Shown piece after piece: positions 1-64,000 of a stretch of DNA of 64,000 nucleotides. Source of the DNA: Bacillota bacterium (GTDB taxonomy: Bacteria; Bacillota; Limnochordia; Darwinibacteriales; DTU012); the NCBI GenBank assembly GCA_012840925.1, contig DUVS01000009.1, positions 1 through 64,000 on the forward strand. The letters run 5' to 3'. A program made the translations under genes and the position numbers. The notes under the pieces were generated by a model, which saw only the letters and a program-made list of their open reading frames with translations, made no database searches and was not told the DNA's origin. Positions within the stretch are counted from its first letter, which is position 1. Every line of letters begins with the position of its first letter.

Positions 1-55
1 GGAAGAACGCTGGAATGTCTTATGGTGGAGCAAAAAGTAGAATGGGGGGATCTCG

Positions 56-571
56 ATGAAAGCATTGCTGGTCATTGACATGCTCAAGGATTTTATTGAT
101 GACGACGGTGTGCTCACAACCGGCGATGCCGGAAAAGCAATCATCGGTTTTATCAAGAAGAAGATTGATGAATTCAGAGAGCAGGGTTATCCAATCATTT
201 TTGTTTGTGATAATCACGAACCAGATGACAAGGAGTTCGAGATGTTCGCGCCTCACTGCATTGCTGAAACTCCAGGCAGTCAGACTATAGACGAGCTACA
301 GGTTCGCAAAGAAGATAAAGTAATAAAAAAGCGGCGCTACAGTGCGTTTTTCAGTACCGAACTAGACCTTTATTTGCGAGAAAAAGAGGTCGATGAAATC
401 TATCTAGTGGGAGTAAATACCAACATTTGTGTTCTCTACACCGCAGCTGATGCCATAAATCTAAACTACCGGGTCAACATCTATGAGAAAGGTGTCGCTT
501 CATTTGATGAGAGCGCCCATCGTTTCGCCTTAAAAGAGGCGAAGAACACATTGGGATGCAGCATAGTGTAG
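56..571 (+). CDS. Isochorismatase-family cysteine hydrolase
   Basis: A 171-residue single-domain protein of the isochorismatase/nicotinamidase fold, which hydrolyses amide or related bonds through a Cys-Asp-Lys triad. The triad is visible: D8 in VIDML, K92 just before RYSAF, and C125 in GVNTNICVLYTA. D52, H54 and H67 sit where nicotinamidases bind a metal, so nicotinamidase or another amidohydrolase activity is plausible. The substrate cannot be settled from sequence. The ATG follows a GGGGGGA Shine-Dalgarno-like run. It appears monocistronic, because 143 bases with a repeat-like palindrome separate it from the next gene. Confidence 0.88.
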   Translation: MKALLVIDMLKDFIDDDGVLTTGDAGKAIIGFIKKKIDEFREQGYPIIFVCDNHEPDDKEFEMFAPHCIAETPGSQTIDELQVRKEDKVIKKRRYSAFFSTELDLYLREKEVDEIYLVGVNTNICVLYTAADAINLNYRVNIYEKGVASFDESAHRFALKEAKNTLGCSIV

Positions 572-580
572 CTTACGATA

Positions 581-626
581 AGACACGGGTAGACACGGGA
601 CGGTTCCATGTCGCGTCCTATGTCAC
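581..626. repeat. REP-like imperfect palindrome
   Basis: A 9-base unit AGACACGGG occurs twice in tandem (581-589 and 591-599). The second copy opens an inverted repeat, GACAcgGGAC at 592-601 and GTCCtaTGTC at 615-624, with GGTTCC in the loop. The GGGACGGTTCC core resembles short palindromic repeats found between genes in many clostridial genomes and sometimes linked to Y1/RAYT transposases. That link is from memory and inference. Only one copy is seen in this window. Confidence 0.4.
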
Positions 627-714
627 ACCTGGCTTGCACTAGACAGCAGAAAAAGTCGGGCACAGCCCTCCGATGCATTCTAAAATGAATCCAGGCCGGG
701 GAGGAGTATTCAGC

Positions 715-1554
715 ATGAGTGGGTGGATAGCGGGTATCCAAAACGCAATTGAGTATATCGAGGATCATCTGACCGAGGAAATAAGCATTGAAGATATTGC
801 TGCAGAGGCATTTGTTTCAGCATTTCATTTCCAGAGGATCTTCACTGCATTGTGCGGCTTTACCGTAGGAGAATATATTAGAAACCGCAGGCTTAGCATG
901 GCAGCCCAAGAACTTTCCAGAACAGATACCAAGGTAATCGATGTCGCCGTGAAGTATGGTTATGATTCTCCGGACAGTTTTACCCGTGCGTTCACCAAGT
1001 TTCATGGTATTCCTCCTTCAGCGGCTAAATTAAAGGGTGCAACCCTGAAGTTGTTCGCACCAGTCAAGATTAAACTGATATTGGAGGGTGGTACAATGCT
1101 GGAGTACAAAATTGTTGAAAAGGCGCAGTTCACTGTGATGGGCAGATCACGAAAATTCAACATCGAGACTAGCAATGAAGAGATTCCCAAGTTTTGGCAG
1201 GAACATATGCAGAGTGGCGACAGCGAAATAGTCTGCGGGATGTATGGAATCTGCATCGATAGTGATGGTAAGGAATTCGATTATCTAATTGCTGATAACT
1301 ACTTGCCATGGAATGAAATTCCTGAGGGGTACGAAACCAGAGTGATTCCTGCCGGAACTTGGGCAGTATTTCCTTGCCGAGGTGCTCTGCCAAAATCACT
1401 GCAGGATGTCAACACCAAAATTTGGAGTGAGTGGCTGCCAAGCTGCAAGGAATACAAGCTTGCTGGTAACTATAACGTTGAATTGTATACTCCACCCCAA
1501 GGCAACCCGGATGATTACTACTGCGAGATTTGGATACCTGTACAAAAAATCTAG
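715..1554 (+). CDS. AraC-family regulator with GyrI-like effector domain
   Basis: A 279-residue cytoplasmic transcription regulator. Residues about 1-105 form an AraC/XylS double helix-turn-helix, with SIEDIAAEAFVSAFHFQRIF and VAVKYGYDSPDSFTRAF as the two helix-turn-helix cores. Residues about 128-279 form a GyrI/BmrR-type effector-binding domain, the fold that binds small hydrophobic or cationic molecules. The start at 715 is preferred over an upstream in-frame ATG at 673 because GGGGAGGAG lies just ahead of it. An internal ATG at 1096 also has a strong GGAGGG site and would give the effector domain alone. Its target is unknown; the permease and kinase downstream are candidates by position only. 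Confidence 0.88.
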   Translation: MSGWIAGIQNAIEYIEDHLTEEISIEDIAAEAFVSAFHFQRIFTALCGFTVGEYIRNRRLSMAAQELSRTDTKVIDVAVKYGYDSPDSFTRAFTKFHGIPPSAAKLKGATLKLFAPVKIKLILEGGTMLEYKIVEKAQFTVMGRSRKFNIETSNEEIPKFWQEHMQSGDSEIVCGMYGICIDSDGKEFDYLIADNYLPWNEIPEGYETRVIPAGTWAVFPCRGALPKSLQDVNTKIWSEWLPSCKEYKLAGNYNVELYTPPQGNPDDYYCEIWIPVQKI

Positions 1555-1620
1555 ATAATGAAATGGCTGGCACTATCACCAGTTAATCACTCATTGATGA
1601 TCAAAACATCCTATGTTACG

Positions 1621-1666
1621 ATAAGTGCGTTAGCTGGGGGTTTGCATGTCCCAGTTGCGCACTTAT
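1621..1666 (+). promoter_or_regulatory. Hairpin in the leader of the GntP-type permease gene
   Basis: ATAAGTGCG at 1621-1629 pairs with CGCACTTAT at 1658-1666. After a small internal bulge, CTGGG and CCCAG extend the stem. No T-run follows, so this is not an ordinary intrinsic terminator. It ends about ten bases before the AGGAGG ribosome binding site of the permease gene, which suggests an operator or a structured leader. Function is inferred. Confidence 0.4.
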
Positions 1667-1687
1667 AATTCATAGGAGGTCTAGAGT

Positions 1688-3052
1688 ATGTCAGGTATTC
1701 CCTTAATCATTGCCTTTGTTGTGGCAATTGGACTCATGATTTTCTCAATTACCAGATTGAGAATTCATCCCTTCTTATCCATCATGACGGTGTCCCTGCT
1801 TTTTGGTCTGGTAGCAGGAATCCCTCTTGCTGATATCCCTGGAGTTATTGGTACAGGATTCAGCAACACTTTTAAGAGTATCGGAATCGTCATTATCTTT
1901 GGTGCATTGATCGGTACTTTGTTGGAAAAGAGCGGTGCTGCCTTGAAAATGGCTGACACCGTGGTCCGTTGGGTAGGTAAGCGAAACCCTGAATTGGCTA
2001 TGTTGATCATGGGGTGGATCGTGTCCATTCCGGTCTTCTGCGACAGTGGTTTTGTCATCTTGAACCCCATTAGAAAAGCTTTGGTCAAACGGACAATGAA
2101 ATCATCAGTGGCCTGTACTGTCGCCCTTTCGATGGGTCTTTACATCGCCCACTGCTTCATTCCGCCTACACCAGGCCCGATTGCGGCTGCCAACACCTTG
2201 TTCCAGGGGCTTGGTCAGGAGACAAATCTGCTGCTCGTGATTCTCATGGGCGTCCAGGCTTCAATCTTGCCTTTAATTGCCAGCTATATCTTTGCAAAAT
2301 TTATTGGCAAGAAGGTGCGAGCCAACGATGAGGCAGATCTAGATGGCGAAGTAACTCAGACTTATGAAGAATTGGTGGCTGGTTACGGTAAACTGCCAAA
2401 TGCTGTGATGTCCTTTGCTCCAATTGTAGTGCCTATTCTATTGATGGCCTTATCGTCTGCCTTAGCGATGGCCCGTATCCAAAGCCCTGTCGTTACCTTC
2501 TTGGGAACACCGATTATCGCCATTGCTGTAGGTGTCATCCTGGCCCTCTTCCCGCTGGCAAGCCAGAAGAAGATGGGTGATTTTCAGGAACTCACCAACC
2601 GCACTTTGGAAGTAACAGGTCCGATTCTCTTCATTACCGCTGCAGGTGGCGTACTAGGCAATGTTATTGCTTCCACCTCCATGGTTGATTTCATTAAGCA
2701 AAATGCCCAAACCATCTCGCTGTTAGGCCTGATGTTCCCATTCTTGCTGTCGGCCATCCTGAAGACTGCACAAGGTTCATCAACAGTGGCTCTGGTGACC
2801 ACCGCCGGTATCGTGGCACCCATGCTGTCCACTATCGGACTGGGCACGCCAGCCCTGGCAGCATTGACGGTTATCGCCATCGGTGCTGGTGCCATGACAG
2901 TTTCGCATGCTAATGACAGTTACTTCTGGGTAGTCACCAATTTTGGTGGGATGAAAGTAGAAGACGGTTACAAAACCCAAACTTTGGGCACATTGGTGGT
3001 AGGGCTTGCTTCGTTGATCAATGTTTACCTGATCTACTTCTTTATTCGCTAG
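1688..3052 (+). CDS. GntP-family gluconate/glycerate-type permease
   Basis: A 454-residue polytopic membrane protein matching the GntP (gluconate:H+ symporter) family in length and sequence. Hydrophobic segments run throughout, with the family-like stretches IPVFCDSGFVILNPI and FIPPTPGPIAAA in the first half. An AGGAGG site precedes the ATG. The next gene is a glycerate 2-kinase, so glycerate or a related sugar acid is the likeliest substrate; this rests on context. A hairpin in the leader and an AraC-type regulator upstream suggest substrate-controlled expression. Confidence 0.92.
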   Translation: MSGIPLIIAFVVAIGLMIFSITRLRIHPFLSIMTVSLLFGLVAGIPLADIPGVIGTGFSNTFKSIGIVIIFGALIGTLLEKSGAALKMADTVVRWVGKRNPELAMLIMGWIVSIPVFCDSGFVILNPIRKALVKRTMKSSVACTVALSMGLYIAHCFIPPTPGPIAAANTLFQGLGQETNLLLVILMGVQASILPLIASYIFAKFIGKKVRANDEADLDGEVTQTYEELVAGYGKLPNAVMSFAPIVVPILLMALSSALAMARIQSPVVTFLGTPIIAIAVGVILALFPLASQKKMGDFQELTNRTLEVTGPILFITAAGGVLGNVIASTSMVDFIKQNAQTISLLGLMFPFLLSAILKTAQGSSTVALVTTAGIVAPMLSTIGLGTPALAALTVIAIGAGAMTVSHANDSYFWVVTNFGGMKVEDGYKTQTLGTLVVGLASLINVYLIYFFIR

Positions 3053-3123
3053 AACAGGTTACGATATTTCCGTCTAAACGGGAATGCGAATCTAAAACCT
3101 GGTGAGCCTACAAGCTAAAGAAG

Positions 3124-3151
3124 CGCCAAAGCATCGTCTGATGCTTTGGCG
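3124..3151. promoter_or_regulatory. Perfect 12-bp inverted repeat ahead of glycerate kinase
   Basis: CGCCAAAGCATC at 3124-3135 and GATGCTTTGGCG at 3140-3151 are perfect complements separated by four bases. The hairpin lies between the permease stop and the kinase ribosome binding site and has no T-run. It may be an operator, an mRNA-stabilising hairpin or a site of partial attenuation that sets the ratio of the two products. Confidence 0.45.
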
Positions 3152-3184
3152 TTGCCTATCACACTGATAAGGAGGGAACTCTCC

Positions 3185-4417
3185 TTGAGTCTGCGAACAG
3201 ATGCGGAAAAAGTCATCGATGCAGCGATTGCTGCTGCCCTTCCTGATACAGCTGTCAAAAGGGCTTTGGGCGGCGAGGATTTCCGTGATGGAAAACTGGT
3301 GCTTGTGGCCATTGGCAAAGCTGCCTGGTCCATGTCACAAGCCGCTTGTGAGCTGCTGGGAGACAGAATCAGTGAGGGAGTGGTGATCACCAAGTACGGC
3401 CATGCCCAAGGGGATCTGCCTAACATCCGGATCTATGAAGCTGGACATCCAATCCCGGATGCCAATTCGTTTTTTGCTACAGAAGAGGCGATCAAACTGG
3501 TTCAGAATCTTACCGCAGAAGATATCGTCTTGTTTCTGATCTCCGGTGGGGGTTCGGCTTTGTTTGAAAAACCATTGGTTGCGGAAGAAGTACTTAAGGA
3601 TGTGACCGAACAACTTCTGGCCTGTGGAGCCAGTATTACTGAAATCAATACGATCCGCAAGCGTTTGTCGGCAGTTAAAGGGGGCAAATTTGCCAAGTTG
3701 TGCGAACCGGCGCAGGTTTTTTCTGTTGTCCTTTCAGACGTGATCGGCGATCCCCTTGACATGATCGCTTCCGGACCAGCTTATCCTGACAGTTCCACAA
3801 GTGAAGAGGCTCTAGCGATTGTCCAGAAATATCGGCTGACATTTTCAGACGAAGTAATGAGGCTGTTGCGTGTCGAACCTCCTGCTTCGCTGGAAAATGT
3901 CACTACTAAAATAACAGGAAGTGTGAAACAGCTATGTATGGCGGCGGAGAAAGCCTGCCGTGAATTGGGCTATAAACCTGTAATTTTGACCACCAGCCTT
4001 ACCTGCCAGGCAAGGGAAGCAGGCAGTTTCTTGGCGGCAATTGCCCAGTATCATAGCGATACTGATCAGCCATTGGCTTTTATCGTAGGTGGTGAGACTG
4101 TAGTTCATGTGAAAGGAAAGGGTAAAGGAGGCCGCAATCAAGAACTAGCCCTGGCTGCAGCCGAAGGTATTGCCGGATTGGAACAGGTGGCAGTGTTTTC
4201 TGTTGGTTCAGATGGAACCGACGGCCCTACAGACGCCGCAGGTGGCTATGTGGATAACCATACCAAACAAAGACTTAGTGAAAAGGGGATCAGTATCTTT
4301 GCCACTTTGGAAAACAACGACGCCTACCACGCCTTACAGGCCGTGGATGGACTGATCCTCACCGGTCCAACTGGCACCAATGTGAATGACCTATCGGTTC
4401 TGCTGATCAAAAGGTAA
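3185..4417 (+). CDS. Glycerate 2-kinase (MOFRL family)
   Basis: A 410-residue kinase of the GckA/TtuD family, which phosphorylates D-glycerate to 2-phosphoglycerate and feeds lower glycolysis. The N-terminal DUF4147 part contains VAIGKAAWSM and the glycine loop LISGGGSALFEKP. The C-terminal MOFRL domain shows GGRNQELALAAA and VGSDGTDGPTDAAGG. The TTG at 3185 is chosen because AAGGAGGG stands at the right distance; a longer reading from TTG 3146 would begin inside a hairpin. It is probably co-transcribed with the permease to give a glycerate uptake and activation unit. Confidence 0.93.
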   Translation: MSLRTDAEKVIDAAIAAALPDTAVKRALGGEDFRDGKLVLVAIGKAAWSMSQAACELLGDRISEGVVITKYGHAQGDLPNIRIYEAGHPIPDANSFFATEEAIKLVQNLTAEDIVLFLISGGGSALFEKPLVAEEVLKDVTEQLLACGASITEINTIRKRLSAVKGGKFAKLCEPAQVFSVVLSDVIGDPLDMIASGPAYPDSSTSEEALAIVQKYRLTFSDEVMRLLRVEPPASLENVTTKITGSVKQLCMAAEKACRELGYKPVILTTSLTCQAREAGSFLAAIAQYHSDTDQPLAFIVGGETVVHVKGKGKGGRNQELALAAAEGIAGLEQVAVFSVGSDGTDGPTDAAGGYVDNHTKQRLSEKGISIFATLENNDAYHALQAVDGLILTGPTGTNVNDLSVLLIKR

Positions 4418-4860
4418 TCGGATCTAGCTGGGAATTCTTAAGTGGCTCAAGTGTAACAATTTGGTGTATTGAATATAATCCAACTCAAAACATAAGTTCG
4501 ACTTGTGAATTGATGAACTTTGTTGACAAAAGTAGGAGTTTATAGGAAAATGTAGGTGTTTGTGGTATTTTGTAGGAACGAATGCTCCTGAGTAGTTTGA
4601 AGGGAAACCTATAGTTTTGTTTATCGGAATAATAACTATTATCGCAATAGCCGTGCTTCAAGCATAATTGAGCCAAAAATGATCCATCGTTTGGTAATGG
4701 TAGGTTCATATTTCCTCGTTTTCAACTTTGGTTTTTGCCCAAAATTAATAACCGAGTAAGAATGTAATTAATAAGAAGAACAGATGAGTTAGCACTACAT
4801 GAGTGCTAGCATAAGGGGGGGATGGATTGGAGATCTGCATCCAATAGAGTGCATCTGCTA
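4418..4860. other. AT-rich intergenic region, no gene recognised
   Basis: No convincing coding sequence was found between the glycerate kinase and the c-di-GMP riboswitch. A TTGACA at 4523-4528 has only a weak GAAAAT 17 bases downstream, so the promoter of the chemotaxis transcript was not placed. Confidence 0.5.
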
Positions 4861-4966
4861 ATGGAGAAACGAAAAAGGCAAACGTTCCGAAAGGGGCGGA
4901 CGCAAAGCCACGGGTCTAACGTTATTGTTGACAACAATAACCATGATAGCCGGGTTGCCGTTCTAG
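4861..4966 (+). promoter_or_regulatory. Cyclic di-GMP-I (GEMM) riboswitch aptamer
   Basis: The diagnostic GEMM-I elements occur in order: AGGCAAAC at about 4876, CGAAAG, GGACGCAAAGCCACGGGTCTAA, and GATAGCCGGGTTGCCG ending near 4960. A variable hairpin, GTTATTGTT and AACAATAAC with a three-base loop at 4921-4941, lies between the conserved halves, as in the family. An intrinsic terminator follows within 25 bases. The switch therefore lets cyclic di-GMP control expression of the downstream cheW and chemoreceptor genes. Whether the ligand turns them on or off was not resolved. Confidence 0.93.
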
Positions 4967-4982
4967 GCGCAGTAAAGCCTGC

Positions 4983-5024
4983 AAGCCTTTTTCGCTTTTT
5001 AAGCAGAAAAGGGCTTTTTCTTTT
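4983..5024 (+). terminator. Intrinsic terminator of the c-di-GMP riboswitch
   Basis: AAGCCTTTTTC at 4983-4993 pairs with GAAAAGGGCTT at 5006-5016 (one G-U pair), followed by a T-rich run to 5024. Its place between aptamer and coding region makes it the likely expression platform. Confidence 0.8.
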
Positions 5025-5083
5025 AAGTGATCGATAGCAGCTTCGACAGGTCAATATCAAAAGGAGTGAAACAAATTACCAAA

Positions 5084-5593
5084 ATGCAGGTTAAGGATCA
5101 ATTTCGGGTTGATGGTCAATACGTAGTTTTTTCACTTGGAAATGAGAAGTACGGTATAGGAATATCTTCAGTGAAGGAGATCATTAAATGGGAGAAAATA
5201 ACTAGACTCCCCCAGATTGGTGATGAGATCAAGGGTGTCATAAAACTTCGGGATGAAATAGTCCCTGTGATATCACTTCGCAACCATTTCGGGTTGCCTG
5301 AAGTCGACAACATGGAGTGTACAAGGATTATTATTCTTGAGGAAGATGCCATATTGTTGGGAATAATTGTCGATCGTGTTGATGAGGTTGTCACTGTACC
5401 AGAACAAACAATTGAACTACCATCTGGAATACCAGGTATTAGGAGTGATGTGATTCAAGGTATTGCCAAATTTGACGATTGGTTACTTATTCTTATTGAC
5501 ATTAAATGCTTATTTGTTTTAGGCGTGATCGAGCCGTTACACAGTTCACACATTGATGAAACAATCACTGCTATTGACGGGGAGGTAAAATGA
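5084..5593 (+). CDS. cheW: CheW-type chemotaxis coupling protein
   Basis: A cytoplasmic CheW-domain protein of about 169 residues that links chemoreceptors to the CheA kinase. Family features are [13 protein letters not shown] near the N terminus, the conserved RLP and [18 protein letters not shown] strand region, and [10 protein letters not shown]. The start is uncertain. The ATG at 5084 lies 17 bases past GGAG, whereas an in-frame ATT at 5075 sits at the ideal 8-base spacing. Its stop overlaps the start of the chemoreceptor gene (ATGA), implying coupled translation. Both genes follow a c-di-GMP riboswitch, so this receptor-CheW pair is probably part of a motile-sessile switch. Confidence 0.92.
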
Positions 5594-7458
5594 TGCTAAA
5601 GATGCGGAGTATTGCCATGAAAATTGCCGTTTGGGCAGGTTGTTTGATTTTTGTAATGTGTGTCGGGCTGGGAATACTGTCTTACAGTTATGGTTCCTAT
5701 GCAGTTACTGCAGAGGTTGAGCTAGCCCTTAAGATGCAAGCAGAGAAAGCTAGTGAGTACTTGGAGAGTCGATTCGAAACGCATTTGAATGGATTAGAAA
5801 TAATCGCAGCAAGGCCAGAGATGCAGGGTATGGATTGGGGAACACAACTAACAATTCTCAATGCTGAACTAAAACGTTCATCCGCGTTTGTTGCGCTTGG
5901 TGTAGTTGATGGCACTGGAGCTGCGCGGTATACTGATGGTTCCACCGCGGAATTGGGCGATCGTGATTATGTTATTAACGCTTTCAACGGGAATTCGGTT
6001 GTATCCGATATCATTACAAGTCGTGTTGACAATAGCTTAGTTATTATGTACGCCGTTCCGATTCGTAAAGATAACCAAGTAGTCGGTGTATTGCTCGGGA
6101 GGAGAGATGGTACGGTGCTCAGTGACATAACAGATAGATTAGGCTTTGGTGCCCAAGGCTGGGCGTACATTATTGGTAGTGATGGTACGTTTTATGCCTA
6201 TCCTGATAGACAAGTGGTTTTGCATCAAGAGAATATTTTCGACCAGTCAAGTAGATTTATTACAGCAGGACGTGCAATATTGTCTTTCGGTCTTGGGCAA
6301 AATGGTGTGATTAGATACAAACTCGATGATGGTGCGACGAGAATAGTCGGTCTGGCACCCGTCCCCTCTACGGGCTGGACTATTGGTGTCGGGGCAATGG
6401 AAGATGATATACTTGGCAATGTCAACAAACTTCGAATTTTCCTGTTCTGGATCGCACTTGCTTTTATTGTACTAGGTATAGTAGTGTCTGTTCTGATTGG
6501 TAAGCAGCTAGCTAGGCCTCTGAAAAAAGTCCAGGATGTGATCGAAGCTGTTGCTGATGGTGATCTGACTACGAATGTGACAGTTGAATCACGCGATGAA
6601 GTTGGTAGGGTCACCAGGGCTCTGAATGCAACTGTTGAAAGAATGCGTAATGTTATCGGCCTGGTGGCACAAACAGCCAATGATATGGCTGGTATTAGTG
6701 AACAGATGGCAGCAGCGTCGGAAGAAGTCTCATCATCTGTAGAAGAAGTAGCCAGTACCACTAATCAGTTTTCCAGTACTCTGGATTCAATGAATGCTAA
6801 TGCGCAGAACATGAGTCATACGGTGCAGGATGCATCCAACAAAGCATACGAGGGAGAAAAAGCGATTGAAGAGATTATCAAGCAAATGCATATGTTGCGC
6901 GACAATACACAGCAGCTAGCCAATGATGTATCGAATTTGGGCTCTCTTTCTAGTGAAATAGGAAATATCGTGAATATGATTAGTGCAATAGCGGACCAAA
7001 CAAACCTGTTAGCATTGAATGCTGCAATAGAAGCTGCCCGAGCAGGCGAACACGGTCTAGGGTTTGCGGTTGTTGCTGATGAAGTTAGGAAGCTGGCAGA
7101 GGAATCTGCCAAGGCAACTTCCGAAGTAAGGTCGCTCATCACGCAGATTCAGAATGGTATATCGGTGGCTGTCAATGGTATGAACAACAGCGCTAGTGAG
7201 GCTGAGCAAGCACTAGAGAGTGTAGACAGAAGCGGTAAGTTGCTGCATAATATTCTCGGGATGGTAGAAAATATAGCGGGACAGATACAAGCGATCTCTA
7301 GTGGCCTTAAGGAAATAAATGATGGCGGTCACGAGATAGCTTGTGCGACACAGGAACAAGCAGCATCGATGGAACAAGTGGCCAGTTCGGCTCAGGAATT
7401 AACTGAGATTGGCGTTCGATTGAGAGAGTTAGTTGAGCATTTCAAAGTAGAGAACTAA
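5590..7458 (+). CDS. Methyl-accepting chemotaxis protein with dCache sensor
   Basis: A 622-residue transmembrane chemoreceptor. In order: TM1 at about residues 10-32, an extracytoplasmic double-Cache-like sensor at about 35-275 (including [17 protein letters not shown]), TM2 at about 283-305, HAMP at about 305-358, and a long coiled-coil signalling domain. The conserved hairpin tip lies near residues 457-506 and includes [19 protein letters not shown]. No C-terminal CheR-tethering pentapeptide was noticed. The ATG overlaps the cheW stop and follows GGGGAGG. The ligand is unknown; many dCache sensors bind amino acids or other small metabolites. Confidence 0.95.
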
Positions 7459-7595
7459 CCAAGTAGTAACCAAGTAGTAACCGAGTTGTTCTCTAGCTAA
7501 GCATTTAAACAAATTTCTATCAACATACGTGACTGGTGCGGTTAGTATCATTTCACAATTGGATATCGCCATAGACTACTGTGGAAGAGCGACAA

Positions 7596-7648
7596 AAGCC
7601 TTGTTTTGGGGTTAAGAGTGTGGCATTACACCGAAACAGGGCTTTTTC
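7596..7648 (+). terminator. Intrinsic terminator after the chemoreceptor gene
   Basis: AAGCCTTGTTTTGG pairs with CCGAAACAGGGCTT (two G-U pairs) across a loop of about 20 bases, followed by TTTTTCT. It would end the cheW-chemoreceptor transcript. Confidence 0.75.
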
Positions 7649-7829
7649 TAGTATGTTTAAAGAGGATGAACTATGTCAGTGGTGAACTTAGGATTTGAGA
7701 GTTATTTCTAGGAAACGGCAGATAAGCTTAGACGAAATTCCAAAGATTGAGGAGCCAATTGGCCCGCCAATAGTGTTCGCGGAGCTGATATTAAAAGTAC
7801 GATCATCGATTGGGGAGGGAATTGCATCA
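7649..7829 (+). other. Leader region of the EamA transporter gene
   Basis: The region holds a 12-codon ORF at 7673-7711, with an AGAGGATG site four bases ahead. The main frame is also open upstream of the chosen transporter start from 7695, but that extension has no recognisable domain or ribosome binding site. It may be a leader peptide or decayed coding sequence. Nothing else was recognised. Confidence 0.35.
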
Positions 7830-8729
7830 ATGTGGATCTTATTTGCATTTGGTGCTGCGATCTTTGCGGGATTGACGGCTATCCTGTCCAAAATTGGGAT
7901 CAAAAATACCGATTCCAATGTGGCGACAGCCATCAGGACAGTTGTTGTTCTTCTTTTTTCGTGGCTGATGGTAATAATCGTCGGTTCACAGCACACACTT
8001 GCGGATGTTAGTGGCAGGACTTTACTGTTTCTCATCTTGTCGGGTCTGGCAACAGGCGCTTCTTGGCTTTGTTATTTTAAAGCCCTGCAGATCGGAGACG
8101 TGAACAAGGTAACACCTATTGATAAATCAAGTACCGTGTTAACCATGATTCTGGCCTTCATCTTTTTGGGAGAGCAAATCACACTGATTAAGGCCATAGC
8201 CGTGATTCTGATTGGCGGGGGCACCTATCTGATGGTACATAAGAAAAAGAGTACAGAGAACACAGAGGGTACAGAAAACACAGAAGGTACAGAGCACACC
8301 AATTCTCAAAACAATTTATGGATTATCTACGCCTTTGGTGCTGCTGTTTTCGCAAGCTTAACTGCTATCCTTGGAAAGGTCGGGATTGAGCGGATTGAAT
8401 CCAATTTAGGAACCGCGATCCGAACGATTGTTGTTTTGATTCTGGCGTGGCTGATCGTCTTCGCATCGAAAAAGCATCGGACGATAAAAAGCATCGATGG
8501 GAGAAGCTGGATCTTTCTGGTTTTGTCCGGTTTTGCTACCGGAGGTTCCTGGCTATGCTACTACAGGGCTCTCCAGACTGGGCCGGCCAGTGTCGTCGTA
8601 CCCATTGACAAGCTGAGCATCGTCTTTACAATCGCCTTTTCATATTTCGTCCTCAAAGAAAAACTGACAGCGAAGTCTGTGGTTGGCTTAGCCTTGATTG
8701 TAGCCGGGACATTGTCATTGCTGCTTTAA
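7830..8729 (+). CDS. EamA-family transporter made of two near-identical halves
   Basis: A 299-residue membrane protein of the drug/metabolite transporter superfamily. It consists of two EamA halves of about 140 residues that still align closely. AFGAAIFAGLTAILSKIGI in the first half corresponds to AFGAAVFASLTAILGKVGI in the second; ATAIRTVVVLL matches GTAIRTIVVLI, and SGLATGASWLCYFKALQ matches SGFATGGSWLCYYRALQ. The halves are joined by a polar linker built from TENTEG repeats. Each half resembles the stand-alone short EamA proteins, so this looks like a recent duplication and fusion. The ATG at 7830 follows GGGGAGG. The substrate is unknown. Confidence 0.87.
   Translation: MWILFAFGAAIFAGLTAILSKIGIKNTDSNVATAIRTVVVLLFSWLMVIIVGSQHTLADVSGRTLLFLILSGLATGASWLCYFKALQIGDVNKVTPIDKSSTVLTMILAFIFLGEQITLIKAIAVILIGGGTYLMVHKKKSTENTEGTENTEGTEHTNSQNNLWIIYAFGAAVFASLTAILGKVGIERIESNLGTAIRTIVVLILAWLIVFASKKHRTIKSIDGRSWIFLVLSGFATGGSWLCYYRALQTGPASVVVPIDKLSIVFTIAFSYFVLKEKLTAKSVVGLALIVAGTLSLLL
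8247..8300 (+). repeat. 18-bp tandem repeat encoding the EamA linker
   Basis: About two and a half copies of an 18-base unit close to GGTACAGAAAACACAGAA encode TENTEG-TENTEG-TEHTN between the two transporter halves. It keeps the reading frame and forms a flexible polar linker. Confidence 0.7.
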
Positions 8730-8767
8730 CTAAGCTTTGAAATAGTTGCAGAGTAAGTGCTGCGAGC

Positions 8768-8791
8768 AGGTGCCTTTCGGCACCTTTTTTT
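8768..8791 (+). terminator. Intrinsic terminator after the EamA gene
   Basis: GGTGCC at 8769-8774 and GGCACC at 8779-8784 form a tight four-base-loop hairpin followed by seven T residues. Confidence 0.9.
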
Positions 8792-8903
8792 GGCTGCTCC
8801 TGGACCAGTTTAAACTCTTGCGCAGGATTAGTCAGGTTCATGGCGAAAAAACACGATACCAAAAGTTACCCTAGTTTCGAATATGTTTATAGGAGGAAGA
8901 ATG

Positions 8904-9824
8904 ATGAGCGAGGTATTCCAAAAGGCCAAGGCTTTTATCTACAAAAATGCACGGCCATTGGATCTTTTCCGGTGGCAGTATCACTTTGAAGGTGGCAGCA
9001 AAGATGCGGTGATCAATGCATTGGCGTATTACCAGAATGAAGATGGAGGATTCGGGCATGGCCTCGAACCGGATGCCTGGAACCCCAAATCCTCACCGAT
9101 GCAAACTTGGGCTGCCACTGAAATAATCCGAGAAATTGACTTATCCGACTGCTCACACAGCATGATCAAAGGGATCCTGCGTTATCTCTCAAGCGGCAAG
9201 CATTTTAACGGAGAATACTGGCATAACATCATACCGAGCAATAACGATTATCCCCATGCGCCGTGGTGGCATGCCTCCAGTAATCAAAAGTGGCATGATG
9301 ACTACAATCCCACCGCTTGCCTGGCAGGTTTCATCATTAGACATGCAGACAAGAACAGTACACTTTACAATCTTGGCTGCCGAATAGCTAAAGAGGCTGT
9401 CAGTACATATTTCAAACATGGGCTTCTTGATAACATGCACACGGTTTCATGCTATATCCGCTTGATGCAATATGCCCAAGAGGCTGGTGCCAACGATGTT
9501 CTTGACCTTGATGCCTTGCGATCAAAGCTGATCGAACAGGTTTCCTACAGCATAACCAAGGACACCAGTCGGTGGAACCGCTCTTATGTGTGCAAGCCGT
9601 CACAGTTTTTCAGTTCACCTGAAAGTGTCTTTTACCCCAGTAATAAGGAAACAGCTGAGTTTGAGTGCGAGTTTATAGTAAATACTCAACTTGAAGATGG
9701 TTCATGGAACATCACATGGCAATGGGATGCTTATCCGGAGGAGTGGGCAGTCGCAAAGAACTGGTGGAAGTCTCAGATTATCATCGGCAACTTACTTTAT
9801 CTTAAAGAGTTTAAACGGATTTAA
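8904..9824 (+). CDS. Terpene-cyclase/prenyltransferase alpha-toroid fold protein
   Basis: A 306-residue protein with no signal peptide or membrane segment. It carries repeats typical of the squalene-cyclase/prenyltransferase alpha-alpha barrel: YYQNEDGGFGHGLEPD near the N terminus and a second QLEDGSW-type repeat near the C terminus. Similar stand-alone proteins in Bacillota are usually annotated only as hypothetical or prenyltransferase-like, and no catalytic DxDD motif of squalene-hopene cyclases was found. Some toroid-fold proteins act on carbohydrates. The GH43-like gene starts 23 bases downstream, so a role in glycan metabolism is a reasonable inference. AGGAGG precedes ATG 8904; ATG 8901 is also possible. 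Confidence 0.72.
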   Translation: MSEVFQKAKAFIYKNARPLDLFRWQYHFEGGSKDAVINALAYYQNEDGGFGHGLEPDAWNPKSSPMQTWAATEIIREIDLSDCSHSMIKGILRYLSSGKHFNGEYWHNIIPSNNDYPHAPWWHASSNQKWHDDYNPTACLAGFIIRHADKNSTLYNLGCRIAKEAVSTYFKHGLLDNMHTVSCYIRLMQYAQEAGANDVLDLDALRSKLIEQVSYSITKDTSRWNRSYVCKPSQFFSSPESVFYPSNKETAEFECEFIVNTQLEDGSWNITWQWDAYPEEWAVAKNWWKSQIIIGNLLYLKEFKRI

Positions 9825-9847
9825 AACTGGCAGATGGAGGGTTGGCA

Positions 9848-10753
9848 ATGTTGAAAAAAAGTGATATTCATATGCGCGATCCGTTTGTTTTGCCCATAGC
9901 ACAGCAAGGGAAGTATTACCTGTATGGCACTACTGATGAAAACTGTTGGGTAGGCCCTTTTGTCGGTTTTGATGTTTTTGAAAGCGAAGACCTGGAGAAT
10001 TGGGCCGGACCGTTTGCCGCATTTCGGCCTCCTGAAGGCTTTTGGGCCGATCGCAATTTCTGGGCGCCAGAAGTGTTTCGATACCAAGGCAAATACTTCA
10101 TGTTCGCTTCATTCAAGGCAGAAGGTGTATGCCGAGGGACTCAAATTCTGGTAGCAGACGACCCCAAAGGACCGTTTTTGCCTCACAGCGACGGTCCAGT
10201 AACACCGAGAGACTGGGAGTGTTTGGACGGTACCTTCTATGTGGATCAAAACCAACATCCATGGATGATTTTTTGCCATGAATGGGTTCAAGCCGTGGAT
10301 GGAGAGATTCATGCTGTCAGATTATCTGATGATCTCCAAACCGCTGTGGGTGATCCAGTATTGTTGTTCAGGGCTTCTGAAGCACCATGGGTACAATCTA
10401 GAAAACGGTCGTTCAATGGTGTGGAAAAGGATGGCTATGTAACAGACGGGCCCTTTATCTATAGGGCGTCCGACGGCAATCTGCTCATGCTGTGGTCCAG
10501 CATAGGTGCTAATGGATACACAATGGGTATTGCCAAATCCACGACCGGCAGCATAGTTGGACCCTGGCTCCAGATTCCTAAACCCATCTTTGAAAAGGAT
10601 GGGGGGCACGGGATGATATTCAAAACGTTCGATAACAAGTTGATGATTACAGTCCATACCCCCAACAAGACGCCCTATGAACGTCCAATGTTCCTCGAAG
10701 TCCAGGAAAAAGATGGGACATTAGAGTTAGTTAAGGCTGGGGATCGTACCTAG
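9848..10753 (+). CDS. GH43-like five-bladed beta-propeller glycosidase
   Basis: A 301-residue intracellular protein of the GH43 type, whose members remove arabinose, xylose or related residues from plant glycans. D11 in MRDPFVL fits the catalytic base, WAPEVF near residue 72 is a family hallmark, and D128 in LDGTFYVD fits the pKa-modulating Asp. The position usually held by the catalytic Glu is D200, in VTDGPFIY. This may mark a subfamily with altered chemistry or reduced activity. GGAGGG lies six bases before the ATG. It is probably co-transcribed with the toroid-fold gene upstream. No signal peptide is present, so its substrate would be an imported oligosaccharide. Confidence 0.8.
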   Translation: MLKKSDIHMRDPFVLPIAQQGKYYLYGTTDENCWVGPFVGFDVFESEDLENWAGPFAAFRPPEGFWADRNFWAPEVFRYQGKYFMFASFKAEGVCRGTQILVADDPKGPFLPHSDGPVTPRDWECLDGTFYVDQNQHPWMIFCHEWVQAVDGEIHAVRLSDDLQTAVGDPVLLFRASEAPWVQSRKRSFNGVEKDGYVTDGPFIYRASDGNLLMLWSSIGANGYTMGIAKSTTGSIVGPWLQIPKPIFEKDGGHGMIFKTFDNKLMITVHTPNKTPYERPMFLEVQEKDGTLELVKAGDRT

Positions 10754-10928
10754 ATGGTGCTTCGATTATTGTCCACGGCAATGGGCAGGATATGATCAGC
10801 GATACGATTAATGACCGAAAAATGATTATCCACTGCGCGCCGGCGGTCTGGGCTATACTTAACCGCTTTAACCAAATACAGATTAACCTTATGCCCGGCC
10901 TTACACAAAAAACTAAGGAGGAAAGCCT

Positions 10929-12737
10929 ATGTGCGGCATTATTGGCTATGTAGGAATGGAAAACGCTGTACCCGTTATTCTTGATGGACTGAAGCGGTTG
11001 GAATACCGCGGATATGACTCTGCCGGCATCGCGGTGTTAAATGAACAAGGTTTTGGCGTTGTTAAGCAAAAAGGGCGTCTGTCTTCGCTGGAAAAACTGA
11101 TCGATCAGCATCCCATTGATGGCGTGATCGGCATTGGCCATACCCGCTGGGCTACCCATGGCGAACCGTCAGACATAAACTCCCATCCCCATCTGGGCAG
11201 TCAGCATAGAATTGCGATTGTGCACAACGGGATTATTGAAAACTACCAGCAGATCAAAGAACGTCTGCAGCAGAAAGGGATCAGCTTCGTCTCCCAAACT
11301 GACAGCGAGGTCATTGCCCAACTGGCTGAGTACTACTATACCGGCAACATTGTTGAAACCGTGATCAAGACGGCTAATGCGCTGGAGGGTTCTTTTGCGC
11401 TGGGGATAATGAGCCTTGATGAACCGGAAAAACTGATTGCTGTCAAACAAGACAATCCGTTGATTATCGGTGTGGCGGAGCACGGCAATTTTATCGCATC
11501 TGATGTACCGGCAATTCTTGCCCACACCAACAAGGTTTACTACTTGAACGACAAAGAGATTGCTGTGTTGACAGGATCTACGGTGGAGTTTTTCAACATG
11601 GACGGAGAACCGCTCCACAAGGAGTTGGAAGTCGTCAACTGGAGTCTGGATAGCGCTGAAAAGGGCGGCTACGAGCACTTTATGCTCAAAGAAATCATGG
11701 AACAGCCCAAGATCTTACAGGATACGATTCACTCCGCCCTTAGCGGTGATAATGCAAAGATTATTGAAAGCCTTGACATCGCGAAATACAAAAAGATAGT
11801 GATCACCGCCTGCGGTTCCGCTTATAACGCCGGGATGGTGGCCAGATATGTGTTTGAACAGTTGTGCCGGGTTAGTGTCGAGGTGGAATTGGCCAGTGAG
11901 TTTCGTTATAAGGATCCAATCATCGATCGGGACACCCTCGTGATTTTGGTTAGCCAATCTGGGGAAACGGCTGATACCATTGCGGCGATGCGGGAGGCGA
12001 AACGAAGAGGTGCTGTGACACTGTCGATCATCAACGTTGTGGGGAGCACAATTGCCAAGGAAGCTGATAACACCATTTATACCATGGCAGGCCCGGAGAT
12101 TGCGGTAGCAACCACCAAGGCTTTTTCCGCCCAACTTGTGCTGCTTTACCTGTTGGCAATCGCATTTGCCAGAAAGCTTGGCCGGATATCCCCTGAAGTT
12201 GAGGCAAAATTAGTTGCTGATATAAAATCCATTCCGAACAAGGCAGCTGAAATTCTCGAACGGGTTGATTCAATCCAAAAATATGCCGCTTCTTGTGTCG
12301 GCTATAAGAGCATTTTCTTCATTGGCCGCAATATCGACTATGCTATCGCTCTAGAAGGGTCCTTGAAATTGAAAGAAATCTCCTATATCCACTCCGAAGC
12401 CTACGCAGGGGGAGAGCTCAAACATGGAACAATCTCTTTGATTGAGGATAACACAATGGTTGTGGCAATTTCCTGCTGCGAAAGGTTGTACGAAAAGATC
12501 TACAGCAATGTGGAGCAGGTGATCAGCCGCGGGGCCAAGGTGCTGATGATTGGCAACTGCATCAAAGCAGCGCCAGGTGAAAAACTTGAGGTAATTAAAA
12601 TCCCAGCCATCAATGAGCTGTTTTCCCCGTCGCTGTCGGTAATTGTGCTGCAGTTGTTTGCCTATTATGTGGCGGCCAACAAAGGCCTGGATATTGATAA
12701 ACCCCGCAATTTGGCCAAGAGCGTAACCGTGGAATGA
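10929..12737 (+). CDS. glmS: Glutamine--fructose-6-phosphate aminotransferase GlmS
   Basis: A 602-residue enzyme making glucosamine-6-phosphate from fructose-6-phosphate and glutamine, the entry point to peptidoglycan and amino-sugar synthesis. MCGIIGYVG gives the N-terminal nucleophile Cys2 of the class II amidotransferase domain (about 1-220), with GHTRWATHG following. Two SIS sugar-phosphate domains follow, with ACGSAYNAGMVARY, VSQSGETADT and the C-terminal KPRNLAKSVTVE. AAGGAGG precedes the ATG. The 175-base leader was read for the glmS ribozyme core and none was recognised, so regulation by ribozyme self-cleavage is not supported here. Confidence 0.98.
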   Translation: MCGIIGYVGMENAVPVILDGLKRLEYRGYDSAGIAVLNEQGFGVVKQKGRLSSLEKLIDQHPIDGVIGIGHTRWATHGEPSDINSHPHLGSQHRIAIVHNGIIENYQQIKERLQQKGISFVSQTDSEVIAQLAEYYYTGNIVETVIKTANALEGSFALGIMSLDEPEKLIAVKQDNPLIIGVAEHGNFIASDVPAILAHTNKVYYLNDKEIAVLTGSTVEFFNMDGEPLHKELEVVNWSLDSAEKGGYEHFMLKEIMEQPKILQDTIHSALSGDNAKIIESLDIAKYKKIVITACGSAYNAGMVARYVFEQLCRVSVEVELASEFRYKDPIIDRDTLVILVSQSGETADTIAAMREAKRRGAVTLSIINVVGSTIAKEADNTIYTMAGPEIAVATTKAFSAQLVLLYLLAIAFARKLGRISPEVEAKLVADIKSIPNKAAEILERVDSIQKYAASCVGYKSIFFIGRNIDYAIALEGSLKLKEISYIHSEAYAGGELKHGTISLIEDNTMVVAISCCERLYEKIYSNVEQVISRGAKVLMIGNCIKAAPGEKLEVIKIPAINELFSPSLSVIVLQLFAYYVAANKGLDIDKPRNLAKSVTVE

Positions 12738-12846
12738 AAGACCAATCATAAATTAAACTCCAAATGACATAGGATAAAAAGATTTTGCAGCTAATGCATA
12801 AAAACAACATACAACCAGACTACAAGGCCAACGGGAGGGTCTTTTG

Positions 12847-13332
12847 ATGTCGATGATCTGCTGCTTCAAAAAAATCCCGGCAAATTTAGTCGAAGGCGAT
12901 TTGACAGCTCTTGAGGAGTATATAGCTGAATTGGACATAGAAGAACTTGCGTTTAGCGATGATCCTGATGGATTATCGCTTGACAAGGCTTGGCACGGAG
13001 TTCACTTCTTGCTCACAGGAAGTTCAATGCCAACGGATGATTTGTTGTCGGACGTCATCATGGGAGGCACGGAAGTGGGCGATGATCTTGGTTATGGGCC
13101 GGCAAGATACCTGAAACCAGAAGAAGTTGCAGCCCTGGCGGAGGGATTGGGCAAGGTTACTCAGGAAGACCTCTACAACAAGTTTTCCCCAGACGGTATG
13201 ACGGATGTTTATCCGGACATTTGGGACGAGGAGGATGCTTTTGAATACTTGCTGGATAATTTCTTTCAGCTGAGCGAATTCTTTATGGCAGCCGCAAAGG
13301 AATACTGCGCCATGTTGGTGTGTGTTGTGTAG
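12847..13332 (+). CDS. YfbM-family protein (DUF1877)
   Basis: A 161-residue soluble protein matching the YfbM/DUF1877 family in length and pattern: a short N-terminal strand, the KAWHGVHFLLTG segment, and GPARYLKPEEVAALAEGL. The family has a known fold but no established biochemical role. GGGAGGG stands seven bases before ATG 12847. It lies alone between glmS and a SAM riboswitch, with no obvious operon partner. Confidence 0.85.
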   Translation: MSMICCFKKIPANLVEGDLTALEEYIAELDIEELAFSDDPDGLSLDKAWHGVHFLLTGSSMPTDDLLSDVIMGGTEVGDDLGYGPARYLKPEEVAALAEGLGKVTQEDLYNKFSPDGMTDVYPDIWDEEDAFEYLLDNFFQLSEFFMAAAKEYCAMLVCVV

Positions 13333-13435
13333 CAGACAGGACGGAGATCTGGTGTTGAAGGATTGCGAATTATGAGGAGTTGACAATCATCCTATCCTCG
13401 AGTAAACTATAGATGCTATTTCCCAAACTGAATAT

Positions 13436-13543
13436 TTCTTATCCAGAGAGGGGGAGGGACGGGCCCTATGAACCCCGGCAACCTGCAGTAGTGTAAGGTG
13501 CCAATTCCCGCAGGGAACCGAAGTAAGCCCTGGAAGATAAGAG
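13436..13543 (+). promoter_or_regulatory. SAM-I (S-box) riboswitch aptamer
   Basis: P1 is CTTATC at 13438-13443 paired with GATAAG at 13536-13541. The S-box core follows in order: CAGAGAG, GGAGGGAC, GGGCCCTATGAA, CCCCGGCAACC, then GGTGCCAATTCC and the AAGATAAGAG close. A terminator and a strong ribosome binding site follow. S-box RNAs bind S-adenosylmethionine and usually switch off genes of methionine and SAM metabolism. Here the regulated gene is an unrecognised small protein. Confidence 0.95.
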
Positions 13544-13550
13544 TGATTTT

Positions 13551-13584
13551 GCCTTCCCGGTTTCTCTGGGAAGGCTATTTTTTT
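13551..13584 (+). terminator. Intrinsic terminator of the SAM riboswitch
   Basis: GCCTTCCC at 13551-13558 and GGGAAGGC at 13568-13575 form the stem, followed by TATTTTTTT. It lies between the aptamer and the AAGGAGGG site of the downstream gene. Confidence 0.92.
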
Positions 13585-13600
13585 AAGGAGGGAAGCAGAA

Positions 13601-13798
13601 ATGGATTTTCTGAAGAGAATAACCACCCGGTTTGTCCGGGATCGGATCCAGGAAACTACGTGGGAAAACTGTGCTTATATCAAACATCTCTATCAAGCCG
13701 AAAGGATCATAGCCCGGGGAGGGCCTCACAGTGCATTTGAGGGAATGTTGCTGGCAGGGTTGAAATCAAAATATCCCGTAGAATGTGACTGCATCTAA
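13601..13798 (+). CDS. Small unrecognised protein under SAM riboswitch control
   Basis: A 65-residue ORF directly after the S-box terminator, with an excellent AAGGAGGG site eight bases before the ATG. It is basic and probably soluble, with no signal peptide or membrane segment. Visible features are FLKRITTRFVRD, TWENCAYIKHLYQAER and a C-terminal ECDCI. I recognise no family. The ORF ends in TAA at 13796-13798, but the same frame stays open for 53 more codons with protein-like composition. The gene may therefore be a roughly 119-residue protein interrupted by a nonsense codon. Riboswitch control implies a role tied to methionine or SAM supply. Confidence 0.6.
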   Translation: MDFLKRITTRFVRDRIQETTWENCAYIKHLYQAERIIARGGPHSAFEGMLLAGLKSKYPVECDCI

Positions 13799-13807
13799 GA
13801 TGAGTTA

Positions 13808-13960
13808 ATGGATGGCAAGTACACAACGCCGGAAGAGTTTGCCCGTTTGCAGCAGCAGCGGGATCAACAAAGAGTAGATAAGCTTCTGACTGAGATCCAG
13901 CAAAGGAAACGCCACGAAGCGCATCAGTTGAACCAGTGGTTCCAAGCTGGAGGACAATAG
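13808..13960 (+). CDS. In-frame continuation of the SAM-regulated small gene
   Basis: A 50-residue ORF in the same frame as the preceding 65-residue ORF, starting nine bases after its TAA. It encodes DGKYTTPEEFARLQQQRD, then a helical, charged, Gln-rich C terminus ending QWFQAGGQ. The ribosome binding site is weak. It could be the second half of one gene broken by a point mutation, a translationally coupled second peptide, or the product of stop-codon readthrough. No homologue is recognised. Confidence 0.4.
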   Translation: MDGKYTTPEEFARLQQQRDQQRVDKLLTEIQQRKRHEAHQLNQWFQAGGQ

Positions 13961-14013
13961 AGTATTTCGTTTGACCGAGTCTTCGGTTCCTCGACTGGAA
14001 ATAGCACGCCTGG

Positions 14014-15897
14014 TTAAACAAAACCCAAAAACCTTACACCCTGAGCCACAATCAAGCAGAGAAAAAACCCTGTGATTGTCGGCACTGCAAACGAGACCCA
14101 AGTCCATTTCCAGCTTTGGGTCTCTTTGTATATTGTCCAGAGAGTGGTACCGCAAGGCCAATGATTGAGTGAAAAGAGTATTGTACACACAGCCGTAAGC
14201 CAAGTCCAACCGTTGTCAACCAGCAATTTGTGCAGTTCGGCCAGATTATCCAGCTCCAGCATCGATCCGGTGGCCAGGTAGCTCATGATCAAAATTGGAA
14301 TTACAGTTTCATTTGCGGGCAGTCCCAGAATAAAGGCCATCAGGATATAACCATCCAGGCCGATCAACCGGGCGAAGGGATCAAGAAAATCTGCACTATG
14401 GGCCAGTAAACTTTGACCGTTGACCAAAACATTGGCCATGATCCAGATTACAACACCGGCAGGTGCGGCGATAGCTACAGCGCGGCCGAGAACATATAAA
14501 GTCCGGTCAAGCAGTGAGCGGACGATTACTTTGCCAATTTGCGGCTTGCGATAGGGCGGCAGTTCCAGGATAAAGGATGAAGGGATTCCTTTGAGAAACG
14601 TAAGCGACAACAGCCTCGAGATAAGCAGTGTGATTACAACGCCTAATACTATGGAAGCCAGTACAAAAAAGGCAGCTGTAAGCGAGCCCAACACTCCGGC
14701 TGAGGCAGCTGTAAAGATCGATACTAAAGCAATGATTGTTGGAAAACGTCCATTGCAAGGTACAAAGTTATTGGTAATAACGGCAATTAGGCGCTCTCTA
14801 GGCGATTCGATGATCCTGCAGGCAGTCACTCCAGCAGCGTTGCAGCCAAACCCCATACACATCGTCAATGCTTGTTTGCCATGAGCACAGGCTTTCTTGA
14901 AATAGTAATCCAGGTTAAAAGCAACTCGCGGTAAATAACCAAGGTCTTCCAGCAGGGTGAAGATGGGGAAGAAGATGGCCATCGGCGGCAGCATCACAGA
15001 CACAACCCACGCCAGTGTCCGGTAACTGCCAAGGACAACCAAATCATGTAGCCAGACAGGGTTTGGCAATCGCATTAAAAAACCAGAAAGCCGATCCTCT
15101 ATCCAGAACAACCAATCAGCCAGCAGTGCTGATGGATAGTTGGCACCGGCGATGGTGATCCAAAAGACTAGGCCGAGCAGGGCCAGCATGATCGGAATCC
15201 CGAAGTGGCGTGATGTCAGTATATTATCCAGTTTGCGGTCAGTTTGGTGGGGTTCTGCTTGTCTGATGCTTACCACTTGGCGGGCAATCTCCTCTGCGGT
15301 TTGCACAATGCTGGCAATAAATTTGTCGTCCTCAGCCGCTGATTTTGCGACACTGCCGTCAGGTGCATGGCTGGCGGCAACTTGAATTGGTTTCAAGGTG
15401 ATAGTGCCACTGACCATCTGCTCAATTGTGTCTTTGAGCTGCTCCAACCCTTTCTTGCTCCTGGCAACTGTCCCGACTACCGGGACTCCCAGCAAATCCT
15501 CAAGCTTTCTTAGATCTAGCTCAATGCCTTTGCGTTTCGCCTCATCGATCAGATTTACACATACAATTACTCTTGGTGTGATGGCCAAAATTTGCAGTAC
15601 CAGGTTTAGATTGCGCTCCAAACATGTTGCATCAGTGACTACGACTGTGGCGTCTGGTTTGCTGTTACAGATGAAATCTCTTGCGATTTGTTCTTCCAGA
15701 GAACTGGCAAAAAGCGAATAGGTGCCCGGCAGGTCCACCAGCATAAAATTTCTACCGTTGTGCGTAAACCTGCCCAGGGCGTTAGCCACTGTTTTGCCGG
15801 GCCAGTTGCCGGTATGCTGGTTGAGGCCGGTCAAACTGTTGAAAATGGTGCTTTTTCCTGTATTGGGATTTCCGGCTAATGCTATGGTGATTGCCAT
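14014..15897 (-). CDS. feoB: Ferrous iron transporter FeoB (system 1, possible Mn transporter)
   Basis: A 627-residue inner-membrane transporter with an N-terminal G domain. GNPNTGKST is the P loop, DLPGTYSL the G3 region and NLID the G4 motif. The membrane part has two Gate-like regions with MGFGCNAAGVTACR and FVPCNGRFPT. These differ from the SGCAIPGVMATR and YVPCGAKLP of the second FeoB at 21.3-23.2 kb, so the two are distant paralogues. The feoA gene lies four bases upstream, and a DtxR/MntR-type regulator is divergent beyond it. That arrangement is consistent with either iron or manganese as substrate. Confidence 0.95.
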   Translation of the reverse strand: MAITIALAGNPNTGKSTIFNSLTGLNQHTGNWPGKTVANALGRFTHNGRNFMLVDLPGTYSLFASSLEEQIARDFICNSKPDATVVVTDATCLERNLNLVLQILAITPRVIVCVNLIDEAKRKGIELDLRKLEDLLGVPVVGTVARSKKGLEQLKDTIEQMVSGTITLKPIQVAASHAPDGSVAKSAAEDDKFIASIVQTAEEIARQVVSIRQAEPHQTDRKLDNILTSRHFGIPIMLALLGLVFWITIAGANYPSALLADWLFWIEDRLSGFLMRLPNPVWLHDLVVLGSYRTLAWVVSVMLPPMAIFFPIFTLLEDLGYLPRVAFNLDYYFKKACAHGKQALTMCMGFGCNAAGVTACRIIESPRERLIAVITNNFVPCNGRFPTIIALVSIFTAASAGVLGSLTAAFFVLASIVLGVVITLLISRLLSLTFLKGIPSSFILELPPYRKPQIGKVIVRSLLDRTLYVLGRAVAIAAPAGVVIWIMANVLVNGQSLLAHSADFLDPFARLIGLDGYILMAFILGLPANETVIPILIMSYLATGSMLELDNLAELHKLLVDNGWTWLTAVCTILFSLNHWPCGTTLWTIYKETQSWKWTWVSFAVPTITGFFLCLIVAQGVRFLGFV

Positions 15898-15901
15898 ATC
15901 T

Positions 15902-16153
15902 TCACCTGCTTTCGCTGACGAGCTCGATCATAATCTGACTGGCATCTTCAGCTCGAAGTGCGATTACCGCTCCCCTGAATTGATATGCAGTAGGATCCCC
16001 TGCCGGGCTTGTTTGGAGAGCTTTAACCAGTGTCTGATCAATCAATCCCAGATCCAGAAGCCTGCGGCGTGTGATTCCGTGTGATCGGATTTGACGAACC
16101 TTGCCCAGCTGGTTAGCGGGAAGCTGATTTAAGGAAATTAAGTTTTCGTTCAT
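15902..16153 (-). CDS. feoA: FeoA domain protein (system 1)
   Basis: An 83-residue SH3-like FeoA protein, the small cytoplasmic partner of FeoB. It shows the family pattern SLNQLPANQLGKVRQI, then RRRLLDLGLIDQTLVKAL and a C-terminal FRGAVIALRAEDA strand region. An upstream in-frame ATG at 16198 exists, but 16153 is preferred because AAGGAG stands nine bases ahead. It is operonic with feoB (four-base gap) and divergent from the DtxR-type regulator. Confidence 0.92.
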   Translation of the reverse strand: MNENLISLNQLPANQLGKVRQIRSHGITRRRLLDLGLIDQTLVKALQTSPAGDPTAYQFRGAVIALRAEDASQIMIELVSESR

Positions 16154-16211
16154 GGATTCGCGCTCCTTGCCATAAGTTAGTGGTGGGAAACTTTTCATTA
16201 ATCTAGACTAT

Positions 16212-16227
16212 GAATCAAAAGTGATTC
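16212..16227. promoter_or_regulatory. Candidate operator between feoA1 and the DtxR-type gene
   Basis: GAATCA and TGATTC form a perfect 6-bp inverted repeat around AAAG in the shared intergenic region. Its position suits a metalloregulator site serving both promoters. It does not match the classical DtxR consensus, so the assignment is tentative. Confidence 0.35.
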
Positions 16228-16260
16228 TGGTTACACCAAAGCTTGCAAGGAGTGGAGGAA

Positions 16261-16758
16261 ATGGGTGTTGATCAACAGTTTCACACGGTACGGGGATATC
16301 AGTTGTTGAATGCAGAGGGAAAGGTTTTGACTTCAGGTATGGAGGACTACTTGGAGATGATCTACCGCATTTGTCAGGAAACAGGCTTTGTACGGGTTAA
16401 TCAGTTGGCTGAACGCCTGAATGTCCGGCCTTCTTCTGCCACGAAGGTTGTGCAGAGGTTGAGTGAACTAGGCCTGGTTGAGTACGAGAAATACGGTTCG
16501 ATCAGTCTGTCGGAGCAGGGAAAACACCTGGGGGAATTCTTATTGTCCAGACACAAAACCATTCAGGAATTTCTGGGCAACTTAGGTATTACAGAAATGC
16601 TGCTGCAGGATACAGAATTAATTGAACATGACGTCAGCCATTCCACTCTGGAGTATATCAAATTGTTCAATCAGTTTTTCATGGATTATCCTGAGATCAA
16701 AAAGCGCTATCAACAGTACTTGGACCACAATTTGAAACAACGGAAGCTAAAAAAATGA
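16261..16758 (+). CDS. DtxR/MntR-family metal-dependent regulator
   Basis: A 165-residue metal-responsive repressor. The winged helix at about residues 20-80 reads SGMEDYLEMIYRI, LAERLNVRPSSATKVVQRL and GLVEYEKYGSISLSEQG. The dimerisation and metal-binding domain follows, with LSRHKTIQEFL and HDVSHSTLE. It lacks the C-terminal SH3-like FeoA domain of full-length DtxR and so is closer to MntR in architecture. ATG 16261 is chosen because AAGGAG lies seven bases before it. Its position divergent to feoAB1 suggests it represses that operon when metal is sufficient; whether it senses Fe or Mn is open. Confidence 0.9.
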   Translation: MGVDQQFHTVRGYQLLNAEGKVLTSGMEDYLEMIYRICQETGFVRVNQLAERLNVRPSSATKVVQRLSELGLVEYEKYGSISLSEQGKHLGEFLLSRHKTIQEFLGNLGITEMLLQDTELIEHDVSHSTLEYIKLFNQFFMDYPEIKKRYQQYLDHNLKQRKLKK

Positions 16759-16780
16759 CTTAACCATATCGGTTAAGTCA
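16749..16780 (-). terminator. Intrinsic terminator of the M42 peptidase gene
   Basis: On the minus strand TGACTTAACC and GGTTAAGTCA form a 10-bp stem with a five-base loop, followed by seven T residues. The stem overlaps the stop codon of the DtxR-type gene on the other strand. Confidence 0.88.
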
Positions 16781-16792
16781 AGGGTTTAGGGC

Positions 16793-17845
16793 TTAATCTC
16801 CAGCGATCGGTGAGAGTAAGTAGTAATAGATAAGTTTGGCGGTATTGGTTATTGCATCAACATGGGTCCGTTCGAAGGCATGGGAAGCATCGATCCCCGG
16901 TCCGATCAGGCCATGGATCAGATCGTGACCAGCCCGCAAAGCAGCACTGGCATCGGAACCATAGTTGGGGTAGATATCGACCTTGTAACTGAGATCATGT
17001 GCTTTGGCCAGTTCCACTAACCGCTGGCGCAAGTGGTGGTTGTACGGGCCTGTGGAATCCATGGCGCAAATACACACAGAGTATTCATCAGAGGCTTGAC
17101 CATCACCGATTGCGCCCATGTCCACTGCAAGGTACTCCACGACCTCCGCGGGAACATTTGAGTTGCCGCCGTAGCCTACTTCTTCATGATTAGAAAAGAG
17201 AATATGAGTAGTATGAGGTAAACTAACGTTATTTTCCTTGATAACTTTGATCATATACAGCAGGATCCCTGCGCTAGCTTTATCATCAAGGTGCCGTGAT
17301 TTGATGAATCCGCCGGGAGTGATTACCGTTCTTGGATCAAAAGCGACAAAGTCTCCGACACTAATCCCCAGCTTTTTGACATCATCCGCCGATTCCACCT
17401 TTTCATCAAGGCGGACTTCCATATTGTCGCTGTTGCGTTCAGCTGTTCCAGCATCTTTGTACACATGAACAGAGGTCTGGTGCATCAGAATCGTCCCGGT
17501 ATAGACTTGATCAGCTGAAAAGATTTGGCAGTATTCTCCTTCAAGGTGGTTCCAGCGGCTGCCGCCAATTAATGATAGCTTTAACCTGCCATCAGATTTC
17601 ACTTCTTTAACCATTGCTCCTAGAGTGTCCAAATGGGCGGTGATCATCCGCTGCTTGCTTGAGTCCTGTCCCGGCAGGGCTGTTAACAACCCGCCTTTGC
17701 GGTTGCGCCAACTAGGTAGACCCAGTTCGTTCAAATAAGCTTCGATCTGGCTTATTACTCGATCGGTGAAGCCGCTCGGGCTTGGCGTTTTAACCAAATC
17801 GCTGATGACCTCTATGATCGCTTTGCTGTCGAAATTGATTTCCAT
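16793..17845 (-). CDS. M42-family metallopeptidase
   Basis: A 350-residue cytosolic dinuclear zinc peptidase of the M42 (glutamyl/tetrahedral aminopeptidase) family, which trims N-terminal residues from peptides. Expected ligands and catalytic residues are present: H71 and D73 in HLDT, D187 in RHLDDKAS, E221-E222 in SNHEEVGYGG, D242 in VDMG and H322 in SHAFERTH. Length is normal for the family. AAAGGATG precedes the ATG. The gene stands alone between two metal-related loci with its own terminator. Substrate preference cannot be read from sequence. Confidence 0.93.
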   Translation of the reverse strand: MEINFDSKAIIEVISDLVKTPSPSGFTDRVISQIEAYLNELGLPSWRNRKGGLLTALPGQDSSKQRMITAHLDTLGAMVKEVKSDGRLKLSLIGGSRWNHLEGEYCQIFSADQVYTGTILMHQTSVHVYKDAGTAERNSDNMEVRLDEKVESADDVKKLGISVGDFVAFDPRTVITPGGFIKSRHLDDKASAGILLYMIKVIKENNVSLPHTTHILFSNHEEVGYGGNSNVPAEVVEYLAVDMGAIGDGQASDEYSVCICAMDSTGPYNHHLRQRLVELAKAHDLSYKVDIYPNYGSDASAALRAGHDLIHGLIGPGIDASHAFERTHVDAITNTAKLIYYYLLSPIAGD

Positions 17846-17967
17846 GTCATCACATCCTTTCCCATATTCATTGTTTGTTGGGAGGAAAATTCCTGCACGG
17901 GAAGGATAATTTCATCGAGCTCCATAACAATAATGTAGAGTCAAAACACAGCGGGGAGTAGTCAATA

Positions 17968-18651
17968 GTGCACAAATACCGATATGAAACCCATACACAT
18001 ACAGCAGAAGTAAGCAGATGTTCCTGGATCAGTGCTGTTGATCTGGTCCGCGTATATAAAAAGTTAGGTTTTGGCGGGGTGTGGATCACTGATCACTTTT
18101 TAAATGGAAATACGACTGTGCCGCGGAACCTGCCGTGGGAGGAGCAAGTCAGGTTGTTCTGCCGCGGATACTACAACGCATATTATGAGGGGCAGCGGAT
18201 AGGTATTGACGTATTTTTCGGCTGGGAGTATTCTTTCCGGGGTACAGATTTGCTGACCTACGGACTGGAACCCAAATGGCTGCTGGCCCACCCGGAAGTG
18301 ATCGAACTGCATATTAACGATTACTGTGATTTAGTACATGAGCACGGTGGCTTTATTGCCCATGCCCATCCGTTCAGGGAAGCAGATTATATTGACCTGA
18401 TTCGTTTGCTGCCGCGGAAGGTGGATGCGGTTGAAGTGGTCAATACATGCCGGACTGACTTTGAAAACACAATGGCCGATCAATATGCCGACAACTATCA
18501 ATTGCTGAAAATTGCAGGTTCAGACAACCACGTGGGAGTCTTATCCAGTTATGGGGGAATCGAAGTGGCCCACCGGGTAAGGCACGACCGGGAATTGATC
18601 GATGCAATCGAGGATGGGAACGCCAAGCTGTTTGTGATTTCGTTAGCTTAA
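17968..18651 (+). CDS. PHP-domain metal-dependent phosphoesterase
   Basis: A 227-residue protein of the PHP superfamily, which binds two or three metal ions and hydrolyses phosphoesters. Motifs are the N-terminal THTHTAE (H9, H11), ITDHF, GWEYSFRG, FIAHAHPF and GSDNHVG near the C terminus. The GTG start follows GGGGAG. The next gene begins 12 bases after its stop behind AAGGAG, so the two are likely co-transcribed. The substrate is unknown. Confidence 0.88.
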   Translation: MHKYRYETHTHTAEVSRCSWISAVDLVRVYKKLGFGGVWITDHFLNGNTTVPRNLPWEEQVRLFCRGYYNAYYEGQRIGIDVFFGWEYSFRGTDLLTYGLEPKWLLAHPEVIELHINDYCDLVHEHGGFIAHAHPFREADYIDLIRLLPRKVDAVEVVNTCRTDFENTMADQYADNYQLLKIAGSDNHVGVLSSYGGIEVAHRVRHDRELIDAIEDGNAKLFVISLA

Positions 18652-18663
18652 AGGAGTGATCTT

Positions 18664-19074
18664 ATGGATTGGCAGAAAGAGGTCGCAGAGGCAAGGACAG
18701 TTGCCTTGAGAGTTTTGAACTCGCTAGAACAGATTGAGAAGAAGTTAAACAGCGCCAGAAGATGGGGCATCTTTGATTTACTGGGAGGGGATCTTTTCAC
18801 AAGCTTGATTAAGCACAGCAAAATGGATGATGCCCAAAGGATGCTAAAAGAAGTTCAGAACGATTTGCAGCTGCTGCAAAGGGAGCTTAAGGATATTAAC
18901 ATCCACTTTGTTGAAGATATCAGTACGTCTGGATTCCAGAAGTTCATGGATATTGTCTTTGACAATATCGTTTCAGATTGGCTGACCCAGAGCCGGATCA
19001 ACAAAAGCCTTCAAGAAGTGGCCAGAGTGAAGGCTGCCGTCAATGAAGTACTGGTCACGCTAAATCGGATATAG
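18664..19074 (+). CDS. Conserved helical protein of unknown function
   Basis: A 136-residue, mostly helical soluble protein. SARRWGIFDLLGGDLFTSLIKHSKMDDA is its most recognisable stretch; similar sequences occur as hypothetical proteins across Firmicutes, to my knowledge. Heptad-like helices flank it (LNSLEQIEKKLNSA and LQLLQRELKDINI), suggesting coiled-coil interactions. No catalytic motif or membrane segment is visible. AAGGAG precedes the ATG. It forms a short operon with the PHP gene. Confidence 0.75.
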   Translation: MDWQKEVAEARTVALRVLNSLEQIEKKLNSARRWGIFDLLGGDLFTSLIKHSKMDDAQRMLKEVQNDLQLLQRELKDINIHFVEDISTSGFQKFMDIVFDNIVSDWLTQSRINKSLQEVARVKAAVNEVLVTLNRI

Positions 19075-19168
19075 TCTCACTTATGCAGAAAGCGTTGCGC
19101 AATATAATGATCATCTTGACAGCTCGGATCAACCGCAAGTATCCCCAGCTTAACATGGTTTCGGCGGC

Positions 19169-19196
19169 TTGACACTGTTTGGAATTCCGATAAAAT
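19169..19196 (+). promoter_or_regulatory. Sigma-A type promoter for the DegV gene
   Basis: TTGACA at 19169-19174 and TAAAAT at 19191-19196 are separated by 16 bases, about 115 bases ahead of the DegV-family start codon. No riboswitch was recognised in the leader. Confidence 0.6.
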
Positions 19197-19310
19197 TAAA
19201 CTAAAACAACCAAGTTATGCGAGGGGAAAGGAGGGGTAGCCAATCGCATAAAAAAGGCATAGGAAAAGATCAAAGCACAAAATCATGCAAAGTAAAGAGG
19301 TGTACAGAAC

Positions 19311-20165
19311 ATGATCAAGATTACATCAGACAGTACGTGCGATCTTTCGCCAGAGCTGCTCTCAAGCTTGGATATCACTCTCTTGCCTCTGCACATTGTC
19401 GTTGATAATGAAAGTTATCGGGATGGTGTGGATATTACACCATTGGGTGTCGTGAATTTTGTAGAGAATGAGAAAAAACGTTGTCAGACTGCAGCCGTTA
19501 ACACCTTTGAATACCAGGAGTTTTTTTCGCAGTTTGCTCCTCATTATGAAGCAGTAATTCATGTCAATATTGGTTCGCAGTTTTCTTCATGTCATCAAAA
19601 TGCAAAATTGGCTGCAGAAGAGTTTGACAATGTTTATGTAGTTGATTCACAGAATCTGTCCACAGGCCAAGGCCATGTAGTGTATGAAGCCGCTTTACTG
19701 GCCGAAAACGGGCACTCGGCACCGGAGATTGTGGAAAAGCTTGAGGATATGATCCCCCGCATAGATGCCAGTTTTGTCATTGATAAGCTGGATTATCTTC
19801 ACAAAGGCGGGCGTTGTTCCGGCCTGGAAGCATTTGGTGCCAGACTTTTGCAGATCAAGCCATGTATCGAAGTTTTAGAAGGCAAAATGATTGTTGGCAA
19901 GAAGTACCGGGGCAGTTTTGAACGCAGTCTGGAACAGTATGTCAAAGACAGACTGGCTGATCGGGATAACATTGATTACAGCAGAATCTTCATCACTCAC
20001 TGTATGTGCCCTGACCAGGTAATTCAGAAAGTGAAAGATACAGTGAAAACATATGCCAACTTCGCAGAAATCATTATCACTAGTGCCGGCTGTACCATTA
20101 CAACCCACTGCGGCCCGAATACCCTTGGCATTCTTTATAAGCGTATCGACAAAAAGCAGTTATAG
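19311..20165 (+). CDS. DegV-family fatty-acid-binding protein
   Basis: A 284-residue cytosolic protein of the DegV (FakB) family, which binds a fatty acid and can present it to the FakA kinase for phosphorylation. The N-terminal ITSDSTCDLSPELL, the GSQFSSCHQNAKLAAEEF segment and the VIDKLDYLHKGGRCSG motif are typical. No fakA-like kinase gene was seen in the window, so the kinase partnership is only inferred from the family. AGAGGTG precedes the ATG, and a sigma-A type promoter lies upstream. Confidence 0.93.
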   Translation: MIKITSDSTCDLSPELLSSLDITLLPLHIVVDNESYRDGVDITPLGVVNFVENEKKRCQTAAVNTFEYQEFFSQFAPHYEAVIHVNIGSQFSSCHQNAKLAAEEFDNVYVVDSQNLSTGQGHVVYEAALLAENGHSAPEIVEKLEDMIPRIDASFVIDKLDYLHKGGRCSGLEAFGARLLQIKPCIEVLEGKMIVGKKYRGSFERSLEQYVKDRLADRDNIDYSRIFITHCMCPDQVIQKVKDTVKTYANFAEIIITSAGCTITTHCGPNTLGILYKRIDKKQL

Positions 20166-20209
20166 GTTCGTGCTATGGGACAATGGGAACAGAAAGGATG
20201 TGACACCCA

Positions 20210-21031
20210 TTGACACCAGTCAGCATTCTTGTGACTATTGATGCGAACTACATCGAACCTCTAAAGGTGATGCTCAAATCGATGTTTCTCAATAATCTTG
20301 AGGAACGCTTTCAAATTTTCTTGATGCATTCTAGATTGAATGATGATCAGGTTCACGGTATCGCAGGATTCGTGGAACGCAATGGCCATATTCTTTCGGA
20401 AGTGAAAATTGGTGAAGAATGTTTTTGTGATGCTCCTGTAGTCAAGCATTATACCAAAGAAATGTATTACCGGTTGTTGGCTTTTCGTTATCTCCCAACC
20501 GAACTGGATCGGATTTTGTACTTGGATCCTGATATTCTGGTTATAAATCCTATTCGCAGCCTTTATGATATTGATTTATCCGGGTGGCTGTATGCAGCAG
20601 CATATCATGACATCATTTTGGCTAGAGAAATCAACCGGCTGCGGTTTCCGGAATACAATATCAAAGCTTATTATAATTCGGGTGTCTTGTTGATGAATCT
20701 TGACCTTTTGCGGACAAGGGTGGATGAGGAAGAAATTTATGAGTTTGTGCGCAAGCATAAAAACACACTGATCCTTCCTGATCAAGACATCCTAAATTCC
20801 CTTTATTCTCAGGACATCAAAAAGCTAGATGAGCTTATATACAACTATGACGTGCGTTTCTACCGATATCGTCCAATTATTCCCAAAAAAAGGCTGACGA
20901 TGGACAGCATCATCAATAACACAGTGATCCTGCATTTTTGCGGCAAGCGCAAACCATGGCACAAAAACTACACCGGAGCGTTCCATTCGCTGTATAAGCA
21001 TTACCAGAAACTAGCCCTTGCCGTTGGGTAG
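20210..21031 (+). CDS. Family 8 glycosyltransferase
   Basis: A 273-residue GT-A fold glycosyltransferase of family GT8, which transfers a hexose from a nucleotide sugar. The DxD metal site is LDPDIL, after YRLLAFRYLP and RILYL. YYNSGVLLMNLDLLR and the C-terminal FCGKRKPWHKNY (metal-binding His) are also typical. No signal peptide. The start is probably the TTG at 20210; AAAGG is 13 bases upstream, so initiation may be weak. It lies 44 bases behind the DegV gene and is likely in the same transcript. The acceptor is unknown. Confidence 0.9.
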   Translation: MTPVSILVTIDANYIEPLKVMLKSMFLNNLEERFQIFLMHSRLNDDQVHGIAGFVERNGHILSEVKIGEECFCDAPVVKHYTKEMYYRLLAFRYLPTELDRILYLDPDILVINPIRSLYDIDLSGWLYAAAYHDIILAREINRLRFPEYNIKAYYNSGVLLMNLDLLRTRVDEEEIYEFVRKHKNTLILPDQDILNSLYSQDIKKLDELIYNYDVRFYRYRPIIPKKRLTMDSIINNTVILHFCGKRKPWHKNYTGAFHSLYKHYQKLALAVG

Positions 21032-21059
21032 TCACAAGAATTATGGGTGTAGGATGATC

Positions 21060-21100
21060 GGACCCCAAATGGTTAATCCTTTGGGGTCCGCTTTTAATTT
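21060..21100 (+). terminator. Intrinsic terminator after the GT8 gene
   Basis: GGACCCCAAA and TTTGGGGTCC form a 10-bp stem with a ten-base loop, followed by GCTTTTAATTT. It ends the plus-strand transcript and lies between convergent genes. Confidence 0.85.
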
Positions 21101-21103
21101 AGA

Positions 21104-21268
21104 TCAGTTTATCCTGCTGGATTCATGCGACGGGCATTCATTTCTACTGGCGAACCCGCAGCCGCCGCATCCAGGGCAGCGGTTATTTTTCATGTTCCGA
21201 TATGATCTGAATCCAGCCCAGGAAATTACAGCCAGCAGTACAGCCCCTATGATGATGTTGCCCAACAT
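21104..21268 (-). CDS. FeoB-associated Cys-rich membrane protein
   Basis: A 54-residue protein starting four bases after the feoB2 stop, with its AAGGAG site inside the end of feoB2. A single transmembrane helix (about residues 4-20, NIIIGAVLLAVISWAGF) is followed by a basic stretch and a Cys-rich tail, CPGCGGCG, with a further Cys. This matches the FeoB-associated Cys-rich membrane proteins found beside feoB in many Firmicutes. They are thought to play the accessory role that FeoC plays elsewhere, possibly in metal handling or redox sensing. Confidence 0.85.
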   Translation of the reverse strand: MLGNIIIGAVLLAVISWAGFRSYRNMKNNRCPGCGGCGFASRNECPSHESSRIN

Positions 21269-21272
21269 AGCC

Positions 21273-23225
21273 TCAACTCCTTGAATCAGCTGCCAGGTTC
21301 AATGCCTGACGTTTGGCAGCTGTGCTCTTGATTTTAATAAACAGGAATATGCCCAAGACGGCTCCAATCACAATTGCTGCCGGCATACCTGGTGCTGGAG
21401 TTTTGTATAAGACCAGTGATCCGATTTGAGAAATCAGCATTGCCAATGTGTAACCAACACCGATTTGGAATAAAAGCCCTTTCCACAACCATTCTGATCC
21501 CAATTCACCTTTCATGGCTCCAATTGCGGCGAAGCAGGGAGGGGTGAAGAGGTTAAACACTAAAAAAGCGTAGGCGGTGACAGGGTTAAACAGCTGTGCC
21601 AATGAGCCGCCTGGCGTGCTCAGCACGCTTTCAGCAGCTGCGCCAAGCAAAATGGCCAAGGATGAAACAACATTCTCTTTGGCCACGAAGCCGGTGATCG
21701 CCGCAGCTCCCGGCTGCCAGCCAGACAAACCCAAAGGGGTGAGAACGACTTCCAGTACTGAGCCGATGGTTCCAAGCATGCTTTGACCCTGATCGGCAGC
21801 TGGCTGCAAGATCCAGTTGTATTCCTGCATCAGCCACACCAGAGTATTCATGACCAGGATAATGGTGGCAGCCTTATAGATAAAGGCCTTCGAATGCCTC
21901 AACATCTGGTTTACAGCATATTTCAAGCTTGGCTTTTTATATTCCGGAAGCTCTAATATGAATACTGAAGTGCTATCCCACAGGAAAAGCTTTTTCAGCA
22001 GCAATCCACCGATAACAATCACAAGAATTGCCAAAATATACATGCTTGGAGCTACCCAACTGGCGTTAGGGAAGAATACGGTTGCAAAGAGGGCAATTAT
22101 CGGCAGTTTTGCGCCACAAGGCACATAGGGTGTAAGAATTGTGGTTATGCGTTTTTCATTCACATCTTCAATGGTGCGTGTTGCCATAACACCAGGGATG
22201 GCACAGCCAGAACCGACAATCATGGGGATGATCGATTTTCCGGATAAACCAATACGCTTGAAATGCCGGTCCATAATCAAGGCTACCCGGGCCATGTAAC
22301 CGCTGTCTTCCAAAAGTGCCAGGCAAAAGAACAGCACCATGATTAAAGGCAGAAAACCGATTACAGCGCCTACACCAGCGACGACACCTTCCAAGATCAA
22401 GTTGTGCAGAAAGGGGTGAATATCAAGGGCTGACAGGAAATTATCAGCTGCTGTGGGAACAACTTCGCCAAACAGCGTTTCATTGAAGTAGTCGGAAAGG
22501 AAGCCCCCTAATCCTTCAATGGAAAAAGCATAAACCGCCCACATTACCAAAAAGAAAACAGGCAGTCCAATCCACTGATTGGCAAGAAAGCGATCGATTC
22601 GATCCGACCTACGGACCTGCTTTAAGTTGTCACCTTTGACAACAGATTTAGCAGCGATCTTTTCAACGAGCTTGTGCCGCTTAAGAATCTCTGCATCGCT
22701 AATGACGGGTATGGTCAGTTTCTGTGGCTGCTTAGCCACTCTTACCGCAGCTGCAAGCAGGGCAGGAAGCCCCTCAGCTTCTGTTGCGGTAATGGGGATA
22801 ACAGGGCATCCCAGTTCCACTTCCAATTGTTCAATGTTGACTCGGTCTTTACGTTCTTGCACGATATCATATTTATTCAGGGCAATGACTACAGGGATGC
22901 CCAATTCCAATAGCTGTGTCGTCATAAACAAACTGCGTTCAAAATTGGCCCCGTCCACAATATTGATAATCACATCGGGATGCTGCTCAACTATAAAATC
23001 CCGGGTAATAGCTTCTTCAGATGTGTAGGGAGTGATAGAATAGGCACCGGGCAAATCAATGACTATGATTTCTGTATCAAAGGTATTATATTTGCGTTTC
23101 AGCTTTGCAGCCTTTTTTTCAACAGTCACACCGGACCAGTTGCCTGCGGATTCCGCCTTGCCTGTCAGCTCGTTGTAAAGAGTTGTTTTACCGCAGTTTG
23201 GATTTCCAGCAAGTGCTATGCGCAT
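21273..23225 (-). CDS. feoB: Ferrous iron transporter FeoB (system 2)
   Basis: A 650-residue GTP-driven Fe(II) transporter. The G domain shows GNPNCGKTTLYN, DLPGAYSITPY and NKYD. The membrane core has VGSGCAIPGVMATRTI and YVPCGAKLP with the conserved Gate cysteines, the usual FeoB arrangement. ATG 23225 (MRIALAGNPNC) is preferred to 23255 because GGAGGG lies upstream of it and homologues start there. It is operonic: feoA2 lies upstream and the Cys-rich partner downstream. A Fur-box-like site precedes the operon, so it is likely induced by iron limitation. Confidence 0.97.
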   Translation of the reverse strand: MRIALAGNPNCGKTTLYNELTGKAESAGNWSGVTVEKKAAKLKRKYNTFDTEIIVIDLPGAYSITPYTSEEAITRDFIVEQHPDVIINIVDGANFERSLFMTTQLLELGIPVVIALNKYDIVQERKDRVNIEQLEVELGCPVIPITATEAEGLPALLAAAVRVAKQPQKLTIPVISDAEILKRHKLVEKIAAKSVVKGDNLKQVRRSDRIDRFLANQWIGLPVFFLVMWAVYAFSIEGLGGFLSDYFNETLFGEVVPTAADNFLSALDIHPFLHNLILEGVVAGVGAVIGFLPLIMVLFFCLALLEDSGYMARVALIMDRHFKRIGLSGKSIIPMIVGSGCAIPGVMATRTIEDVNEKRITTILTPYVPCGAKLPIIALFATVFFPNASWVAPSMYILAILVIVIGGLLLKKLFLWDSTSVFILELPEYKKPSLKYAVNQMLRHSKAFIYKAATIILVMNTLVWLMQEYNWILQPAADQGQSMLGTIGSVLEVVLTPLGLSGWQPGAAAITGFVAKENVVSSLAILLGAAAESVLSTPGGSLAQLFNPVTAYAFLVFNLFTPPCFAAIGAMKGELGSEWLWKGLLFQIGVGYTLAMLISQIGSLVLYKTPAPGMPAAIVIGAVLGIFLFIKIKSTAAKRQALNLAADSRS

Positions 23226-23251
23226 ATCCCTTAAACCCTCCATATTGGTAA

Positions 23252-23533
23252 TCAAAGCTGCGCCTGTTTACTATCTCGATGGGGATGATTTAGATTGTCA
23301 TCTTCTATTGTCTGCTCAACGCTGCCCAGCTCAATGATCTGGGCCGTTTTGCGGTCAATGGCAAAGCGGCTGTCCTTGATCCGGACTAGGTAATTACCTG
23401 CCAATATAGAGATCAGCGTGACCTTTTCCCCCGGATAGCAACCGATGGAGTAGAGAAAGCGCTGCACTTTTTCCGTTCCCGCAACGTTGTTGATGATTCC
23501 TTCGCATCCTATTGCCATTTCTGATAAACGCAT
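23252..23533 (-). CDS. feoA: FeoA domain protein (system 2)
   Basis: A 93-residue FeoA SH3-like protein, first gene of the second feo operon. MAIGCEGIINNVAG, FLYSIGCYPGEKVTLISILAGNYLV and DSRFAIDRKTAQII fit the family. It has a polar C-terminal tail after the domain, unlike the FeoA of system 1. AAGGAAGG stands nine bases before ATG 23533; a TTG at 23539 is also in frame but too close. Confidence 0.93.
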   Translation of the reverse strand: MRLSEMAIGCEGIINNVAGTEKVQRFLYSIGCYPGEKVTLISILAGNYLVRIKDSRFAIDRKTAQIIELGSVEQTIEDDNLNHPHRDSKQAQL

Positions 23534-23617
23534 CAGCAAATGCCTTCCTTTCGTAAGTTGCTCGACTAGACGTTTAGTGGTGGACAGGTTGTTTTAGTGT
23601 GCGTATCATTTATCTAT

Positions 23618-23636
23618 GAGAAAGATTATCATTTTC
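23618..23636. promoter_or_regulatory. Fur box upstream of feoA2
   Basis: The 19-base site GAGAAAGATTATCATTTTC agrees with the Fur consensus (three GATAAT-type hexamers) at 15 of 19 positions. It lies about 85 bases before the feoA2 start, on the side expected for its promoter. The divergent GH43 gene starts 135 bases the other way. Confidence 0.7.
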
Positions 23637-23770
23637 AAAAGGTGTTGTCAATATATATGCCGAGTAAATTTTTTAGCAGGGTTTGATCAAAATGTTACCG
23701 AAATTGCATACAGTTTGATATTGATATATGATAGAACACTTTGGAGGGTAGTATATGGAGGAGGATCAGA

Positions 23771-25105
23771 ATGGCAGCCTTTGAAAACTGCAGCATCAGG
23801 TTTCCAGTGCAGCCGCCGTCTAGGGGCGCAAAACCGGTGCTCAAGAAAGGCGAACGATTTCAGCAGACAGACAAATTCAGTTTGTGGGGTTCTCATGACC
23901 CAGCCATTTTCCGCGATCCGGTAACCGAAAACTACTACACCTATTGTACCGGGGCTATTGCCCGCAGATCTCGGGATTTGGTTGTCTGGGAGAATATCGG
24001 CAAAGTGGTGGATGATCTGCCGCCAGAATCGGTTGACTGGGTTGGAGGTAATGCGATCTGGGCTCCGGATATCATTAAAGTGGGCAGCGAGTACCGGCTG
24101 TACTGTTCAAATTCTACCTGGGGAGTGCGCCGATCATGCATCTTTCTGGCTGTTGCCAACAATCCTGAAGGCCCGTTTGTCCCTCGGGGCATTGTCCTTA
24201 AGACCAGTGACCAACTGCCGGTGAATGCCATTGACGCCAATCCTATTATCGACCACACAACCGGCGAACAATATATGGCCTACGGGTCATTTTGGGGAGG
24301 CTGTCATATCCTAAAACTGGAACCGGCAACAGGGCTGGCAGCTGAAGCAGGGATAGGCAAATGCATTGCCCGGAGGCCCCAGTGGACCGATTGTGCCATT
24401 GAAGGGCCGTATATTATCTATAATCCCGACACTGGGTACTACTATCTATTTGTTTCGTATGGCTCATTATCCAGCGACTATAACATCAGAGTTGGCAGAA
24501 GCCGGTGTATAACCGGCCCATACCTTGATCACAACGGGAGAGACCTGACTGACTGCGAAGACTATACCAATGAAGTTGGGTACATGGTTGCCTGCGGTTA
24601 TAGATTCAGCGGAAGCCCCGGGGTGATGGCTCCCGGGCACAACTCGGTTTTGCGGGATTTTGATGGGCAATGGTATTTAGTCTGCCATATCAGGGAGCAC
24701 GATTTTTATACTCCACAGATCTCGACGATGCATATTTACAAGATGTTTTGGACCGATGATGGCTGGCCGGTGATCAATCCCCAGTGCTATGCAGGAGAGC
24801 AGACTCAGCCCATTGAACGGCAATGGATTGTTGGCAGATACGAACGGATCAAGCTTACTCCTGCAGTACCCCAGGGTGTCATTAATTCAGTACCAATGTT
24901 TTTGACCGAGGATGGCAAATTCAGCTGTTGTTCGCTCAGAGGTCGATGGGAGCAGATCGATACTGCCACCATTAAGATCGAGTATGGAAATGTTGAGGAA
25001 GTTTGTATCGTCACACCAGCCTGGGACTGGCAGCAAAATGAACCGACTCTCTGTATCACAGGTAAAGATCAGTTTGGAATTACTGTGTGGGGTAAAAAGA
25101 TGTAG
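23771..25105 (+). CDS. GH43 endo-1,5-alpha-L-arabinanase-like enzyme
   Basis: A 444-residue GH43 enzyme with an intact catalytic set: D43 in SHDPAIF, D155 in VNAIDANPII and E211 in AIEGPYI. WAPDI, YGSFWGG and APGHNSV (H290, a likely calcium-site His) are typical of endo-arabinanases. The propeller domain is followed from about residue 345 by a C-terminal beta domain, as in the longer arabinanases. No signal peptide is seen, so it probably acts on imported arabino-oligosaccharides. GGAGGAGG precedes ATG 23771, and no transporter gene is adjacent. Confidence 0.88.
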   Translation: MAAFENCSIRFPVQPPSRGAKPVLKKGERFQQTDKFSLWGSHDPAIFRDPVTENYYTYCTGAIARRSRDLVVWENIGKVVDDLPPESVDWVGGNAIWAPDIIKVGSEYRLYCSNSTWGVRRSCIFLAVANNPEGPFVPRGIVLKTSDQLPVNAIDANPIIDHTTGEQYMAYGSFWGGCHILKLEPATGLAAEAGIGKCIARRPQWTDCAIEGPYIIYNPDTGYYYLFVSYGSLSSDYNIRVGRSRCITGPYLDHNGRDLTDCEDYTNEVGYMVACGYRFSGSPGVMAPGHNSVLRDFDGQWYLVCHIREHDFYTPQISTMHIYKMFWTDDGWPVINPQCYAGEQTQPIERQWIVGRYERIKLTPAVPQGVINSVPMFLTEDGKFSCCSLRGRWEQIDTATIKIEYGNVEEVCIVTPAWDWQQNEPTLCITGKDQFGITVWGKKM

Positions 25106-25155
25106 TATTGCAGCAATGCTGTGTCAGAAATCATTCGCAAAGAGGTGACAAGTTG

Positions 25156-25602
25156 ATGCACGTGTTTGAGAAACTGAGTAAGAGCCTATCGGCAAAGGCT
25201 GCACGTAGATTGCATTTAAGCTTATGGGAGCGAATCATCACCAGACTGAACAGTTTCGCTTCCGACTGCGAAAAATGCGGCCAGTATCGGGATCAAGTTA
25301 GGCACTCTTTTCAAGATCTCGTCAACGCGAGTGGTGGTGAGCGTGAGCTCTCTAAAGCTATGATTAATGCTAATCAACGATTGAAAAATGAGATTGTAGG
25401 CCACTTGCACCACGGTCATGGACTAGTAGTTGAAGGTTATTATATAGCAACCTGTCTGCCTCTGGGAGTCTTGTTTGGTTTTGCACTCGGGTTGTTAGTG
25501 TTTAAGAATATTGCTCTCTGGATGCCACTCGGCCCTGCAATCGGTGCAATTATTGGTGCTGTCAGGGGTGCTTATGCGAAAAGTAAAGGTCTTACGATCT
25601 GA
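25156..25602 (+). CDS. Small membrane protein of unknown function
   Basis: A protein of about 148 residues that I do not recognise. Residues 1-85 are helical and charged, with a CEKCG pair inside a helix. This part is followed by two hydrophobic segments (about residues 95-112 and 117-135), the second rich in Gly and Ala (PAIGAIIGAVRGA), like a glycine-zipper membrane helix. GAGGTG precedes ATG 25156; TTG 25153 is an alternative. It ends 15 bases before the GpsA-like gene, so the two may be co-transcribed. Confidence 0.65.
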   Translation: MHVFEKLSKSLSAKAARRLHLSLWERIITRLNSFASDCEKCGQYRDQVRHSFQDLVNASGGERELSKAMINANQRLKNEIVGHLHHGHGLVVEGYYIATCLPLGVLFGFALGLLVFKNIALWMPLGPAIGAIIGAVRGAYAKSKGLTI

Positions 25603-25617
25603 CAGGGAGGTAGTAAT

Positions 25618-26664
25618 TTGAGTGTTGCAGCAATTATCGGAGCTGGCATGATGGGTTCAGCCATGTGTATGCCTCTGTGTGACAATGGTCATGAGGTACG
25701 TTTGGTTGGCACGCACCTAGATCGAGAAATTATTGAAAGTGTTGTCAGGGAACGTTATCATCCCACATTAAAACGGAAATTGCCGGCGGCAATTGTGCCT
25801 ATGCAAGTGGAAGAGGTGGCAGCAGCGGTTGCCGGTGCCGATCTGATCATCTGCGGCGTCAGCAGTTTTGGCGTGGAATGGTTTGCCCGGCATGTACTGC
25901 CCGTTATTCCAGACCAGACACCAGTTTTGGCTGTAACCAAGGGGCTTGTTGAAGGGAAAAACGGGGATTTGATTCCTTTTCCTCACAGGTGGGCCAAAGG
26001 TGTAAGAGCAGAGCAAGGGATTTCTTTTAACGCCATCGGTGGGCCTTGTACCAGTTATGAACTGGCGGATCGGCGCCATTCCCATGTTTATTTCTGCGGA
26101 GAAGATCAGGCTGTTTTGGAGAAACTGAAGGCCATATTGGCAACAGATTACTATCACATTTCCCTTTCCACAGATGTGGTAGGCATTGAGTCGGCTGTGG
26201 CCTTGAAAAATGCCTATGCCTTGGCAGTTACACTGGCGGTAGGTTTACAGCAGCTTGATGAGGGGCAGGAGTGCCAACTGGCCTACAATCCCCAGGCAGC
26301 CCTGTTTGGGCAAAGTGTGCGGGAAATGTCCGAACTGGTAAGAATTTTAGGCGGCAAACCGGATAGCGTATTAGCAGGGATCGCCGATCTGTATGTTACC
26401 ATTTTTGGGGGGCGAACCCGCAAACTCGGGACCTTCCTGGGGCGGGGGTTGTCTTTTGCTGAGGCAATGGAGGAATTGTCAGGGGTGACCCTGGAATCTG
26501 TGGTGATTACCACGCGGATTGCCCGGGCTGTGCGCAAACAGGCTGCCCAGGGGCTTTTGAATATTGATGCTTTCCCGCTTTTGATCCACATTGACGAGGT
26601 GATTACTCAGGGAGCTGCGGTGAACATCCCGTGGCAGCAATTTGAGTCAACTGTTTATTTGTGA
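25618..26664 (+). CDS. NAD(P)-dependent glycerol-3-phosphate dehydrogenase-like protein
   Basis: A 348-residue two-domain dehydrogenase related to GpsA. The N-terminal Rossmann motif is IIGAGMMGSAM. VTKGLVEGKN and the catalytic-lysine region ESAVALKNAYAL follow, then GRTRKLGTFLGRGLSFAEAM. Core residues of glycerol-3-phosphate dehydrogenase are conserved, but the sequence is divergent from housekeeping GpsA, so a related polyol phosphate could be the substrate. The TTG start has GGGAGG eight bases upstream. Its 3' end overlaps the convergent zinc-ribbon gene by 18 bases. Confidence 0.85.
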   Translation: MSVAAIIGAGMMGSAMCMPLCDNGHEVRLVGTHLDREIIESVVRERYHPTLKRKLPAAIVPMQVEEVAAAVAGADLIICGVSSFGVEWFARHVLPVIPDQTPVLAVTKGLVEGKNGDLIPFPHRWAKGVRAEQGISFNAIGGPCTSYELADRRHSHVYFCGEDQAVLEKLKAILATDYYHISLSTDVVGIESAVALKNAYALAVTLAVGLQQLDEGQECQLAYNPQAALFGQSVREMSELVRILGGKPDSVLAGIADLYVTIFGGRTRKLGTFLGRGLSFAEAMEELSGVTLESVVITTRIARAVRKQAAQGLLNIDAFPLLIHIDEVITQGAAVNIPWQQFESTVYL

Positions 26665-27021
26665 TCCGCAATAAGGGCAGTAGTGAAAAGACGGATCAAC
26701 CTGTGTAGAGCAACTGGGGCAGACGCTGATAGTTGGCTGTTCACTGCGGTGAATGTGCTCTTTTTCAATAACAATGGAATGGCCGGCTTCAATTTTGGAG
26801 CCGGTTTCCTGATCTAGTTCGCAGATCCGTTTACAGCAATGGGTCTGGATGTAATAACGCTTGTTCCAGCGCCACACCGGAATAAAAAAGATATGAAAGT
26901 AGTAGTAACTCTTGACAATCTCAAAACGGCCATATCTCTCGCAGACAGGACAGATAACGGCAGATTCGGTGCCTATTTGCTCGTTTTTATTTTGGATTCC
27001 AAAAATACCGATAAAGAACAT
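26647..27021 (-). CDS. Zinc-ribbon protein
   Basis: A 124-residue protein with a hydrophobic N terminus (FFIGIFGI), a first metal-binding pair CPVC, an aromatic stretch YYYFHIFFIPVWRW that may touch the membrane, and a C-terminal zinc ribbon, CPSCSTQVDPSFHYCPYCG. Similar zinc-ribbon proteins occur widely in Firmicutes without assigned function. AAGGAG stands eight bases before ATG 27021. It converges on, and slightly overlaps, the GpsA-like gene. Confidence 0.8.
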   Translation of the reverse strand: MFFIGIFGIQNKNEQIGTESAVICPVCERYGRFEIVKSYYYFHIFFIPVWRWNKRYYIQTHCCKRICELDQETGSKIEAGHSIVIEKEHIHRSEQPTISVCPSCSTQVDPSFHYCPYCGSQINS

Positions 27022-27281
27022 CAATCCCACTCCTTATTACACCGAAGTCCCACAGGGATTATAACCCTGGGGTTTCCAAAATGCAATCCTTTTTGCGCTG
27101 GGGTTCCGAGATCCCAGCGGCATATTTAGAGGAATCTTATTCCAATAGGCAGAAATACTATGGCAAGTGGCAGACCCCATTGGTTCGATTGAGGCATGGT
27201 ATCCTGCGCTGATGGAGCCATATGGGGTTGCTTTATGGCAGGATTGGAAGTAACTTAAAGAACATATGGGGGACAGTTATC

Positions 27282-28574
27282 ATGAAATTGAACTACAAAC
27301 GGACATTCTTGGTTGGACTTGCATTCATGTCGATCAGTGCTTTTTGGCAGCTGTATGACAGTATCATTCCCTTGATGCTGAAAAATACTTTTGGCCTTGG
27401 TGACACTTTGGCTGGTGGAATCATGGCTCTAGACAACATTCTCGCCCTGTTTTTGCTGCCTCTTTTCGGCACCCTTTCCGACCGGGTCGATACGCCAATT
27501 GGCAAGCGAATGCCGTTTGTCCTGGTGGGGACAGGAGTTACAGTCTTGGCCATGGTATGTCTGCCCATAGCGGACAATCTGACTAATTTGCCCTTGTTCA
27601 TGAGTGTTTTGTTTGTTACCCTGTTGGCAGTCAGCGTGTACCGCTCGCCAGCGGTAGCATTAATGCCCGATGTTACGCCGCCGGCGCTGCGATCTAAGGC
27701 CAATGCAGTGATCAATCTGATGGGAGCTTTAGGTGCCGTGCTTGCTCTGGTCCTGATCCGCGTTCTGGTACCCGAAGGTGATCGGCCGGACTACATGCCG
27801 ATCTTTGGTTTGGTGGCGGGTGTCATGGTGGTTGCAACTTTGGTCCTGTTTGCTACGATTAAAGAGAAAAAACTGGCGTCGGAGATGCAGGCCATGCAGG
27901 CTAGTGGTGAGGGAACACATCAAACTGATTCGGCAAACCAAGGCACTGGGGTAAAAGGACTGGCACCAGCAGTACGCCGCAGCTTAATTTGCTTGCTTTT
28001 GTCGGTATTTTTCTGGTTTATGGCATATAATGCTGTTACCACTGCTTTTTCTAAGTATGCTCAAGAGGTCTTGGGCATGGAGGGCGGCAAGTTCGCCAGC
28101 AGCCTTTTGGTGGCTACGATTGTGGCAGTTGTCGCTTTTATCCCGGTCGGTATTTTCGCAAGTAATCTGGGGCGCAAGAGAACAATCTTGTTTGGTGTGG
28201 CGCTGATGTTCGTAGGTTTCACAGCTGCGTTTTTCTTCACCAGCTATCATCCGGCAGTGAACATCCTGCTGGGACTGGTTGGTTTAGGTTGGGCAGCGAT
28301 CAATGTCAATTCCTACCCCATGGTGGTGGAGATGGCCAAAGGTTCGGACATCGGCAAGTTCACCGGCTATTATTACACTTTTTCCATGTCGGGGCAAATA
28401 ATCACCCCGGTTCTTTCCGGTGCATTTCTGGAGTATGTAGGCTACCGAACTCTGTTCCCGTATGCTGCCATTTTCATGCTGCTGGCCTGTTTAACCATGA
28501 CCCAGGTCAAACATGGGGATCACAAACCTCTGCTGCCAAAGGACAAATTGGAAATGCTAGATGTAGGAGACTGA
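27282..28574 (+). CDS. Major facilitator superfamily transporter (SLC45-like)
   Basis: A 430-residue integral membrane protein with about 12 hydrophobic segments. The MFS signature between TM2 and TM3 reads GTLSDRVDTPIGKRMPFVLVG, the D-x-x-x-P-x-G-K-R-x-P pattern of glycoside-cation symporter and SLC45-like carriers. A polar loop of about 40 residues divides the halves. Sugar uptake is likely; the exact substrate is unknown. ATG 27282 follows a weak GGGGGA site. The GDPD gene begins two bases after the stop, so they form an operon. Confidence 0.87.
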   Translation: MKLNYKRTFLVGLAFMSISAFWQLYDSIIPLMLKNTFGLGDTLAGGIMALDNILALFLLPLFGTLSDRVDTPIGKRMPFVLVGTGVTVLAMVCLPIADNLTNLPLFMSVLFVTLLAVSVYRSPAVALMPDVTPPALRSKANAVINLMGALGAVLALVLIRVLVPEGDRPDYMPIFGLVAGVMVVATLVLFATIKEKKLASEMQAMQASGEGTHQTDSANQGTGVKGLAPAVRRSLICLLLSVFFWFMAYNAVTTAFSKYAQEVLGMEGGKFASSLLVATIVAVVAFIPVGIFASNLGRKRTILFGVALMFVGFTAAFFFTSYHPAVNILLGLVGLGWAAINVNSYPMVVEMAKGSDIGKFTGYYYTFSMSGQIITPVLSGAFLEYVGYRTLFPYAAIFMLLACLTMTQVKHGDHKPLLPKDKLEMLDVGD

Positions 28575-28575
28575 T

Positions 28576-29394
28576 ATGGGAACCGTCATCACTGGTCTGG
28601 TCATTGTCATGGGATTGGCCGGTTTGGTCATTGTTTTGATCAAACCAAATCGGAGACGGATTGTTAAGCCGCCAGCGCGGCTGTTTGCCCATCGGGGGCT
28701 GCACGGGCCAGGAGTGCCGGAAAACTCACTGCTTGCCTTTCAAAAGGCGAAGGCCCAAGGCTTGGCAGTGGAACTGGATGTGCAGATGACTAAAGACGGC
28801 AAGTTAGTGGTATTCCACGATGCCACCCTGGAGCGGATGTGCGGTGTGAAGGGAAGAGTAAGTCAACTGACCTACGGCGAACTGCAGCAGTATCGTTTGG
28901 CTGGCTCAGACGAACGGATTCCACTGCTTGATGAAGTTTTGGCTCTGTTAGGTGATTTACCTGTGATCTGTGAGATCAAACCCCACAACGGCAATTCCAA
29001 TCCTGCCCTATGTGAGCTCGTTTGTGAAGCGCTTAAGGATTATCAGGGCGAGGTTTGGATTGAGTCCTTCAGTCCCTTTATTGTGCGCTGGTTCAGGGTA
29101 CATCGGCCCGATATCATTCGCGGCCAGTTGTCCATGGACTTTATCGCCCGGCGTGAAGGGCTGCGGGCCTTTGAAGCTTTTCTAATGAAGCACTTACTCA
29201 TCAATATCATGGGCCGCCCCGATTTTATCGGATACTACTACAATGATCAAGCCTTGGGTCTTAATCTCTGCCGCAAGTTGTTTCAGCCGATTTGCCTGGC
29301 CTGGACCGTTACGGATCCGGCTTTGTACGATCACTTGAGCCACAGATTTGATGGCTTTATTTTTGAAACAAAACCGCCAGATGCGGAGGAGTAA
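28576..29394 (+). CDS. Glycerophosphodiester phosphodiesterase, membrane-anchored
   Basis: A 272-residue GDPD-fold enzyme that cleaves glycerophosphodiesters to glycerol-3-phosphate and an alcohol. An N-terminal membrane helix (about residues 4-24) precedes the catalytic barrel. FAHRGLHG and PENSLLAF, then VELDVQMTKDGKLVVFHD, supply the catalytic His pair and metal-binding Glu/Asp. CEIKPHNG continues the family pattern. It is tightly packed between the MFS gene and the CDF exporter gene (two-base gaps). Confidence 0.92.
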   Translation: MGTVITGLVIVMGLAGLVIVLIKPNRRRIVKPPARLFAHRGLHGPGVPENSLLAFQKAKAQGLAVELDVQMTKDGKLVVFHDATLERMCGVKGRVSQLTYGELQQYRLAGSDERIPLLDEVLALLGDLPVICEIKPHNGNSNPALCELVCEALKDYQGEVWIESFSPFIVRWFRVHRPDIIRGQLSMDFIARREGLRAFEAFLMKHLLINIMGRPDFIGYYYNDQALGLNLCRKLFQPICLAWTVTDPALYDHLSHRFDGFIFETKPPDAEE

Positions 29395-29396
29395 AC

Positions 29397-30335
29397 TTGA
29401 TTCAGTTTCTGATCAAGAGGTTTATCGCCAATCACGATCATGTGAGTGATCCCCGGGTACGGGAGGCCTATGGCGTCTTATCCGGTGTTTTAGGGATCAT
29501 CTGCAATATTTTTTTGTTTGTGCTTAAGCTCGTTGTCGGCCTGGTAATCAATAGTATTGCTGTGCTGTCTGACGCCTTTAACAACCTGACCGACTTAAGT
29601 TCTTCAGTGATAGTCATTGTTGGCGCCAAGCTCAGCAATCGACCGCCGGATCACGAACATCCCCATGGCCATGGACGTTACGAGTATGTTGGGGCTTTGG
29701 TAATGGCTGTGATCATCGTTTTTGTGGGGCTGCAATTAATGCGCAGTTCTCTCGGAAAGATCATCCGCCCAGAGACTGTGCAGGCAACCACGATTACCCT
29801 GGCCTTGCTGGTAATTAGTGTCATTGTTAAGCTGTGGATGTATAACTACAATCGTCAGATCAGCCGGCTGATCAATTCCGGTGTTAACCGGGCTGCGGCT
29901 GTCGACAGCCTTAACGATGCTTTCGCTACCAGCTCGGTGGTGGTTGGGTTGATCGTTGGCCGCTTTGTCCCCGTTCCAGTGGATGGAATTATGGGGTTGC
30001 TGATTTCCTGCATGATCATCTATACCGGCTTTATTACGGGCAAACCGGCTGTGAGCCTTTTGCTTGGCCCCGGGCCTAACCCCGAGCTTGTTGCCGGGAT
30101 CAATGCCATTCTTCAGGCAAGCAAGACTGTACTCAGCACTCATGATCTAAGACTCCATGACTACGGCCCGGGCAGAACAGTAGGCTCGATTCATGTGGTA
30201 GTGCGTGCAGACGCCCATGTTGGTGAGATCCATGACGAGATCGACCGGCTTGAACGCCAAATCCAAACCGAATTAGGAATCAATATGGTGATTCATACCG
30301 ATCCCGAGGAACAAGTTTATGATCAAGAAACTTAG
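29397..30335 (+). CDS. Cation diffusion facilitator metal exporter
   Basis: A 312-residue CDF family protein exporting divalent metals such as Zn, Mn or Fe in exchange for protons. It has six hydrophobic segments; SDAFNNLTDLSSS in TM2 carries a transport-site Asp, and PPDHEHPHGHGRYEYVG is the TM2-TM3 loop. VDSLNDAFATSSVVVG in TM5 supplies the other half-site, and a cytoplasmic C-terminal domain (HDLRLHDYGPG) follows. TTG 29397 is the start behind GGAGGAG. It is the last gene of the MFS-GDPD-CDF cluster. Confidence 0.92.
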   Translation: MIQFLIKRFIANHDHVSDPRVREAYGVLSGVLGIICNIFLFVLKLVVGLVINSIAVLSDAFNNLTDLSSSVIVIVGAKLSNRPPDHEHPHGHGRYEYVGALVMAVIIVFVGLQLMRSSLGKIIRPETVQATTITLALLVISVIVKLWMYNYNRQISRLINSGVNRAAAVDSLNDAFATSSVVVGLIVGRFVPVPVDGIMGLLISCMIIYTGFITGKPAVSLLLGPGPNPELVAGINAILQASKTVLSTHDLRLHDYGPGRTVGSIHVVVRADAHVGEIHDEIDRLERQIQTELGINMVIHTDPEEQVYDQET

Positions 30336-30470
30336 ATTGGCGGGTTACAATCGCCAGAGATTTTGAGTACTGCCGTTTACGAGATTTGATGACAGTATTT
30401 TCTGGTGTTGTCAGTGAAGTAGCAATAGGATAAAATAGAGGTGATATTTCCAACCAGAGGAGAGGTTGAA

Positions 30471-32635
<2,165 letters not shown>

Positions 32636-32647
32636 GAGGAACCATGA

Positions 32648-32929
32648 GTGATTATTGGAAGTGCGATTCTTAGTGTGCGGATTATTGGTGCTCAATCGTT
32701 AAAGGAAAAGCGGGGTATCCTGCTGAGTATGATCAGAAGGACGCGGAACAAGTACAATGTGGCCATTGCTGAAGTTGGGAGTCAGAATCTGTGGCAGCGG
32801 GCTGATATCGGCATTGCTGTGATCAGCAGCACAGTCAAACATGCCGAGATTCAGCTGCAAAACATAGTTCGGTTTATCGAAACTGAGCCGCGCCTGGAGA
32901 TAGTCTCGCTGGAGACAGAAATTCTGTAG
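32648..32929 (+). CDS. DUF503 family protein (YlxP-like)
   Basis: A 93-residue ferredoxin-like-fold protein of the DUF503/YlxP family. The pattern is clear: SLKEKRGILLSMIRRTRNKYNVAIAEVG, then LWQRADIGIAVISS and a C-terminal strand. YlxP-like genes often sit in translation and ribosome-maturation operons; here the neighbour is the tRNA-modification gene mnmA, 12 bases upstream. GTG 32648 follows AGGAGG by eight bases. An ATG four bases earlier is out of frame and reads only nine codons. Confidence 0.9.
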   Translation: MIIGSAILSVRIIGAQSLKEKRGILLSMIRRTRNKYNVAIAEVGSQNLWQRADIGIAVISSTVKHAEIQLQNIVRFIETEPRLEIVSLETEIL

Positions 32930-32935
32930 CTAAAT

Positions 32936-32970
32936 AGCCCGACTCGGAATAGATCCAGTTGGGCTTTCTC
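32936..32970 (+). terminator. Possible weak terminator before zwf
   Basis: AGCCCGACT and AGTTGGGCT form a 9-bp stem with one G-U pair and a 12-base loop, followed by TTTCTC. The T-run is short, so partial readthrough into zwf is possible. Confidence 0.55.
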
Positions 32971-32993
32971 ATTCTACAGAGGGAGTGATCACT

Positions 32994-34475
32994 GTGCAGA
33001 GAACACAAGCCTTACTCTTGGACCCGTGCATCTTGGTTATCTTCGGGGCAACTGGCGATCTGGCCAGACGAAAGCTTTATCCGGCATTGTACAATCTGGC
33101 TCAGGACCAGCTTTTGCCTGACCGGTTTGCTGTAGTGGCAGTGGGCCGGCAGGCCAAATCACACGAGGATGCCAACGAAGACATGATTGAATCCATCAAA
33201 GCCTTTTCCAGGACCGAGTACACTGCCAGTGCGAAAGATCAGAAGTTACTAACATGCTTTCACTATTTTCAAATGGATTTTTACGATTCATCCGGCTATG
33301 CCAGGCTAAAATCGCTGCTGGATGCTATTGATCAACAGTGCAAAACTCAGGGCAATCGCGTTTTCTTCCTGGCGGTTGCTCCCGAGCATTTTGCTCCGAT
33401 CGCCCTTGAGTTGAAAGCCCATGGAATGGCTCCCAATAGAGATTCATGGCAGCGGGTTGTGATTGAGAAGCCCTTTGGGCATGATCTCAAGTCAGCTCAG
33501 GAGTTGAATGGGGTGATCCGCAGCACATTTGCCGAGGAGCAGATCTACCGGATCGATCATTATCTTGGTAAGGAAATGGTTCAGAACCTGATGGTCCTGC
33601 GCTTTGCCAATACTTTGTTTGAACCGTTGTGGAACAATAAATACATTGATCATGTCCAGATCACTTTCGCCGAGACTGTCGGCGTTGAGGGGCGCGGGTC
33701 TTACTATGAAAAAGCTGGGGCTTTACGGGACATGGTGCAGAACCACATGCTCCAGCTGTTGACCTTAATTGCCATGGAACCGCCTGTGAATTTGGATACA
33801 GAATCAATCCGGGATGAAAAGGTGAAAGTACTCCGTTCGTTGAGAGTCAAGCCAGAAGGTGTAATCCGGGGACAATACGGGCCGGGAGTCGTAAATGACA
33901 GCCAAGTTATGCCATACAACCAAGAAGAACGGGTTGATCCCAATACCAATGTAGAGACTTTTGTTGCCTTGAAGGCACACGTGGAGAATTTCCGCTGGGC
34001 AGGAGTCCCTTTTTATATGCGTACCGGCAAACGGATGCCCAGGAAATACTCGGAGATTGTGATCAGCTTTAAGAAACTGCCGGGAGTATTGTATTTCAAG
34101 GATGAGAAACTTGATCCAAACCTGCTGGTTATTCGCGTTCAGCCGGATGCTGGAATCTTCTTTAAGTTCAATGCCAAAAAACCGGGAACAGAGCATACTA
34201 TCGTTCCTGTCTCCATGGACTTCAGTGAAAGCTCGCTGGCAGGCTTTAACACGCCCGAGGCCTATGAGCGTCTGCTGTACGATGTGATGCGGGGAGAATC
34301 CACACTGTTCACCCGCTGGGACGAAGTAAAGTATGCCTGGCAGTTTGTCGACCAAATTGCCAAACATTGGAGAGCAGTCAATGTGCGTGCAATTACCTAT
34401 CCGGCAGGCAGTTTCGGCCCGCCTCAGGCCGACTTTCTGATTCGCTCCGACGGGCGGGAATGGCATGAATATTAG
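32994..34475 (+). CDS. zwf: Glucose-6-phosphate 1-dehydrogenase
   Basis: A 493-residue enzyme for the first step of the oxidative pentose phosphate pathway. GATGDLARRKLYPAL is the NADP-binding motif, VIEKPFGHD follows, and RIDHYLGKEMVQN is the active-site signature. Length and order match zwf. GTG 32994 is preferred because GAGGGAG lies eight bases upstream; GTG 32985 overlaps that site. The following gene, 19 bases on, is a cyclase-family hydrolase and not 6-phosphogluconolactonase or gnd. Confidence 0.98.
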   Translation: MQRTQALLLDPCILVIFGATGDLARRKLYPALYNLAQDQLLPDRFAVVAVGRQAKSHEDANEDMIESIKAFSRTEYTASAKDQKLLTCFHYFQMDFYDSSGYARLKSLLDAIDQQCKTQGNRVFFLAVAPEHFAPIALELKAHGMAPNRDSWQRVVIEKPFGHDLKSAQELNGVIRSTFAEEQIYRIDHYLGKEMVQNLMVLRFANTLFEPLWNNKYIDHVQITFAETVGVEGRGSYYEKAGALRDMVQNHMLQLLTLIAMEPPVNLDTESIRDEKVKVLRSLRVKPEGVIRGQYGPGVVNDSQVMPYNQEERVDPNTNVETFVALKAHVENFRWAGVPFYMRTGKRMPRKYSEIVISFKKLPGVLYFKDEKLDPNLLVIRVQPDAGIFFKFNAKKPGTEHTIVPVSMDFSESSLAGFNTPEAYERLLYDVMRGESTLFTRWDEVKYAWQFVDQIAKHWRAVNVRAITYPAGSFGPPQADFLIRSDGREWHEY

Positions 34476-34494
34476 ATTATCAGGAGGAAATGTC

Positions 34495-35130
34495 ATGAAA
34501 GTCTATGATGTATCAATGCCGATCCATCGGGAGATGGCGGTTTGGAAAGACAATCACAAGCGGCGTCCTGTCATCACGATCGAACGCGATTTTAATCCGG
34601 ATGGCACAGGCAATCGGGTCACTCGAGTTGCCCTTGACATGCATACTGGTACCCATGTGGATGCACCACTGCACTTTTTGGCAGATGGTGATTCCATTGA
34701 ACAGGTAACTTTAGATCGCTTGATCCGTCCAGTCAAGGTGCTTGATCTAACCGCAGTACGAGAGAAAATCACCCGCTCAGAGCTTGAAGATTACAGAATA
34801 AACCTCGGTGACTTTCTGCTGTTCAAAACAAGAAACTCATTCAGAGAAGAGTTCGACCATGATTTTGTCTATCTTGATCGGACAGGGGCTGCATATTTGG
34901 CCGAAAAAGGAATTGCCGGGGTAGGGATCGATGCCTTAGGCATTGAAAGAACCCAGGCGGATCATGCAACCCACAAACTCCTGTTAGGAAAGGGTATTGT
35001 AATCGTTGAAGGTCTCCGTTTGGGCGACATTCCCGCCGGTGATTACTTCATGGTGGCCGCGCCGCTGAAATTGCAGGGGGTGGAAGCTGCACCAGCCCGC
35101 GTCCTGCTGTTCGAACTGCCGCAAAACTGA
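34495..35130 (+). CDS. Cyclase-family metal-dependent hydrolase
   Basis: A 211-residue protein of the cyclase/kynurenine-formamidase-like family (PF04199 type). The metal-binding signature HTGTHVDAPLHF is complete, DVSMPI opens the protein, and GVGIDALGIERT and GDYFMVAAPLKL follow. Members hydrolyse formylkynurenine, isatin or other cyclic amides and lactones; the substrate here is unknown. Placement 19 bases after zwf raises the speculative possibility of lactone hydrolysis. AGGAGG precedes the ATG. Confidence 0.87.
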   Translation: MKVYDVSMPIHREMAVWKDNHKRRPVITIERDFNPDGTGNRVTRVALDMHTGTHVDAPLHFLADGDSIEQVTLDRLIRPVKVLDLTAVREKITRSELEDYRINLGDFLLFKTRNSFREEFDHDFVYLDRTGAAYLAEKGIAGVGIDALGIERTQADHATHKLLLGKGIVIVEGLRLGDIPAGDYFMVAAPLKLQGVEAAPARVLLFELPQN

Positions 35131-35148
35131 TGTGCAGCAGGTACTGGC

Positions 35149-35910
35149 CTAAGTTGATCGATAAACTGGAGCTGCGTGAAGCCAGCCTTTTTGTTTGCCG
35201 TACTTGAGAAAAATGTTGTAGAAATGGACCTCGTTAAGCAGCATCCTTTTGAACAAGTCACGGATGCGGTCATTATGGATGCACTGCTTGCTGGCTTCCG
35301 CATGCATCATGGCAGCCGCCTGCAGGCCTTGGAGAATGTCGCGGTACATTTGGTCATCGCACATATAATCGGTCCCCACAGGGGAGATCACAACTTCTGG
35401 CGGGCGTTTCGGCAGCGAAATACCATATTTCTGGCATTCCTGTTCCAGGATTTCAGCCTGATGATTGAGGAGATCCAACCCTTTATTGAGGATGACTTTA
35501 AAATCAAAATCATGGGTAATAGATAAGTACAGATTTGTTTTTCTGATGTTGTCATAGCGGTAGGTGAGATGATCCCAGAGATTGCCTGCGTCGGATGCTG
35601 TGATTTTATCGGGCACGTTGGCAGGCGTGTTCAGGTAGTATGGACCAATTTCAATCCATCCTTTGATCTTGAGATAGTTTAAAAGCAAGTCGATATAATC
35701 CAGGGTCAACTTCAGATTGCGGAGAAAAAAGGCGCGAATACCGTCGTTGGTGACGGATGTTCGGATGACTCGCAAAGTGTTTTCCAGATGTTCCTGCAAG
35801 AACCGCAGATTAGTGTGGCCAATCAGTTCGTCCCGGAACGATTCAGTATTCCCGGACCAGTTGGAAGGCAGGCGGTTGCGATCGGGGCTTCTCACCTGGT
35901 ATTGTTCCAT
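35149..35910 (-). pseudogene. DUF3231 protein, C-terminal part (frameshifted)
   Basis: A 253-residue frame covering the second half of the first DUF3231 helical repeat and all of the second. ASDAGNLWDHLTYRYDNIR here mirrors REAANLWDIAMSKYMI in the ORF just upstream. DUF3231 proteins usually contain two such ferritin-like helical bundles and are about 330 residues long; several are spore-associated. The upstream frame ends 19 bases inside this one, and shifting one base near 35920 joins them as PFAI-LEAIMEQYQ. This points to a one-base loss. The piece could still be translated from ATG 35910, since a weak GAGG lies upstream. Confidence 0.75.
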
Positions 35911-36122
35911 AATGGCCTCAAGATCGCGAATGGTTTTTCATTGGACTTAATCATCATCCCCAACACCCATTTCAGATCCAGATCTTTGGCCAGATGCTGG
36001 GCGGTCTGCTGGTATTCTAGAATCATGTATTTTGACATGGCTATATCCCACAAGTTAGCCGCTTCGCGAGTATCGATGAATTTCTGGCGTCCTTCGCGCT
36101 TGACAAAACGAGTCAGAATCAT
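35892..36122 (-). pseudogene. DUF3231 protein, N-terminal fragment
   Basis: A 76-residue frame with a strong AAGGAGG site before its ATG. It encodes the start of a DUF3231 bundle (REAANLWDIAMSKYMILEY, then WVLGMMIKSNEKPFAIL) before running out of frame and ending RPLWNNTR. Together with the downstream frame it would make a full-length DUF3231 protein of about 325 residues. It is either a broken gene or an assembly error. Confidence 0.75.
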
Positions 36123-36255
36123 CGCTGATTACCTCCTTCACAACTAGTATGCACATCTGCCCAGTTTCGACTCTGTGTGAGGCTCAGGTTTCTCTTTCCC
36201 GTCCTGGTATTATTAGGTTGGAGCCGATATACAGGTAGAAAAGGATAATCGAGGT

Positions 36256-36284
36256 TTGACAGTCATATTTTGGAGGTATATACT
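36256..36284 (+). promoter_or_regulatory. Consensus sigma-A promoter
   Basis: TTGACA at 36256-36261 and TATACT at 36279-36284 are separated by exactly 17 bases. Transcription would start about 30 bases before the flavodoxin-like gene and could extend into the CotH gene, 39 bases beyond its stop. Confidence 0.85.
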
Positions 36285-36321
36285 ACTGTTATGTTAAAAT
36301 ATTGTTGTGTGGGGCGGTAGC

Positions 36322-36798
36322 ATGAAGACACTTATTGTTTATGGTTCAAGATATGGATGCACTCAGCGATGTGCCGGACTGCTAGAAGCGAGACTGGCAG
36401 GAGAGGTAACGCTGCATAACGTTTCCGAATCAGATGAAGTAGACTTGGATCAATTTGAACAAGTGGTGATCGGCACGCCGATCTACATGGGAAGAATTCT
36501 GCCCCAGGTCAGTCGGTTTTGTCAGCAGCATCATGATCAGCTTCTCCAGAAACCACTAGCTGTGTTTGTTTGCTGTGGATTTCCTGATAAGGCGGAAGCA
36601 CAGCTGCATTCCGCATTTTCCCAAGAATTACTGGCGCATGCCCGGTTCAAGGACACGTTCGGGTATGCCCTCAACTTCGAAAAGATGAGCTTCCTGGACA
36701 GACTCATAGTTCGTATGGTGAGTAAAGAAAAATCAAGCCAGAGTCGAATTGACGAGGACAAGATTAATGCTTTGGCGGCTTTAATGAATGAAAAATAA
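36322..36798 (+). CDS. Flavodoxin-domain protein (HemG-like)
   Basis: A 158-residue flavodoxin-fold protein binding FMN. LIVYGSRYGCTQRCA is the phosphate loop and IGTPIYMGRILPQV the second FMN loop. CCGFPDKAEAQLHSAF and FGYALNFEKMSFLDRLIVRM resemble HemG, the menaquinone-linked protoporphyrinogen oxidase, and related flavodoxin domains. Whether it oxidises protoporphyrinogen here is doubtful, because no haem gene is nearby. ATG 36322 follows a GGGGCGG run. A consensus promoter lies just upstream. Confidence 0.82.
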   Translation: MKTLIVYGSRYGCTQRCAGLLEARLAGEVTLHNVSESDEVDLDQFEQVVIGTPIYMGRILPQVSRFCQQHHDQLLQKPLAVFVCCGFPDKAEAQLHSAFSQELLAHARFKDTFGYALNFEKMSFLDRLIVRMVSKEKSSQSRIDEDKINALAALMNEK

Positions 36799-36837
36799 AT
36801 GGCCAGGGCGGTCAGGCCTTAGTGGGGAGTGGTAGTA

Positions 36838-39800
36838 ATGTGGCGGACTATAGTTTTTATGTCATGCATGCTATTGATCGTGGGACAAGCGGTGGGAGCA
36901 GTGAGCACGACGGTCTCAGCCAGCCCCACAGAGTTAGGATTTGCTGATCCAAAGCTTTACCAGCAGGTCACTGCAGCATTGGCGCAGCAGGGCTTCGAAC
37001 CTTCGCAGGATGCCTTGAGTGAGGTTCGCGAGTTATCATTGGCTAACTGTGGGATTACAAGTTTGGTGGGTTTAGAGCAGTTGACCAACTTGAGTACACT
37101 TGATCTGAGCTTTAACCCCATTAGGGACTTAGCGCCCCTGCGTTCGTTAACTCAGTTGGCAAGTTTAAATTTGCGGGAGACACTGGTGACAGATTTGACC
37201 CCCCTTGCGGAACTGACCAATCTGGAGTACCTCAACATACATTCTGTTCCCGTGGAATCGGTGGAACCAATTGCCAATCTGCGCAATCTGGAAACCCTGA
37301 TTATGCGGAACGTCTATATTGGGACAGAAACCGAATTTTTGTCTGGCTTAACCAGGCTGAAGAGACTGAATTTGCGCAATACGGGTATAACCGACACTCA
37401 AGTACTGGCTGATTTGATGCAGCAAGGGGCTCTGCAAAATCAGCACCATCTGGGGGTCAGAGCCGAACTGGATTTGAGGGATAACCTTCTGCGTTCCACC
37501 AGCTATGCTGACGATTATGCGCCGATTCGGCGGTTTTGGACGAACATCTTCGACCGGCAGCCGGTAATACTTCCCGATGTGGCAGTACAGCAGGTAATGA
37601 TCAATGAGTTCATGGCCTCAAACGGCTCGACCTTGCAGGACCGCTCCCGTGAATACCCTGACTGGATTGAATTGTACAACCCGCAGCCTTACAGTGTTGA
37701 TCTGTCAGGGTATTATCTGTCAGATGATCCAGCAGATCCTTTCAAATGGAAATTTCCTGATGGGATCAGAATTCCAGCCGATGGGTACCGGTTGATCTTC
37801 GCCACCGGCAAAGACAGTGTGATCTTGGGAGATGTCCACACCAATTTCAGCCTGGCCAGTTCCGGTGAGCCGATTCTGCTGACCGATCCCAACGGTGTGC
37901 TGCAGGATTATGTACCGCCGCAAGAGCAGAGAAGGGATGTTTCCTACGGCCGCACCTCTGACGGCAGCGGTGCGTTTGCCTTTTTCTCGTTGCCGTCGCC
38001 AGGTTCGCCCAACTTGTCAGATCGAGTTTACACAGACAAGCTGAATCCACCGGATTTTTCTCATATACGAGGTTTCTATCGAGAACCATTTGACCTGGTC
38101 CTCAGCAGCAGAGATCCTGATGTGGCCATCTACTACACTTTGGATGGTTCGATACCCGATCAATCTTCCCTGGTTTATCAGGAACCGATCCGCATTGGGC
38201 CGGAAAACTATAAAACTACGCTGCTGTCCCACATCAAGACTTTTGGCCCGTTCAATCTGAACCGCATTGAAATGGATTATACCGGGCGCAAGCAGAGCCA
38301 GGCTTTCTTGCCGTGGACTCCGCAGAATGTGTTCCAGGGAATTGTGGTCCGGGCGGTGGCTTACAAAGAAGGGGCATTGGCCAGTGATGTCGAAACCCAT
38401 ACCTTCTTTGTTGATCCAAATATGTTTGAACGCTATACACTGCCGATAATTTCCATCGTCACTGACCCGAAGGGATTCTTCGATCCGGCGAACGGCATTT
38501 ATGTTGCCGGTGTCCACTATTGGGATTGGAGGCCAGGCAGGCCTTGGCATAATCCCGGTAACTATACCCAGCGGGGAATGGCTTGGGAACGGCCGGTACA
38601 TGTGGAGTTCTTTGAACCGGGTGGTGTGTTTGGATTTAAACTGAATATGGGGGCACGCATTCATGGAGGGATTACCAGATCCTGGCCTCAAAAAACACTG
38701 CGGCTGCATGCCCGCTCATCCTATGAGCCGCCGGGTTTAATTGAGTATCCAGTTTTCCCCAATCTGACCGCAAACGGTACAGGAGAACCATTGACAGTGT
38801 TCAAACGGATCTTGCTCCGCAATGGTGGTAATCACTGGAGCATTGATCTCTTTGCTGATGCATTAATGCACGAGTTGATATCCCATACCAAAGTGGATGT
38901 TATGGCCTATCGCCCGGCAATTGTATTCATCAACGGCGAATACTGGGGGATTCACAACATCCGCGAGCGTCTGGACCAGCATTACCTGGCTGCAAACTAT
39001 AATCTTGATCCGAACAATGTGGTTATTACAACCCATTACGATGAACTGGATTACGGTAATCCAGGTGATGAACGGGACCTTCATAACATAGTAGCTTTTG
39101 TCCAGCAAAACAATATGGAGCAGGATGCTAACTACCAGTATATCAAAACCAAGATGGATATTGAGCAGTTCATCGACTACCAGGTTGCCCAGATCTTCTA
39201 CAGCAATACCGACTGGCCTGGCAAGAACACTGCTGTCTGGCGTTATAAGACTGATCAATACAACCCCGATGCCCCTTACGGGCAGGATGGCAGATGGCGC
39301 TGGATGATGTTTGACACAGACTTCGGGTTCGGTTATGCTCATGGAACCGCAGGCGACTTCAATTCCTTGGAACACGCCACTGGTTCCCGGGGGCCACTGC
39401 TGCGGGGGCTTCTGCAGAACAGCACGTTCAGGCGTCAGTTCATCAATACATTCGCCGATCATCTCAACAGTTCGCTTACCTTGGAGCGGATTATTAGTCT
39501 GATCGATCAGATGGAAGCGGCTCTCGAACCGGAAATTGCGGAGCATCAGCAAAGATGGGGCAATCCCGGCAGAACGGTTGACGAGTGGAAGCAAAACGTC
39601 CATAAGATGCGGATCTGGGCGACTAATCGACATCAATATATCTGGAAAATGTTGGTCGATTTCTTTAAGTTACCCGGGACGGTTACCGTCACCTTGAACA
39701 GCGATTTGGAAGCGGGCTTGATCAGGGTCAACTCCATAGATATTGTACCGGAAACTCCCGGTATTATCGATCCGGAAGCATGGCACGGTATATACTTTCA

Positions 39801-39945
39801 AGGTGTTCCCATCCTAATTACAGCCATCCCCAAGCCTGGCTATGTTTTCCTGAGATGGGAAGGTAGTGTCAACAGTGATGAGCAAAGTATCGAGATTACA
39901 CCAAACAAAGATCTGCAGTTGACAGCAGTATTCAGTAAATTGTAG
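36838..39945 (+). CDS. Secreted multidomain CotH-kinase protein
   Basis: A 1035-residue exported protein. Order: signal peptide (about 1-20); leucine-rich repeats (about 60-190, LxxLxxLDLSFNPI type); lamin-tail domain (about 245-385, INEFMASN to WIELYNPQPYSVDLSGYYL); chitobiase C-terminal-like beta domain (about 400-530, YYTLDGSIPDQSS); CotH kinase domain (about 540-935); and an InlB-B-repeat-like end (GYVFLRWEG). CotH motifs include INGEYWGIHNIRERLD and FDTDFGFG (D826, D828), the latter fitting the metal-binding loop. In Bacillus, CotH phosphorylates coat proteins; secreted versions with lamin-tail and CHB domains are known from environmental bacteria and their targets are unknown. The start has GGGGAG upstream. 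Confidence 0.88.
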   Translation: MWRTIVFMSCMLLIVGQAVGAVSTTVSASPTELGFADPKLYQQVTAALAQQGFEPSQDALSEVRELSLANCGITSLVGLEQLTNLSTLDLSFNPIRDLAPLRSLTQLASLNLRETLVTDLTPLAELTNLEYLNIHSVPVESVEPIANLRNLETLIMRNVYIGTETEFLSGLTRLKRLNLRNTGITDTQVLADLMQQGALQNQHHLGVRAELDLRDNLLRSTSYADDYAPIRRFWTNIFDRQPVILPDVAVQQVMINEFMASNGSTLQDRSREYPDWIELYNPQPYSVDLSGYYLSDDPADPFKWKFPDGIRIPADGYRLIFATGKDSVILGDVHTNFSLASSGEPILLTDPNGVLQDYVPPQEQRRDVSYGRTSDGSGAFAFFSLPSPGSPNLSDRVYTDKLNPPDFSHIRGFYREPFDLVLSSRDPDVAIYYTLDGSIPDQSSLVYQEPIRIGPENYKTTLLSHIKTFGPFNLNRIEMDYTGRKQSQAFLPWTPQNVFQGIVVRAVAYKEGALASDVETHTFFVDPNMFERYTLPIISIVTDPKGFFDPANGIYVAGVHYWDWRPGRPWHNPGNYTQRGMAWERPVHVEFFEPGGVFGFKLNMGARIHGGITRSWPQKTLRLHARSSYEPPGLIEYPVFPNLTANGTGEPLTVFKRILLRNGGNHWSIDLFADALMHELISHTKVDVMAYRPAIVFINGEYWGIHNIRERLDQHYLAANYNLDPNNVVITTHYDELDYGNPGDERDLHNIVAFVQQNNMEQDANYQYIKTKMDIEQFIDYQVAQIFYSNTDWPGKNTAVWRYKTDQYNPDAPYGQDGRWRWMMFDTDFGFGYAHGTAGDFNSLEHATGSRGPLLRGLLQNSTFRRQFINTFADHLNSSLTLERIISLIDQMEAALEPEIAEHQQRWGNPGRTVDEWKQNVHKMRIWATNRHQYIWKMLVDFFKLPGTVTVTLNSDLEAGLIRVNSIDIVPETPGIIDPEAWHGIYFQGVPILITAIPKPGYVFLRWEGSVNSDEQSIEITPNKDLQLTAVFSKL

Positions 39946-40073
39946 TTCAAAACTTGCCGGTAGTTTAACGAGTGACCTGCCGGTACAGCAGCGGATGGGG
40001 GTGGGAAGCAGAGTAAAGGTCAGCTTCTGAAAACAACCGCTTGAGCTTGAATTACCAAGGGAGGTATTTGACC

Positions 40074-41366
40074 GTGAAAAAACACATCTTGGTTGTTGGA
40101 TTGGTAGTGAGCCTGCTGTGCTTTGGCAGTACTGGCTTCGCATATGATCTGACAGAATTCGGACTGCAACCTGCAGAGGTCTATGATTTTGGCGGCAATA
40201 CAGTCACTATCGTGTCCTGGACTGCGGAACGGATTAAAGACTACCTAACCAGTAATCCAGTGACGATAGGCCGGCTGGAGGAAGCGGAAGCGCTGTTCAA
40301 CTGCAAAATTGAGTTCCTCCAAACCCGAGATATTCCTGCAACCAACTTCAACAGGTTACTGTCCGGCGAATCAGCATACGATCTATGGTTCACCCAAAGC
40401 CGTATTGGCTACTATGAGATTGTATCCTCCGGTGCTGCCTATCCAATTGGCGAAGAGCTGCCTGATGCCTATTACTCAGCTTTGTCGCCCTATGAGGAAG
40501 CCAGTGTTGAGCTTTTGGGCTATCAAGGCCACAACTACGGTATCGGCAAAATGCACTTTGGTTCAGGAGTGTGGAATACCGGTGGAATAGTCATGTTTTA
40601 CAATAAAACCCTCCTAGAAGAGCTGGGAGTCGAGGATCCTTTTGAGCTGTATGCTGCTGACGAGTGGACCTGGGATAAAGCCACTGAGATTCTTGTCGCT
40701 GCTACACAAGATTTGGATGGCGACGGGACTTCTGATGTTTACGGTCTTACGGGTGTAGTGCCCTACAGCTTTGTCATCTCTAACGGCGGCAGTGTGACCG
40801 ATGTGGATGAAAACGGCCGGATTGTCTTTACTCTTGACCGGGAAGAAGCCATTGAAGCCCTGGAACTCTACGTTGACTGGCATTTGAGGGGTTTGGTTGG
40901 CGGCAGTTTCCCGAACCGCACTGCTGCTTTCTACATGAGGTTCATCAGTGATGGTGCAAATTACCTGAACATGGAAGATGAGTGGTCGGTTGTGCCATTC
41001 CCCAGAGGGCCCCGGGCTGATCAATACTACTTCCCGGAGTGGTCACCAGAAACCACGGTTATACCGGCCAATGCTGAACAGCCTGAAGCTTTGGCTGCTC
41101 TGAAGGCATTCCTTTTCCGGCCGGATGATGTTACGTTAAATGAAGTCATAGCCAGAACTGTGCGGGATCAAAACGCTGCCCGGATTCTGATGCAGCTTCA
41201 GACAGATTGGGTACCAAAAGCCCGCTATCTGCATGAGATGTTTGGCGGTTCTATGGTAGAAGATGCACTGGCACAAATCCGCAGCGGCACCAAGACCCCA
41301 GCTGTGGCAGTTGCTGAGATAAAGCTGCAGGTGCAGGCTCTGCTGGATGATTTCCAGAATCAATAA
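40074..41366 (+). CDS. Extracellular solute-binding protein family 1
   Basis: A 430-residue exported binding protein of the carbohydrate ABC-transporter type. The signal peptide ends near GFAYD, with no lipobox in the expected place, so it is probably a free secreted or periplasmic protein and not a lipoprotein. That fits a cell with an outer membrane. TVTIVSWTAERIKDYL, GGIVMFYNKTLLEELGV, DEWTWDKATEIL and DLDGDGTSDVYG are typical of SBP family 1. No permease or ATPase genes are adjacent. GTG 40074 is chosen because GGGAGG stands nine bases upstream. It follows the CotH gene by 128 bases. Confidence 0.88.
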   Translation: MKKHILVVGLVVSLLCFGSTGFAYDLTEFGLQPAEVYDFGGNTVTIVSWTAERIKDYLTSNPVTIGRLEEAEALFNCKIEFLQTRDIPATNFNRLLSGESAYDLWFTQSRIGYYEIVSSGAAYPIGEELPDAYYSALSPYEEASVELLGYQGHNYGIGKMHFGSGVWNTGGIVMFYNKTLLEELGVEDPFELYAADEWTWDKATEILVAATQDLDGDGTSDVYGLTGVVPYSFVISNGGSVTDVDENGRIVFTLDREEAIEALELYVDWHLRGLVGGSFPNRTAAFYMRFISDGANYLNMEDEWSVVPFPRGPRADQYYFPEWSPETTVIPANAEQPEALAALKAFLFRPDDVTLNEVIARTVRDQNAARILMQLQTDWVPKARYLHEMFGGSMVEDALAQIRSGTKTPAVAVAEIKLQVQALLDDFQNQ

Positions 41367-41382
41367 CCAATCATTAGTGCTG

Positions 41383-41418
41383 AAAAACCCTCTGCTTGTT
41401 CGGAGCAGAGGGTTTTTT
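41383..41418. terminator. Bidirectional intrinsic terminator
   Basis: ACCCTCTGC at 41387-41395 and GCAGAGGGT at 41405-41413 form the stem, with A-runs on the left and six T residues on the right. It serves both the binding-protein gene and the convergent efflux operon. Confidence 0.92.
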
Positions 41419-41443
41419 CTTACTGTCTTTGAAACGACTTGAC

Positions 41444-42694
41444 TTATGCATCCCGCAGCGCATCTACCACTGGCAGTTTCGCCGCAGAAATCGCAGGATA
41501 CAAACCAAAAAGGGCTCCCAGGATCAAAGCAAGGGCACCGGAATAGGCAGCAGCCAAAGGATGGAATTGACCCAGATTTGGCATTGACTGATAGAAGAAG
41601 TCCTTTAGCAGGCCATCGATTATGTATCGATTTGATAAAACAGCACCAACAACACCTACAATCGCTCCAAAGAGTGCAAATACAAGTGATTCATATAACA
41701 CCTGAACCACAATGGAGAGTTTTGATGCACCTAGCGCTTTGCGTAAACCGACTTCTCGGGTGCGTTCGACTACATTTACCATCATAATGCTCAAGATTCC
41801 CAGGGAACTGATGATGATGGCGATAAAGGCAAAGGCACCCAGGATCATAAACATCCTCATGATGGCTTGCGAAAACATCCGGCCCATGTCACCAAGGTAC
41901 TCAGCGGATACCGTGTAATCATCGCGATTGAGAATCAACTGTGCGTCAGCAATGGCTTCATGTGCTGCTCCCGGTACTGATTTTAAGTAGACATTTCCGT
42001 AGTAGGAAGATACAGGAAACGCTTCCATTTCCGCTGTTCTGGCCCTGCTGCCCTGGGGAATTAGCATGGTCATTTCCTGGAAAAAGACCTGCAGCAATGG
42101 ATCGAGCGGTTCGAAAACGCCTATGATTTCAAACGTGAGATATTCGTCACGGTATAGAGATTCCAGCTCAATCGTTTTACCCACAGCTGAATCGTTAGGG
42201 AACAACTGTTTGCTCACTTCAGTGGAGATCAATGCTACCTGGTTCTTCCGCTCATGATCCTGAACCGTGAAGGCGTGTCCGTCCAGAATGTTCAATTCCA
42301 AGGCAGAAATTGTGTTGGCTGACACTTCAGTGAGTCCCCTTACTTCGTAAAGAATGCCGTGAGCTCTCACGCGAGCATTCCACGCTGGTTCGACCGTAAA
42401 GATTGATTCAACATGATTGCTTTCTTGCTCCAAGCGCATTAGTTCCTCTTTGGACAGGCTTGTGCCTTCGATGCTCCTGACATTGTCATCAACAAAGATC
42501 TCTCTCTGCAGGGAAATGCGCATAATATTCTCGCCAAAGCGATTGAACACAGCATTAATACTGTCTTGAGCCTGCAGGTTCATGGTCAGGATGGTGGCCA
42601 CTATCCATACCCCGAGGGCAATTTGAAGAATTGTCAACAACGAACGCAGCGGCCGTTTTTTGATCAATCTGATGGTAAATACAAACGAGTTCAT
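41444..42694 (-). CDS. MacB/FtsX-type ABC permease (second permease)
   Basis: A 416-residue permease with the MacB arrangement: one N-terminal TM helix (about 18-40), a large extracytoplasmic MacB-PCD domain, and three C-terminal TM helices with the FtsX signature TREVGLRKALGASKLSIV. It is the last gene of the efflux operon. Together with the longer permease upstream it may form a heterodimeric channel. The substrate is unknown; MacAB-type pumps export macrolides, peptides, lipids or siderophores. Confidence 0.9.
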   Translation of the reverse strand: MNSFVFTIRLIKKRPLRSLLTILQIALGVWIVATILTMNLQAQDSINAVFNRFGENIMRISLQREIFVDDNVRSIEGTSLSKEELMRLEQESNHVESIFTVEPAWNARVRAHGILYEVRGLTEVSANTISALELNILDGHAFTVQDHERKNQVALISTEVSKQLFPNDSAVGKTIELESLYRDEYLTFEIIGVFEPLDPLLQVFFQEMTMLIPQGSRARTAEMEAFPVSSYYGNVYLKSVPGAAHEAIADAQLILNRDDYTVSAEYLGDMGRMFSQAIMRMFMILGAFAFIAIIISSLGILSIMMVNVVERTREVGLRKALGASKLSIVVQVLYESLVFALFGAIVGVVGAVLSNRYIIDGLLKDFFYQSMPNLGQFHPLAAAYSGALALILGALFGLYPAISAAKLPVVDALRDA

Positions 42695-42718
42695 CTGGAC
42701 ACCTCCATGGGTACCAAG

Positions 42719-44326
42719 TTATTCATTGCGCAATGCATCCACCGGGTTGATGATTGCTCCCTGATAAGCAGGATAGACTCCAAACAACAAGCTTACTAAA
42801 AGCCCCAACCCGCATCCGGCGGCTATGCCGGTAATGCCGAGGGGTACTTCTGTCATAATGAGTTTGCTGACAACCTCTTTCAACAGAACAAAGCTGAGCC
42901 CGGTGCCAACCACTGCTCCTGTAAGGCCGAGTAGAACAGCTTCAAGCAAAAACTGGCCGAAAACAGCGCTTTTGGTTGAACCGAGAGCCATTGACAGGCC
43001 GACAGATTTCGTCCGCCGCAGTACTCTGGCTAACATCAGGTTCAAAATATTGATCACGGCGATGATCAGGCCTAAGGATGCGAAAATGGCGACGATAATG
43101 TAGATGGCGTAATTGCTCTGTTCTATGGAAGTCATGGTTATGTACGAGTTGCTTACTACCGCCAAATCACCATATCTTTGCTTGATTTCAGCCTGAATAA
43201 TCTCGGAGGCTTGGGCCAAATCGGTTCCTTTCTCTACACCGACGATAAAGGAGTTAAGGATCACCTCTTGATCCTGACTCACTGCATGATAAGGCATGGC
43301 CGTAAAAGGAGCAAAGGCCAGATAGCGGTTCATTCCCGGATAACTATATAGTTCCTCCTCTTCCTCAACGGGAGCCAAAACTCCGATTACGGTGAATGAA
43401 ATCTCCTGTTCCTGGCCGGCAAGGACATGAATCGGAATGTTTTGGCCGATAGGATCAGTCTCACCGAAGATTCTGCCGGCCAATTGATCACTGAGCACGA
43501 TGACGCGATTTCCATTAATGATATCATCGTCAACAAACAAGCTGCCTTTGGCAAGCTGATACTCTTTAAAATCAAAATAGCTGAGAGTGGTTCCGATAAT
43601 GTCGATATATTCATACTGCGTACGTAATGACCACAGGTCTTGAATCATCATGCTTTTCGATTCCATTACGACATCAGATTCTGTTTGTTGCTCTGACTCA
43701 ACTACTTCAATCTCCACTACTTCAACCATGGCATCCAGACTTCCGGTGCCAGCATCAATTTGGTTCGGAGCCACTGAACCAAGGTCTTCTTCTGCTCCAT
43801 TATGGGTCAGCGACATCTCGACAGCATTTACCGGAACTCCAGTCGTGACTGCTGCACTTTGGGTGGAGACTATCCGGGTAACACCTTGTGATGATAGCCC
43901 AACTGGTCCTATAAATTCATACTGGCTGTCTGTGTCCGCTTCTGACTCTGGTTTTGGCAGCAGTGGGGAAGGGAATGCGCTCCTTAGCTCAGCAAAGACA
44001 TGCATTCCCGAAGGAAGCGATTCCTGCAAAGCCTTCAACTCGCTGAGAGTAACCTGGAGTGGTTCTTGGGGCCGTTCCTGAACAGCTCTCAAAATTGGTT
44101 CTTGCCCCGTAGACATCGAGAAATTTGCAGCACTGTAAATTCTAAAGGTCCGGATCCATTCATCATCGTATGATGAGTAAACTTGAGCTCGGAAGTAGAC
44201 GATCAGAACCAGGATTGACACGATTACCGCCACACCAAGTCCAATGGCAAAGACAATCAGGATTGATTCGAACAACCGCTTACGGCAGTGGCGCAGTGAC
44301 CAAATAATGTTGTCAATAACTCCCAT
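42719..44326 (-). CDS. MacB/FtsX-type ABC permease with enlarged periplasmic domain
   Basis: A 535-residue permease of the same family. N-terminal TM helix (about 18-46), a MacB-PCD domain enlarged by an acidic Ser/Glu/Val-rich insert (about residues 135-230, with VEVVEIEVVESEQQ), then the C-terminal FtsX part with RRTKSVGLSMALGSTKSAV and three TM helices. The insert is absent from the shorter permease. It ends 24 bases before that gene, consistent with one operon. The insert may contact the adaptor or one of the two TolC-like proteins. Confidence 0.9.
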   Translation of the reverse strand: MGVIDNIIWSLRHCRKRLFESILIVFAIGLGVAVIVSILVLIVYFRAQVYSSYDDEWIRTFRIYSAANFSMSTGQEPILRAVQERPQEPLQVTLSELKALQESLPSGMHVFAELRSAFPSPLLPKPESEADTDSQYEFIGPVGLSSQGVTRIVSTQSAAVTTGVPVNAVEMSLTHNGAEEDLGSVAPNQIDAGTGSLDAMVEVVEIEVVESEQQTESDVVMESKSMMIQDLWSLRTQYEYIDIIGTTLSYFDFKEYQLAKGSLFVDDDIINGNRVIVLSDQLAGRIFGETDPIGQNIPIHVLAGQEQEISFTVIGVLAPVEEEEELYSYPGMNRYLAFAPFTAMPYHAVSQDQEVILNSFIVGVEKGTDLAQASEIIQAEIKQRYGDLAVVSNSYITMTSIEQSNYAIYIIVAIFASLGLIIAVINILNLMLARVLRRTKSVGLSMALGSTKSAVFGQFLLEAVLLGLTGAVVGTGLSFVLLKEVVSKLIMTEVPLGITGIAAGCGLGLLVSLLFGVYPAYQGAIINPVDALRNE

Positions 44327-44337
44327 GGTTATCCTCC

Positions 44338-45660
44338 TCAGTAAACTAGTTCAGGGACTATAATGGACAATTCAAAACCGCATAAATCGAATAACTGCAG
44401 TAGACTGGTAAAATAGTCGCACCGATTATCCCTGAGATTGGTCTGCAGGCGAGCTAGTTCCAATTGGTGCTCTTTCAGTTTCAGTTCCGTTGTCAACCCT
44501 ACATCGTACAGCTTGCGGCTGTTTTCCAGCTCAGCCTCCTCAGCTTGTAGATCCTCCTCAATATCCCGGTGCTGTGATTCCAAAGCCGCCAGTTTATCCA
44601 ATAACTGGGTGATCTGAGTTTTAATATTCAACTCTACTTCTGCTAACTGCAGTTTGGCCTGGGCCAATTTCAGAGCATCTTTTTCAGCCTGGAGTGAAGG
44701 GGGATACAGTGTTTTACTGGCATTCAAACCAATAGACCAAGTAGGTGTCTGGGAGACATCAAAGTTCCAGTCCAGGTTCGCCGTAGCACTGAGACTCCAT
44801 CCAGATGCTCTCTTTGTGGCCTCAAGCTGGCTTTCAGCATTCTGAACGGCGCTGATCGCCTGATTTCGTGTGCTGCTGGCAGCCAATGCCCATTCGATCA
44901 ACTGGTTTTGATCATATTCCATCTGATACGCCTTTAGATCAACTACAGGTCGGAAATCCACAGCTGTTTCCATATTCAACAGGTGATTAAGCTTCTGGTT
45001 GTGCTGCGAGACCAAAAGCTGCGCATTGGCCAGTCGCTTTTCCGATTCATACAGCTGCTGCCTCATCTGGGAAATCTGGCCTTGATGGTCCGTAACCACA
45101 GCAGCCTGATAAGCTTCCTCAAGATAGGCCAACCTTAGCTCTTCCAAAGCAATCTTGTCCAGCTCTTTGGCTAGATTGATCAAGGTTGTGGCCACATTTA
45201 CAACCAGCCCGTTATCAACTGCCAGCATCGACTGGACATCTGCTCGCCAAGTCGATTTAGGAGCAGCAAAAAAATCATATTTGAACTCAATGTTCAGGCT
45301 GCCGCCAAAATCCAGTTCCATGTCTTTAGCGTGTGCACTGACCCTACTCGTCAGTGTTGTGTGATCTCCAAGGGGCATGGCTAACATCATGTTACCAGTG
45401 GCTGGCTGGGACTGACCGTTTTTGATGCTCAAAGGAGTACTGCTGAAGTTAAGCGTCATCTCCTGATCCTTCAGCCTTTGCTCCTCTAAAACCAATTCAT
45501 ATTCCCACAATGACAGCTGGTATTGAGCGTTGCGTTCAAACGCTAGATCGACAGCGTCCCCAAGTGTGATGGAGATAGGGGTGGCACCAGTTGTCCAGGT
45601 GCAAAGGGCAAGTACAGAGATGATTGTCATTGCCACCCCGGACAAAAGTCTATTTCCCAT
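44338..45660 (-). CDS. TolC-family outer membrane factor (second copy)
   Basis: A 440-residue exported protein of the outer membrane efflux (OEP/TolC) family. A signal peptide (about 1-27) is followed by ITLGDAVDLAFERNAQYQLSLWEYEL and long helices; DLQAEEAELENSRKLYDVGLTTELKLKEHQLEL is split here as the typical second-repeat hairpin with the LYDVGLTT turn. The start at 45660 follows GGAGGTG; the longer frame would run deep into the preceding gene. It overlaps the first TolC gene by about 11 bases, implying coupled translation. Confidence 0.88.
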   Translation of the reverse strand: MGNRLLSGVAMTIISVLALCTWTTGATPISITLGDAVDLAFERNAQYQLSLWEYELVLEEQRLKDQEMTLNFSSTPLSIKNGQSQPATGNMMLAMPLGDHTTLTSRVSAHAKDMELDFGGSLNIEFKYDFFAAPKSTWRADVQSMLAVDNGLVVNVATTLINLAKELDKIALEELRLAYLEEAYQAAVVTDHQGQISQMRQQLYESEKRLANAQLLVSQHNQKLNHLLNMETAVDFRPVVDLKAYQMEYDQNQLIEWALAASSTRNQAISAVQNAESQLEATKRASGWSLSATANLDWNFDVSQTPTWSIGLNASKTLYPPSLQAEKDALKLAQAKLQLAEVELNIKTQITQLLDKLAALESQHRDIEEDLQAEEAELENSRKLYDVGLTTELKLKEHQLELARLQTNLRDNRCDYFTSLLQLFDLCGFELSIIVPELVY

Positions 45661-46747
45661 CATCGACACCTCCGGACAAGTCCTGCACCATGCCGAGAGT
45701 AATGAGGAATTGATTCCGCATTTGGCTGTAGTTCCACAAAGCTTGAGTATAGGCATCTTCAGCTTTGGCCAGCTTTTCTTGCTGGGCAACCACAGCCTGG
45801 TTGCTGATCACCCCCGCGGCATATTTTGTCTCTTCTGCTTTTAGGCTCTGTTGTTCGAGCTCAAGTTCACGCTCTTTGGCCAAGACGTTGGCGGCAGCAT
45901 TTTTGATCTTATTAAAATCATCGCGGATGCGGAAATACAGTGTTAGTTCGGCTTGTTTTAGCTTGATCTCAGCCTTTTCTTGCTCAACTTTAGCCTTCTC
46001 CAGTTCCACTCTGGGAGTATAGGGGTTGTCAGCTGCCTTGACTGCATCAATTGCCTTGGTTAAGGCCTCATTGGCTGTTTTCACGCCTTGGTCATGGTTG
46101 AGGGCTAATTGATAGGCCTGCTCCAACTCAAGATCAAAAGGCACAAAATCAACATTGATTTGATCTGTCAGCACAATGGTCATACCCAGTTCTAGGCCTA
46201 GAGTCCTCCCGAACTCCAGATATTTGGTATCCAAAGTGAACAAGGCACTTTCGTATGAATGCTCAGCGTCCAGAAGACTGTTGTTGATTCGCTGCAGATC
46301 CAATGTGGAGATCATTCCTGCTTCAAACCTTGCCTGATCGATCTCCAACTGGGTTTTGGCTCTCTCAAGAGCCTGGGCCTGGTTCTGTACAGAAGCTTCC
46401 TGCTGCAGCAGCTCATAGTATTTGGTTCTGACTTCAGTAACCAGATCTCGCCTGGCTGTACTGTAGTTTTGCTGAGCCTGTTCTAATTTAGTACGGGCAG
46501 TTTCGATCATATCCTCATCACCGACGAAGATGGCTCGATCCAGCTCTGCCTGGTCTTGCTCAAGGTCAATCTTTTTCAAATACAAGTCCAAGTTCTGTTT
46601 AAGTGCCATTGCAACAGCCTGTTCCAGACTCAACTCGATTGGGTCTTGCTCAGAAAGAGGCACCGCTTCGGTTTTGGCAGCAGCTAAGCTGCATGTTCCA
46701 CCTACAGCCAAGATTACAAGCACCATCAGCAACAATGAGCGCTTCAT
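45650..46747 (-). CDS. TolC-family outer membrane factor (first copy)
   Basis: A 365-residue exported OEP-family protein. The signal peptide ends near LAAAKTEA, and the mature part begins IELSLEQAVAMALKQNLDLYLKKI. Long coiled-coil helices include RFEAGMISTLDLQRINNSL and EETKYAAGVISNQAV, the RFxAGxIS turns typical of TolC hairpins. It is shorter than Escherichia coli TolC. The start overlaps the ABC ATPase stop and AAAGGAGG precedes it. A gene for an outer membrane channel implies a diderm envelope. Confidence 0.88.
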   Translation of the reverse strand: MKRSLLLMVLVILAVGGTCSLAAAKTEAVPLSEQDPIELSLEQAVAMALKQNLDLYLKKIDLEQDQAELDRAIFVGDEDMIETARTKLEQAQQNYSTARRDLVTEVRTKYYELLQQEASVQNQAQALERAKTQLEIDQARFEAGMISTLDLQRINNSLLDAEHSYESALFTLDTKYLEFGRTLGLELGMTIVLTDQINVDFVPFDLELEQAYQLALNHDQGVKTANEALTKAIDAVKAADNPYTPRVELEKAKVEQEKAEIKLKQAELTLYFRIRDDFNKIKNAAANVLAKERELELEQQSLKAEETKYAAGVISNQAVVAQQEKLAKAEDAYTQALWNYSQMRNQFLITLGMVQDLSGGVDDGK

Positions 46748-47454
46748 ACCCCGGACCTCCTTTGAGCTTGCTCCTGATGCGTAATTGGCGCATCGGAGAT
46801 GATCTTGCCGTCTTGCAAGCGAACCAGCCGTTTACCAAATGAACTGATATGGGGATCATGGGTGACGATTACAATCGTGGTACCTTGTTGATTCAATTCG
46901 CACAACAGCTGCATGATCTCTTCACTTTGATCGGAAGCCAAGTTTCCTGTTGGTTCGTCTGCCAGCAGGAGTGTAGGTTGATTGGCTAGAGCTCTGGCAA
47001 TGGCTACCCGCTGTTGTTCTCCGCCCGACAACTGGTTAGGGAAGTGCTTGAGGCGGTGGGACATGGCAACCAAGTCCAGCAATTCCTTGGCTCTTTTAAT
47101 CCGTTCCGATTTCGGCCGTCGGGCATACGCCAGTGGGACCATGACATTTTCCAATGCATTCAATTCGGGAAACAAGTTGTAGCTTTGAAAAATGAATCCA
47201 AAGTGCCGGTTGCGGATTCGTGCCAGTTCCCGATCGCTCAGATTAGTGATGTCCACGTCTTCCAATAAATAGGTGCCATCCGTCGGTTGATCGAGAACAC
47301 CCAGAATGTTTAAGAGTGTTGATTTACCGGATCCTGACGGGCCCATGATCGTGATAAACTCACCACGTTCAATAGACAGGTCGATATAATCCAATGCATT
47401 AATTTCAACCGCTCCCATGTAGTACTGCTTGCAGATTCCACGCAAATTGATCAT
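46744..47454 (-). CDS. MacB/LolD-type ABC transporter ATPase
   Basis: A 236-residue ATPase of the MacB/LolD subfamily. Walker A GPSGSGKST, signature LSGGEQQRVAIARAL and Walker B LLLADEPTGNL are intact, with THDPHIS after them. Unlike Escherichia coli MacB, the ATPase is separate from its permease, as is usual in Firmicutes. Its start overlaps the adaptor gene stop (ATGA), and AAGGAGG precedes it. Confidence 0.95.
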   Translation of the reverse strand: MINLRGICKQYYMGAVEINALDYIDLSIERGEFITIMGPSGSGKSTLLNILGVLDQPTDGTYLLEDVDITNLSDRELARIRNRHFGFIFQSYNLFPELNALENVMVPLAYARRPKSERIKRAKELLDLVAMSHRLKHFPNQLSGGEQQRVAIARALANQPTLLLADEPTGNLASDQSEEIMQLLCELNQQGTTIVIVTHDPHISSFGKRLVRLQDGKIISDAPITHQEQAQRRSGV

Positions 47455-48746
47455 AGTGCTCGGCCTCCTTCAGGTAGAATCTCAATTTCGTCCAGATGAC
47501 GAAACTGATCGTAGGAATTAGTGATAACTTTGTCCCCAAGCTCAAGCCCGCTCAGAATCTGAATATTGTTTCCCTCGATTAAACCGAAACGGACATCTCT
47601 GCGAACTGCTTTGTTACCTTCGATCACGTAGACAAACAACTGCTGCCCGCTGGTGAGGTAGGTTCCTCTGGGTAGATATAAGCTGTTCCGGTAAATGCCC
47701 AGGTGGATATTTGCTGTTACACTGCTGTAGGGTCTAAACAGGGATGGATTGGTTTCCAGTTGCAGGTAGACATCAACCATGGCACCATCTTGAGTTTGCT
47801 GTGCTTTTGGTGCGATATAGGTCACCACAGCTGGAAAACGGTTCTGCCCGATCACAATTTCTGCGGGACTTCCCACCGAGAATCGCTCTGCTTGAGAAAC
47901 ACTGACTTGACATTTGACAAACTGTGTCGTCAAATCTGCTATAGTTAACAGCACACTTGCCTCCTGCACTTCCGCATCGATTTTGGTATTCAAGTTCAGG
48001 ATTCTGCCGCTGATGGGAGCCGTAACAACCAGACTGGCAATTTTCTCAGTCAGGGATTCTAGTTCAGCCTCGAACTCAGCAACATTTTTTTCAGCTTGCT
48101 TCAGCGCATTTTCCTGCGTTCGGATCGTAGTTGCCAATTCTCGTTCAGCAGCCCGCAGGGATTGTTGGGCTGCGGTCACCGCCTGGGCGGCTTCGTCCAG
48201 GTTTACCTTCGCTACGGCACCATATTCATACAGCATAGCCTGGAGTTCGTAGTTGGCTTGTTTGGTGTTGAGATCCTGCTGGGCTTTGGCGACTTTTTCT
48301 TGAACCGTAATTAGTTCGTAAGCCTGGTCGTCCAGTAACTGTACCAGTGCTTGCCGGGATGCTTCCAGGTCAGCCAGAGCTTTGGCTTGGGCATCATATA
48401 GATTTTGTGAATAGAGTTGAAGCAAGGGGGTACCTTCGTTGACATCATCGCCTTCAGCCACTAGAATCTTGATAACGTTAGCAAGTGCCGGAGCTTTGAT
48501 TTCAATTACTTGTTCAGGGGTGACCGTGCCACCGGTGGTGATCCTATCAATGAAATCCATCGTCCCCACTTCAGCATAAGTGTAGAAATTGAGAACAAAC
48601 TCCTCTTCTTTGGGGAAGAAGTACCGGTAGGCTGCAAAGACAATTCCCGCCATGATAACTACAGTGAATATGTACAGTCCGAGACTTTTGGTTCTTGTTT
48701 GTTTTCTGCGTTTCTTTGGCTTATTAATGATGATTGGTTCAGTCAC
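47451..48746 (-). CDS. HlyD/MacA-type membrane fusion adaptor
   Basis: A 431-residue periplasmic adaptor, first gene of the efflux operon. A short basic cytoplasmic start (KPKKRRKQTRTK) leads into one TM helix (about 22-42). The split biotinyl-lipoyl domain follows, with GGTVTPEQVIEIKAPALANVIKILVAEGDDV and its partner strand VTAPISGRILNLN. A long coiled-coil hairpin lies between these, then a beta-barrel and a membrane-proximal domain. GTG 48746 is preferred, with AAAGGAGG six bases upstream. It bridges the permeases and the TolC-like channels. Confidence 0.92.
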   Translation of the reverse strand: MTEPIIINKPKKRRKQTRTKSLGLYIFTVVIMAGIVFAAYRYFFPKEEEFVLNFYTYAEVGTMDFIDRITTGGTVTPEQVIEIKAPALANVIKILVAEGDDVNEGTPLLQLYSQNLYDAQAKALADLEASRQALVQLLDDQAYELITVQEKVAKAQQDLNTKQANYELQAMLYEYGAVAKVNLDEAAQAVTAAQQSLRAAERELATTIRTQENALKQAEKNVAEFEAELESLTEKIASLVVTAPISGRILNLNTKIDAEVQEASVLLTIADLTTQFVKCQVSVSQAERFSVGSPAEIVIGQNRFPAVVTYIAPKAQQTQDGAMVDVYLQLETNPSLFRPYSSVTANIHLGIYRNSLYLPRGTYLTSGQQLFVYVIEGNKAVRRDVRFGLIEGNNIQILSGLELGDKVITNSYDQFRHLDEIEILPEGGRAL

Positions 48747-48955
48747 TGTGTTCCTCCTTTCAGCCGCCTTCCACTCCATGCAGGGAAGTGTTCTTTCCCT
48801 GGTGAAGTTATTTCAATGAGTTGATTTCAATATGATGCCCTTCTGTCAGTACTTAGTAATTGTTTACCGTTTTCCTGCAATAATTGTGAATTTTTTCTTT
48901 TCGCCACTATCTAGAGCCATTCGCTGGGAATGAACCAAGCTTGGGTGTGAATACT

Positions 48956-49717
48956 ATGATAGTGCGAAAGGAAGCGATGCAAGTGGCAAAAAGATTCGTC
49001 TGGATCACCATTTCCAAGCATTATATCTTTGCCTTTGCAATCCTGATCGGGCTGGTTTATCTGCTGTCCCTTCCAGAGAGCTATCATCTGGCGGTGTTAT
49101 CGCCAGCAGTCGTGTCAGCCCCCGTGAAGTATGATGTGGTAATCGATCCCGGACATGGAGGCATTGATTCAGGAGGTATCGGTGAGGGCAGTGTCTACGA
49201 GAAAGACATTGTCCTGGACATTGCCTTAAAATTGAGGGATTTTCTGGAGGTCAGAGGACTGACAGTCGCAATGACCCGCACCGGTGATACCGATGTCACT
49301 CATTTGGCAAGCATCAGGGGAACAAGGCATCAGCGGGATCTGAACGGAAGGTTTTTAGCCGTGCATGAGGGTACTGTTGGGATCAGCATTCATGCTAATG
49401 TGGCGAAAAGCCCGGATGAAAACGGTGCCATTGTTTTTTACATGCGGGACTCATATATCGACCAGATTTATGCTAATACGGTTTTGGAACAGCTGGAGCG
49501 GGTTCACCTTCTCAACCATCCTCGGCCGATTCCCCGGGGCAATCTGCTCTTGCTGAAGGCAAAGCCTCCGGTGCTGTTAGTGGAAGTCGGATTTCTGTCG
49601 AATGCCAATGATTTGGCGAAATTGGTAGATCCTCGGTTCAGGCAGGTCCTGGCTGAGGCAATAGGCCAAGGGATGATCAACTTCCTCAATTTTTACCGGT
49701 TGGAACAGTCAGAGTAA
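48956..49717 (+). CDS. N-acetylmuramoyl-L-alanine amidase (CwlD-like)
   Basis: An amidase_3 family zinc enzyme of about 253 residues that cleaves the amide bond between muramic acid and the peptide stem. A basic N terminus leads into a single TM or uncleaved signal helix (IFAFAILIGLVYLLSL). Zinc ligands and catalytic Glu lie in VIDPGHGGIDSGG, VYEKDIVLDIA, SIHAN and VEVGFLSN. Size and anchor resemble the spore-cortex amidase CwlD. The start is not certain: ATG 48956 has a weak site, and ATG 48977 follows AAAGGAAG closely. Its end overlaps mtnN on the other strand by 25 bases. Confidence 0.88.
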   Translation: MIVRKEAMQVAKRFVWITISKHYIFAFAILIGLVYLLSLPESYHLAVLSPAVVSAPVKYDVVIDPGHGGIDSGGIGEGSVYEKDIVLDIALKLRDFLEVRGLTVAMTRTGDTDVTHLASIRGTRHQRDLNGRFLAVHEGTVGISIHANVAKSPDENGAIVFYMRDSYIDQIYANTVLEQLERVHLLNHPRPIPRGNLLLLKAKPPVLLVEVGFLSNANDLAKLVDPRFRQVLAEAIGQGMINFLNFYRLEQSE

Positions 49718-50406
49718 GCTCTGACAATTTCAATGACGATTTGATTCAAATCCGGAATGATTTTGGCGATGAAACTGTTGAAATCGTCAGGAGCGCTGGC
49801 ATCGGCCTGGTCTGAGATGATGCGGATGATGCAATAAGGGATTTGGTTTAGGTATGCCACATGAGCGATAGCTGCGCCCTCCATTTCAGCGCAGAGGGCG
49901 TTAAATTTTTGATCAAGGTACTGCTTACGCTCGGTGCTGGCAATAAACTGGTCGCCGCTGACGATAATTCCTGAATGAGTGCACTTTGCCCCGAGGACTT
50001 TATGGGCACTAGCTGTGGCGATTTGCTGCAGCAATGAGTCCGCGGCGAAACAGCTTGTTTCAAGGCCCGGTACAGTACCGTGATCATAACCGAATACCGT
50101 GACATCAAAATCATGATGCATGGCATGAGTTGCAATGGCTACATCGCCGATTGCAGCCGCAGGCTTCACTCCGCCGGCGACACCGGTGTTGATGATGGCC
50201 GAAACTGAGAAGTGATCGATCAAGATTTGGGTGCACATGGCTGCGTTGACTTTGCCGATACCGCTTTGAACAACAACTACCGGGTGGTTGACAAGCTTGC
50301 CTTGATAAAAGGTCAGTCCGGCAACAGTTGTTTGGCAGCTGTGGGAAAGTTTTTCAATCAGTCCAGCCACTTCTTCTTTCATTGCACCAATAATACCGAT
50401 TGCCAT
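49693..50406 (-). CDS. mtnN: 5'-methylthioadenosine/S-adenosylhomocysteine nucleosidase
   Basis: A 237-residue enzyme that splits methylthioadenosine and S-adenosylhomocysteine, recycling SAM by-products. MAIGIIGAMKEE carries the catalytic-site E12; NTGVAGG, EMEGAAIAHVA and IRIISDQAD are the substrate-binding motifs, with the catalytic Asp in the last. ATG 50406 is chosen from family alignment and a GGAG site upstream. No S-box precedes it, although a SAM riboswitch occurs elsewhere in the window. Confidence 0.97.
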   Translation of the reverse strand: MAIGIIGAMKEEVAGLIEKLSHSCQTTVAGLTFYQGKLVNHPVVVVQSGIGKVNAAMCTQILIDHFSVSAIINTGVAGGVKPAAAIGDVAIATHAMHHDFDVTVFGYDHGTVPGLETSCFAADSLLQQIATASAHKVLGAKCTHSGIIVSGDQFIASTERKQYLDQKFNALCAEMEGAAIAHVAYLNQIPYCIIRIISDQADASAPDDFNSFIAKIIPDLNQIVIEIVRAYSDCSNR

Positions 50407-50508
50407 GCAAATCATCTCCAGGATGTGTATAATAGAGTTGATCATGTATAAGTTTACCAATTAAAACAGTTTAGTTCAACTGAATCTGGTATCAAGGGAG
50501 AGAATGCT

Positions 50509-51858
50509 ATGAAACAGCTCACTTTTGAATTTAGCCATGCACTGCCGTTTGTCAATTCCCATGAGGTAGACAACCTTACTGAAGAGGTTTATTTAGCACA
50601 TCAGCGTTTACACCAGAAAACCGGTGCCGGACGGGATTTCCTGGGCTGGGTGGAGCTGCCAAGCCAGTATGACCGTCAGGAATACGAGCGGATTAAGAAT
50701 GCGGCTGCAGAAATCCGTGCCAATTCTGAGATATTCATTGTCATTGGGATCGGAGGCTCATACTTAGGCGCCCGGGCGGCCATAGAGTTATTGAGCCACG
50801 GGTTTACTAATCTGCTGCCGGCAGGGAAACGCCAAGGGCCACAGATCTTTTTTGCCGGCCAGAATCTCAGTGGCACTTACCTGCAGGAACTGCTGGGATT
50901 GATCGACGGAAAAGACGTTTCCATCAATGTCATTTCCAAATCCGGTACGACCACAGAACCGGCTTTAGCGTTCCGGGTCTTCCGGACTTATCTGGAGAAA
51001 TGCTACGGCAAGGCAGAAGCAGCGAAACGGATCTATGTCACCACAGATCGTGAGAAAGGTGCGTTAAAAAAGCTTGCTGATGAGCAAGGCTATCAGACAT
51101 TTGTAATTCCTGATGACATCGGCGGGCGTTTTTCGGTACTGACAGCTGTGGGGCTGCTGCCTATCGCTGTGGCCGGCATCGACACTGATGCCATCATGGC
51201 AGGGGCGGCGGAAGCGCAGCAGTGGTATGCAAATCCTATACTAAGTGACAATGGGGCATACCAGTATGCGGCCTTGCGGAACATCCTCTACCGCAAGGGC
51301 AAAACTGTGGAAATAATGGTGAACTATGAGCCAAAACTTCACTATTTCACCGAATGGTGGAAGCAGCTGTACGGTGAAAGCGAGGGTAAGGACCATAAAG
51401 GGATTTTCCCGGCGGGAGTTGATTTTTCCACCGATTTGCATTCATTGGGTCAGTATATTCAACAAGGTCTGCGCAATCTCTTCGAGACCGTAATCCAGGT
51501 TGAACAGCCGCAGTCAGACTTAACCATTCCTGATGATCCAGATGATTTGGATGGTCTGAATTTCCTCTCGGGCAAAGGTTTCAATTATGTCAACCAACAG
51601 GCCTGTCGCGGGACTTTGATGGCTCATGTGGACGGGGGCGTGCCAAATCTGGTGCTTTCCATTCCAGAGTTCACTCCAGCTTACTTCGGTGCCATGGTTT
51701 ATTTCTTTGAAAAAGCCTGTGGTATAAGCGGTTATCTATTGGGAGTCAACCCCTTTGATCAACCAGGTGTGGAAGCATACAAGCAAAACATGTTTGCCCT
51801 TCTGGGTAAACCCGGATTTGAACAAAGACGGGAGTGGCTGCAGGGTAAAGGCAAATAA
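50509..51858 (+). CDS. pgi: Glucose-6-phosphate isomerase
   Basis: A 449-residue glycolytic isomerase of the shorter Firmicute type. [30 protein letters not shown], the active-site loop [14 protein letters not shown] and [25 protein letters not shown]-type motifs are present in order. GGGAGAG precedes the ATG. It stands alone on its strand, and zwf lies 16 kb away. Confidence 0.98.
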
Positions 51859-51926
51859 GGTTTCCAAGCTCCGCGTCGGAAAGGCTGGAGTGGTTGAATT
51901 ATGCTGTTATGCTGGGAGGTCATAAG

Positions 51927-52853
51927 ATGCCAAGAGGCATAGGGCTGATGGGTGGCCATGTCTGTATTGTGATTTTTCTATTCGTAAGCTTGACAGTTCC
52001 AGCTTCGGTTTTGGCCCAAGTCAATGCTGTTGCCACGTTCCCGGTTTTGGCGGACTTTGTGGCTGCTGTTGGAGGGGAGTTGGTTACCGTCAAGTCGCTG
52101 GTTCCCTTTGGCGGCGACCCCCATGGTTGGGAACCAACGCCCCAGGATGCACGCATGATCGCAGATGCAGATGTGGTTTTCTGCAACGGTTTGGGACTGG
52201 AAACCTGGGTGGAACGGCTTGTGCAGAATGCAGCCAATGACAGGGTGGTGATCGTGACCCTTGCGGAGGGGCTGCCGGCATTGCCTTATCACAGTGATGA
52301 TGGTGCTCACAGCGATCACGAGCACAGCCATGGGAAATATGATCCCCACATGTGGCTGGATGTAACTTATGCCATGGCCTATGTGCAGCGGATTGCTGCC
52401 GTCCTTGGCGAGCTGGATCCGGATAACAGCACAGTCTATCACAAACAGGCAGAAAGTTACCTGCAAGAATTGGCTGAACTGGATCAATGGTTGCTTGATG
52501 TGACCGCTCAAATTCCTGATCAAAACCGTAAAATCATTACTTATCATCATGCCTTTGCCTACTTTGCGAAACGTTACGGGTTTGAGACGGAGGCGTATTT
52601 GGTACTGAACCCTGATCGGGAACCGAGTGCCGGAGATATGATGCAGTTAACCAAGTTGTTGGCTTCCCATCCTCGGAGAGTGATGTTTACAGAACCGCAG
52701 GTCAACATCGGAAAGCGTTATACTGAGGCAGCAGTTGACGAGGTAGGGGGTAAGCTGTTTACCCTGTATACCGGTAGCTTGACCGCAAGTGTGCCTACTT
52801 ATATTGAGATGATGCGCCATAACGGCAAGGTCTTATTGGAGGCGTTACAGTGA
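51927..52853 (+). CDS. Zinc/manganese ABC transporter substrate-binding protein
   Basis: A 308-residue exported binding protein of the cluster A-I (ZnuA/TroA/MntC) family. A signal peptide ends near VLAQVNA. Metal ligands are predicted in DPHGWEPTP, KYDPHMWLD, ITYHHAFAYFAKRYG and the C-terminal MFTEPQ region. A short His/Asp-rich loop (HSDDGAHSDHEHSHG) precedes the second ligand, which favours zinc, though manganese is possible. No lipobox Cys was seen. ATG 51927 follows GGGAGG. Its stop overlaps the ATPase gene start. Confidence 0.93.
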   Translation: MPRGIGLMGGHVCIVIFLFVSLTVPASVLAQVNAVATFPVLADFVAAVGGELVTVKSLVPFGGDPHGWEPTPQDARMIADADVVFCNGLGLETWVERLVQNAANDRVVIVTLAEGLPALPYHSDDGAHSDHEHSHGKYDPHMWLDVTYAMAYVQRIAAVLGELDPDNSTVYHKQAESYLQELAELDQWLLDVTAQIPDQNRKIITYHHAFAYFAKRYGFETEAYLVLNPDREPSAGDMMQLTKLLASHPRRVMFTEPQVNIGKRYTEAAVDEVGGKLFTLYTGSLTASVPTYIEMMRHNGKVLLEALQ

Positions 52854-53617
52854 GTTACGCAGTTGATGTTCAAGACTTGTCAGTTGCCTACGAATCGCAG
52901 GTTGTGTTGGATCGGATCACGTGGCAGGTTGAATCCGGCAGCATGGCAGCAGTGATTGGCCCAAACGGCGGCGGCAAATCGACTTTACTGAAGAGCTTGT
53001 TAAGTCTGGTGCCGCCGATCTCAGGCAGTGTGCAGATTTTTGGCCAGGATCCGAAAACGGCTAGAACTCAGGTTGCTTATCTGCCTCAGAGGGAAGAAGT
53101 GGATTGGAGTTTCCCCATCAGCTGCTTGGAAGTGGTACTGCAGGGCCGCTTGGTGCACCGCAAATGGTGGCAGCACCCGAACAGGCAGGACAGGGATCTT
53201 GCCATGGAAAGCCTGCGGACTGTGGGCATGGACCGCTTTGCCGTCCGTCCCATTGGCAGTCTCTCCGGGGGGCAGATCCAGCGGGTGTTCATTGCCAGAG
53301 CCCTTGCTCAAGCGGCCAAGCTGATCATTTTGGATGAGCCAGGGGCGGGGCTGGACGCTTCTGCCCAGCATCAGCTCTTGGATTTGTTTCTCGAATTGCA
53401 GAAGCTGGGCCATACAATTGTAATCTCAACTCATGATTTAAACTGTCTGGCTGCGGGCTTTGATACGGTGTTAGGCCTGGACCGGCAGGTAGTGCTCTTT
53501 GGCGCTCCCAGTGAGGTATTGGATGGTGAAAGGCTAACCAAGTTATTCGCCAAGCATTTTCCTGTAATCGGGCCGGAAGGGGAGGTGTCCATGCATGGGC
53601 TTGGAGTGGGTGACTGA
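52850..53617 (+). CDS. Zinc/manganese ABC transporter ATPase
   Basis: A 255-residue ATPase of the metal-type ABC family. Walker A GPNGGGKST, signature LSGGQIQRVFIARAL and Walker B LIILDEPGAGLD are intact, with STHDLN as the switch His. The GTG start overlaps the binding-protein stop (GTGA) and GGAGG precedes it. It overlaps the permease gene by 23 bases, so the three genes are translationally coupled. Confidence 0.95.
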   Translation: MSYAVDVQDLSVAYESQVVLDRITWQVESGSMAAVIGPNGGGKSTLLKSLLSLVPPISGSVQIFGQDPKTARTQVAYLPQREEVDWSFPISCLEVVLQGRLVHRKWWQHPNRQDRDLAMESLRTVGMDRFAVRPIGSLSGGQIQRVFIARALAQAAKLIILDEPGAGLDASAQHQLLDLFLELQKLGHTIVISTHDLNCLAAGFDTVLGLDRQVVLFGAPSEVLDGERLTKLFAKHFPVIGPEGEVSMHGLGVGD

Positions 53618-54443
53618 ACCATTTCAGTATGGATTTATGGTCAGAGCTTTTCTCGGCACATCATTGATTGCGGTTTTGGCGGCTATGATCGGTGTATTTA
53701 TTGTTCTCAAAGGCCTGGCTTTTATCGGTGATGCCATCGCCCATGTTTCATTTGCTGGAATTGCCCTGGCCCTGCTGTTGGGATGGCCGCTGCATCTGGG
53801 GGCTTTTTTGTTGGCAAGTGTTACAGCCATAGGCATTACTCTGCTTAACCGGGCAGCCAAAGTGCGCCATGATACCGCCTTGGCGATCCTTTTCACCGGT
53901 GCCTTCGCTGCTGGTGTGATTATTATGGCCCGGATGCCCAGTTTTGGGGGAGACCTATCGGCTTTACTGCTGGGTTCAGTGTTGGGGATTCGCAGCCAGG
54001 AATTATGGCTAATAGGCGGAGCTGTGGTTGTGCTTGGCTTTATGTTGTGGCTGGCCTACCATCACCTGGTGTATGTGGCTTTTGACCCGGTGGGTGCAGA
54101 GGCAGCAGGATTGCCTGTCCTGGGATTGAACATCCTGTTGATGCTGATGCTCAGCACAGCAGTGGTGGTTTCGATCCAGAGTGTGGGTGTAATCCTGGTG
54201 ATGGCCTTGTTGATCACACCGGCGGCAGCGGCAGGGATTTTCACCAGGAATCTGGTTAAGATGATGATCCTGGCTGGTGCTTTGGGTATTGCTGCTACCT
54301 GGGTTGGCCTTTATCTGGCATTTTACTATTCGCTGCCACCAGGTGCCACGATTGTGATCATGACCACTGTTGAGTTTGCAGCAGCCCTTGGTGTCAGAGA
54401 AGTGAAGCGCAAACTGGCAGCCAGCCTGAGAACGCCGGCATGA
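53595..54443 (+). CDS. Zinc/manganese ABC transporter permease
   Basis: A 282-residue ABC-3 family permease (ZnuB/MntB type) with about eight hydrophobic segments. FLGTSLIAVLAAMIGVFIVLKGLAFIGDAIAHVSFAGIA is split here as the hallmark N-terminal region, and ALLITPAAAAG is conserved near the end. The ATG at 53595 follows GGAGGTG by seven bases, inside the ATPase gene. With the two upstream genes it makes a complete high-affinity uptake system. No Zur or MntR site was recognised upstream. Confidence 0.94.
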   Translation: MGLEWVTEPFQYGFMVRAFLGTSLIAVLAAMIGVFIVLKGLAFIGDAIAHVSFAGIALALLLGWPLHLGAFLLASVTAIGITLLNRAAKVRHDTALAILFTGAFAAGVIIMARMPSFGGDLSALLLGSVLGIRSQELWLIGGAVVVLGFMLWLAYHHLVYVAFDPVGAEAAGLPVLGLNILLMLMLSTAVVVSIQSVGVILVMALLITPAAAAGIFTRNLVKMMILAGALGIAATWVGLYLAFYYSLPPGATIVIMTTVEFAAALGVREVKRKLAASLRTPA

Positions 54444-54517
54444 CGCCGGATGGTTGGCTGGGTGCCGGGCGGGATGGTCAGAGACCCTGGAAGAATGAAA
54501 TAAGGCAGGTTTTGCAG

Positions 54518-55411
54518 ATGGAGCCAGATCTGGATGTTGAAGTTCTCCCGCATGAGCATGGGTTGATGATAAAAGAGATTATTTTTGGCAGATTGGGCTT
54601 GAGCAGGGGGCTCGTGCGGCGGATCCGCAGAGGAGGGCAAGTCAGTCTCAACGGGAAGCCTGCTTTTATTACCCAGCGTGTGCAAGCAGGAGACCGGATC
54701 AGGATTACCTTTAGCGACGAGCCTACCCTGATTCAGCCGCAGCCGATCCAACTGGATATTGTCTATGAGGATCAAAGCTTGGTAGCAATCAATAAGCCTG
54801 CCCACATGGCTGTACATCCAACAGCCACTTATCCTGACAGCACGTTGGCAAACGGACTGGCTTATCACTGGCAGTGCCAGGGTTTGGCTCGAAAAATCCG
54901 GCTGCTGCACCGCCTGGATCGCGATACTTCAGGCCTAATACTGGTTGCCAAAGAGCCGTACGCCTATCAGCAGCTGGTTAAGCAACTGCGGAACCGTTCT
55001 TTGAAACGGACATATCTGGCAATTGTCAACGGCCGGCTGGAAAACCAGCAAGGAGTAATCGATCAGCCTATCGGCCTGTCAGGCCAGGGGCATGGACTGA
55101 AGCGGGCAGTAATGGCAGAAGGAAAGCCGGCCCGCACTTATTATCGGGTTCTTGCTGAATACAAACATGGATCACTCTTGGAGCTGGAACTGGCTACCGG
55201 GCGTACCCACCAGATTAGAGTACACCTGGCCTGGATGGGGCACCCCATTGTCGGTGATCAAATGTATGCTGGATTGAACAGTGCAATCTACAGGCAAGCT
55301 TTACATGCATGGCGCCTGCGTTTTAACCACCCCCGCACCAACCAGCCCATGGAACTGAAAGCGCCCCTGCCTGAAGACATGCGAACTGTCTTGAAAGCCT
55401 ACCAACAATGA
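54518..55411 (+). CDS. RluA-family rRNA/tRNA pseudouridine synthase
   Basis: A 297-residue pseudouridine synthase. An S4-like RNA-binding domain (LGLSRGLVRRIRRGGQVSLNG) is followed by the catalytic domain with LLHRLDRDTSGLILVAK, where the Asp in HRLDRDTSG is the nucleophile. GRTHQIRVHLAWMGHPIVGD is the second signature. It belongs to the RluD/RluC/YjbO group; the target uridine is unknown. ATG 54518 has AAGGCAGG eight bases upstream. An in-frame ATG at 54440 overlaps the metal permease stop but lacks a site. Confidence 0.93.
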   Translation: MEPDLDVEVLPHEHGLMIKEIIFGRLGLSRGLVRRIRRGGQVSLNGKPAFITQRVQAGDRIRITFSDEPTLIQPQPIQLDIVYEDQSLVAINKPAHMAVHPTATYPDSTLANGLAYHWQCQGLARKIRLLHRLDRDTSGLILVAKEPYAYQQLVKQLRNRSLKRTYLAIVNGRLENQQGVIDQPIGLSGQGHGLKRAVMAEGKPARTYYRVLAEYKHGSLLELELATGRTHQIRVHLAWMGHPIVGDQMYAGLNSAIYRQALHAWRLRFNHPRTNQPMELKAPLPEDMRTVLKAYQQ

Positions 55412-55505
55412 CTGTAATTATTATAATAGTATTTCTTGGACGCAACAGGAAATCAGTTTTAGAGTGCGAATATAAATAAAGAGGCAAAACCTGAGGAGGG
55501 GTAGC

Positions 55506-56204
55506 GTGAAAAAAGCAATATCTGTAATCATAGTCGCGGTAGTTCTGATTATTTCCGTTCCAGCAGCTGCATTCGAGCTAAGTGGTGGACTATGGTCTGT
55601 TACTGAACAGGATCTTATTCCCCCCAATCAGATTACCAATATTTACCGAATGGATCTGACTTTGGTGCAGATTGGGCCGCTGCGTTTGATGGGCAGTGGT
55701 CAATACGGTGGTAAACTGAACAATATCGCTGATTTTATGGATTTGGTGCGGGATGATTTGAATGAAGAGAGACTGGCAGAGTTAGATGATTTTTATCTCT
55801 TAGGCGGCTTGGCCGGCAAGGTCAGAGTAGATTGGCCGGTGTACAGCCAACTAGCTGTAATTACTAGTGTAGGGTATGATGCTATAGGCCATGTAGGCAA
55901 ACAAGGTGACAATGTTGATGATATCACCAGCGGGCTTTATGGTGGCATTACTTACGGCGCTGGGCTCGGAGTCGAGATTGCTCCGGGGTTGAAGCTGGCG
56001 GGAATCTATGAATACACACCGTCGATTAAGAACCTGATTGGTGATAGTGACAGCGGCAGCATTCAGGCATTTGATATCAACATCGAGTATCAGATTCCGG
56101 TGGTGTTTGCTCGAGCAGGTTATCGTTTCCAATCCCTTAAACTCGACAACGCCAGTGGACATCGCCTCAGCGGCTTCTATGTCGGGGCTGGCATTCACTT
56201 CTAG
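55506..56204 (+). CDS. Outer-membrane beta-barrel protein
   Basis: A 232-residue exported protein. A signal peptide (KKAISVIIVAVVLIISVPAAA) is followed by alternating amphipathic strands such as GLYGGITYGAGLGVEIAPGLKLAGIYEYTP (split: GGITYGAGLGVEI, LKLAGIYEYTP) and VVFARAGYRFQSLKL. The chain ends YVGAGIHF, and a C-terminal Phe is the classical outer-membrane barrel assembly signal. No binding motif is recognised. The GTG start follows AGGAGGGG. It supports a diderm envelope for this organism. Confidence 0.78.
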   Translation: MKKAISVIIVAVVLIISVPAAAFELSGGLWSVTEQDLIPPNQITNIYRMDLTLVQIGPLRLMGSGQYGGKLNNIADFMDLVRDDLNEERLAELDDFYLLGGLAGKVRVDWPVYSQLAVITSVGYDAIGHVGKQGDNVDDITSGLYGGITYGAGLGVEIAPGLKLAGIYEYTPSIKNLIGDSDSGSIQAFDINIEYQIPVVFARAGYRFQSLKLDNASGHRLSGFYVGAGIHF

Positions 56205-56221
56205 AGATAAGTGATTAAAGC

Positions 56222-56255
56222 ATAAACCGGAGGTTGCGGACCTCCGGTTTATTTG
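56222..56255 (+). terminator. Intrinsic terminator after the barrel gene
   Basis: AAACCGGAGGT at 56224-56234 and ACCTCCGGTTT at 56240-56250 form an 11-bp stem with a five-base loop, followed by ATTTG. It overlaps the 3' end of the convergent gene. Confidence 0.8.
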
Positions 56256-57724
56256 TCTGCAGATGGAATTGCTATGAAGTCCTTGATTCTCCATCCCAGA
56301 TGATGACGGTAGTAACCAAACTGCATTCTTAGCGACAAACCGGTGCTGGTTTGCACTAAAAACACAACTTGATGATGATCCACATCGGCAGCAACTGCAG
56401 TCCATTCAATCTCTCCCTGGAGTTGCTGCAGAAAACTAATTGTAGGAACCTTGGCGCCAGCCTGGAGGTGATAGTCCAGCCAGGCCAGATCGAGATCGGT
56501 TAAGGCATTGGTTAGTTCACCAATGCACTGGTGCAATACCGGATCCTCAATTCGCTCAATAAATTGATACCCGGCCGGGATTTGCACGAACGATTGAATC
56601 AGCCAAGCTTCTCCTTGTTTGTGCCAAGTAATCTTAGCTTTGGAGTTGAGGATCTGGCCAACATAAATCTCGGCATAGACCGATGCAGTTGGCAGGTTAA
56701 GCTCCACTTCCACCAACTGGCTAGCTATGTGGTTGTCTGTTTCCGGCCAATTGACCAGATAATCAATAAACTGACGGCGATCGGGGAAGTCCTTGTCCAG
56801 CAGTAGATCCAACAGATCCCGGTCCCGGTCAGCAAGCGCCTGGCTGAATTCTCGAAGGGCATCAGTCAATTCGGCAAGGGCTGGATCCGTTTCCCCAGTC
56901 TTCGCTGTAGTGTCGGTCTGGGACGAAGTGGGATCGCTAGGCAGCTCGGGCGGCAGCTCGATCTCTGATTCGGTTGGAAGTTCAACTGGAGTATCAGGCT
57001 CGATCGGCTCCAGATCCACCATCGGCGGTGTGATTGGTACACCAACCTGATCAGAATCCTCACCTTGATCCTGATCTTCGTCTTGGACCTGGTCTTGGTC
57101 TAGATCTTGGTCTGGATCCGTAGGTTCCAGGCCGCTTTGATCCAATTCCCATTCTGCAGCTATGTCAGCTGGAGCATGATCTCCGAACCAGATCACAGGG
57201 TAGCTCTGATTCACGAGCAGCCATGTATAGGTAGAAAATGTGGATTGGCGTTCTTCAACCAATTCTCCGTTCATCTTGGGTACGTGTTCCTGAGGCAGGG
57301 TGATCTTGATCCGATACTCCTGGCCTAGTTTTTGGGTGAATTCCGGGAACCACTTTAAGCTTCGATTTAAGGTTTTATCCGGGAGCAGATCATAGTTGGG
57401 TAAAAAACCTTCGTAGCTTAGTTCCAAGGTTCCATTGGGTTGACCGGGTTCCATGCTGACAGTTACCACCGTCCTGCTGTGAGTCCGGTCAACTTCGTAG
57501 GTAGTCAGCCCCGGAATCCAAAGGGTTGTGACTTGGGCGTTGGGGAACAAAGCAAATTCAATCAATTCCAGATTTTCAGGCAGAGAAAAAAGGGCGTGGA
57601 CCCGGATGAAGCCTTGTTCGGGAACGAAGAACACTTCAGCATAGTTCGGATCACCGGCATGCACCAAGCTGCCGGGTAATGTCATACATAGTATAACTGC
57701 GCAGATACAGCCTAGATGTCTCAC
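56249..57724 (-). CDS. Secreted protein with acidic repeat linker, unknown function
   Basis: A 491-residue exported protein I do not recognise. A signal peptide (about 1-23) precedes a beta-rich N-terminal domain (about 25-195, with VFFVPEQGFIRVHALFSLP). An acidic, Pro-rich linker of about 90 residues follows, with DQDLDQDQVQDEDQDQ and TPVELPTESEIELPPELP. Two C-terminal regions (about 290-390 and 395-490) each look like an NTF2-like alpha-beta fold (AELTDALREFSQALADRD and IGELTNALTDLDLAWLD). GTG 57724 follows AAGGAGG by seven bases. It may be an envelope-associated interaction protein. Confidence 0.7.
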   Translation of the reverse strand: MRHLGCICAVILCMTLPGSLVHAGDPNYAEVFFVPEQGFIRVHALFSLPENLELIEFALFPNAQVTTLWIPGLTTYEVDRTHSRTVVTVSMEPGQPNGTLELSYEGFLPNYDLLPDKTLNRSLKWFPEFTQKLGQEYRIKITLPQEHVPKMNGELVEERQSTFSTYTWLLVNQSYPVIWFGDHAPADIAAEWELDQSGLEPTDPDQDLDQDQVQDEDQDQGEDSDQVGVPITPPMVDLEPIEPDTPVELPTESEIELPPELPSDPTSSQTDTTAKTGETDPALAELTDALREFSQALADRDRDLLDLLLDKDFPDRRQFIDYLVNWPETDNHIASQLVEVELNLPTASVYAEIYVGQILNSKAKITWHKQGEAWLIQSFVQIPAGYQFIERIEDPVLHQCIGELTNALTDLDLAWLDYHLQAGAKVPTISFLQQLQGEIEWTAVAADVDHHQVVFLVQTSTGLSLRMQFGYYRHHLGWRIKDFIAIPSADK

Positions 57725-57822
57725 CAATAAACCTCCTTCGATCCAATATTACATTTCTTGGATCGCTACGGGAATCCTCCCTACTGACCACCAACATCTG
57801 GCAATTATTGTTGACGAGATAG

Positions 57823-57851
57823 TTGTTTTTTTCCTCAGAACTTGATATAAT
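57823..57851 (+). promoter_or_regulatory. Promoter of the aminotransferase-reductase gene
   Basis: A perfect -10 TATAAT at 57846-57851 lies 17 bases after a weak -35 TTGTTT at 57823-57828. Transcription would start inside the palindrome that begins five bases downstream. Confidence 0.65.
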
Positions 57852-57855
57852 ACAT

Positions 57856-57877
57856 CTGTGCACAAATTTGTGTACAG
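57856..57877. promoter_or_regulatory. 22-bp palindromic operator at the transcription start
   Basis: CTGTgCACAAATTTGTGtACAG is a palindrome with a single mismatched pair. It lies immediately after the -10 box, where a bound repressor would block initiation. The regulator is not evident; AraC proteins rarely bind such symmetric sites, so the gene may lie outside the window. Confidence 0.65.
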
Positions 57878-57896
57878 ATACTGAGGGAGGTAGACT

Positions 57897-60566
57897 ATGC
57901 ATCCGTACATCGATCATGTCAATCCAAACCTAGGTGAATTGTTAACCAAAATCAGGCTCGACAAGTGTTTTGTCCGGGGTCAAGGTTGTTACCTGTATGA
58001 TCAAGAGGGCAATACATATCTTGATTTGATTGCTGCTTATGGTGCTTTACCATTTGGTTTCAATCCACCTGAAATCTGGGAAGCCATTCGACAGGTAGAG
58101 GCTTCACAAGAGCCGAGTTCTGTGCAGCCGTCACTGTTAACGCCTGCCGGACAGTTGGCCAAGAGTCTATTGGCTGTCGCCCCCGGAATGGGTAAGGTGA
58201 CTTTTGCCAACAGCGGAGCTGAAGCGGTTGAGGCCGCCATCAAACTGGCCCGTTCCAAGGCCGGGAAGCAGGGAATAATCTCCACAATCAACAGCTTTCA
58301 CGGTAAAACGTTGGGCGCTCTTTCGGCTACAGGCAACGCAAGTTACCAGCGAGCTTTTGGCGCTCCTGTTGAAGGGTTCCGGTTTGTTCCATACGGAGAC
58401 ATTGACAGCTTGAAGCAATTGCTGGAAGCAGAGGCTCAAGAGATCGCAGCGGTGATCCTGGAGCCCATCCAGGGAGAAGGCGGCATCGTTGAACCTCCGC
58501 CTGGATATCTGACTCAGGTGCGCGACTTGTGTACCCGATATGAAGTGCTGTTGATTTTTGATGAGATTCAGACCGGGTTGGGCCGCACCGGACTGCTGTT
58601 TGCCAGCCAGGCTGAGGGTGTTATCCCGGATATTATGACCATAGCTAAAGCATTAGGTGGAGGGCTGGTCCCAATTGGGGCTATGTTGTGTACTGACGAA
58701 GTCTACACAGAAGAGTTTGCGGCCAAGCATTCTTCCACCTTTGCCGGTAATACGATAGCCTGCCGCGTTGGTTTGAGGGTGTTGGAACTCTTAACCAAGG
58801 ACGAACAATGGCTGGTAAGGGAAGTGGCCCGGAAAGGTGAGCGTTTCAAGGAAGGTTTGGAAACCATTCAAGCTAAGTATCCGCAGATTATCAAAGGCGT
58901 CCGGGGCAGGGGTTTAATGCTGGGGCTGGATTTTGGCAGTACCAAAGCCCCTTATCCCGACAGTATGCTTGGGATTATGGCTGAGCAAAAAGGACTGACG
59001 CCGATTATCGCCAGCCACTTGTTAAATGTGGGGCGGGTGCGGGTTGCTCCGACCTTAAACGGTGCCAGTGTAATCCGAATCGAGCCACCGCTGGTGATTA
59101 CTGATCAACAGATCGATTACGCGTTAGAGGCCATCGAGAGGACTACAGCCGTTCTGGCACTGCGCAATACGGCTGCTTTGACAAGGCATCTGGTTCCGGG
59201 AGATGTTAAGCTTGATTTTGATGGCGGCAAAGACTCCGAATCTGCAGATTTGCAGCTGCCGCCTGCGCCGCAGGCTCACAACCGGGATCTGTCAGCGGAT
59301 GGAGATGGCCGGTTTGCCTTCATTATCCATCCTCTGAATCTGCAGAACTATGCTGAATATGATCAAAGCCTGAAAGCTTTCACGCATGAACAGTTGCTGG
59401 ACTTGGCGGAACGCTGGACTGATCTGCTGGATCCGTTCGTCCTCTCTACCGTCCGGATTACTTCGCCAACAGGCAGCAGCGCAACTGGAGACTTTATCGT
59501 TGTACCTTATACTGCGGCTGAACTTGTCGAGATGCCGAGGGAGAAGGCGGAAGCGAAAATTATCCAAGCTGTGGAGCTGGCAGAAGAGCGGGGAGCAAGA
59601 ATCGTAGGGCTGGGAGCTTATACTTCCGTAGTAACGGGAGGTGGGCGATCGTTATTAAGGCATGTTTCCGTTCCATTGACAACAGGAAACAGTTTCACGG
59701 TTACTTCAGGTGTAGATGCGCTGCTCATCGGCGCAGAGAAGCTGGGGTTGACACTGAACGAAACCACTGCTGCCATTGTAGGAGCAGGTGGAGCCATAGG
59801 CAAAGCATCCGCCTTACTGCTGGCGGAGCGTGTGTCCAGGCTTGTCCTGATCGGAAACCCGCAGCGTCCTGAAAAGAACCGCTTGCGGATGCTCAGGGTG
59901 CTGGCAGAAATGTACCGGTACCTGAGGGAACAGCGAGCCAGAGGAGTGACATACGCATCTGGCAGTATTGGCGCCTATGTCAACAGCTTATCTGATCTAC
60001 CATCTGTCGATGATCCCTTAAATGACTGGATCAGCTGCGTTGAAGATGAGCTGAAACGTCCCAATAGCCCAGTAACCATCACAGTTGACTTAAGGCAAAA
60101 CTTGCCGCAGGCTGACTTGATTCTGGCAGCCACCAGCAGCACAGAAGCGTTGATTACTCCCGATATTATCAAAGCCGGCGCATTGATCTGTGATATGTCC
60201 CGGCCGGGAAATGTCAGTGCCGAAGTTCTGGAAAAGCGTCCTGATGTACTGGTGATCGATGGAGGCGTTATTGAACTGCCGGGGAAACCGGATCTAGGCT
60301 GGAACTTTGGTTTTGACAAAGGTTTAGCTTATGCCTGTATGTCCGAGACAATGATTCTTGCTCTGGAAAAGATCTATGCCAATACAAGTATTGGTGCAGA
60401 CTTAAATTTGGAGTACATGAATCAACTGAAGGAATATGCCGCAGCCCATGGGTTTAAGCTGGCTGGTTTTCGCAGCTTTGACTTACCGCTGCCCGTCAGT
60501 GTATGGGAGCGGGTGGTAGCTGCCCGTAAATCTATAGTAAACAGCACCGAACCTGTGTCGATTTGA
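57897..60566 (+). CDS. Fused class III aminotransferase and acyl-ACP-reductase-like protein
   Basis: An 889-residue cytosolic two-enzyme protein. Residues about 1-430 are a PLP class III aminotransferase: NSGAEAVEAAIKLAR, IFDEIQTGLGRTG, and K251 in IAKALGGGLVP as the Schiff-base lysine. Residues about 465-880 resemble the aldehyde-forming acyl-ACP reductase (AAR) family: FAFIIHPLNLQNYAEYD, GLGAYTSVVTGGG, Rossmann motif VGAGGAIGKAS (G629-G635), and C765 in GALICDMSRPG as a candidate thioester nucleophile. The reductase would make an aldehyde and the transaminase an amine. This resembles PigE and TamH logic with the order reversed, but the product is inferred. GGGAGG precedes the ATG. Confidence 0.85.
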   Translation: MHPYIDHVNPNLGELLTKIRLDKCFVRGQGCYLYDQEGNTYLDLIAAYGALPFGFNPPEIWEAIRQVEASQEPSSVQPSLLTPAGQLAKSLLAVAPGMGKVTFANSGAEAVEAAIKLARSKAGKQGIISTINSFHGKTLGALSATGNASYQRAFGAPVEGFRFVPYGDIDSLKQLLEAEAQEIAAVILEPIQGEGGIVEPPPGYLTQVRDLCTRYEVLLIFDEIQTGLGRTGLLFASQAEGVIPDIMTIAKALGGGLVPIGAMLCTDEVYTEEFAAKHSSTFAGNTIACRVGLRVLELLTKDEQWLVREVARKGERFKEGLETIQAKYPQIIKGVRGRGLMLGLDFGSTKAPYPDSMLGIMAEQKGLTPIIASHLLNVGRVRVAPTLNGASVIRIEPPLVITDQQIDYALEAIERTTAVLALRNTAALTRHLVPGDVKLDFDGGKDSESADLQLPPAPQAHNRDLSADGDGRFAFIIHPLNLQNYAEYDQSLKAFTHEQLLDLAERWTDLLDPFVLSTVRITSPTGSSATGDFIVVPYTAAELVEMPREKAEAKIIQAVELAEERGARIVGLGAYTSVVTGGGRSLLRHVSVPLTTGNSFTVTSGVDALLIGAEKLGLTLNETTAAIVGAGGAIGKASALLLAERVSRLVLIGNPQRPEKNRLRMLRVLAEMYRYLREQRARGVTYASGSIGAYVNSLSDLPSVDDPLNDWISCVEDELKRPNSPVTITVDLRQNLPQADLILAATSSTEALITPDIIKAGALICDMSRPGNVSAEVLEKRPDVLVIDGGVIELPGKPDLGWNFGFDKGLAYACMSETMILALEKIYANTSIGADLNLEYMNQLKEYAAAHGFKLAGFRSFDLPLPVSVWERVVAARKSIVNSTEPVSI

Positions 60567-60583
60567 CACAGGTTCTGTTTTTA
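60549..60583 (+). terminator. Intrinsic terminator after the fusion gene
   Basis: GAACCTGTGTC and GACACAGGTTC form an 11-bp stem with a five-base loop that includes part of the stop codon, followed by TGTTTTT. Confidence 0.88.
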
Positions 60584-60593
60584 AGGGTTTTGG

Positions 60594-61460
60594 TCATGTG
60601 ATTTGTCTGAAGCCTGTACTGGTTTCAGTCCGGATGCTGCCCTTCCTGTACTGCATCGGTGATACGTTGGTAAACTGCTTAAACACCCTGCAGAAGTGGG
60701 TATGGCTTTCGTAACCTACTTGCTCGGAGATTTCGCTGACGGGCAAATCACTGGTGAGCAGCAAGTGCTGAGCAGCCTTGATCCGGGTGTTGTTCAAGTA
60801 TTCAGTCAATGTCAAACCTGTTACTTGTTTAAACATCCGGCTGAGATAATAGGGGCTGATATAGAATTGATGTGCGATCTTGGCCAAGTTCAGTTTTTCC
60901 TGGTAGTTCTTCCGTATATATTGGATGATTTTGTGAATGGTGTGGTAGATCGGATTAAGATCATTGAAGTAATTCGGGGCGAGATCAAAGTTGAGTTGAT
61001 TGGCAAACAACAGCAGCTCTGTGAGGAGAATCTGCTGGTATAGGTTTTTGTAGGGATGCTGCTGGATATATTCCGAGATCATTTTCTTCAACAGCCCTTC
61101 CACAAAATTTTGTTGGGAGACCGTGAGATGAATGACTTTGGCTTCATGATAAAAACAGCTCAGCAGCTCTTTGATTTGAGCGTCAGAAAGCATTTGCTCC
61201 AGCATTTCCTCAGTAAAATATACTACATAGCGGGCGTGAGAGCCGATATTGCTGTCTGCATCCGTCGTCCTGTGAATATACCCTTTGGAAATGAAGACCA
61301 GATCCCCCTGGTGGACATGGTATATCTGATCTTCAATGAAATAAAAACGATCCCCTGATACCAGATAATATATCTCGTAATGCTCGTGTTCATGTTTACG
61401 AGGCATCGAGTATGAAGTGTCCAGTTTGTTATACAACACTGCAAATCTGACCCCACTCAT
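60594..61460 (-). CDS. AraC-family regulator with cupin sensor
   Basis: A 288-residue regulator. The N-terminal AraC-type cupin (about 1-150) shows HEHEHYEIYYLVSGD and HQGDLVFISKGYIHRT, and usually binds a sugar. The C-terminal double helix-turn-helix (about 190-285) shows LAKIAHQFYISPYYLSRMFKQ and EISEQVGYESHTHFCRVFKQF. ATG 61460 is preferred, with GGGGGG upstream. It is divergent from the large solute-binding protein gene, whose promoter has a good -10 but no -35. That pattern suggests activation of that gene. Confidence 0.9.
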   Translation of the reverse strand: MSGVRFAVLYNKLDTSYSMPRKHEHEHYEIYYLVSGDRFYFIEDQIYHVHQGDLVFISKGYIHRTTDADSNIGSHARYVVYFTEEMLEQMLSDAQIKELLSCFYHEAKVIHLTVSQQNFVEGLLKKMISEYIQQHPYKNLYQQILLTELLLFANQLNFDLAPNYFNDLNPIYHTIHKIIQYIRKNYQEKLNLAKIAHQFYISPYYLSRMFKQVTGLTLTEYLNNTRIKAAQHLLLTSDLPVSEISEQVGYESHTHFCRVFKQFTNVSPMQYRKGSIRTETSTGFRQIT

Positions 61461-61575
61461 AGAAATCCCCCCTGTCGTGCATTCCAATTCTATCATAAAT
61501 CAATCCGCATGGCAAAAAATGTTGAATGTGTTAGCATTTGGCAAAAGAAGTAAAGAAACTTAGCTATCCTTGCGC

Positions 61576-61581
61576 TATAAT
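61576..61581 (+). promoter_or_regulatory. Candidate -10 box of the large binding-protein gene
   Basis: TATAAT lies about 120 bases before the start codon, with no recognisable -35 at 16-18 bases. Such promoters usually need an activator, and the divergent AraC protein is the obvious candidate. Confidence 0.5.
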
Positions 61582-61699
61582 AATAAACGATTAGATGTCC
61601 CTAACTAGAAATTAACAGGAATTTAAGATCAATTGTCGAATGATGAAGTGGGAACTAGTTTTTCAGCCCAATGTAGGCAGAGAAGGGGTAGATTAGGAC

Positions 61700-64000
61700 A
61701 TGAACAAGAGATTTGCTCCGTGGTCAGTAGTCATTATTTGTTTTATACTTGCCATCTCTGGTCTGATTTTTGCCCAAGACAATTCCAACGGTACGCAGAA
61801 TCATGCCAGCCTGGACACGGGTTTTGATCTTCAGGCTGAAGAAGATTCAGCTGATATGGCAGATTACATAGAAGATGATACCGATTCTGCGCTGGGAGCT
61901 ATTACTGCCTATATTCGGGAGCGGAACTACCATGAATACCTTGCTCAGTATTCAGAAGCAGGCAGACCCGACGTGGAGATTATTATTCCTGCTGTTGAAT
62001 ATTCAAGTTCCGACACGGAGTTGGAGATTGTATCCGGGTTAGGTGGTTATCAGGAAGAAATTCTGATCACCAATGAGTCCGGGTATGTAGAGTGGACTTT
62101 TGAAGTTGAACAGGCTGGGTTGTACAATGTTTGCCTTGAATATTATCCGTTGCCGGGGCGTGGGGTAGATATTGAACGTGAGCTTTGGATCAATGGGGAG
62201 CGTCCCTTCAACAACGCCCAGTACCTGAAGTTTTACCGGGTATGGGGAGATGAAGGCGATTTTATTGTCGATTCATTAGGCAATCAGATTCGGGCCCGCC
62301 AGGTTGAAAAACCACTGTGGATCAAGGAGGCGATCCGAGATCCGATCGGTTATGTCCAGGAACCCTACCTGTTCTATTTTAAAGAGGGCACCAACACGAT
62401 GCGCCTGGTGTCGCGGATGGAACCGATGGCCATTGCTGAAATCAAGCTCTACCAGTACCCTCGGATTCCAACTTATGCCGAGGTGAAGCAGGGGTATGAG
62501 GAAAAAGGTTTGAAAACTCTTGAGGGCATCGAGCTGAGAATCGAGGGACAGAATAGCACTGTCCGTTCGTCTCCCACATTATTCCCAGTATCTGATCATG
62601 GTGATCCGACGGTTCTACCGTACCACCATGCGGAAATCCGCCTCAATTCCATCGGAGGCCACCGCTGGACTCAACCGGGGCAGTGGATTCGCTGGGAAGT
62701 TGATGTTCCGGAAGCGGGATTATACAAGATTGCCATTAAGGCAAAACAAAACCAGAAGGTTGGTGCTTTTAGCACCCGCCGGTTGTATATCAACGGTGAA
62801 ATTCCTTTTGCCGAGGTTTCGACCATTCCTTTCTATTATTCTACTTACTACCAAATGAATGTCATTGGCGACCCGGTTACTCAAGAACCATACCTGTTCT
62901 ACTTCCCTGCCGGCAAGAATGAGATAACACTTGAGGTGGCTTTGGGCGATGTAGCCGATGTGCTTAGCCTTACCGAAGAGCATCTCTATGAGTTGAATAC
63001 GATCTACCGGCGGATCATCATGATTACTACAGGTAATCCTGATCCAATGCGTACTTATGAATTGGACAAAAGAATCCCGGAAGTCATCGAGCAAATTGGT
63101 TTACAAGCACAGATTTACCGGGATCTGGTAGAGCAGTTTGTTGCTGAAACTGGAATGGAGGGGGAACATACCCAGGCCTTGACTCAGATGGCTTTTATCC
63201 TCCAGAGGATGTATGACGATACCGATCGGATTCCTCGCCTGTTATCCGAGTTTAGGGATAATCTGGGTTCTTTAGGCCAGTGGGTTGCCCAAATGAAGGA
63301 GCAGCCGCTGCAGATTGATTTTTTGATGGTGGCCTCGCAGGAAAGAAAAATGCCGCGGGCAGAGCCAACTATCTGGCAATCGTTCCTCCATGAAATCAAA
63401 GCGATTATAGCTTCGTTTTACCGCAACTATGATATGGTAGGCAATATTGGCGATGCGGAAGCCATTGATCAAACCCGGGAGCCTTTGACAGTGTGGATTG
63501 GTTCCGGGCGAGACCAGGCTCAGATTTTGAAACAGTTAATCGATAACGAATTCAGCCCGCAAACCGGGATTCCTGTGAAACTGCAGTTGGTTCCCAACTT
63601 GAGTCAGCTTTTGATTCAAGCTGCCATTGCCAAGACCGCGCCGGATGTTGCCATCGGTATGCATACTCAGGACCCGGTGAATTTTGGAATGCGGGGAGCC
63701 TTGTATAATCTTGCTCAGTTTGAGGATTTCGATGATGTGATGCAGGACTTCATGGTCAGCTCATATGTTCCCTATACTTTCAGGGACAATGTTTGGGCTG
63801 TCGCTGCCCAGCAGTCATTTCCTGTCATGTTCTATCGCAAAGATATTCTCGCAGAACTAGGCCTGGAAGTGCCTCAAACCTGGGATGATGTTTACCGCAT
63901 CCTGCCGATTCTGCAGAAGAATGGTATGTCCATAGGAATCAAACCGTCAATCTTCTATACACTGCTTTATCAGCGGGGAGAATTGGTCTACAAGCCCGAC
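61700..64000 (+). CDS. Large solute-binding protein with N-terminal CBM-like domains (partial)
   Basis: An open frame of 767 codons running off the window. A signal peptide (LAISGLIFAQD) is followed by two similar beta-rich domains, about 125-260 and 285-420. Each has WTFEVEQAGLYNV or WEVDVPEAGLYKI, a WINGERPF or YINGEIPF strand and a QEPYLFYF motif, like carbohydrate-binding modules. After a helical stretch, from about residue 595, comes an SBP family 1 domain: LTVWIGSGRDQAQILKQLID, PDVAIGMHTQDPVNFGMRG and FPVMFYRKDILAELGL. This suggests capture of a large glycan and delivery to an ABC importer. ATG 61700 has AGGGG upstream. Its AraC neighbour is divergent. Confidence 0.85.
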   Translation, partial: MNKRFAPWSVVIICFILAISGLIFAQDNSNGTQNHASLDTGFDLQAEEDSADMADYIEDDTDSALGAITAYIRERNYHEYLAQYSEAGRPDVEIIIPAVEYSSSDTELEIVSGLGGYQEEILITNESGYVEWTFEVEQAGLYNVCLEYYPLPGRGVDIERELWINGERPFNNAQYLKFYRVWGDEGDFIVDSLGNQIRARQVEKPLWIKEAIRDPIGYVQEPYLFYFKEGTNTMRLVSRMEPMAIAEIKLYQYPRIPTYAEVKQGYEEKGLKTLEGIELRIEGQNSTVRSSPTLFPVSDHGDPTVLPYHHAEIRLNSIGGHRWTQPGQWIRWEVDVPEAGLYKIAIKAKQNQKVGAFSTRRLYINGEIPFAEVSTIPFYYSTYYQMNVIGDPVTQEPYLFYFPAGKNEITLEVALGDVADVLSLTEEHLYELNTIYRRIIMITTGNPDPMRTYELDKRIPEVIEQIGLQAQIYRDLVEQFVAETGMEGEHTQALTQMAFILQRMYDDTDRIPRLLSEFRDNLGSLGQWVAQMKEQPLQIDFLMVASQERKMPRAEPTIWQSFLHEIKAIIASFYRNYDMVGNIGDAEAIDQTREPLTVWIGSGRDQAQILKQLIDNEFSPQTGIPVKLQLVPNLSQLLIQAAIAKTAPDVAIGMHTQDPVNFGMRGALYNLAQFEDFDDVMQDFMVSSYVPYTFRDNVWAVAAQQSFPVMFYRKDILAELGLEVPQTWDDVYRILPILQKNGMSIGIKPSIFYTLLYQRGELVYKPD

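Follow-up and report, generated by a model that had tools for sequence, protein, structure and literature searches.

The window, by which we mean the whole stretch of 64,000 nucleotides that was analysed (contig DUVS01000009.1), most probably carries a recently broken copy of a small protein family that is controlled by a SAM-I riboswitch. The original prediction, made from the sequence of this locus, had left three readings of the interrupted frame side by side: a new SAM-linked protein family, a recent pseudogene, or a case of readthrough or coupled small peptides. Comparison with related sequences supports the first for the family as a whole, the window copy excepted as broken, since about 20 relatives were found, most of them directly behind a SAM-I riboswitch and none matching a known family. 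The second is upheld for the window copy itself: the relatives encode an amino acid where the window has its stop, the half beyond the stop keeps the motifs of the family, and the genus shows decay at this locus. The third did not survive, as described below.

SAM-I riboswitch and expression platform

The features of the locus, all on the forward strand, are as follows.

13436-13543, +, SAM-I (S-box) riboswitch aptamer, full length (cmscan against RF00162)
13551-13584, +, intrinsic terminator hairpin and T-run of the expression platform (predicted folds; similar hairpins in most relatives)
13585-13592, +, ribosome binding site AAGGAGGG, 8 nt before the ATG (read from the sequence)
13601-13798, +, 5' half of the gene, 65 codons and TAA, the N-terminal helical half of the family
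13796-13798, +, in-frame TAA
13799-13960, +, 3' half of the gene, 53 codons and TAG, the charged helix and C-terminal W-x3-GG
13808-13960, +, mechanical second ORF with an ATG start that is not conserved in relatives

The aptamer matches RF00162 with 87.6 bits (E 2e-19) over model positions 1-108 of 108, and is therefore above the gathering threshold of 44.4 bits over its whole length. It is the only SAM-I element in the assembled genome (1.72 Mb, 94% complete), whose metK gene is not preceded by one. The terminator hairpin (-19.3 kcal/mol) is followed by T7, by the ribosome binding site and by the ATG at 13601, so that aptamer, terminator and ribosome binding site are all intact, as had been predicted. 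When the transcript was cut at 13568, the 3' strand of P1 paired with the 5' arm of the terminator in an antiterminator-like predicted fold. The choice between the terminator and pairing with the P1 3' strand is the usual switch geometry of SAM-I, and the folds predict that the window platform is able to switch in this way. With plentiful SAM, the P1 helix of the aptamer would be stabilised and the terminator would end the transcript ahead of the gene; with little SAM, the P1 3' strand would pair into the 5' arm of the terminator and the gene would be read. The leader RNA probably responds to SAM as its ligand, and expression of the gene is expected at low SAM, this being the direction in which SAM-I terminators are established to act.

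Two reading frames, one gene

The 65-residue frame ending in TAA and the 53 codons that continue it in frame, up to the TAG at 13958-13960, are both present as originally described. An open run of at least 53 codons follows 10% of the TAAs in the window, and the length of the run is therefore no proof by itself that the two parts belong together. A family profile built from 18 relatives, with the window left out, matched the two halves separately, with E 4.5e-25 before the stop and E 6.9e-8 after it; among the 1838 six-frame peptides of the window, the best match after these two halves reached only E 1.2. The N-terminal half is 60% identical to its counterpart in G003, a genome of the window's genus. 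Inspection of the codon at 13796-13798 in relatives, which had been proposed as a check, showed a sense codon in all 20 aligned sequences. Since the relatives have sense codons at this position and both halves match the profile, the two ORFs are two halves of one gene. It had been considered that the ORFs might prove to be separate proteins, or that the downstream frame might not be conserved; instead, the relatives have one protein in one continuous frame with its downstream part conserved, and none of them has a Met aligned with the start of the second ORF (ATG 13808).

A family of small helical proteins

A search of 61 related genomes with the 65-residue query detected homologues in seven other genomes, each located just behind a SAM-I riboswitch. 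With the full-length profile, the family was found in 10 of the 73 genomes of the window's class and in 18 of 398 genomes sampled across the phylum, as well as in 8/12 genomes of the class of G148 and 4/17 of the class of G295. The intact proteins form one all-helical chain of about 118-131 residues. Their N-terminal half carries the motif IxTxFVRDRxKETxW...YI...E...P-x-E-x-x-x-I, followed by a charged helix and the C-terminal W-x3-GG. Where two intact copies were similar enough for the measurement, dN was well below dS (0.04 versus 0.226 for G380/G313, and 0.141 versus 0.472 for G425/G456), and the family gene is therefore normally protein-coding and constrained; these substitution patterns show purifying selection on it in the intact relatives.

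The statement that the target is no known methionine or SAM gene also stood, because no convincing match to a known family was obtained in Pfam, NCBIfam, PHROGs or PDB sequences. The match of the post-stop half to SDA1_dom (E 1.2e-4, below the cut-off of that model) and the weaker Pfam and NCBIfam matches were regarded as coiled-coil or composition noise. An origin as a phage, plasmid or defence gene was likewise rejected: viral contigs, phages and plasmids gave no match, and the PADLOC search gave weak scattered matches only, the best with E 0.004, in two members. AlphaFold2, run on the intact G033 relative with an alignment of 8 rows, one of them the window frame read through its stop, gave a confident model (pLDDT 89.4) with helices at residues 2-6, 10-18, 21-38, 45-57, 59-71 and 77-115; yet no Foldseek match of this model, whether in the PDB or in viral libraries, was better than E 0.56, and a known fold was rejected. 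No neighbouring gene recurs across distant relatives, the shared neighbours being mostly confined to genera, which argues against conserved operon partners. No paper on the family was found among literature titles and abstracts.

Association with the riboswitch

All copies in the window's class lie behind a SAM-I riboswitch except one remnant without it, and the copies in the class of G295 are likewise preceded by SAM-I. The protein is present without SAM-I in the class of G148, as it is in families f76/f86. SAM-I and non-SAM-I copies are largely apart in the family tree, with weak support (54/76).

Upstream of the gene in G103 (L054), a truncated-looking SAM-I can be observed, in which the 5' part of the aptamer is followed directly by a terminator-like hairpin ahead of the gene. 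This element scores below the Rfam threshold, its truncation being read from the sequence, and is an apparent SAM-I fossil. Several of the non-SAM-I copies (L057, L059, L065, L066) show by eye a short GGCGTA-like stretch some distance before the start, which is possibly promoter-related.

Decay of the locus and origin of the stop

The gene is in decay at several stages within the window's genus. In G003 the riboswitch and the N-terminal half are kept, and the C-terminus is lost and replaced by an unrelated tail. In G004 there is a frameshifted remnant without the N-terminus and without the riboswitch, beside feoB and behind short glmS remnants. In G001 and G002 the similarity to the window beside the feoB orthologue ends at the end of feoB, in both nucleotide and translated comparisons. 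The genus thus shows a riboswitch outliving its gene and then being lost along with it. Elsewhere, the gene of G029 has two in-frame TAGs at positions other than that of the window's TAA, and in G405 (L064, 1498 onward) 24 N-terminal family residues are fused in frame to a peroxiredoxin-like protein behind SAM-I, the whole product measuring 245 aa; this is either a deletion fusion or an assembly chimera. Judging by the TAGs of G029 and the fusion of G405, breakage of the family gene appears to be recurrent.

The nonsense codon at position 66 would stop translation halfway, so that at most a 65-residue fragment would be made; the window copy has presumably lost its function, and its RNA switch would be left regulating a broken target. 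With 18 of 20 strongly conserved columns intact in the N-terminal half and 7 of 8 in the C-terminal half, the break must be young. The same preservation bears on the main rival to the pseudogene reading, namely that an error in sequencing or assembly, or a minority variant, accounts for the stop, the organism itself having an intact SAM-I-controlled gene. The sequence comes from a draft metagenome-assembled genome, the break is made by a single codon, and nearly all conserved residues are kept on both sides of it, all of which weigh against a broken copy. However, the independent decay at the same locus in G003, G004, G001 and G002 fits gene loss in the genus. Moreover, the post-stop half is somewhat more diverged from G033, G032 and G013 (0.70-0.76) than these three are among themselves (0.52-0.68), although its motifs are kept; synonymous sites are saturated. 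We consider an error unlikely on this evidence, though it deserves to be kept in mind.

Because the pre-stop half is so well preserved, a functional 65-residue product can also be envisaged, perhaps with reinitiation at ATG 13808, just beyond the stop, giving a second peptide; G003 of the same genus also has the N-terminal half without the usual C-terminal half. This is improbable, as on the G033 model the stop interrupts predicted helix 59-71 and the product would lack both the long helix at 77-115 and the conserved W-x3-GG, the start at 13808 has no counterpart in relatives, and G004 has only a remnant. Readthrough of the stop, or recoding of TAA or TAG in these organisms, could draw on the two in-frame TAGs of G029, but it is very improbable, since those stops lie elsewhere, none of the aligned relatives has the window's stop, and long frames in the window terminate equally often at the three stop codons (16 each for TAA, TAG and TGA), with no sign of codon reassignment.

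Relation to known systems and possible role

Few riboswitch regulons are as well studied as those of SAM-I. The window resembles them (RF00162) in its full-length aptamer, its terminator-type platform, and a ribosome binding site and gene on the same strand; it differs in that the gene falls outside the known methionine and SAM families and is interrupted. The other SAM-I elements of the relatives precede metNIQ-like transporter genes and O-acetylhomoserine-sulfhydrylase-like genes (names given by eye from translations). Regulatory RNAs may outlive the reading frame of their target, and pseudogenes that keep an upstream regulatory RNA are a general kind; here, several stages of the decay can be seen within a single genus. 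Various genes under SAM riboswitches have been assigned generally to cysteine and methionine metabolism (PMC3766115), and the genes of unknown function under such riboswitches that are described in the available part of that paper do not include the window family.

As the role of the protein is read from its riboswitch association, we suggest only tentatively that the intact protein acts in the cytosol, as a helper or a regulator, when SAM or methionine is limiting; its presence without SAM-I in the class of G148 and the lack of a neighbour shared by distant relatives speak against such a role. Equally speculative is the wider view that an undescribed, all-helical small protein, made at low SAM, might take part in the SAM homeostasis of poorly cultivated Bacillota as a new regulator or accessory factor, which two or more classes have placed under SAM-I and which has been lost repeatedly. 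A conserved SAM-I target that is none of the known genes for methionine, cysteine or SAM offers a testable lead into SAM physiology, for which the intact relatives rather than the window copy are the material for functional study.

Other features of the window

Just upstream of the riboswitch lies a DUF1877 gene (12844-13332, +; Pfam E 4.4e-37). The window contains two FeoB-like genes, at 14014-15897 and at 21273-23255 (-), the second being 31% identical to the first. A c-di-GMP-I-GGC riboswitch (4868-4963, 71.4 bits) precedes two ORFs named by eye, one CheW-like (5027-5593) and the other chemoreceptor-like (5590-7458), and the region 4868-7458 looks like an ordinary c-di-GMP-controlled chemotaxis operon.
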